Of a stretch of 23,158 bases of DNA, positions 1-23,158 are shown piece by piece. Under the pieces are notes generated by a model. The model was not told where the DNA came from. It saw only the letters and a list, made by a program, of their open reading frames with translations, and made no database searches. The stretch spans positions 1 through 23,158 of the IMG/VR virus record IMGVR_UViG_3300034093_001415; one strand, given 5' to 3'. Source of the DNA: a virus. Position 1 is the stretch's first letter. Each line of letters begins with the position of its first letter. A program made the translations under genes and the position numbers.

Positions 1-146
1 CCAACGACGGAGTGGTCAGCATTCAAAGTCAGCGGCACCATGCAGATATGGAACTGATTGACGTTGACTATAACCACTATGAAGTGGTATTGGCAGAACC
101 CGTGATAGAGATCATCCGTGAACGGATAAACAGAATCAGAAAATAG
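1..146 (+). CDS. C-terminal fragment, possibly alpha/beta hydrolase
   Basis: An open frame runs in from the left edge (first whole codon at base 3) and stops with TAG at 144-146, so only the last 47 residues are seen. The fragment begins NDGVVSIQSQRHHADMELI and later has YNHYEVVL followed by an amphipathic helix ending INRIRK. A Asp-Gly-x-Val segment followed about 30 residues later by an Asn-His is how the acid and histidine of alpha/beta-hydrolase triads are usually placed near the C-terminus. I infer a lipase or esterase-like enzyme on that basis only; the nucleophile region lies outside the window. Confidence 0.45.
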   Translation, partial: NDGVVSIQSQRHHADMELIDVDYNHYEVVLAEPVIEIIRERINRIRK

Positions 147-147
147 C

Positions 148-175
148 TTGTTTTTTTAAATTAAGGCTATATAAT
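148..175 (+). promoter_or_regulatory. sigma70-type promoter for the 236 gene
   Basis: TTGTTT (148-153), 16-base spacer, then a perfect TATAAT (170-175). It lies directly after the stop of the upstream fragment and leaves a leader of about 50 bases before the AGGAG-preceded start at 236. The same imperfect -35 (TTGTTT) is found before the HNH gene at 11787. Confidence 0.6.
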
Positions 176-235
176 AAACTAACAGCGAAATAGAAGTAGC
201 TGCTAGACACAGACATTACACACAGGAGAATTAAA

Positions 236-508
236 ATGTCAGACACTTTTACAGCACCAAAACTACCAGAAGTTAAATTCAACAAGAACGGCTACGAAAT
301 CCGTACAGACATCTTGGGCATGGCAAAAAGCCTAGTACAAGATGATTTCCAATCTAAATTTGCAGGTTGGGAAATGACAGCTACTCGTGATGAGAAGACT
401 GGTCAAATCGTTACTAAAGTAGGTATGCCAGAGTTTCCAGGTTTAGATAAAGTACTAGAAACCGCCGAAAAAATGTATTCATTTGTTAACAGCGGCGTGA
501 AGAAATAA
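236..508 (+). CDS. Conserved small T4-like phage protein, unknown function
   Basis: A 90-residue soluble, charged protein with no signal peptide or membrane segment. Its middle (NGYEIRTDILGMAKSLVQ, then a Lys/Trp segment FAGWEMTA, then VGMPEFPGLDKVLETAEKMY) resembles small conserved hypothetical proteins I know from T4-like marine phages, for which no function is established. The start is well supported by ACAGGAGAATTAAAATG. It is monocistronic, with its own promoter upstream and a strong bidirectional terminator downstream, which is unusual in a genome where most genes overlap and suggests separately controlled, abundant expression. Function is not inferred. Confidence 0.8.
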   Translation: MSDTFTAPKLPEVKFNKNGYEIRTDILGMAKSLVQDDFQSKFAGWEMTATRDEKTGQIVTKVGMPEFPGLDKVLETAEKMYSFVNSGVKK

Positions 509-540
509 AAGTACGCTCATAGAGCATTACAATAGTGGTA

Positions 541-572
541 AAAGAAAAGCACCTTCGGGTGCTTTTTCTTTA
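541..572. terminator. Bidirectional intrinsic terminator
   Basis: AGCACC-TTCG-GGTGCT stem with a UUCG tetraloop, flanked by an A-rich arm (AAAGAAA) and a T-rich arm (TTTTTCTTT). The symmetry lets it end transcripts from both the plus-strand gene at 236-508 and the minus-strand desaturase, whose stop codon lies inside it. Confidence 0.9.
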
Positions 573-1271
573 TCTAACTGTGGCTAACTTAAAGAACCGC
601 AGTATTGAAATATACATCCAACCTAGATCAAACTCCCACCACTTCTGACTGAACTTGGCATTGGCACCATCGGCATGATGATTGTTGTGTAGTTCTTCCC
701 CACCAATCCATATAGCCCAAGGGATGATGTTACGGCTGGTGTCTTTGGTATCTGTGTTGCGATATCCCCACCAATGGCTGAGTCCGTTGACTACACCGGC
801 CGCCCAGAACGGAATCCATATCATTTGAATACCCCACACAATCAGTCCCCACGGTCCAAAGAGCAAGCAGTCTATGACCAGCATTAAAAGAATACCTGAG
901 CGACTGTGTGCGGAGTAAAGGTTGCGTTCAATCCAATCATTAGGACAGTCCTTGCTCAAGGAGTCAACCATTGCAGTGTCTTTGCTGGCTGAATGATAAA
1001 GCAATGCTCCTCCGAATAACACACGCCAAATACCGTAGATTTGTGGACTGTGTGGATCGCCTTCTTGGTCCGAACGTTGATGATGTTTGCGATGTATGGC
1101 CACCCATTGACGAGTAATCATGCCTGTGGTTAGCCAAAGCCAGGCTCGCATAACGTGGTTAATCGCAGGGTGAAATTGCACAGCTCTATGTGTTTGGCTT
1201 CTGTGCAAATACAGAGTGACACAGGCTATAGTGATTTGTACCATCACCAGGGTGTAGATTATTATATTCAT
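570..1271 (-). CDS. Short acyl desaturase (membrane di-iron fatty acid desaturase)
   Basis: A 233-residue membrane protein with the three histidine clusters of the acyl-CoA/acyl-lipid desaturase family: HRSQTH (residues 23-28), HRKHH (60-64) and ELHNNHH (193-199), plus the family-typical NGLSHWWGYRN segment (162-172) supplying another ligand. These bind the di-iron centre that inserts a cis double bond into a fatty acyl chain, commonly delta-9. Hydrophobic spans lie near 1-20, 41-55, 127-147 and 148-164. It is shorter than bacterial DesA/OLE1-type enzymes (about 300 or more residues), mainly at the ends; all ligand motifs remain, so activity is plausible. The start has no clear Shine-Dalgarno sequence. 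It is divergent from the HAD gene at 1322 and convergent with the 236 gene. A likely role is altering membrane fluidity during infection (inference). Confidence 0.92.
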   Translation of the reverse strand: MNIIIYTLVMVQITIACVTLYLHRSQTHRAVQFHPAINHVMRAWLWLTTGMITRQWVAIHRKHHQRSDQEGDPHSPQIYGIWRVLFGGALLYHSASKDTAMVDSLSKDCPNDWIERNLYSAHSRSGILLMLVIDCLLFGPWGLIVWGIQMIWIPFWAAGVVNGLSHWWGYRNTDTKDTSRNIIPWAIWIGGEELHNNHHADGANAKFSQKWWEFDLGWMYISILRFFKLATVR

Positions 1272-1286
1272 CTTTTACTTAGTCGG

Positions 1287-1315
1287 TTGACAAAAGCCCA
1301 AAATAATAGTATAAT
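1287..1315 (+). promoter_or_regulatory. Consensus sigma70 promoter, leaderless
   Basis: TTGACA (1287-1292), 17-base spacer, TATAAT (1310-1315): a perfect consensus. Exactly six bases separate the -10 from the ATG at 1322, so the expected transcription start is the A of the start codon. No Shine-Dalgarno sequence is present. Confidence 0.9.
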
Positions 1316-1321
1316 ACTGTT

Positions 1322-1906
1322 ATGAAAAAGAAAATCATACTCACAGACGCAGATGGCGTACTTTTGGATTGGGAATGGGCATTCTCAGTTTGGATGCAAG
1401 AACGTGGTTATACACTGACAGCAGATAACAAGAAGAGCTATTATCTACATCATCACTACAATGAGCTAGAAGAAAAAGACGCCAAAAAGGTTGTCAAGAC
1501 TTTTAATGAGTCAGCAGCTATTGGCTTTCTGCCTGCACTTCGTGATAGTGCTTACTATGTTAAACGACTGCACGAAGAACACGGCTATGAATTCCGTGTT
1601 ATCACAAGCCTAAGTCTAGACAAGAACGCACAGAAACTGCGTGAAATGAATCTGCGTAAGTTGTTTGGTAATGCTATTGAAAGTGTTATCTGTTTAGATA
1701 CAGGAGCAGACAAAGACTCTGCATTGGCTCCGTACAAAGACAGCGGCCTGTGGTGGATTGAAGACAAGCCGCAGAACGCCGATGTTGGATACGCACTAGG
1801 ATTAAAAAGTATTCTTGTTGAACACGGTCATAACATGCATCATACCTGTGCCTATCCAGTGGTCAAAGATTGGAAAGAACTTTACAGTATTATCGTAGAC
1901 CATTAA
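1322..1906 (+). CDS. HAD-superfamily hydrolase (nucleotidase/phosphatase-like)
   Basis: A 194-residue soluble protein with the haloacid dehalogenase motifs. Motif I is TDADGVLLDW (Asp9 nucleophile, Asp11 acid/base), motif II is VITSLS (Thr95), a lysine follows in ADKDSALAPYK (about 131-139), and motif III is WWIEDKPQNAD (Glu147/Asp148, Mg2+ binding). The helical insert between motif I and II (about 20-80) is the C1-type cap found in 5'(3')-deoxyribonucleotidase relatives. T4-like phages often carry such proteins, so nucleotide or sugar-phosphate dephosphorylation is likely, but the substrate cannot be read from sequence. Because motif I starts at residue 8, the ATG at 1322 must be the true start, which makes the leaderless inference firm. 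Its 3' end overlaps the convergent BPL_N gene by 17 bases. Confidence 0.85.
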   Translation: MKKKIILTDADGVLLDWEWAFSVWMQERGYTLTADNKKSYYLHHHYNELEEKDAKKVVKTFNESAAIGFLPALRDSAYYVKRLHEEHGYEFRVITSLSLDKNAQKLREMNLRKLFGNAIESVICLDTGADKDSALAPYKDSGLWWIEDKPQNADVGYALGLKSILVEHGHNMHHTCAYPVVKDWKELYSIIVDH

Positions 1907-2513
1907 CAAAGTCTAGTAATAGATTGTAATGGATACCTCGATGCCAATGCGGCTCGAGGTATTGTTTATCATACCACCATTGTTCGCTTTCTAAATGACA
2001 TCCTATTAGTCCGATGTTCTTGTGTATAATCGCCATAGGATCATTGTTGCTATAGGTAGCCACAACGTCCACATTATCACCAACGAATGCACAGCCGTCA
2101 TAAAAATACATCCTTTCATTATTGCCCATCCATTGCACAGGCATAGCCTTGGGATGTGGCCTACGAGTGCAGGTATTCGGTCTTCGAATATATTGTTCTA
2201 CACTGATATTGGGTAGAAGGTCGAAATAGTATTCTCCTGCCCAATATGCTCCCATACAGATACCCAGATACTTTCCGCCACGGTTAACAAAGGTCCTTAC
2301 TGCATCACGATTCCACCGTAGCAGTCTATCGAATCTATCAGCATCACCGAAGCCACCAGGAAAACATACGCAGTCAACATCATCAAAGAATGAAGATTCA
2401 ACTTCGTCTGTAGAAAATAATTTGAAACTGTGCTGGGGGGAAAGAGCTTTGATTATTCCGTTTGCGGAATCTACCGCACACACTGGCTGATGTATGAATA
2501 ACGCAATCTTCAT
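1890..2513 (-). CDS. BPL_N-domain, class I glutamine amidotransferase-like protein
   Basis: A 207-residue protein resembling the N-terminal domain of eukaryotic-type biotin-protein ligases (BPL_N), a glutamine-amidotransferase-like fold. The strand-turn CFPGGFGDADRF (50-61) precedes the nucleophile elbow GGKYLGICMGAYWAG (79-93) with Cys86. Near the C-terminus GCHLES (171-176) supplies His173 and Glu175, completing a Cys-His-Glu triad. The stand-alone domain has no biotin-ligase catalytic part, so this is an amidotransferase or hydrolase-like enzyme of unknown substrate. The start overlaps a short upstream frame by ATGA and has no strong Shine-Dalgarno sequence. It is the last gene of the minus-strand late block and converges on the HAD gene. 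Confidence 0.85.
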   Translation of the reverse strand: MKIALFIHQPVCAVDSANGIIKALSPQHSFKLFSTDEVESSFFDDVDCVCFPGGFGDADRFDRLLRWNRDAVRTFVNRGGKYLGICMGAYWAGEYYFDLLPNISVEQYIRRPNTCTRRPHPKAMPVQWMGNNERMYFYDGCAFVGDNVDVVATYSNNDPMAIIHKNIGLIGCHLESEQWWYDKQYLEPHWHRGIHYNLLLDFVNGLR

Positions 2514-2531
2514 CTTAGAGAATATAAATGC

Positions 2532-2669
2532 TCACTTAGAACGCCATTCCGGGGCACGACTCCCATAACGCTCTGCCCAGCAGCCGGGCAACCCTGAAGT
2601 AACGCTAACGTTCCTAAGGTAGGGTGTTTGGTTTTGGTGGACAACAATATCTTGGGTCACACCATTCAT
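2532..2669 (-). CDS. Possible overlapping 45-aa frame or frameshifted tail of the secreted peptide
   Basis: This frame is +1 relative to the 2614-2736 gene and overlaps its 3' half. It encodes 45 residues with coding-like composition toward the end (GLPGCWAERYGSRAPEWRSK, then TGA). The ATG at 2669 has only a weak GAAG upstream. There are three readings: a nested gene in the manner of Rz/Rz1, a +1 programmed frameshift extending the secreted peptide, or a single-base error or mutation near the C/A-rich run at about 2617-2640. I cannot choose between them. Confidence 0.35.
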   Translation of the reverse strand: MNGVTQDIVVHQNQTPYLRNVSVTSGLPGCWAERYGSRAPEWRSK

Positions 2670-2736
2670 CTTCTGCGTACACTGACGTAAAAGAAAAAAT
2701 CAACATCAATGATAAAAATACATTTTTCAAGATCAT
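2614..2736 (-). CDS. Small secreted cysteine-containing peptide (40 aa)
   Basis: The 40-residue frame starts with a clear Sec signal peptide (lysine at position 4, hydrophobic core VFLSLMLIFSFTSV, probable cleavage after VYA at residue 21). The mature part is about 19 residues with three cysteines (EDEWCDPRYCCPPKPNTLP). The ATG at 2736 overlaps the stop of the upstream 371-aa gene as ATGA, so translation is probably coupled, which argues that this very short gene is real. The mature cysteines could form a disulfide in the periplasm. No family is recognised. A second frame (2532-2669) overlaps its end. Confidence 0.6.
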   Translation of the reverse strand: MILKNVFLSLMLIFSFTSVYAEDEWCDPRYCCPPKPNTLP

Positions 2737-3848
2737 GCTTCTTCTTGTGCTTTCTCTATGGTATAATCTGCTTCTGTGCTATCTGGATATCGAGCTGTTA
2801 ACTTGGCAATGATGTCTTGACGATTGTCGCCTTGGATACGAGCAGTTTTGCCTGATGCTGTTTGTGTTACTATATAGACTCCAGGACCGTCATTGGCATC
2901 TGCTTCTGGTTCAGCTTCTGGCTCACCACTGTTATAACTCATAGGGAACTTGTTCTTGAGATCGCTAACAGCTTTGGCAGCATCGTAGCCTCCGCTGACA
3001 ATTTCAGTGGAGTTCTTTTTGAGTTCGTCGGCGTTGGCTTGGATAGCATCTGCAATACGTTTCATCAGGCCTGGAAATAATTCAGCAAACTTTTCATCTT
3101 TACGAACAGTTTGATTACCGTTGTTGATTTGATTTGTTGGAGCATGTAGCTGCCACTTGCCGTTTACATCATCTGCATTCTGTTTGTCAAACACAGAGAT
3201 AATAGGACCGTCATCGGCATAGCGATTGAACCATGTGGCGCCACTACTAGATCCTGTGCAGAAACTGGCATTGAAGCCGTGTGCATTGTTGAAGTTGTAG
3301 CAGGAACCGTAGTTGTAAGGAATAGTAACTAGATAACGCTCATCATCGATCAGTGTGGTTTCTTTCTTTTCACGTTTGTGTTTTTCAATGACCTCGGCGT
3401 CTTTGATTTTATTGAGCTCGTTGCGATAATCTCTGTTCTGGATGATAGCCTGTATCTGGCGTAAATTCTTGAACTTGTTGAAGTCTTGATGCGGCTCTTG
3501 AAGTTTGCCGCGGACGCTTAGAGCTTTCCAGGCACCTAGTGCATCTCCGCCTTCACCGTTGATGTCTTCGTAGTCAGCAACGCCGTTGATATACATGCGA
3601 GTCAACCACTCATCAAACTTGCCGTCTTGACTGATGTCACCGTAGTCTGTGCTTTGTAATGATATGTCTAGCAACTCACTCCACAACTTTAACACTTCGT
3701 CGTCTGTGGGTCTAGGTCCCAGTGCTGCTACCTTGGCCTTGGGCAGTGTGCCATCGTGACGCATGGCAATGCTGAGCATCTTGATGGTTTTGGGATCTTT
3801 TAGTTTGGCTGCTACGTTGGCTTCTAGTACGATTTGATTTAGTTTCAT
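2733..3848 (-). CDS. Phage protein with FCTGS...GPIISVF...WQLHA core, probable virion-associated
   Basis: A 371-residue soluble protein. Residues 1-165 are helical and charged. The core at about 172-240 (YLVTIPYNYGSCYNFNN, then FCTGSSSGATWFNRY, GPIISVF, KWQLHAP) resembles a region recurring in uncharacterised phage proteins, where an entry such as WCTA is followed by GPLY and a YQ-F/L-H motif. No biochemical role is established for it that I know. After residue 300 there is an acidic low-complexity linker (EPEAEPEADANDGPG) and a small C-terminal domain. The start overlaps the previous gene as ATGA. Position in the minus-strand late block suggests a virion or head-internal protein (inference). 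Confidence 0.7.
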   Translation of the reverse strand: MKLNQIVLEANVAAKLKDPKTIKMLSIAMRHDGTLPKAKVAALGPRPTDDEVLKLWSELLDISLQSTDYGDISQDGKFDEWLTRMYINGVADYEDINGEGGDALGAWKALSVRGKLQEPHQDFNKFKNLRQIQAIIQNRDYRNELNKIKDAEVIEKHKREKKETTLIDDERYLVTIPYNYGSCYNFNNAHGFNASFCTGSSSGATWFNRYADDGPIISVFDKQNADDVNGKWQLHAPTNQINNGNQTVRKDEKFAELFPGLMKRIADAIQANADELKKNSTEIVSGGYDAAKAVSDLKNKFPMSYNSGEPEAEPEADANDGPGVYIVTQTASGKTARIQGDNRQDIIAKLTARYPDSTEADYTIEKAQEEA

Positions 3849-4723
3849 CCTGATATCAAGCTCCTCTTAAAGAAAGAGAGAACCGTTCCTAGTTTCTTTT
3901 GATCACCACCAGCGATGTCTTTTAACAACTGTGCTGGTCCTTCGTTGAACTGTGCTGAAACGCCGGCAGATGAGCCGTATCGGCTACGATCAAGATTACC
4001 TGTGGTCTCTGGATAGTAATGGCTGGCTGTCATCAACACTGCTGAGTTGATAGCAGAACTAAGGAAGCCAGGAGTATCTGCATTACCAGCTTCCAGTTGT
4101 TCTAGACCGTTTTGCAAGGTTTCAATATAATTCAGTTTACGTTTGGCTTTTTCAAACGCATCATTCTTGATCATGTTGGCAATATGGCCTTTGATGTCTG
4201 CTATGCTTGCTGTGATAGCACGAGACCATAAGGGTTTGAATTTTGCCACCAAGGTTGACTGTGTGACTTCTGTACCACCGGCACCTCTTTGAGCATTAGC
4301 ACGTTCCTTTCGTTTGTCTGGAACTGAGGTAGTATTCTTACCTACATAATACTTTTGTAATTTGCCAATTTCGCCTTTGAGAAAGTCTATGATGTTACCA
4401 CCACGACCATCAGACACTGAACGAGTTTCGCCACCTGTGCTGGCCACTGCTTCATAGTTACCACCTTTAGCTCGTATAGCACCTGTGCCTTTGGTTCCTT
4501 GAATGATCACCCATGCACCTTTGTAGCTGTCTTTGAGTTCACTCCAGGATATTTTATCAACTGGTTTGTATCCAATGTCGTGTGCCAGTTGCATGTCTTT
4601 GTGCAACTTTTGGATGACTTCTTTGCCGCCTGGTTGGCCAGCAATTAGGCTCATAGTAGTGCTGGCTTCATTTACGTAGCCTTCTAGCAGTTGAGCAAAA
4701 ACTTGATAAGATTCTATTCGCAT
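3845..4723 (-). CDS. Phage protein of unknown function, probable virion-associated
   Basis: A 292-residue soluble protein I do not recognise. I start it at 4723 (MRIESYQVFAQLLEGYVNEA), one base after the nuclease stop codon, rather than at 4783, because the longer version would read through 60 bases of the nuclease C-terminus. The N-terminal MRIESYQVF...EGY helix resembles leader-like N-termini in other late proteins of the window (MKISEIVTENIF at 18289, MKLNQIVLEANV at 3848). The middle has a glycine-rich segment (KGTGAIRAKGG) and the rest is helical. Translation is probably coupled to both neighbours. A head or scaffold-associated role is a guess from context. Confidence 0.7.
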   Translation of the reverse strand: MRIESYQVFAQLLEGYVNEASTTMSLIAGQPGGKEVIQKLHKDMQLAHDIGYKPVDKISWSELKDSYKGAWVIIQGTKGTGAIRAKGGNYEAVASTGGETRSVSDGRGGNIIDFLKGEIGKLQKYYVGKNTTSVPDKRKERANAQRGAGGTEVTQSTLVAKFKPLWSRAITASIADIKGHIANMIKNDAFEKAKRKLNYIETLQNGLEQLEAGNADTPGFLSSAINSAVLMTASHYYPETTGNLDRSRYGSSAGVSAQFNEGPAQLLKDIAGGDQKKLGTVLSFFKRSLISG

Positions 4724-4724
4724 T

Positions 4725-5159
4725 TTAATTACACCAGCTTTGTTTAGCATCTCCATAATACTCGCGGGCAAAGCCATTGGCAATTAGTTGAGCACGTAAA
4801 CTTTGTCCGTTTAGAATGATGTCGCCCAATACACGACCACCGAATTTATCCCAACCGTATAGAATGACTTGTCGCTGTTGGCTGGCGTTAATGAGACCTT
4901 TAGTGAAAACGGAAGCGGCTTCGCCTCGTTGCTTTTCTGAGTCGCATTGACCTCTAAATCCTTTTTCCGGAGTATCGACGCCGTAGACTCGTACCGCAAG
5001 TTCGGGCTTAAGGGGTTTAGGTAGAAAGGGTGCGGCGATAACAACTGTATCGCCATCCGTTACTCTGATAATTTGTGCGTCATAGGTCACTCCCTGTGGC
5101 GTCTTTTGTGCAAATGCCAACAAGGGCACTGTCAATAATAATAGTAGTAGTTTATTCAT
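4725..5159 (-). CDS. Secreted staphylococcal-type thermonuclease (SNase)
   Basis: A 144-residue protein with a signal peptide (hydrophobic residues 3-16, probable cleavage after LLAFA at 17) and one SNase domain. Family residues are present: VTDGDTV (Asp35, Asp37, calcium binding), RVYGVDTPE (Arg57, Asp62, Glu65) and GGRVLGD (Arg109), equivalent to the Arg-Glu-Arg catalytic set of staphylococcal nuclease. Cys72 and Cys143 could pair after export. The enzyme would cut DNA or RNA in the periplasm or outside the cell, for example to recycle nucleotides or remove competing DNA (inference). AGGAA precedes the ATG, and a late-promoter-like AATAAATA lies just upstream at 5178-5185. Confidence 0.92.
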   Translation of the reverse strand: MNKLLLLLLTVPLLAFAQKTPQGVTYDAQIIRVTDGDTVVIAAPFLPKPLKPELAVRVYGVDTPEKGFRGQCDSEKQRGEAASVFTKGLINASQQRQVILYGWDKFGGRVLGDIILNGQSLRAQLIANGFAREYYGDAKQSWCN

Positions 5160-5177
5160 ATATGTTCCTAGTGATTG

Positions 5178-5185
5178 TATTTATT
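5178..5185 (-). promoter_or_regulatory. Late-promoter-like AATAAATA before the nuclease
   Basis: On the minus strand AATAAATA differs from the T4 late consensus TATAAATA at one base and overlaps the stop codon of the upstream 211-aa gene. It is correctly placed to give a short leader carrying AGGAA before the ATG at 5159. Confidence 0.45.
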
Positions 5186-5816
5186 CGTATGTAACAGTGT
5201 CTGAATCTCCTAGACGCCATTTGGGATTGGTTTCAACCACCCACTTCTTGGTAGCTACTTTGAAGTCTGGATGCAGCATGTCTTTGGGATTTGAGGCAGC
5301 ATCAAAGAATCTGCAGCGATTATTAGGCTGGGCAGCATACTGTCCGTTATCTAACTCAATAAAGTTAAAGCTCTTGTGATCTTCGGGCCATTCTGAATAG
5401 GTGGTGTCTATGATGTTCATGTCTGGAGCAGCATTGTCCACTGTGAACAAGTAGTTGCCTTTGTGTAGCTGCCGATTCTTGGCATAGAACTCACAGCTGA
5501 GATTGCGTAGAAATGCTTTTTGTATCACAGCTATGTCATAACTGAAACAGTCCCATATTTGAAGTGTGTCCAAGGCTAGAAACTTGTCCGGTTCTAGATT
5601 GTCTGTACGGCTCACATAGGCATGCAAGGGCAGCTTGTCATATAAAGCACCATAGCGTGGCAAGTAGGCTTCTATGCGAAACGCTTGACTGCGTAGGCTT
5701 TTAATCGAAACCCATATGCAGGGTTCATACTCACCGTGTCCACTTTTAAAATCATAGAGGAATTCTCTACGCACAAAACAATGTACCGGAGGAAGGTTAG
5801 CTACTAGGAAACTCAT
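5181..5816 (-). CDS. Conserved T4-like phage protein of unknown function
   Basis: A 211-residue protein without membrane segments. Its opening (NLPPVHCFVRREFLYDF, then GHGEYEPCIWVSIKSLR) and the segments YGALYDKLPLHAY and LQIWDCFSYDIAVIQKAFL match my memory of a protein conserved across T4-like cyanophages, where it is annotated only as hypothetical. Placement between the tail-fibre gene and the nuclease, with a two-base gap to the former, suggests co-expression late in infection. A virion or assembly role is inferred from context; nothing catalytic is evident. Confidence 0.8.
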   Translation of the reverse strand: MSFLVANLPPVHCFVRREFLYDFKSGHGEYEPCIWVSIKSLRSQAFRIEAYLPRYGALYDKLPLHAYVSRTDNLEPDKFLALDTLQIWDCFSYDIAVIQKAFLRNLSCEFYAKNRQLHKGNYLFTVDNAAPDMNIIDTTYSEWPEDHKSFNFIELDNGQYAAQPNNRCRFFDAASNPKDMLHPDFKVATKKWVVETNPKWRLGDSDTVTYE

Positions 5817-5818
5817 TC

Positions 5819-7318
5819 TTATTCACTTGCTGTCACAGCAACATAACATCCTGCTGCCAGGGCTGAGATGCAGGTGTATTCAAGATGCATGGCGGTGTTG
5901 GTCAATGGAATGTCGCCAGCGCCCGATCCGTTCCAATTGTCCAATCCTGTTGAACTATTGGCAGCAGAACTGATACCATATGTGACATCACCACTAGTTG
6001 TCATTGCAATGATCAGCTTAACCTGTGCTCCTGCCGTGTAATTGCTCAGTGTGATAACTGCGGTGCCAGTTGGAGCAGTCCACAAGATGATACTGTCTGT
6101 GGCAAAGTTGATGGTACAGGTTGTGCCGCCACTAATTGTTCTAATGCCGCCATCGTTGATTACAACTCGCGGAGTGGTAATAGTTCCGTTGCTGGCAATG
6201 GCTAGGTTAGTCAATGTGCCAACTGAGGTTAGGCTACTTGCTGTTACTTCCGATGCTAACGTGTTTCCTGTTAATGTGCCAGCAGCCGCTGTGACTGTGA
6301 TGTCAGCACTGCCATTAAAACTAACCCCGTTAATATTACGAGCTGTTGTTAGTGTCGCTGCCGAGCCGGACACATTGCCTGTGACATTGCCTGTTAATGG
6401 GCCTGTAAATTTTGTGGCTGACACGCCGTCTGCTACTGTAATGTTAGCAACATCAACACGAGCAGATGCGGCTGAACCTATTGGAGTCACTGTGAATGTT
6501 ATCTTACTGCCTTGTGCTGTGGCGGTTTGATTTTCCAATGCCTGTATGCTAATCTGTGCCATAGCTACATTTCCCATACCTGCATCAGTCTGTGCTGTGG
6601 CATTGATACGTAGCACATAGTCGTTGGCTAATACTGCTGTTCTACCATCTGTAAAGTTTCCGTTCCATCTACGTGCCACTAGACTGACATAGTCGCCGTT
6701 ACCGTCAATGTATACACGACAAGGGTCTTCAATCTGTCCAGTAATGTGTAGCATAGTACCATTAATACCTGGAGGCACTACGTCGCCTGTGCTTGATCCT
6801 ATAATCTCCACAGCACCTAATTGCACATCGCCTTGAGTAACGTGTATTATAACCTGCCCGTCTGCTTGGACCGTAAACGCTGGAGTACTTTCTAATGTTT
6901 CTGTAAGACTTCCGTTTGTGGAGTGAACCTTAAACTCCCCAATCACATGAACACTGCCGCTTCCGTTTGATGCCAACACCATATCTTCGTTAGCATTGAT
7001 TGATGATAGAACAGCGTAGACTGTGCTGTCGGTATAGGTGCCTATAGTAGCGGCAAGGTCGCCAAACGAAAAGTCCAGCCCTTCCGAATCAATAATGATC
7101 TGGTTGTCATTGTTGAGAACAACGCCTGGCCCTAATTTGATACCTCCAATTTGGGTAGAGGAAGCAATGGGATAGCTTATTAGACTACCGCCGGGGGTGA
7201 CACCGTCGCTGATACGTAGAGCTCCGTTAGCCTCATCATAGAACAAAGTACCTGCTGTGCCTACATAGGTACCAACAGCATACGACATCTGCCCTGTTCG
7301 AAACTTTCTAATAGCCAT
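5819..7318 (-). CDS. Tail-fibre-like structural protein
   Basis: A 499-residue protein rich in Thr, Ser, Gly and Asn and poor in Cys. The N-terminus (RKFRTGQMSYAVGTYVGTAG, then GALRISDGVTPGG at 33-45) resembles the N-terminal domain of the Mtd/tail-fibre type that anchors receptor-binding fibres. Residues 301-370 hold the repetitive fibre signature (TKFTGPLTGNVTGNVSGSAA, then TTARNINGVSFNGSADITV and SLTSVGTLTNL), typical of trimeric beta-structured shafts. The last about 110 residues form a probable distal domain. The ATG at 7318 is preceded by AGGAG. It likely contacts the host receptor; no chaperone for it is recognised. Confidence 0.85.
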   Translation of the reverse strand: MAIRKFRTGQMSYAVGTYVGTAGTLFYDEANGALRISDGVTPGGSLISYPIASSTQIGGIKLGPGVVLNNDNQIIIDSEGLDFSFGDLAATIGTYTDSTVYAVLSSINANEDMVLASNGSGSVHVIGEFKVHSTNGSLTETLESTPAFTVQADGQVIIHVTQGDVQLGAVEIIGSSTGDVVPPGINGTMLHITGQIEDPCRVYIDGNGDYVSLVARRWNGNFTDGRTAVLANDYVLRINATAQTDAGMGNVAMAQISIQALENQTATAQGSKITFTVTPIGSAASARVDVANITVADGVSATKFTGPLTGNVTGNVSGSAATLTTARNINGVSFNGSADITVTAAAGTLTGNTLASEVTASSLTSVGTLTNLAIASNGTITTPRVVINDGGIRTISGGTTCTINFATDSIILWTAPTGTAVITLSNYTAGAQVKLIIAMTTSGDVTYGISSAANSSTGLDNWNGSGAGDIPLTNTAMHLEYTCISALAAGCYVAVTASE

Positions 7319-7330
7319 TACCGCTCCTGG

Positions 7331-7636
7331 TTAATTTAGGTCGTCGATCTCGTCACCAGCAACAACAATACCAGCCATCTTACGCATGCGATCTAGTTCA
7401 CCCGTTTCTTTCGTGTCTTGATCATCATATGCACTTGGCACACCCGCCACTTTCTTTAGCAGCTCGTGTTTCTGTTGCAGTGCAGGAACCATCACTGGCT
7501 CGTCATCTAGGTCTGGCTCATCTACCTCAACAGGAGTCATACGCTGTTGGGTCGAGTTTTGACTTAGGTCAGCACCTTGTCCTTGCTTTTGATCTAATAA
7601 GTCTGCGATGTCTCGCATGATGTCTGCTAATCTCAT
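7331..7636 (-). CDS. Small acidic conserved phage protein, probable virion-associated
   Basis: A 101-residue, very acidic protein. MRLADIMRDIADLLDQ forms an N-terminal amphipathic helix, a Gln/Asp-rich linker follows, and the segment VPALQQKHELLKKVAGVP (about 50-67) with DELDRMRKMAGI-like text near the end is familiar from small T4-like cyanophage proteins of unknown function. It sits directly upstream of the tail-fibre gene (12-base gap carrying that gene's AGGAG). No enzymatic motif is present. It may be an adaptor or assembly factor for the fibre (inference). Confidence 0.75.
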   Translation of the reverse strand: MRLADIMRDIADLLDQKQGQGADLSQNSTQQRMTPVEVDEPDLDDEPVMVPALQQKHELLKKVAGVPSAYDDQDTKETGELDRMRKMAGIVVAGDEIDDLN

Positions 7637-7654
7637 ATGTGTTCTCTCTTTTAA

Positions 7655-7720
7655 TTAACTCCAAGGCCGACCGTTGACCAAACCGCCCACATTGCCGATA
7701 TTAATTGTTTGTATAGTCAT
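7655..7720 (-). CDS. 21-aa mini-ORF sharing a motif with the LamG protein
   Basis: A 21-codon frame starts at 7720 with GAGAG seven bases upstream and ends at TAA. It encodes NIGNVGGLVNGRPWS at its C-terminus, nearly the same as NANVGGLVVGRPWT at about 126-139 of the LamG protein immediately upstream. Either it is a tiny expressed peptide or the stump of a second copy of the structural gene whose distal part was lost. Coding status is uncertain. Confidence 0.4.
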   Translation of the reverse strand: MTIQTINIGNVGGLVNGRPWS

Positions 7721-7738
7721 ATCACGCTCTCTTTAGTA

Positions 7739-7746
7739 TATTTACC
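7739..7746 (-). promoter_or_regulatory. Weak late-promoter-like GGTAAATA
   Basis: On the minus strand GGTAAATA shares the TAAATA core of the late elements elsewhere in the window. It lies in the gap after the LamG gene and about 18 bases before the mini-ORF start, and could drive the 7720-7331-5819 series. Two of eight bases differ from TATAAATA. Confidence 0.3.
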
Positions 7747-7751
7747 GTTTA

Positions 7752-8819
7752 TTAGATTCCAAATCTTGCTCGGTCTGCGTTGAAGAGCTGTGAAATTTGA
7801 CCAGCCGATAAATCCGTGTCATAAAGTCGAGCTATTGCTATGTTGCCAGTAAAATATCTTGCTGCGGCATCATCAAAAGCAATCTTTATATCGTCTAGAA
7901 CACTACTGGTATGACTGACGGTATTAGTGGCAGTAGTAATTCCACTTGCTTGACACAGATATGCTGTTGCTGATGTGCTGGTAACAGAAACAGCAACCAT
8001 ACACCAGGTCAAATCTGGTACGGTTAATCCACTTTGCCAATTATAAGTGGAAACAGTATTGTTCCAAGTATATCCAAGTTGATTGGACAGGTGAAAATCC
8101 ATTCCAGTAGTACTTGTTCCTCTGGAAAACAAAATACCATCATATTGGCCTTGATCTCCGTTTCTTCTTATCCATGCTACAAATGTTGCTGCCGTTACTG
8201 TAAGAGAACCTGTGCATTGAACATAATCATTAGTACCATCAAACACAATAGATCCGCCATTTGTGGCACTATAAGTTGGTCCGTTGGTCAATGTGCCATC
8301 ACGGCCATTCCCACTCAAATCAGTCCATGTGGTTCCTGAACCCGGATAACTAGAAGCGTTACCTGCATCTAGGTATAATACCGGATTGGCGGCGGGTACA
8401 GCCGTCCAAGGACGACCAACAACTAGGCCTCCTACATTGGCGTTGTCTACTACTGTGTTGCCGCTGTACAAGGTTGGTAGTTGTGTGGTATCTAGTGTTG
8501 CTCTAGTGTATCCGTCAACAGTTCTAGTTTTAGCAGCTATGGCTAATTTCTGTAACTGTCGTTCTTGCTTGCTGCCTGTTTGATTTGTGGTGCATAGGAC
8601 TGTGCCGCCATCTACTAGACCCAGCTGTGTTAGTGTGGTAGAGCTGTCGCCAAATGTTAGACTGCTTTTGCTGAAGTCATTCATAGTGCTGACAGTATAA
8701 TATTCTGTGGACAATACTTCGTCAGCGGCAATGGCAGTGATCAACTGATCTATGGTAACAGTTAGGTTAACAGTCACTGATCCCTTCTTTGATAATCCCC
8801 AATAGTTAATTGTTGCCAT
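7752..8819 (-). CDS. Structural protein with LamG/concanavalin-like C-terminal domain
   Basis: A 355-residue protein in two parts. Residues about 1-80 (KGSVTVNLTVTIDQLITAIA, then TLTQLGLVDGGTVLC) have the strand-helix-strand pattern and the closing L-x-D-G-G-T-V-L turn of a beta-grasp, ubiquitin-like fold (inference). SKQERQLQKLAIAAKTR (83-99) is a helix seen in T4-like virion proteins. Residues about 145-350 form a LamG-type jelly roll (NPVLYLDAGNASSYPGSG, WTDLSGNGRDGTL, SIVFDGTNDYVQ), a carbohydrate- or receptor-binding fold common in phage tip and fibre proteins. GGGAG precedes the ATG, and CATAAATA lies at 8837-8844. Probable host-surface recognition. Confidence 0.85.
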   Translation of the reverse strand: MATINYWGLSKKGSVTVNLTVTIDQLITAIAADEVLSTEYYTVSTMNDFSKSSLTFGDSSTTLTQLGLVDGGTVLCTTNQTGSKQERQLQKLAIAAKTRTVDGYTRATLDTTQLPTLYSGNTVVDNANVGGLVVGRPWTAVPAANPVLYLDAGNASSYPGSGTTWTDLSGNGRDGTLTNGPTYSATNGGSIVFDGTNDYVQCTGSLTVTAATFVAWIRRNGDQGQYDGILFSRGTSTTGMDFHLSNQLGYTWNNTVSTYNWQSGLTVPDLTWCMVAVSVTSTSATAYLCQASGITTATNTVSHTSSVLDDIKIAFDDAAARYFTGNIAIARLYDTDLSAGQISQLFNADRARFGI

Positions 8820-8836
8820 TATTACTCCCAGTCTAA

Positions 8837-8844
8837 TATTTATG
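8837..8844 (-). promoter_or_regulatory. Late-promoter-like CATAAATA before the LamG gene
   Basis: Minus-strand CATAAATA differs by one base from the T4 late consensus and gives a short leader containing GGGAG before the ATG at 8819. It overlaps the opposite element at 8843-8850. Confidence 0.5.
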
Positions 8845-8850
8845 TAAATA
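8843..8850 (+). promoter_or_regulatory. Late-promoter-like TGTAAATA before ALA synthase
   Basis: Plus-strand TGTAAATA ends seven bases before the ATG at 8858. With T4 late spacing the transcript would begin about two bases before the start codon, giving an almost leaderless message. No Shine-Dalgarno sequence or sigma70 promoter is visible for this gene. Confidence 0.4.
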
Positions 8851-8857
8851 GTTGACT

Positions 8858-10060
8858 ATGATCAATAAAGCTCCCTTTAATAATCTACTCAAAACACTCA
8901 AAGACACGGGCAAATACCGTGTGTTCAACGATATTATCCGTGAAAAGGGCAAGTTTCCTTCAGCCATGTGGTACGGGCCCTATAACATCAAGAGCATCAC
9001 AAACTGGTGCTCCAACGATTACTTGGGCATGGGGCAGCACAAAGTTGTGTTAGATGCCATGCACACCGCTCTAGACCACACAGGTGCGGGGTCAGGCGGT
9101 ACTAGAAACATAGCAGGTACCAGCCACTATCATGTGGCTCTAGAATACGAATTAGCCACCCTGCACAACAAGGCCCGAGCTCTGCTGTTCTCATCGGCCT
9201 ATGTGGCCAACGAATGGACACTGATCGCTCTAAGTAAAATCATACCCAACATACATTTTGTTTCGGATAGTGAGAACCACAACAGCCTAGTCATTGGCAT
9301 GGTTCACAGCCGAGCACCTAAAACAGTGTTCCGTCACAACGATCTCAATCACCTAGAAGATATATTAACCAGCATACAACTCACAGGCAATGTGCCCTGT
9401 ATTGTATTTGAATCAGTTTATAGTATGGATGGCGACGTAGGACACATCAAAGAAATCTGCGACCTAGCAGACAAGTATGGTGCTATGACCTACATCGATG
9501 AAGTACATGCGGTAGGACTCTATGGACCCCACGGTGGTGGAAAAGTTGAAGAGCTAGGGCTACAATCCCGTGTTGACATAGTCAACGGTACATTAGGGAA
9601 AGCCTATGGGGTCCAAGGTGGCTATATTGCTGCCGATGCTGAGGTAATCGACGCCATCCGTTCTGTAGCTGCTGGATTTATATTCACCACATCAATGAGC
9701 CCTGTGAGTTGTGCAGGAGCCCTAGCTGCGGTCAAGTACCTCAAAGACCACAACGAGATACGAGACAAACATCAAGAACGTGCTAGAAAGTTAAAGCATA
9801 GATTGGCTATAGCTGGTATACCGGCCATGGAATGCACTACTACACACATTGTACCTATTCTAGTAGGTGAAGCTGTGCGTTGTAAAGCCATCAGTGACGA
9901 ACTGTTAAACGAACACAACATCTATATCCAGCCAATCAACAGTCCCACAGTGGCCGTAGGCACGGAGCGGTTGCGTATTGCTCCCACTCCGTTCCACGAT
10001 GACGGTATGATTGAAGATCTAATTACAGCTCTTCAAGCATCATTTAATAAGACTTATTAA
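8858..10060 (+). CDS. hemA: 5-aminolevulinate synthase (EC 2.3.1.37)
   Basis: A 400-residue, full-length enzyme of the alpha-oxoamine synthase family (PLP fold type I) that condenses glycine and succinyl-CoA to 5-aminolevulinate, the first step of tetrapyrrole synthesis by the Shemin (C4) route. Assignment to ALA synthase rather than its relatives (KBL, BioF, serine palmitoyltransferase) rests on YRVFNDI (20-26), [12 protein letters not shown] (50-61), the substrate-binding GTRNI (81-85), [13 protein letters not shown] (136-148), [10 protein letters not shown] (158-167), [10 protein letters not shown] (184-193), YIDEVHAVG (212-220), GTLGKAYG with the PLP lysine Lys248, GFIFTTS (273-279), [17 protein letters not shown] (358-374). 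All expected active-site residues are present. The start is 8858, not the TTG at 8852. The 3' end overlaps the convergent phosphatase by four bases. It lies next to structural genes and has a late-type promoter. Confidence 0.96.
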
Positions 10061-10719
10061 AGTATTGATTCTGCAAACGCTGCAAGGTCGTCAAACACTT
10101 TGGTCTTGCTCTTGATGTCTCGATAGGTCCACTTGTTTAAGTCTTTCTCTGTTTCCAGCCCGTAGCCAGTTCGTACTAGAATAGGTATTGCGCCAATTTT
10201 ATGTGCTGCTTTGAGATCAGACATTTTATCACCTACAAAGTATCCTTTGTTAAATTTAATATGTTTGATTTCATCTTCACATCGTTTGAACATTCCGACA
10301 TTTGGTTTAGCAAATACGTCACTTTTTAAATTAGTGTTGCTGTAAAATAATCCGTCTATACTAAGGCATCCTGCTTGACCTAATAATCGAAACATATGTT
10401 CATGTGTACGTTCAACATCGGCTGACGTATACAATCCTTTGCTAATTCCAGACTGGTTAGTGATAACAACAATCTTGTGACCCGCTCTACGCAGTTTAGC
10501 CATGGCTTCTAGACTACCAGGTATTGGTTCGAAATCTTCTGGACGAAAGGTGTATGTTCCGCGATCAACATTAATAACCCCATCTCGGTCTAGGCCTATA
10601 ACACACTTAGGGGCAATGTTTATACTATCGTAGAACGGTATTCCTTCAACACTAGAACCCAGGTCCTGTACCGGCGGGACATCAGTGGTCCATTTAATCT
10701 TAGACGACTGGTTTTGCAT
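10057..10719 (-). CDS. HAD-IIIA phosphatase, GmhB/HisB-like without the zinc loop
   Basis: I start at 10719 (220 residues), because the longer frame to 10782 overlaps the cupin gene far more. HAD motifs: [10 protein letters not shown] (Asp44, Asp46), VVITNQSGI (Thr87, Asn88), Lys138 in FAKPNVGMF, and [10 protein letters not shown] (Asp164, Asp168). The spacing and the [15 protein letters not shown] segment match D-glycero-D-manno-heptose-1,7-bisphosphate phosphatase (GmhB) and the HisB phosphatase domain. The usual cysteine/histidine zinc-binding loop before the lysine is missing (here [15 protein letters not shown]), so substrate range may differ. About 38 extra N-terminal residues are of unknown role. 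It follows a cupin gene in the ClpP operon; a sugar-phosphate role, perhaps in surface polysaccharide, is inferred. Confidence 0.87.
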
Positions 10720-11083
10720 TTTGAGTATCACCGGGGGCCAGTCTGAAACGATCTTCGATGTAGTCAGCAGTACCAACTTCAAATATCACACTATTGGCCA
10801 CCAAGGCTTCGATCTGATGCGGCCCAAGAGCTCCGAAGTCTGCGGTTTTGCCTTCTTCTAGAATAGCTTCCTTGGTTTCACCTGTGGCTACATCAATGTA
10901 AGTGACTCGAAACTTGCCAGCGTTGATGAACCAACTCTTGTATTTTTCTTTGTGAAATACCAAACTGGTCTTGGCTCCTGCACGATCGAACACCAAAAGT
11001 TTTCCACAGTATTTGTCGTTGTTGGCAAACACCAATTCGAATCCCCACCCTTTGTCTATCTTGCCTAATGTCTGTAAGTTCAT
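10700..11083 (-). CDS. Cupin-domain protein, mannose-6-phosphate isomerase-like
   Basis: A 127-residue single-domain cupin. [20 protein letters not shown] (11-30) matches the KPWG-E-x entry of type II mannose-6-phosphate isomerase cupins. Putative metal ligands are His44 and Glu46 ([16 protein letters not shown]) and His89 ([11 protein letters not shown]); the second histidine of the usual HxH is replaced by glutamate. T4-like cyanophages carry similar small cupins annotated as phosphomannose isomerase-like. The ATG overlaps the ClpP stop as ATGA and the 3' end overlaps the phosphatase by 20 bases, so the three are an operon. Sugar-phosphate isomerisation or epimerisation is plausible; substrate unknown. 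Confidence 0.82.
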
Positions 11084-11667
11084 GGTCGTCTCTCAATTAT
11101 TTTATCTACTAGGCCGTAGGCCAATGCTTCTTCTGCACTCATGAATGTGTCACGATCCATGTCACGCTCGAAGTCTTGATAGGTCTTGCCTGCGGTATTG
11201 TGTTTGACATAGAGTTTGGTTAAGATGTCTTTCATCTTGGTGATCTCTTTGTACTGTATTTCAATGTCGCTTTGCATGCCACGAGCTCCACCTGAAGGCT
11301 GATGGATCATATGACGAGCATAGGGCAACATATGACGTTTGCCTGCTGCTCCTGCTTGTGCTAGAAAGCTGCCCATACTACAGGCCTGTCCCATAACATA
11401 GGTAGCAACAGGACAACGAATGAACTGCATGGTATCATAGATGCTCATACCAGCTGTGATAACACCACCCGGGCTATTGATAAACATGCTGATCTCCTTG
11501 TCTGGATTCTCACTTTCTAAAAACAGCAATTGGGCTACAATTAGATTGGCCATATGATCTTCCACAGGACCATTCAGCATGATAATGCGCTCTTTGAGCA
11601 AACGGCTAAAAATATCATAGGCCCGCTCGCCTTTGCTTGTGGATTCAACTACCATTGGTACTAACAT
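11080..11667 (-). CDS. clpP: ATP-dependent Clp protease proteolytic subunit
   Basis: A 195-residue ClpP, the serine peptidase that forms a tetradecameric chamber and works with AAA+ unfoldases (ClpA/ClpX). The triad is Ser97 (GQACSMGSF), His122 (MIHQPSGG) and Asp171 (DRDTFMS), and [19 protein letters not shown] and [20 protein letters not shown] are nearly identical to bacterial ClpP. I place the start at 11667 ([10 protein letters not shown]), preceded by AAAGGAAATCT, rather than 11685. This aligns with the mature N-terminus of E. coli ClpP, so the propeptide is absent. It heads the ClpP-cupin-phosphatase operon from a consensus promoter. No Clp ATPase is seen here, so it would depend on host or distant phage partners. 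Confidence 0.96.
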
Positions 11668-11691
11668 AGATTTCCTTTTGTACAAAATTAA

Positions 11692-11720
11692 AGTATAGCG
11701 TGTTTAATAATTATTGTCAA
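11692..11720 (-). promoter_or_regulatory. sigma70-type promoter of the ClpP operon
   Basis: On the minus strand TTGACA (11715-11720), 17-base spacer, TATACT (11692-11697), about 25 bases before the ClpP start with AAGGAA between. It is divergent from the HNH promoter a few bases away. Confidence 0.85.
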
Positions 11721-11725
11721 GGCTC

Positions 11726-11754
11726 TTGTTTTCTTTGTAATCTGAGCATATAAT
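11726..11754 (+). promoter_or_regulatory. sigma70-type promoter of the HNH gene
   Basis: TTGTTT (11726-11731), 17-base spacer, TATAAT (11749-11754), leaving a leader of about 26 bases before 11787. There is no strong Shine-Dalgarno sequence. Confidence 0.6.
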
Positions 11755-11786
11755 AGTCGTGTAATCAATACGCAGTTAAATACACG

Positions 11787-12299
11787 ATGAGCACCCTTTT
11801 ATTAAACGCAGACATGCAACCTGTAAGCCTATTACCTTTGAGTGTGGTAGATTGGCAGGAAGCCATACGGTACATGGTTCTGGACAAGGTCAAAGTTTTG
11901 GAATGGCACGAAGATTGGATAGTCCACAGTGCCAGATGGCAGACTCGCGTGCCTGCTGTGATCATGTTGAACACCTATCAAAAACCCAAGCACACTATGA
12001 GGTTAAGCAAACGCAATATATTTCTGCGTGATGCCTACACCTGCCAATACTGTGGCACAAATGTCACAGAAACCAATGCCACTTTGGATCATGTGCATCC
12101 TGTGAGCTTGGGCGGCAAGACCACTTGGGAAAACTCCACCACGGCCTGCAAGCACTGTAACTATCGCAAGGCAGCTCATGTGGGCAAGATGAAACCAAAG
12201 ATCGCTCCTTACAAGCCTACCTTTTGGGATCTAGTTGCCAAACGCAGGGTCAGAGGGTATCACATAGGCCATCCCAGCTGGGCAGACTATTTAGGATAA
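11787..12299 (+). CDS. HNH endonuclease
   Basis: A 170-residue protein. The C-terminal half is a zinc-stabilised HNH (beta-beta-alpha-metal) nuclease: CQYC (Cys86/89), LDHVHPVSLGG (Asp101, His102, His104), WENSTTACKHCNYRKA (Asn116, Cys121/124, Asn125). The first 70 residues (LLLNADMQPVSLLPLSVVDW onward) match the conserved N-terminal extension of a widespread bacterial/phage McrA-like HNH family, so it is probably not an inserted homing enzyme in a host gene. It would nick or cut DNA; possible roles are packaging support, host DNA attack or mobility (inference). It lies alone between the divergent ClpP operon and the ligase promoter. Confidence 0.93.
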   Translation: MSTLLLNADMQPVSLLPLSVVDWQEAIRYMVLDKVKVLEWHEDWIVHSARWQTRVPAVIMLNTYQKPKHTMRLSKRNIFLRDAYTCQYCGTNVTETNATLDHVHPVSLGGKTTWENSTTACKHCNYRKAAHVGKMKPKIAPYKPTFWDLVAKRRVRGYHIGHPSWADYLG

Positions 12300-12316
12300 T
12301 CAATCCAAAATATCAG

Positions 12317-12345
12317 TTGACAACTCCACAGTTCGATGCTATAAT
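12317..12345 (+). promoter_or_regulatory. Consensus extended -10 promoter of the ligase operon
   Basis: TTGACA (12317-12322), 17-base spacer ending in TGC, TATAAT (12340-12345). It starts the long run of coupled plus-strand genes to 16646. Confidence 0.9.
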
Positions 12346-12375
12346 ATTAGCATTACAACAGACTAGGAGCAGACA

Positions 12376-13689
12376 GTGAGAACACAGCCCGAAACAATCA
12401 TTGCCAAACTTGAAGCAGACAACAGCCGTTTGGCCAAAGAAGCTGTTCTTGCAGAAGCAATGACAGAAGGCCTAGACGAATTCTTTGAAGGAGTTCGCTG
12501 GTGCTTGGACAAACTGCATACCTTTGGTGTCAAGCAGGTTCCAGAGAGCGACACAGACGGGCAAGGCCTGAGCTGGACCAACTTCTCAGAATTGGCAGAT
12601 GCTCTGTATCGCAGAACACTCACAGGACACGCCGCACGTGATGCTATTAAATTGGCCATGGATGTGGCTACCAAAGCACAATGGAATGGGTTCTATCGTA
12701 GGATCCTTATCAAAGATCTTCGCTGTGGTGTTTCAGAAAAGACTGTGAACACCGTGGCTAAAAAGAGCAAGAAGCCTGAATATGCTGTGCCTGTATTTGA
12801 ATGCATGCTGGCACATGATGGCGCCAACCACGAAGGCAAGATCACAGGCAAGAAACTGGTTGAGCCCAAGCTGGATGGTGTGCGTGTGTTGACTGTGGTA
12901 GACTACGAAAGCCGTATGGTTACCATGTACACTCGCAATGGCAAAGAACTGGTCAACTTTCCGCACATTGTCAAGGCCTTTGAAGACAACATGGACAATT
13001 GGGGCCGTAGTTATGTGTTTGATGGTGAAGTAGTTAGCTCTAGCTTCCAGGCCCTGATGAAAGAAGTGCATCGCAAGGAAAACGTACAGGCACAGGATGC
13101 TCGACTCATGCTGTTTGATATCGTGCCTTTGACTGAGTTCAAAGCAGGAGCCAGTGTAATGGGCCAGAAGCGCCGCAGTGCATTCCTACGTGAGAACTTT
13201 TCCAAACTGTTTGCAGACTCAGGTTGCATTGATATTATTGTACAACGAGAGTTTGATCTAGATGTGTTCACAGATGAAATCGAGTTCAAAGACTACAACA
13301 AGCAGGCTGTGGCTGAGGGATTTGAGGGCATTATGATCAAAGATCCCAACGGCAAGTGGGAAGGCAAGCGAAGCGTGGCTTGGCTCAAACAAAAGCCTTT
13401 TATTGAAGTCAGCCTTGCTGTGATTGAAACAGAAGAAGGCACAGGCCGTAATGTAGGCAAGATGGGTGCTTTGGTCTGTGAGGGCACAGAAGACGGCAAG
13501 CTGATCAAAGTAAACGTGGGCTCTGGCTTTACGGACAAGGACCGTGACGAGTTTTGGCAGTGTAAGGTAGACGGACAGGTGATTGAAGTCAGAGCAGATG
13601 CTATCACACAGAATCAAGACGGCACCTACAGTCTACGCTTTCCACGCTTTATGCGATTCCGTGGCTTCAAAGCAGGAGAAAAGATTTGA
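12376..13689 (+). CDS. ATP-dependent DNA ligase (T4 gp30-like)
   Basis: A 437-residue nucleotidyltransferase ligase that seals nicks by adenylating a lysine. Motif I is EPKLDGVRV with Lys165 as the AMP acceptor, motif III is YVFDGEVV (213-220), motif IV is EGFEGIMIKD (314-323), motif V is WLKQKP (336-341). An OB-fold follows (about 345-437). The N-terminal about 150 residues are a helical DNA-binding region as in T4 gp30, which is only slightly longer (487). The start is GTG with AGGAG seven bases upstream. It is first in an operon from a strong promoter, consistent with early/middle expression for replication and repair, and overlaps the next gene by four bases. Confidence 0.95.
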   Translation: MRTQPETIIAKLEADNSRLAKEAVLAEAMTEGLDEFFEGVRWCLDKLHTFGVKQVPESDTDGQGLSWTNFSELADALYRRTLTGHAARDAIKLAMDVATKAQWNGFYRRILIKDLRCGVSEKTVNTVAKKSKKPEYAVPVFECMLAHDGANHEGKITGKKLVEPKLDGVRVLTVVDYESRMVTMYTRNGKELVNFPHIVKAFEDNMDNWGRSYVFDGEVVSSSFQALMKEVHRKENVQAQDARLMLFDIVPLTEFKAGASVMGQKRRSAFLRENFSKLFADSGCIDIIVQREFDLDVFTDEIEFKDYNKQAVAEGFEGIMIKDPNGKWEGKRSVAWLKQKPFIEVSLAVIETEEGTGRNVGKMGALVCEGTEDGKLIKVNVGSGFTDKDRDEFWQCKVDGQVIEVRADAITQNQDGTYSLRFPRFMRFRGFKAGEKI

Positions 13690-13871
13690 ACTTGCTAGAA
13701 CTTAAACAACAGGCTGGCATACAAGATAATCCGGATCAAGAAGGCCTAGACTTGTTCGCCGATTTGATTGTGCAGGAATGCGGTGTAGCATTGAGTCCTA
13801 TGTTGCGTGATATGATCAGCCGTGGGCGGGCTGTGGAGTTGATTAAGAAACATTTTGGAGTTGAACTATGA
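13686..13871 (+). CDS. Small FGVE-ending phage protein, copy 1
   Basis: A 61-residue helical protein with a TTG start supported by AGGAG seven bases upstream, overlapping the ligase stop. LDLFADLIVQECG in the middle and LIKKHFGVEL at the end match the two paralogues at 14085 and 14321 (FAELIIQEC/IKKHFGVEE and FAELIVKEC/IKQQFGVEE). This is a family I know from many T4-like phages as tandem small hypothetical genes; function unknown. Its last codons contain GGAGTTGAA, which is also the Shine-Dalgarno sequence for the next gene (ATGA overlap). Confidence 0.8.
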   Translation: MNLLELKQQAGIQDNPDQEGLDLFADLIVQECGVALSPMLRDMISRGRAVELIKKHFGVEL

Positions 13872-13987
13872 CACAGAACGATTTGGTATTACTAATGTGT
13901 CTAGCAATTGGATGGCTACAGGGTCTGTATATTGGATGGTTACTGTGGCGTAGACCACAATTGAAATATCACGGAGTTGAAGAATGA
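13868..13987 (+). CDS. 39-aa single-pass membrane peptide
   Basis: Thirty-nine residues: a short polar N-terminus, a hydrophobic span (about 6-26, LVLLMCLAIGWLQGLYIGWL) and a basic turn WRRP, indicating one membrane helix with a cytoplasmic C-terminus. It overlaps both neighbours by ATGA and has GGAG upstream. Its end (HGVEE) is unlike the rest of the FGVE family but shares the same 15-base junction GGAGTTGAAGAATGA. Function unknown. Confidence 0.7.
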   Translation: MTQNDLVLLMCLAIGWLQGLYIGWLLWRRPQLKYHGVEE

Positions 13988-14088
13988 AATGGCCCACTGC
14001 AAGACTCTATTGCCCAAACTGCTTTGATCGCTTTAGTCGCATACGAATACTAGGCCTATGGTATTCAAAACATAAGTGCTCTCTATGA
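13984..14088 (+). CDS. 34-aa cysteine-containing peptide
   Basis: Thirty-four residues with CPNC (10-13) and a later His-Lys-Cys (30-32), resembling half a zinc ribbon; too short to assign. The start overlaps the previous stop as ATGA with GGAG upstream, and the stop overlaps the next ATG in the same way. The perfect coupling argues that it is translated. Confidence 0.6.
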   Translation: MKWPTARLYCPNCFDRFSRIRILGLWYSKHKCSL

Positions 14089-14324
14089 ACGAACGAATTC
14101 GACAACTTTGGTCACAGGCTGGTGGTCATTATGATAGTGGCAATCAGCACACTTGGCCACAATATACGATTGACGATCCTAAAAAGTTCGCCGAGTTGAT
14201 AATTCAGGAATGTTTTCAGGCGTGTATGAACGAAGGGGCATCATACGAAGAAAAAGCAGCGGGAGCGTATCAAAGCAATTTATATGTTACTGCGATTAAA
14301 AAACATTTCGGAGTTGAAGAATGA
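14085..14324 (+). CDS. Small FGVE-ending phage protein, copy 2
   Basis: A 79-residue protein. I use the ATG at 14085 (MNERIRQLWSQAGG) because it overlaps the previous stop as ATGA; the GTG at 14076 adds only three residues. The layout is MNERIRQL-x-QAG, variable aromatic region, KKFAELIIQECFQAC (33-47), variable region, IKKHFGVEE. It is paralogous to 13686 and 14321. The family has conserved ends and a variable middle and is common in T4-like phage small-gene arrays; role unknown. Confidence 0.8.
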   Translation: MNERIRQLWSQAGGHYDSGNQHTWPQYTIDDPKKFAELIIQECFQACMNEGASYEEKAAGAYQSNLYVTAIKKHFGVEE

Positions 14325-14575
14325 ACGAAGAGCGATTTAGAGAACTTGCTAGACAGGCTGGTGTATTAATCGATTGGGGCGAGGATATAAAGGTAGGTAG
14401 ATGGGGCATTGGTGGGAACTACAAGAATATGCAAAAGTTCGCCGAGTTGATTGTAAAAGAATGTATGGCGTGTTCTACTTGGGTTGGCAAGAACAATACT
14501 AATACTGTTGAACCAATACACACTGCTCACGCTATCAATCAGCGTATCAAACAACAGTTTGGAGTTGAAGAATGA
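14321..14575 (+). CDS. Small FGVE-ending phage protein, copy 3
   Basis: An 84-residue paralogue: MNEERFRELARQAGV, a Trp/Gly-rich variable part, KFAELIVKECMAC, then a variable part and IKQQFGVEE. It starts with the ATGA overlap and ends with GGAGTTGAAGAATGA, which is the ribosome site and start of the following oxygenase gene. No catalytic motif. Confidence 0.8.
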   Translation: MNEERFRELARQAGVLIDWGEDIKVGRWGIGGNYKNMQKFAELIVKECMACSTWVGKNNTNTVEPIHTAHAINQRIKQQFGVEE

Positions 14576-15120
14576 AAGATAAGCTGGTGTTTGACACTAC
14601 ACGTCTAATTAACACATACATATTAGAAAACGCTGATGCAGTCAACGCTGCTCTAATTGATCTAATACGAACCCAGGGCGATAGACAGGGCAGGAAAACT
14701 AATATTAAAGCAGACATGACCGAATGGCTCTTGCCCATTGATCATCAACAGCCCCCATACAATCAATTCTTTGATTTGCTGCGTGTTGGTGTAGTGGACA
14801 GTATTACTAAGTTACTTAACCCTATTGATTACAGTCGCCAGCCGCCCTATTCGTATTCAATTAATTCGTTATGGGGTGCTATCTATCACACTGGCGATCA
14901 TGCTAATCTGCATAATCACTTTGCATCGGCATTTAGTTTTTGTTATTATTTAAAGATGAATGATCCGCCCACGCCCTTGCAGTTTAAATCCATTGATCAC
15001 AGCATTACTCCTACAGAAGGCATGCTAATCATATTTCCAGGGTGGTTGGATCACGGGGTGCCCGAGTGCGTGTCCCAAGACGAGCGAATTGTCTTGGCCG
15101 GTAATATAGAAATACACTAG
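14572..15120 (+). CDS. 2-oxoglutarate/Fe(II)-dependent oxygenase-like protein
   Basis: A 182-residue protein resembling the small phage 2OG-Fe(II) oxygenases related to prolyl hydroxylase. WGAIYHTGDHANLHNHFASA (101-120) gives the first iron ligands (His114, His116), FSFCYYLK is the following strand, FPGWLDHGVPE (155-165) provides His161, and ERIVLAGNI (171-179) contains Arg172 for 2-oxoglutarate. The N-terminal about 95 residues are less conserved. Such enzymes hydroxylate proteins, nucleobases or small molecules; the target is unknown. It is coupled to the FGVE gene before it through the 15-base junction. Confidence 0.8.
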   Translation: MKDKLVFDTTRLINTYILENADAVNAALIDLIRTQGDRQGRKTNIKADMTEWLLPIDHQQPPYNQFFDLLRVGVVDSITKLLNPIDYSRQPPYSYSINSLWGAIYHTGDHANLHNHFASAFSFCYYLKMNDPPTPLQFKSIDHSITPTEGMLIIFPGWLDHGVPECVSQDERIVLAGNIEIH

Positions 15121-15130
15121 GACTACGAAA

Positions 15131-15328
15131 ATGACTCTCGAAGACTTACAACATATCTTTGAATATCAAATTGAAGAAGGCACAGAGAATCTGTACTTCA
15201 TGTTGACTGATGGTGATCGTCAGCCATTGATACAACGACATCCTAGTGATAAGTTAGCTGACTTGCTGCCCATGCTGGATAGTTTTCAATACACAGGACA
15301 TAATGTCATGCCGAGGTTTGCAAAATGA
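15131..15328 (+). CDS. Small phage protein, unknown
   Basis: A 65-residue acidic protein (MTLEDLQHIFEYQIEEGTEN onward) with AGGA eight bases before its ATG. It overlaps the next start as ATGA. No recognisable domain. Confidence 0.65.
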   Translation: MTLEDLQHIFEYQIEEGTENLYFMLTDGDRQPLIQRHPSDKLADLLPMLDSFQYTGHNVMPRFAK

Positions 15329-15501
15329 AAGTAGGCAAAATTGATCCAGCCATAGCTCATAATATTGAGTTGGCCAAGCTGACCCAACAACAAACAATCA
15401 AACAGCAACAGCTCAAAGTGATTGAGGATAGACAGGAAGAAATAAAACAGATGCGCCCAAAAGATCCTAACAAGGGTGCCAACATAGATGAAATGGTGTA
15501 A
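15325..15501 (+). CDS. 58-aa predicted coiled-coil protein
   Basis: Fifty-eight residues, dominated by one Gln/Lys/Glu-rich helix (about 10-44, AHNIELAKLTQQQTIKQQQ then LKVIEDRQEEIKQM) with heptad-like spacing, then a PKDPNKGAN turn. The ATG overlaps the previous stop as ATGA. Probably cytoplasmic and oligomeric; function unknown. Confidence 0.6.
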   Translation: MKVGKIDPAIAHNIELAKLTQQQTIKQQQLKVIEDRQEEIKQMRPKDPNKGANIDEMV

Positions 15502-15503
15502 CA

Positions 15504-15740
15504 ATGACTATCTTTATACCCGTGCTGTTTATATGCCTTAATGGCAACTGTGAGTTCATGCAGGGCAAAACATACTACAAAAATGAAGCCCAATGTGTGG
15601 CCAGTTTGGACATGCAAAAACAGCACATGCGAAATTTGGTTAGACAAGCAGAGCAACAGGGTACCAAAGGTGAGATTACTATTTTGGAAGGCACCTGCAT
15701 TGATGCAGACATTAAAACAACTTCAGGAAGAACAACATGA
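15504..15740 (+). CDS. Small cysteine-containing phage protein, possibly exported
   Basis: Seventy-eight residues. The opening IFIPVLFICLNGNCEFMQG is hydrophobic, then four cysteines (11, 16, 31, 65) lie in a polar body. The pattern of two close N-terminal cysteines, a helix with MQKQHMRNLVRQA and a late ILEGTCI resembles small conserved T4-like phage proteins of unknown function. The start is two bases after the previous stop; the stop overlaps the next ATG. Confidence 0.65.
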   Translation: MTIFIPVLFICLNGNCEFMQGKTYYKNEAQCVASLDMQKQHMRNLVRQAEQQGTKGEITILEGTCIDADIKTTSGRTT

Positions 15741-16108
15741 GTGAATATACCCCAGATCGTTGGTGCGTGATACGCATCGCTGACCCTAAAGAAACCATTT
15801 ACAAGGTATTTGCTTCCTGGTCGGGAAGTTACACTGGAGGAGACTCTTGGAAGCTGAATTCAGGCATCACCCAGGCTGTATTAGTCGACGGTGCTTGGGA
15901 GTTTGAAGGCAGCTCAGGCAGTGTGTATCGATGCCGTGAGGGCAGCTATGGTGCCAACGCCTATGGTGCGGGTGTGCTGGATGACATGATCCGCAGAACC
16001 CAAGAAGGCACAGGCATGGTCATAGACATCTTGGATGAGAACACTGACTGGGCTCACCTGGACTATGACCCTTTACAACAATGGATACGCAAAGGCATTG
16101 AATCGTGA
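15737..16108 (+). CDS. Conserved small phage protein, unknown
   Basis: A 123-residue soluble protein (RWCVIRIADPKETIYKVFAS, then WSGSYTGGDSWKLNSGIT, YRCREGSYGANAYGAGVLD). The mix of Trp, Gly and Tyr and the alternating strands suggest a small beta-rich fold. I know similar hypothetical proteins in phages but no function. ATGA and GTGA overlaps tie it to both neighbours. Confidence 0.75.
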   Translation: MSEYTPDRWCVIRIADPKETIYKVFASWSGSYTGGDSWKLNSGITQAVLVDGAWEFEGSSGSVYRCREGSYGANAYGAGVLDDMIRRTQEGTGMVIDILDENTDWAHLDYDPLQQWIRKGIES

Positions 16109-16368
16109 AAGAAATTTGGCGTTTTTTAAGCTACTGTTGGAGCAGTCTTGACACCTGGGCTCGGCTGTTGGTGTTCAGTGTGTTGTTGAACATCGCAGCT
16201 CTATTTGTGCCTGAGCCCATGAGACTGTACCTACAGATCGCAGCATGGACCATCATATTCAGCTTGTTCTTTAAAATCGCAGTGTGGGATTGGTTTTTGG
16301 ACAAATGGACTAAGTACAAGAATCATCGCAACCAACTATTAACCACAATCAAGGACAGCAGCAAATGA
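16105..16368 (+). CDS. Small membrane protein, two predicted helices
   Basis: An 87-residue protein with a GTG start overlapping the previous stop. Hydrophobic spans lie at about 18-35 (WARLLVFSVLLNIAALFV) and 41-59 (LYLQIAAWTIIFSLFFKIA), then a basic tail (KWTKYKNHRNQ). It could be an inner-membrane modifier or a holin-like protein, but nothing specific supports lysis. Overlaps the zinc-protein gene. Confidence 0.65.
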   Translation: MKEIWRFLSYCWSSLDTWARLLVFSVLLNIAALFVPEPMRLYLQIAAWTIIFSLFFKIAVWDWFLDKWTKYKNHRNQLLTTIKDSSK

Positions 16369-16646
16369 ACAATGAACTAGATCAATTAGATGTCAGCAAC
16401 AGCGAAGAGGGAGAACAGGCCCAGGCCATTGCCCTCATACGTGAAGCACAGGCCCTGGACTCAGTGCGTCAAAAGCTGGCCCTGCAACGCAGCCAACCCA
16501 GTCTGGAATTCTGTGATGCATGTGGGGAAGATATTCCTCTGGCACGTAGAGAAGCTGTGCCGGGTGTGACCATGTGTATCTATTGCCAAAGCAAATCAGA
16601 ACGATTCACAGCCAGCTATCGACAGCCTGGTGCGAGCTCAGAGTAA
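16365..16646 (+). CDS. DksA/TraR-type C4 zinc-finger protein
   Basis: A 93-residue protein with the DksA/TraR zinc motif FCDACGEDIPLARREAVPGV, then MCIYCQ (Cys50, Cys53, Cys71, Cys74) after a helical N-terminus (about 15-42). Short phage and plasmid TraR-like proteins insert into the RNA polymerase secondary channel and mimic DksA plus ppGpp, changing which promoters fire. This copy has the short TraR-like size; acidic residues at the N-terminus (ELDQLD) could be the tip-acting ones (inference). It is the last gene of the ligase operon and overlaps the convergent AlgH-like gene by 41 bases. Confidence 0.88.
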   Translation: MNNELDQLDVSNSEEGEQAQAIALIREAQALDSVRQKLALQRSQPSLEFCDACGEDIPLARREAVPGVTMCIYCQSKSERFTASYRQPGASSE

Positions 16647-17163
16647 CCACGTTAGACCATAGTTCGTCCACGGGCTGTTCAAACAGCCATTCAGGGCCTA
16701 GGTTTTGGGCAGTCAACCATGAATGTTCCTGACGCCATACCCCCTGACCCTCAATCTCCTGATCCAACTGACCCGGTGCCCATGCTGCATAGCCCATGAG
16801 CAGTCTAAAATGGCGTGGCGTATCGTGGTCCATCATGCAATGAAACATTTCCAGTGAGCTGGTCATGGCCCAGGCCGATGTGATCATCACAGTGTCACTG
16901 CAGACCCAGTCTGAGCTGTGCAGCATCCATATGCTGTGATGGCCCATGGGTCCACCCCAGTACACAGGCACAGGGGGTAGCCCACTGTGATCTATGTTGG
17001 TCTGGGCTAGTATTTCTTCCAGGGTGTAGTCCAAGGGTCTATTCACACACAGTCCGTGAGCTCCTCGTTCGTCGCTGTGGGTCAGCATGAGCACTGAGTT
17101 TTTAAATCGCGTGTCGGGAATGGTTGGGGGTGCTATGAGCAGATCTGTGGGATTCACGGCCAC
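16606..17163 (-). CDS. AlgH/YqgE family (UPF0301) protein
   Basis: A 185-residue protein starting at GTG 17163, five bases after GGAG and one base after the upstream stop; the longer frame to 17313 would overlap the upstream gene and add non-family residues. It matches the UPF0301/AlgH family: LLIAPPTIPDTRFKNSVLML, HSDERGAHGLCVNRPL, VYWGGPM, and GYAAWAPGQLDQEIEGQGVW. The family is widespread in bacteria; AlgH was linked genetically to alginate regulation in Pseudomonas, but the biochemical activity is unclear. A phage copy is notable. It sits at the 3' end of a late structural block. Confidence 0.9.
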   Translation of the reverse strand: MAVNPTDLLIAPPTIPDTRFKNSVLMLTHSDERGAHGLCVNRPLDYTLEEILAQTNIDHSGLPPVPVYWGGPMGHHSIWMLHSSDWVCSDTVMITSAWAMTSSLEMFHCMMDHDTPRHFRLLMGYAAWAPGQLDQEIEGQGVWRQEHSWLTAQNLGPEWLFEQPVDELWSNVVTLSSHQAVDSWL

Positions 17164-17164
17164 T

Positions 17165-18289
17165 TCAACTCCAATCAGGTAAAGGTCCGCCGTATTTTTT
17201 ACCTTTGATCTTCTTGCCGCGGACGCCGATTCTATCTGCACCCACCTTGTGAGTCTTACCGCCATCACGGCTGCGATAGCCCTGCGACTTGCAAGATGCC
17301 AACTGCGATGCACCTAGAGCTGAGTCCGGCTTGCCTGATGTACAAAGAGCTCTTGAAGCGGGCTCTTCATCTACCATTGATTGAGCCTTGCTCCAATTCA
17401 ATGTTTTACCATTTGCTAATATTGCACGAATAGGACCATCTATCATTTTGGCCTGTTGAATCTTGGCATCAGGAAACTTGGCTTTAACTAGACGTAACCA
17501 CTCTCGTTGTGTGCGTCCTTTTGAATCTGTTGCACCGCCCATGCTTTCTGTTGCTGGCGCATACTTACCACCTGCTTTGGCATTCCTAGCGTCATCAGCA
17601 GCCAGTATCTCAGCAGCACTTGACCCAGCTGGTAGGCCCACTGTGGTGGCAATAACGTCTAGCAGGGCCTGATTCTTGCCTATGGTGGGCTGTGCCAACA
17701 TGATAGCGATCGGGCTCTTGTTGGCCTTGGCAGCAGCCTGTCCACCCGCAGCATCTGGGTTTGGAGCAGCAGCAGGTGCAGCCTTGGGAGCTAGTTTCAC
17801 CGGAGCATTGTCAGCCTGTGCGCCCCCAGCATCTATGTTGGCCATATTCTGTTTGTACTGTGCAGCAGCATCAGGATCGTTCTTGTCCAAGTGAGCCTGT
17901 TGTGCTGCCTGTACTTGTTCTTGACTAGACCCTGGGGGTAATCCAAAGCGTTTGCCCATGCGGTCCAGCATGCGTTGTTCTGCACCTTCGGGTCCTTGCA
18001 CAGCTTCTGTGAATCCTGTGTCCTGGGTGCTGATGCCTAGGATGTCATCGTTGAGGGGAAAGTTCAGCCCTTGAAAGCGTTCTGGCAGTTGTTGTGTGTC
18101 TATGATAAACTCCAGCTCTTCTGATGAAGGATGTTCTTTCATCAAGACCTGTGCAGCAGCATCGTGTGCTTCTGCGTTTGACCATATGTCCACATCATAG
18201 TGTTCTTGATATAGACTAGCAACTGCGTCCATGACCAATCTATAGTCACAGGTGAATATGTTTTCTGTGACGATTTCACTTATTTTCAT
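17165..18289 (-). CDS. T4-like phage protein with Ala/Gln-rich linker and KYGGPLPDWS end
   Basis: A 374-residue protein. The N-terminus (MKISEIVTENIF) and the first about 85 residues are globular; about 105-205 is a low-complexity Ala/Gln/Pro linker; about 185-240 holds a second short domain; the end has CKSQGYRSRDGGKTHKVGA, then GKKIKGKKYGGPLPDWS, a basic tail I recall from T4-like cyanophage proteins of unknown role. The tail could bind DNA or a capsid partner (inference). The ATG overlaps the previous stop (ATGA, GGAG upstream). Its last codons carry the GGAGTTGA used as ribosome site by AlgH. Confidence 0.75.
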   Translation of the reverse strand: MKISEIVTENIFTCDYRLVMDAVASLYQEHYDVDIWSNAEAHDAAAQVLMKEHPSSEELEFIIDTQQLPERFQGLNFPLNDDILGISTQDTGFTEAVQGPEGAEQRMLDRMGKRFGLPPGSSQEQVQAAQQAHLDKNDPDAAAQYKQNMANIDAGGAQADNAPVKLAPKAAPAAAPNPDAAGGQAAAKANKSPIAIMLAQPTIGKNQALLDVIATTVGLPAGSSAAEILAADDARNAKAGGKYAPATESMGGATDSKGRTQREWLRLVKAKFPDAKIQQAKMIDGPIRAILANGKTLNWSKAQSMVDEEPASRALCTSGKPDSALGASQLASCKSQGYRSRDGGKTHKVGADRIGVRGKKIKGKKYGGPLPDWS

Positions 18290-18519
18290 GCTAGTTTAGC
18301 TCCAATCATTATGCAGGCCACAAGTAGGTTCTTGACTTCTACGTCATCTGCTTCTGCGTTCAGGGCATCACTGCGAGCCAAATCCTGCATGAGTTCTTGA
18401 TACTCGCTTTCTGTGATGTCTTGACGAGCTAGTGCGTCCATGAACTGCAGAGCCTGGGCAGCACGTTGTTGTGCCCACGGGGGTCCTGAACGAGCCAATT
18501 CACGTAGTTGATCTTGCAT
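18286..18519 (-). CDS. Small T4-like virion-associated type protein
   Basis: A 77-residue helical protein (MQDQLRELARSGPPWAQQRA, then ALQFMDALARQDITESEYQE). I use the ATG at 18519, seven bases after GGGAG, not the one at 18525, which is one base from it. The segment WAQQRAAQALQFMDAL...ESEYQELMQDL is familiar from small proteins of T4-like cyanophages located near structural genes; function unknown. TAATG overlap with the lipoprotein gene; ATGA overlap with the 374-aa gene. Confidence 0.8.
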   Translation of the reverse strand: MQDQLRELARSGPPWAQQRAAQALQFMDALARQDITESEYQELMQDLARSDALNAEADDVEVKNLLVACIMIGAKLA

Positions 18520-18905
18520 TACCATCTCCCTAGCACAGCTGAAGCAATGCGTTCAGCCTGCTGTGTCATTATTTGTTTTTTGAGTTCACAGTAGGTCTTG
18601 CTGGCTGTGCCCCCAGTGTTGCGTGTATACATGTCTTGAACAGTGGCCTGCATGGGTGCGATCAATCTCAACACATCCTTTTGCAACTGTCCCTTGCTGG
18701 TGCTATAGAGTTCAAACCAACGTAGGTCATCACGGATCACTGCAATCTGTGTGAGCTGAGGCTGACTGCAATCCAAGCGATCCACAGCCAGTCTAACATC
18801 CACGATACGAGCACTTTGATTATCATCCCAGAATGAAGGCACCCAAGATTGCACTGAGGCACATCCGCTGAGAACAAGTACTAGAGCAACAGTTATTATA
18901 CGCAT
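18519..18905 (-). CDS. Phage lipoprotein (128 aa)
   Basis: The start is 18905, giving MRIITVALVLVLSGCASVQS, a classic lipoprotein signal with lipobox LSGC (Cys15); the upstream ATG at 18953 would bury the signal. The mature part is mostly helical (VRLAVDRLDCSQPQLTQIAV, RWFELYSTSKGQLQKDVLRL) with two more cysteines. Similar lipoproteins (WVPSFWDDNQSARIVDVR) occur in T4-like marine phages without known function; a role at the outer membrane, such as spanin-like or superinfection exclusion, is speculation. TATAAATA is exactly five bases upstream of the ATG, predicting a leaderless late transcript. Confidence 0.85.
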   Translation of the reverse strand: MRIITVALVLVLSGCASVQSWVPSFWDDNQSARIVDVRLAVDRLDCSQPQLTQIAVIRDDLRWFELYSTSKGQLQKDVLRLIAPMQATVQDMYTRNTGGTASKTYCELKKQIMTQQAERIASAVLGRW

Positions 18906-18910
18906 GTTTG

Positions 18911-18918
18911 TATTTATA
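18911..18918 (-). promoter_or_regulatory. Perfect T4-type late promoter TATAAATA (leaderless)
   Basis: Minus-strand TATAAATA followed by five bases (CAAAC) and the ATG. T4 late start sites lie six bases after the last A, so transcription should begin at the A of the start codon. Confidence 0.8.
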
Positions 18919-19007
18919 ACACTGTCACAGACTCTGTGTTTGAGTGATCCCACACCACATGATTAACTGGCTGCGAAGCAGCAGCGCAGATATTTTGTAG
19001 AGATTTT

Positions 19008-19250
19008 TTAGACATAGTCCTCTTCAGGTACACGATGTATGATACTTGTATAACGTAGCACAAACTCTGACTCTAACTGGGATCCCACAGGTAACCAATA
19101 TCTGCAACGATTCAAATGAGCTTCTGTGACCAGCTGGTGAGTCTGTGCCCAAGACCAGGCATGATGTCCGCCATGATCTAGATCCGTGTTAAGTATACCG
19201 TAACAATGCATGGGCTGTGAGTTGGAAGCAAACGCTGCAAGTTTTGGCAT
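19008..19250 (-). CDS. Small phage protein, unknown (80 aa)
   Basis: Eighty residues from the ATG at 19250 (MPKLAAFASNSQPMHCYGIL, then DHGGHHAWSWAQTHQLVTEA, RYWLPVGSQLESEFVLRY). Rich in His, Trp and Tyr, no membrane segment, no family I can name. I reject the upstream starts because they would run across the promoter palindrome at 19255-19266. TTTAAATA ends five bases before the ATG, the same geometry as the lipoprotein gene. Confidence 0.6.
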   Translation of the reverse strand: MPKLAAFASNSQPMHCYGILNTDLDHGGHHAWSWAQTHQLVTEAHLNRCRYWLPVGSQLESEFVLRYTSIIHRVPEEDYV

Positions 19251-19254
19251 GAAT

Positions 19255-19266
19255 GTATTTAAATAC
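19255..19266. promoter_or_regulatory. Palindromic bidirectional late promoter GTATTTAAATAC
   Basis: A perfect 12-base palindrome fills the gap between two divergent small genes. Read on either strand it contains TTTAAATA, one base from the late consensus. On the minus strand it lies five bases before ATG 19250; on the plus strand it ends one base before ATG 19267 and four before ATG 19270. Confidence 0.55.
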
Positions 19267-19446
19267 ATGATGCATATACTACGTACAAGACTGATCCTGG
19301 AATGGAAGGACCTTACAGTAACATATCCCCTATGGCTCACACACGTAGTAATGGATGAGTTATACTATGTAACAACACTAGTTGTAATGAGTCTAGCGTG
19401 TTTTGCAGTGGGCATGATCACGGGTACTGTATGGACTATGGTCTAA
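19267..19446 (+). CDS. Small single-pass membrane protein (59 aa)
   Basis: Fifty-nine residues from ATG 19267 (or 57 aa with in-frame ATG 19270 as first Met if the late transcript starts there). The N-terminal half is amphipathic (TRLILEWKDLTVTYPLWL), then a membrane helix at about 35-57 (LVVMSLACFAVGMITGTVW). I have seen similar small membrane proteins in T4-like cyanophages without function. Starting upstream at 19210 would overlap the divergent gene. There is no Shine-Dalgarno sequence; the message is probably leaderless or nearly so. Confidence 0.6.
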   Translation: MMHILRTRLILEWKDLTVTYPLWLTHVVMDELYYVTTLVVMSLACFAVGMITGTVWTMV

Positions 19447-19483
19447 TGGCATGCGGGCCGCTAGAGATATGAATGTGGACACC

Positions 19484-19491
19484 TATAAATA
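19484..19491 (+). promoter_or_regulatory. Perfect T4-type late promoter TATAAATA
   Basis: TATAAATA with a short leader that contains AAGGAG (19496-19501) before ATG 19508. Unlike the leaderless examples this one has a normal ribosome site. Confidence 0.75.
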
Positions 19492-19507
19492 TCACAAGGA
19501 GATGACT

Positions 19508-19603
19508 ATGACTAGATCACAGATTGGAGAATTCATTGAGATCACAGTGTTGATAGCCCTGATGATCACATGGGTTTGGTATTGGCATGGAGTCATGCAC
19601 TAG
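19508..19603 (+). CDS. 31-aa single-pass membrane peptide
   Basis: Thirty-one residues: MTRSQIGEFIEITVLIALMI then TWVWYWHGVMH. One hydrophobic helix with an aromatic end. It is very short but has a perfect late promoter and AAGGAG six bases before the ATG, so expression is likely. Function unknown. Confidence 0.6.
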   Translation: MTRSQIGEFIEITVLIALMITWVWYWHGVMH

Positions 19604-19646
19604 AGATTAATTACTGAGCTAGCACTGCCATAAACAGGGGGGTCAC

Positions 19647-19654
19647 AGTAAATA
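19647..19654 (+). promoter_or_regulatory. Weak late-promoter-like AGTAAATA
   Basis: AGTAAATA keeps the TAAATA core and lies exactly five bases before ATG 19660, the same spacing as the lipoprotein gene. Two of eight bases differ from consensus. Confidence 0.35.
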
Positions 19655-19659
19655 TCAAT

Positions 19660-19830
19660 ATGAACACAGTGTACACTATACGCAGTGATTGGGACACACA
19701 GGGTGAACGATTCACTGTGTTGATGAACAATCGTGTAGTGATCATCACACGCAGCGTTCGCATAGTGCGGGCGTGGTTTCCCTTAATGTGGATGGACACT
19801 AGCACAATACCTGATGTGGTTCTGGTGTAG
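19660..19830 (+). CDS. Small basic phage protein (56 aa)
   Basis: Fifty-six residues (MNTVYTIRSDWDTQGERFTV, then NNRVVIITRSVRIVRAWFPL). The composition and a continuous frame with TAG at 19828 look coding, unlike the antisense frame over the same bases. There is no Shine-Dalgarno sequence; a late-like element lies five bases upstream. Probably a small beta-hairpin or membrane-surface peptide; unknown. Confidence 0.5.
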   Translation: MNTVYTIRSDWDTQGERFTVLMNNRVVIITRSVRIVRAWFPLMWMDTSTIPDVVLV

Positions 19831-20375
19831 ACCCTTATAGTATACAGGCCCCGCTGCAATGGATCACACAGTATACACGTATATGCGTTTACACACATAA
19901 ATGCACAGTAAATGCAGAAAAGTGTGATTTACTGACCCCCGTCGTGCGTATAGAGGCCGCTAAAGCAGCCGTGGGACTTGAAATGGTGCAGAATAGTGTG
20001 ACAAAGTGCAATAAAGTGTGGAAAAGTGTGACCATTTGAGCATAGCCTCTCCAACCACCGGTCTTGACTCTGCAAACACTCGAGATTCTACTATGGGATC
20101 AGTCTAATTTGAACCATTTTCACCATTGGATCAGCGTTCTAGACTGGATACCAATGCGTATACAGTGGCCCCGCTGCAGGGGTTCGTGTGCTATGTATGT
20201 GTATACTAGCTTATACCAGCTTGTAGTATGTGTGTAAGATGTCGTATACAGTGTGACGATCAGCTCTGAGTCTACGTGCAACCATATCTACACAGTGGCA
20301 ATGCTGCCACGATTCTAACACACTGAGTCTGAATTGTCTGTTCATACTATAATAACGCCTTAGCACACTGGGATG
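19831..20375. other. Repeat-rich intergenic region without a convincing gene
   Basis: About 545 bases with stops in all frames at short intervals and no start with a ribosome site. It carries five GTATAC palindromes (19840, 19871, 20158, 20201, 20244), two of the three GGCCCCGCTGC repeats and a run of tandem 10-base units at 19981-20030. A lone TATAAT at 20348-20353 has no good -35. It could be an origin, a regulatory RNA locus or decayed sequence. Confidence 0.6.
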
Positions 20376-20394
20376 TTGACATAGGCCCCGCTGC
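19847..20394 (+). repeat. Three identical 11-base repeats GGCCCCGCTGC
   Basis: Copies at 19847-19857, 20167-20177 and 20384-20394. The first two follow a GTATACA; the third lies inside the spacer of the promoter at 20376-20404. The copy at 20167 continues to form CCCC-GCTGCA-GGGG. Confidence 0.75.
19981..20030 (+). repeat. Five tandem 10-base units (consensus about RAAAAGTGTG)
   Basis: In register: AAATGGTGCA, GAATAGTGTG, ACAAAGTGCA, ATAAAGTGTG, GAAAAGTGTG. An identical GAAAAGTGTG stands alone at 19917-19926. A 10-base period places each unit on the same face of the helix, as in iteron-like protein-binding arrays. Confidence 0.7.
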
Positions 20395-20404
20395 TGTATA
20401 TACT
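20376..20404 (+). promoter_or_regulatory. Upstream sigma70 promoter with repeat in spacer
   Basis: TTGACA (20376-20381), 17-base spacer, TATACT (20399-20404). The 11-base repeat GGCCCCGCTGC fills most of the spacer, so a protein bound there would block RNA polymerase. It is followed 18 bases later by a second promoter. Confidence 0.65.
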
Positions 20405-20421
20405 AAAACAGCCAAAAATCA

Positions 20422-20450
20422 TTGACAAGATATCAAATCTATCGTATAAT
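20422..20450 (+). promoter_or_regulatory. Consensus sigma70 promoter before the BPSL0761-like gene
   Basis: TTGACA (20422-20427), 17-base spacer, TATAAT (20445-20450). The predicted start is base 20457, the A of an in-frame ATG, but a better ribosome site lies further on at 20514. Confidence 0.9.
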
Positions 20451-20522
20451 ATACACATGCAGAAGAAAAGAATCTTATCTGCCAGCCGTGAACCCAATAT
20501 GCAGCTACCTCTGAGGAGACCT

Positions 20523-20816
20523 ATGACATTACCTGATGAAAGATATCGTGCTGTTGTGCAGACCCGGAGGTTCTTGATGGATCTCTGTAACTCACAGCAC
20601 ACTCCCCGAGTACCAAAATTGATTCGAGACACAGCCCGTAGTATGCTGCGTCACTATCCCTCAGACTGGGACATGAACCGTGCAGCTGAAGGTGCACCAG
20701 AGGTGTTCCAGGAACGCATGGAGGATCTTCACCGTTTCGTAGCTACAGGAGTTCGTGCCACAGCTGACAACGAAGCTGCAGAGCTGAATTCACTCCAGGG
20801 ATACAAGGACATGTAA
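20523..20816 (+). CDS. BPSL0761 family protein
   Basis: Ninety-seven residues from ATG 20523, preceded by AGGAG (20514-20518). From its first residue (MTLPDERYRAVVQTRRFLMD, then TPRVPKLIRDTARSMLRHYP) it matches the BPSL0761 family, small proteins of unknown function found mostly in betaproteobacteria. The frame is open from an ATG at 20457, which sits exactly on the predicted transcription start and would add 22 basic residues; the family start and the ribosome site favour 20523. After about residue 70 the sequence is phage-specific. It is followed at once by two tRNA genes and may share their transcript. Confidence 0.8.
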   Translation: MTLPDERYRAVVQTRRFLMDLCNSQHTPRVPKLIRDTARSMLRHYPSDWDMNRAAEGAPEVFQERMEDLHRFVATGVRATADNEAAELNSLQGYKDM

Positions 20817-20824
20817 CAAGTTTC

Positions 20825-20902
20825 GGGCCCCTAGCTCATGTTGGTTAGAGCAGTGGACTCATAATCCATTGGTGCCGTGTTCGACTCACGGGGGGCCCAC
20901 CA
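20825..20902 (+). tRNA. tRNA with CAU anticodon (Ile2 or elongator Met)
   Basis: Acceptor GGGCCCC pairs with GGGGCCC; D-stem GCTC/GAGC; anticodon stem GTGGA/TCCAT around loop CTCATAA (anticodon CAT); T-stem CCGTG/CACGG with loop TTCGACT; encoded ACCA. It lacks initiator features. C-G pairs at acceptor positions 4 and 5 are those recognised by TilS, so it may be tRNA-Ile2 reading AUA after lysidine modification. Confidence 0.93.
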
Positions 20903-20919
20903 CCACAGTGTAACAGCAG

Positions 20920-20996
20920 CAGCCCTTAGCTCAGTTGGATAGAGCAACAGCCTTCTAAGCTGTAGGCCACTGGTTCGAATCCAGTAGGGCTGGCCA
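20920..20996 (+). tRNA. tRNA-Arg (UCU anticodon)
   Basis: Acceptor CAGCCCT/AGGGCTG; D-stem GCTC/GAGC; anticodon stem ACAGC/GCTGT around CTTCTAA (anticodon TCT); T-stem ACTGG/CCAGT with loop TTCGAAT; encoded GCCA. It reads AGA and probably AGG, codons rare in many proteobacterial hosts and often supplied by phages. Confidence 0.95.
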
Positions 20997-21006
20997 TCAC
21001 CGCAGC

Positions 21007-21126
21007 ATGCAGCAGCACAGGGACTTCACAGTGTACAAGCAGCCCAATCCCATGGACCCGTGGGATCCATTCAGACGTTGGTGCGCTGTGGCCCCTGCAG
21101 CGTGTGGCTGTGCTGCTGTGCTGTGA
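21007..21126 (+). CDS. Doubtful 39-aa frame after the tRNAs
   Basis: A frame from ATG 21007 (MQQHRDFTVYKQPNPMDPWD, then PFRRWCAVAPAACGCAAVL) ends at TGA 21124. It has no Shine-Dalgarno sequence and no promoter of its own; it would have to be read from the tRNA transcript. The first 25 residues look plausible, the Ala/Cys end less so. Otherwise the 21000-21212 gap holds only hairpins. Confidence 0.25.
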   Translation: MQQHRDFTVYKQPNPMDPWDPFRRWCAVAPAACGCAAVL

Positions 21127-21157
21127 TCGTGTGCGCAGCTGTCAAGTGGATCACCAT

Positions 21158-21176
21158 CTAGCATGCAGCATGCTAG
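21158..21176. repeat. Perfect 8-base inverted repeat CTAGCATG-CAG-CATGCTAG
   Basis: A strong hairpin without a T-run, about 35 bases before a true terminator; could be a transcript-processing or protein site. Confidence 0.6.
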
Positions 21177-21212
21177 AGAGGGGCTGAGAGCGCGAGAATC
21201 CTGAGAAACCCA

Positions 21213-21231
21213 GGGCCCTCTAGGGTCTTTT
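21213..21231 (+). terminator. Intrinsic terminator after the tRNA unit
   Basis: Stem GGGCCC/GGGTCT (with G-U pairs), loop TCTA, then TTT. It lies ten bases before the next promoter and probably ends the BPSL0761-tRNA transcript. Confidence 0.6.
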
Positions 21232-21240
21232 CCCATTTGG

Positions 21241-21269
21241 TTGACACTTTGGGTCTAAGCTGCTATAAT
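21241..21269 (+). promoter_or_regulatory. Extended -10 consensus promoter
   Basis: TTGACA (21241-21246), CTTTGG start of a 17-base spacer ending TGC, TATAAT (21264-21269). Member of the promoter family in this array. Confidence 0.9.
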
Positions 21270-21290
21270 ACGTTTTTAACAAGGAAACAC

Positions 21291-21470
21291 ATGTCAAGAC
21301 ATCATTTAGTAGTATTTGCAAACTATTGCAGAGACACAGGCTTTACGCTTGTAGAGGCCCTCAAGTACGTGGGAGACAATTTAGAGACAGACGCAGTTAG
21401 CGATGACGTTGCGTATGCGTATGAGAGCACCTACGAGGAGCTTATGCAGTTTGTAGAGACCCAGCGCTGA
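21291..21470 (+). CDS. Small phage protein (59 aa), unknown
   Basis: Fifty-nine residues from ATG 21291 (MSRHHLVVFANYCRDTGFTL, then VEALKYVGDNLETDAVSDDV). The frame is open further upstream (from a TTG at 21237), but that lies inside the promoter; AAGGA is seven bases before 21291. Acidic, helical, soluble. First of a run of small genes each with its own promoter. Confidence 0.75.
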   Translation: MSRHHLVVFANYCRDTGFTLVEALKYVGDNLETDAVSDDVAYAYESTYEELMQFVETQR

Positions 21471-21478
21471 TCAGGGTC
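21458..21478 (+). terminator. Weak hairpin, possible terminator
   Basis: GACCC and GGGTC separated by 11 bases, overlapping the stop codon, followed only by ATT. Weak as a terminator. Confidence 0.3.
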
Positions 21479-21492
21479 ATTGTGCAGCACAC

Positions 21493-21521
21493 TTGACATT
21501 TTGGCGAGTGTGTGCTATAAT
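21493..21521 (+). promoter_or_regulatory. Extended -10 consensus promoter
   Basis: TTGACA (21493-21498), TTTTGG spacer start, TGC, TATAAT (21516-21521), 17-base spacing. Confidence 0.9.
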
Positions 21522-21553
21522 ACATTTTTAAACACGCAATAGGAGCGAAAACT

Positions 21554-21739
21554 ATGCAAACAATGTACGTGCTGCAAGCGCAGGGGCTGGGGGACAACGA
21601 ATACGAGTTTTACAACGTAGGGGTATACGATAGCACTGCCAATTTGGAACGTGCTAAACAAAAGTTTACACAGGAGTGGGCTGAGGGCGGGCTTGAGGAC
21701 GTAGTACTTAACGTTGAGGAATACCTAGTTAACGCATAA
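21554..21739 (+). CDS. Small acidic phage protein (61 aa), unknown
   Basis: Sixty-one residues (MQTMYVLQAQGLGDNEYEFY, then NVGVYDSTANLERAKQKFTQ) with AGGAG eight bases upstream. The strand-strand-helix order and its acidic charge are common in small phage host-takeover proteins, but no family is recognised. It has its own promoter and a strong terminator, so it is a single-gene unit. Confidence 0.75.
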   Translation: MQTMYVLQAQGLGDNEYEFYNVGVYDSTANLERAKQKFTQEWAEGGLEDVVLNVEEYLVNA

Positions 21740-21745
21740 CCCTGC

Positions 21746-21762
21746 AGCCCCTAGGGGCTTTT
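21746..21762 (+). terminator. Intrinsic terminator
   Basis: AGCCCC-TA-GGGGCT stem followed by TTT(T), just after the stop of the 61-aa gene and ten bases before the next promoter. Confidence 0.85.
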
Positions 21763-21771
21763 GCGCAGCAG

Positions 21772-21800
21772 TTGACACTTTGGTGAACCTGTGCTATAAT
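21772..21800 (+). promoter_or_regulatory. Extended -10 consensus promoter
   Basis: TTGACA (21772-21777), CTTTGG spacer start, TGTGC, TATAAT (21795-21800), 17-base spacing. Confidence 0.92.
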
Positions 21801-21827
21801 ACACACTTAGCAACAAAGGAGCGCGAG

Positions 21828-21950
21828 ATGGCATTTAACTACAGCAAGTACTACGCAACACTGTTCCGCAAGAGGGGCTACACACTAATTAACGGTGTGT
21901 GGTACTACGACGCGGCGGGCCAGTACCCAGTTTACAACACAGCAAGTTAA
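21828..21950 (+). CDS. 40-aa tyrosine-rich phage peptide
   Basis: Forty residues (MAFNYSKYYATLFRKRGYTL, then INGVWYYDAAGQYPVYNTAS) with seven tyrosines, behind AAGGAG six bases upstream and a consensus promoter. It shares its transcript with the 112-aa gene nine bases later. It may be a small beta-hairpin protein; no family is recognised. Confidence 0.75.
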   Translation: MAFNYSKYYATLFRKRGYTLINGVWYYDAAGQYPVYNTAS

Positions 21951-21959
21951 GGACGCATC

Positions 21960-22298
21960 ATGTACAAAGTTAACGCAACACTAAACACAAACGGCAAGGG
22001 CTACTGGAGCAGCACTGCTAAGGCAGTAGAGGTCACAGGTCTGCAACTTGCATACACAAACGATGAGCTGAGCTTTGGCGAGCTGCGTGTGCGCTTTACA
22101 GCAGCAACGTGGGACACAGCTAAACACGGTCTTATATACACAGACAAGCTGTTTATGACAGAGCTTAAAGCACTGCTTACAACTATGGGCTTTGATAGCA
22201 GCGATGTCAGCTACAGCGAGCAGGGCATGCAGGGAGACACCTACGTGAGCTGCGATGTGGGGGAACTGTTTATTAATACGTACATGCAGAACGCATGA
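21960..22298 (+). CDS. Phage protein (112 aa), unknown
   Basis: A 112-residue soluble protein (MYKVNATLNTNGKGYWSSTA onward). Alternating beta segments and an ending SCDVGELFINTYMQNA; no motif recognised. AAGGA lies at the end of the previous gene, and the nine-base gap shows co-transcription with the 40-aa gene. A strong terminator follows. Confidence 0.75.
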   Translation: MYKVNATLNTNGKGYWSSTAKAVEVTGLQLAYTNDELSFGELRVRFTAATWDTAKHGLIYTDKLFMTELKALLTTMGFDSSDVSYSEQGMQGDTYVSCDVGELFINTYMQNA

Positions 22299-22299
22299 C

Positions 22300-22323
22300 C
22301 CTAAGGCCCGTAAGGGCTTTAGG
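22300..22323. terminator. Hairpin terminator
   Basis: CCTAAGGCCC-GTAA-GGGCTTTAGG, ten base pairs with one G-U. The T-run is inside the stem arm, so termination may be partial. It ends seven bases before the next -35. Confidence 0.7.
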
Positions 22324-22329
22324 ATTCGG

Positions 22330-22358
22330 TTGACAGATTGGAATTTTGGTGCTATAAT
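22330..22358 (+). promoter_or_regulatory. Extended -10 consensus promoter, leaderless
   Basis: TTGACA (22330-22335), 17-base spacer with GATTGG and TGC, TATAAT (22353-22358). Six bases then ATG 22365, so transcription should start on the start codon. Confidence 0.9.
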
Positions 22359-22364
22359 ATACAC

Positions 22365-22703
22365 ATGAACTTAGAAAAGCCCACCCGTAAAAAGCGAGTC
22401 GACCGTACGCACATCATCTATGAGTTGCGTGTCAACGGTGCTAGCTACATAGGAGTCACTGCCAAAACAGAGACAACTATTAACAAGTCAGTGCTGGCTC
22501 GTGCGGCCAAGCACTTCTATCGTGCCAAGAAAGAGAACAAGGACTGGCTGCTTTGCCGGGCCCTGCGCTCTTTGAACGACAAGAGCGAGATAGAAGTACT
22601 AGTTCATGAGACCCTGCGTGGCAAAGCGGCTGCACACAAGCGGGAAGTAGAACTACGGCGTACACTGCGCCCAGAGCTGAACACAGACTGCAGGGGCGAT
22701 TAA
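22365..22703 (+). CDS. GIY-YIG-like nuclease domain protein
   Basis: A 112-residue basic protein from ATG 22365; an earlier start would lie in the promoter. HIIYELRVNGASYIGVT (16-32) fits the GIY-x(10-11)-YIG signature with IIY replacing GIY, Arg46 and His50 (LARAAKHFYRAK) follow where the conserved arginine sits, and REVELRRTLRPELNTD (93-108) gives the metal-binding glutamate and the asparagine of the family end. GIY-YIG domains nick or cut DNA (homing enzymes, UvrC, Slx1). There is no extra DNA-binding domain, and its tight promoter-gene unit is unlike a homing insertion. Leaderless transcript predicted. Confidence 0.7.
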   Translation: MNLEKPTRKKRVDRTHIIYELRVNGASYIGVTAKTETTINKSVLARAAKHFYRAKKENKDWLLCRALRSLNDKSEIEVLVHETLRGKAAAHKREVELRRTLRPELNTDCRGD

Positions 22704-22710
22704 ACAGGGG

Positions 22711-22739
22711 TTGACAGCCCTGCGGTTTGGTGCTATAAT
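22711..22739 (+). promoter_or_regulatory. Extended -10 consensus promoter with overlapping inverted repeat
   Basis: TTGACA (22711-22716), 17-base spacer, TGC, TATAAT (22734-22739). CAGGG (22705-22709) and CCCTG form an inverted repeat around the -35, perhaps also serving as end signal for the previous gene. Confidence 0.9.
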
Positions 22740-22769
22740 ATACACTTACACACACAGAAGGAGCGAAAA

Positions 22770-23123
22770 ATGGAACAAGCACAGCGTGAGTATTTTGTTA
22801 ACCGTTTAAACGAGATTGCCCGAGAGAAAGTACAAGCCAAAGCAGAGGCACTGTTTGGCCCTACTGGCCGTCCTGAACAGCCTACATGGGGCATGGTGTT
22901 TGAAGGCATTGCCAGCGGCGAGATTACACTGAAAGAAGAAAAGCGGGACTACACTGGCCCCTACTTGAACCCTTCTGATGTTGTGTGGCCTGCTATGGAA
23001 GCAAAGGTCGCAGAGCTGGAAGCCTACCGTGCCACAGTTGCACGTGAGAAGCAGACGGCAATGGATCGTTGTATGCTGGACACAGACGCACAACAAGCCC
23101 TTACAGAGTTCCAGGGTATTTAA
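22770..23123 (+). CDS. Phage protein (117 aa), unknown
   Basis: A 117-residue charged helical protein with AAGGAG seven bases upstream. A long helix at about 1-30 (REYFVNRLNEIAREKVQAKA), a middle with TWGMVFEGIASGEITLKEEK, and a second long helix at about 73-115 (MEAKVAELEAYRATVAREKQ) suggest a coiled-coil hairpin. Unknown family; single-gene unit. Confidence 0.75.
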   Translation: MEQAQREYFVNRLNEIAREKVQAKAEALFGPTGRPEQPTWGMVFEGIASGEITLKEEKRDYTGPYLNPSDVVWPAMEAKVAELEAYRATVAREKQTAMDRCMLDTDAQQALTEFQGI

Positions 23124-23131
23124 AGTATTGG

Positions 23132-23158
23132 TTGACACGGGCTCCGGCCCGTGTTATA
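23132..23158 (+). promoter_or_regulatory. Promoter cut by the window end, palindromic spacer
   Basis: TTGACA (23132-23137) and, after 17 bases, TATA at the last four bases. The spacer holds ACACGGGC-TCCG-GCCCGTGT (23135-23154), a perfect 8-base inverted repeat reaching from the -35 to the -10. Confidence 0.75.

Follow-up and report, generated by a model that had tools for sequence, protein, structure and literature searches.

Phage-encoded 5-aminolevulinate (ALA) synthases, named vAlaS, were described in aquatic phages by Wegner et al. in 2024 (PMC11480375). As set out in the main text of that paper, the homologue from phage CB_2 is active, complementing E. coli ST18 and forming ALA from glycine and succinyl-CoA (the C4 route); the haem-feedback residues are lost, genes for a heme oxygenase (hemO) and a bilin reductase are frequent but not obligatory partners, and a model is offered for hosts that make ALA from glutamyl-tRNA (the C5 route). 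The hosts given there are Methylocystis for CB_2 and, as a proposal, Methyloparacoccus for TP6_1. The strings 'betaproteobacteri', 'jumbo' and 'tmRNA' do not occur in this main text, supplements lying outside the count. The paper from which CB_2 and TP6_1 originate (PMC7674155) describes, in its accessible text, large pmoC phages with Betaproteobacteria as hosts, and 'aminolevulin' and 'heme' have no occurrence in that text. Our literature search brought up no report of an ALA synthase in a betaproteobacterial jumbo phage. The idea of a C4 enzyme acting in a C5-using host, raised in the preliminary description of the locus studied here, and the lost haem site are not novel: both are already in print in the main text of PMC11480375.

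The DNA analysed here, hereafter the window, makes up an entire IMG/VR record of 23,158 bases, and its main features are collected in Table 1. From either of the two start codons given there, the ALA synthase gene is a single open frame without internal stops, and none of the 164 extracted rows (the window copy counted in) contains an internal stop. The ATG is present in the corresponding column of all 80 viral relatives kept (the best 80 of 577), so that it is likely the start, as first described. The protein scored 565.6 bits against the TIGR01821 profile (cut-off 338.55), which places it among the ALA synthases, while the sister-family profiles bioF (298.6 bits), PRK06939 (289.4 bits), 2am3keto_CoA (238.2 bits) and serine palmitoyltransferase all remained below their cut-offs. 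The closest solved structure is 2bwn, the R. capsulatus ALA synthase (443 bits; 54% identity over aligned columns). Promoter-like matches between positions 8500 and 10300 numbered 7, compared to 3.6 (sd 1.7) in shuffles, which is no higher than such scans yield, and therefore no promoter is claimed in the gap upstream of the gene.

Table 1. Features of the window; locus counts refer to 80 viral loci of unequal length
Feature	Coordinates	Strand	Remarks
DesA-type fatty acid desaturase, short form	570..1271	-	232 residues searched; profile length 385
Gap between divergent LamG-like gene and ALA synthase start	8820..8857	+	
5-aminolevulinate synthase (vAlaS)	8858..10060	+	400 aa from ATG; in-frame TTG at 8852 is an alternative start
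Small protein without family	10700..11083	-	71/80 viral loci
ClpP protease subunit	11080..11685	-	68/80 viral loci
HNH endonuclease-like protein	11787..12299	+	76/80 viral loci
ATP-dependent DNA ligase	12376..13689	+	58/80 viral loci
BPSL0761-family protein	20457..20816	+	NF041728
tRNA-Met (CAT) and tRNA-Arg (TCT)	20825..20996	+	

Residues of the window protein, numbered from the TTG at 8852, were mapped onto R. capsulatus ALA synthase. R. capsulatus R21, N54, T83, R84, N85, I86, S137, H142, D214, H217, K248, T365 and R374 are matched by the same residues at R23, N55, T84, R85, N86, I87, S138, H143, D216, H219, K250, T366 and R375, respectively, and S277 is replaced by T279, as in 64 of the 80 bacterial rows. 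The ligand roles of these R. capsulatus positions, all but that of the PLP lysine, are our assumption. All 80 viral rows conserve the mapped active-site positions, including the GTRNI signature (T84, R85, N86 and I87) and the PLP lysine K250, whose role at residue 250 is given in the main text of PMC11480375. The preliminary description had named GTRNI and the PLP lysine among the residues that separate ALA synthase from other alpha-oxoamine synthases, and both are present. That the gene instead encodes KBL, BioF or another alpha-oxoamine synthase has next to no probability. These enzymes belong to the same superfamily, and the phage collection does hold KBL and BioF proteins: 19 of its records matched, the annotated ones being KBL or BioF, with a best identity of 34.2% and no close relative among them. 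An assignment to these families is contradicted by the profile scores, by T84 and N86 (the three KBL/BioF rows have V/S/S at R. capsulatus position 83 and F/L/H at position 85, versus T and N in R. capsulatus and the window) and by the phylogeny.

With a threshold of E 1e-3, proteins related to this one are encoded on 577 viral stretches, not all of which need be members of the family, and the best 80 of the 577 are 79-100% identical to it. Among the matches listed for species genomes, those without phage-like features reach 56.8% identity at most, and three contigs (L082, L083 and L091) match at 69, 64 and 63%. L082 comes from a Flavobacteriales bin; L083 and L091 share a single Rhodobacteraceae bin. 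In L083 and L091, phage-family ribonucleotide reductase genes lie immediately upstream of the ALA synthase gene; an epimerase gene of L083 has 70% DNA identity to a Synechococcus phage counterpart, and L082 shows small matches to pelagiphages. We infer that these three are phage contigs within bacterial bins. The main text of PMC11480375 reports a single Rhodobacter-like bin that falls within the viral clade.

The ALA synthase tree comprised 87 rows, i.e., the window, 40 of the 80 viral rows, 42 of the 80 bacterial-collection rows (the nearest 80 among the matches listed), R. capsulatus and three KBL/BioF rows. A branch with support of 100/99 sets the 41 viral rows apart from all others; adding L082, L083 and L091 gives a set at 100/100, which has six Caulobacterales-type rows as its closest neighbours (97/95). 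ALA synthases are split from KBL/BioF at 100/99, with the three outgroup rows on long branches. In this phylogeny, which the preliminary description had proposed as a check, the viral clade falls inside the alphaproteobacterial ALA synthases and apart from KBL/BioF, and the phage gene appears to be derived from an ALA synthase of alphaproteobacterial type. Because the bacterial rows are the nearest 80 only, with no deliberate sampling of Pelagibacter, the tree does not single out a donor lineage.

Selection on the ALA synthase is purifying. Compared to the window, dN/dS has a median of 0.075 (range 0.032-0.122) over 40 usable comparisons of 80, the other 40 being omitted for dS below 0.05, above 1.5 or saturated; all 263 pairs with dS between 0.05 and 1 have a median of 0.057 and reach 0.119 at most. 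With regard to haem feedback, the window has Arg at the position of R. capsulatus His342 and a C-terminal tail without Cys. The pair of His342 and the tail Cys (Cys400) is found in none of the 80 viral rows and in 21 of the 80 bacterial-collection rows; when the tail Cys alone is counted, 25 of the 80 viral rows have one. Since 59 of the 80 bacterial-collection rows are also without the pair, its loss is not special to phages. The 'feedback-insensitive' enzyme of the preliminary description is plausible given these residues, with relief from haem feedback as the presumed effect.

The location of the gene in a phage genome is borne out by the 80 viral relatives (the best 80 of the 577) and by a collinear relative of 353 kb (G001). 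G001 gave matches for 20 of the 34 window frames searched, of which 17 are collinear in a run that spans the ends of the record, suggesting that the genome is circularly permuted or close to complete. Its 32 tRNA genes, tRNA-Glu among them, serve all 20 amino acids; it also encodes a permuted tmRNA, and its terminase is nearest to those of PA5oct-like Pseudomonas jumbo phages (53.2%). At the DNA level, the matches to named phages were all about the size of a tRNA in the 20 records listed out of 42. Joining of host DNA to a phage through misassembly is a negligible explanation. We found no evidence in its support, and it is contradicted by the 80 viral contigs (best 80 of 577) that carry the gene with the same neighbours, by a second contig sharing 99.96% identity across 10,681 bases (window positions 7377-18057), and by the 56.8% identity of the best bacterial match listed without phage-like features. 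Overall, the open frame, the profile score, the catalytic residues and the viral relatives confirm an intact phage-encoded ALA synthase; it belongs with vAlaS, is part of a phage genome and is maintained by selection. Elsewhere in the window, the frame at 16606-17313 encodes an N-terminally extended AlgH/YqgE-like protein and overlaps the frame at 17165-18289. The frame at 5181-5816 was considered as a ferredoxin or bilin reductase on account of a strong match to phrog_3704, labelled ferredoxin; Pfam gave no match, the label is doubtful, and the candidate was rejected.

Partner genes of the vAlaS lineage are present in relatives and absent from the window itself. Adjacent hemO and bilin reductase genes occur in 5 of the 20 long relatives (G001, G002, G005, G007 and G010). 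In G010, which has an ALA synthase with 96% identity to that of the window, the pair lies about 38 kb away from this gene, and the G001 pair as query gave no match within the 80 ALA synthase loci; this arrangement corresponds to the 'broken cassette' form in the main text of PMC11480375. That the window is without hemO, bilin reductase and tmRNA is explained by its being a fragment. HemB was found in none of the 20 relatives (11 of 14 controls matched), so the remaining pathway must come from the host. A gene row of dnaK, a small heat-shock gene, a clpS-like gene, hemO and bilin reductase is seen in G001 (L184 14556-18799) and G010 (47,585-51,800), the ClpS, heat-shock and bilin reductase matches being below NCBIfam cut-offs. 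Together with ClpP and the tmRNA, this row makes up a sizeable phage proteostasis set. Between G001 and G010, identity is 41% for the heme oxygenase, 74% for the adjacent bilin reductase and 86% for DnaK, and hemO may have been exchanged.

The host was assessed from relatives of the window. The tmRNA of G001 scored 102 bits on the betaproteobacterial model RF01850 (cut-off 84), and this model for beta-type permuted tmRNA was passed by 5 of the 20 relatives (102-139.2 bits), with two alphaproteobacterial control genomes at 46.2 and 43.2 bits. On the alphaproteobacterial model (cut-off 50), the same five relatives scored 33.9-59.7 bits, compared to 277.4 and 229.2 bits for the two control genomes. 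A passage of PMC11915505 suggests that the clade models RF01849-RF01851 may serve for subtyping permuted tmRNAs. Among 398 genomes of the phylum, RF01850 was passed by one only, G292 (251.5 bits; runner-up 73.3), and from the type of its tmRNA we take the order of G292 to be the betaproteobacterial one. In this presumed betaproteobacterial order, 58 of 60 genomes exceed the cut-off for glutamyl-tRNA reductase, the enzyme of the C5 route, and 7 of 300 exceed that for ALA synthase; G450, one of the two genomes without a reductase over the cut-off, has ALA synthase, as do six other genomes of the order. G292 itself scores 427.8 bits for glutamyl-tRNA reductase and lacks an ALA synthase above the cut-off. 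The case of phage Melnitz, reported in a passage of PMC9004378 to carry an alphaproteobacterial-type tmRNA with an OM43 host, shows that phage tmRNAs can mislead on the host. Against named phages, the phage tmRNA gave matches of only 36-43 bases in three records. The permuted tmRNA of G001 (L184 4880-5320; about 24,880-25,320 of G001) has an unusually long tag predicted by ARAGORN, with 28 residues ending in VALAA.

DnaK points in the same direction. When G001 DnaK was compared with plasmid records, betaproteobacteria were at the top (803-826 bits, about 70% identity over 94% of the protein), followed by gammaproteobacteria at about 752-780 bits and alphaproteobacteria at 739 bits (two seen). 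In a 12-row tree, the two phage DnaKs sit on a long stem and join four Burkholderiaceae, the family of all beta rows in the tree, at 94/92 (the join not being starred); their split from alphaproteobacteria has support of 100/99. An alphaproteobacterial host with its own ALA synthase, in which the phage copy adds dose or escapes host regulation, is consistent with the alphaproteobacterial-type descent of the enzyme, with Methylocystis as the host of CB_2 in the main text of PMC11480375, and with one relative, G020, whose tmRNA passes the alpha model (59.7 bits) as well as the beta model (139.2 bits). It is unlikely, as the tmRNAs of the five records score 102-139 bits on the beta model versus 34-60 on the alpha model and DnaK is separated from alphaproteobacteria. 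A gammaproteobacterial host (sensu stricto), such as a methanotroph of the sort proposed for TP6_1, would still use the C5 route. Methyloparacoccus as the host proposed for TP6_1 (main text of PMC11480375), the terminase nearest to that of Pseudomonas jumbo phages and the desaturase, whose best plasmid match is from Legionella, all favor such a host, but the tmRNA is of beta type and DnaK groups with betaproteobacteria, not gamma (94/92), which makes it quite unlikely.

Two other genes were tried as host markers. For the desaturase, the top four and 8 of the top 12 matches in the 398 genomes are among the 25 genomes recognised as belonging to the order of G292, whereas in the plasmid collection Legionella, a gammaproteobacterium, is best (60.4%) and betaproteobacteria reach at most 53.4%; beta and gamma are thus not separated and the marker was set aside as ambiguous. 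AmoC, tried as a methanotroph marker, gave no match in the 20 relatives and likewise none in the control genomes, so that its absence is uninformative. The preliminary description had guessed at a betaproteobacterial host from the BPSL0761-family gene. This gene is real (68.1 bits, cut-off 35), and the guess is strengthened by the beta-type tmRNA and DnaK of the relatives, while nothing in the window itself adds to it. Taken with the prevalence of the C5 enzyme and the rarity of ALA synthase in the order, these relatives make it likely, but do not prove, that this phage lineage brings a C4 enzyme into a host of the C5 route.

Our explanation, which we hold with a probability of roughly 0.85, is that the window carries a working auxiliary metabolic gene of the vAlaS kind. 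The gene would have been acquired from an alphaproteobacterial-type source and would be kept by a jumbo-phage lineage, whose host is most likely a betaproteobacterium that normally makes ALA from glutamyl-tRNA. We infer expression and activity of the window copy, as well as host and benefit. The kind of gene is already published; what is new here is the likely betaproteobacterial, C5-using host of the lineage, which is suggested by the relatives and not by the window. A published auxiliary gene is thereby extended to a lineage of jumbo phages with a host that likely relies on the other ALA route. In such a C5 host, the gene would alter metabolism rather than just add to it, and the published model for non-alphaproteobacterial hosts becomes testable on a defined lineage.

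A bolder reading, which we regard as very improbable, is that jumbo phages of one lineage switch the betaproteobacterial ALA route from C5 to C4 upon infection, with haem synthesis coming under phage control. Glutamyl-tRNA would then be spared for translation, for which G001 has its own tRNA-Glu. ClpAP and Lon degrade glutamyl-tRNA reductase in enteric bacteria. Here, the ClpP encoded beside the ALA synthase, the ClpS-like protein and the beta-type tmRNA would act to remove the host reductase; the link of its degradation to phage ClpP is speculation.

Compared to described systems, the locus resembles vAlaS as portrayed in the main text of PMC11480375 in being phage-encoded, in forming its own clade, in having the PLP lysine at residue 250 and in the absence of the haem-regulatory residues; its relatives also have hemO and bilin reductase, sometimes apart from valaS as in the 'broken cassette'. 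The likeness to CB_2 vAlaS is one to its description in that text. Unlike the Methylocystis and Methyloparacoccus hosts named there, the relatives found here indicate jumbo phages with a betaproteobacterial host. With R. capsulatus ALA synthase (2bwn), the window protein shares the mapped active-site residues along with more than half of its aligned positions, and it differs in the Arg at His342 and the tail without Cys. In its terminase, G001 resembles the jumbo phages PA5oct, Phosso and Atu_ph07 (53.2, 51.4 and 48.8%, respectively), and the ALA synthase of the window sets this lineage apart from them, as it has no close relative in the phage collection that holds these phages.
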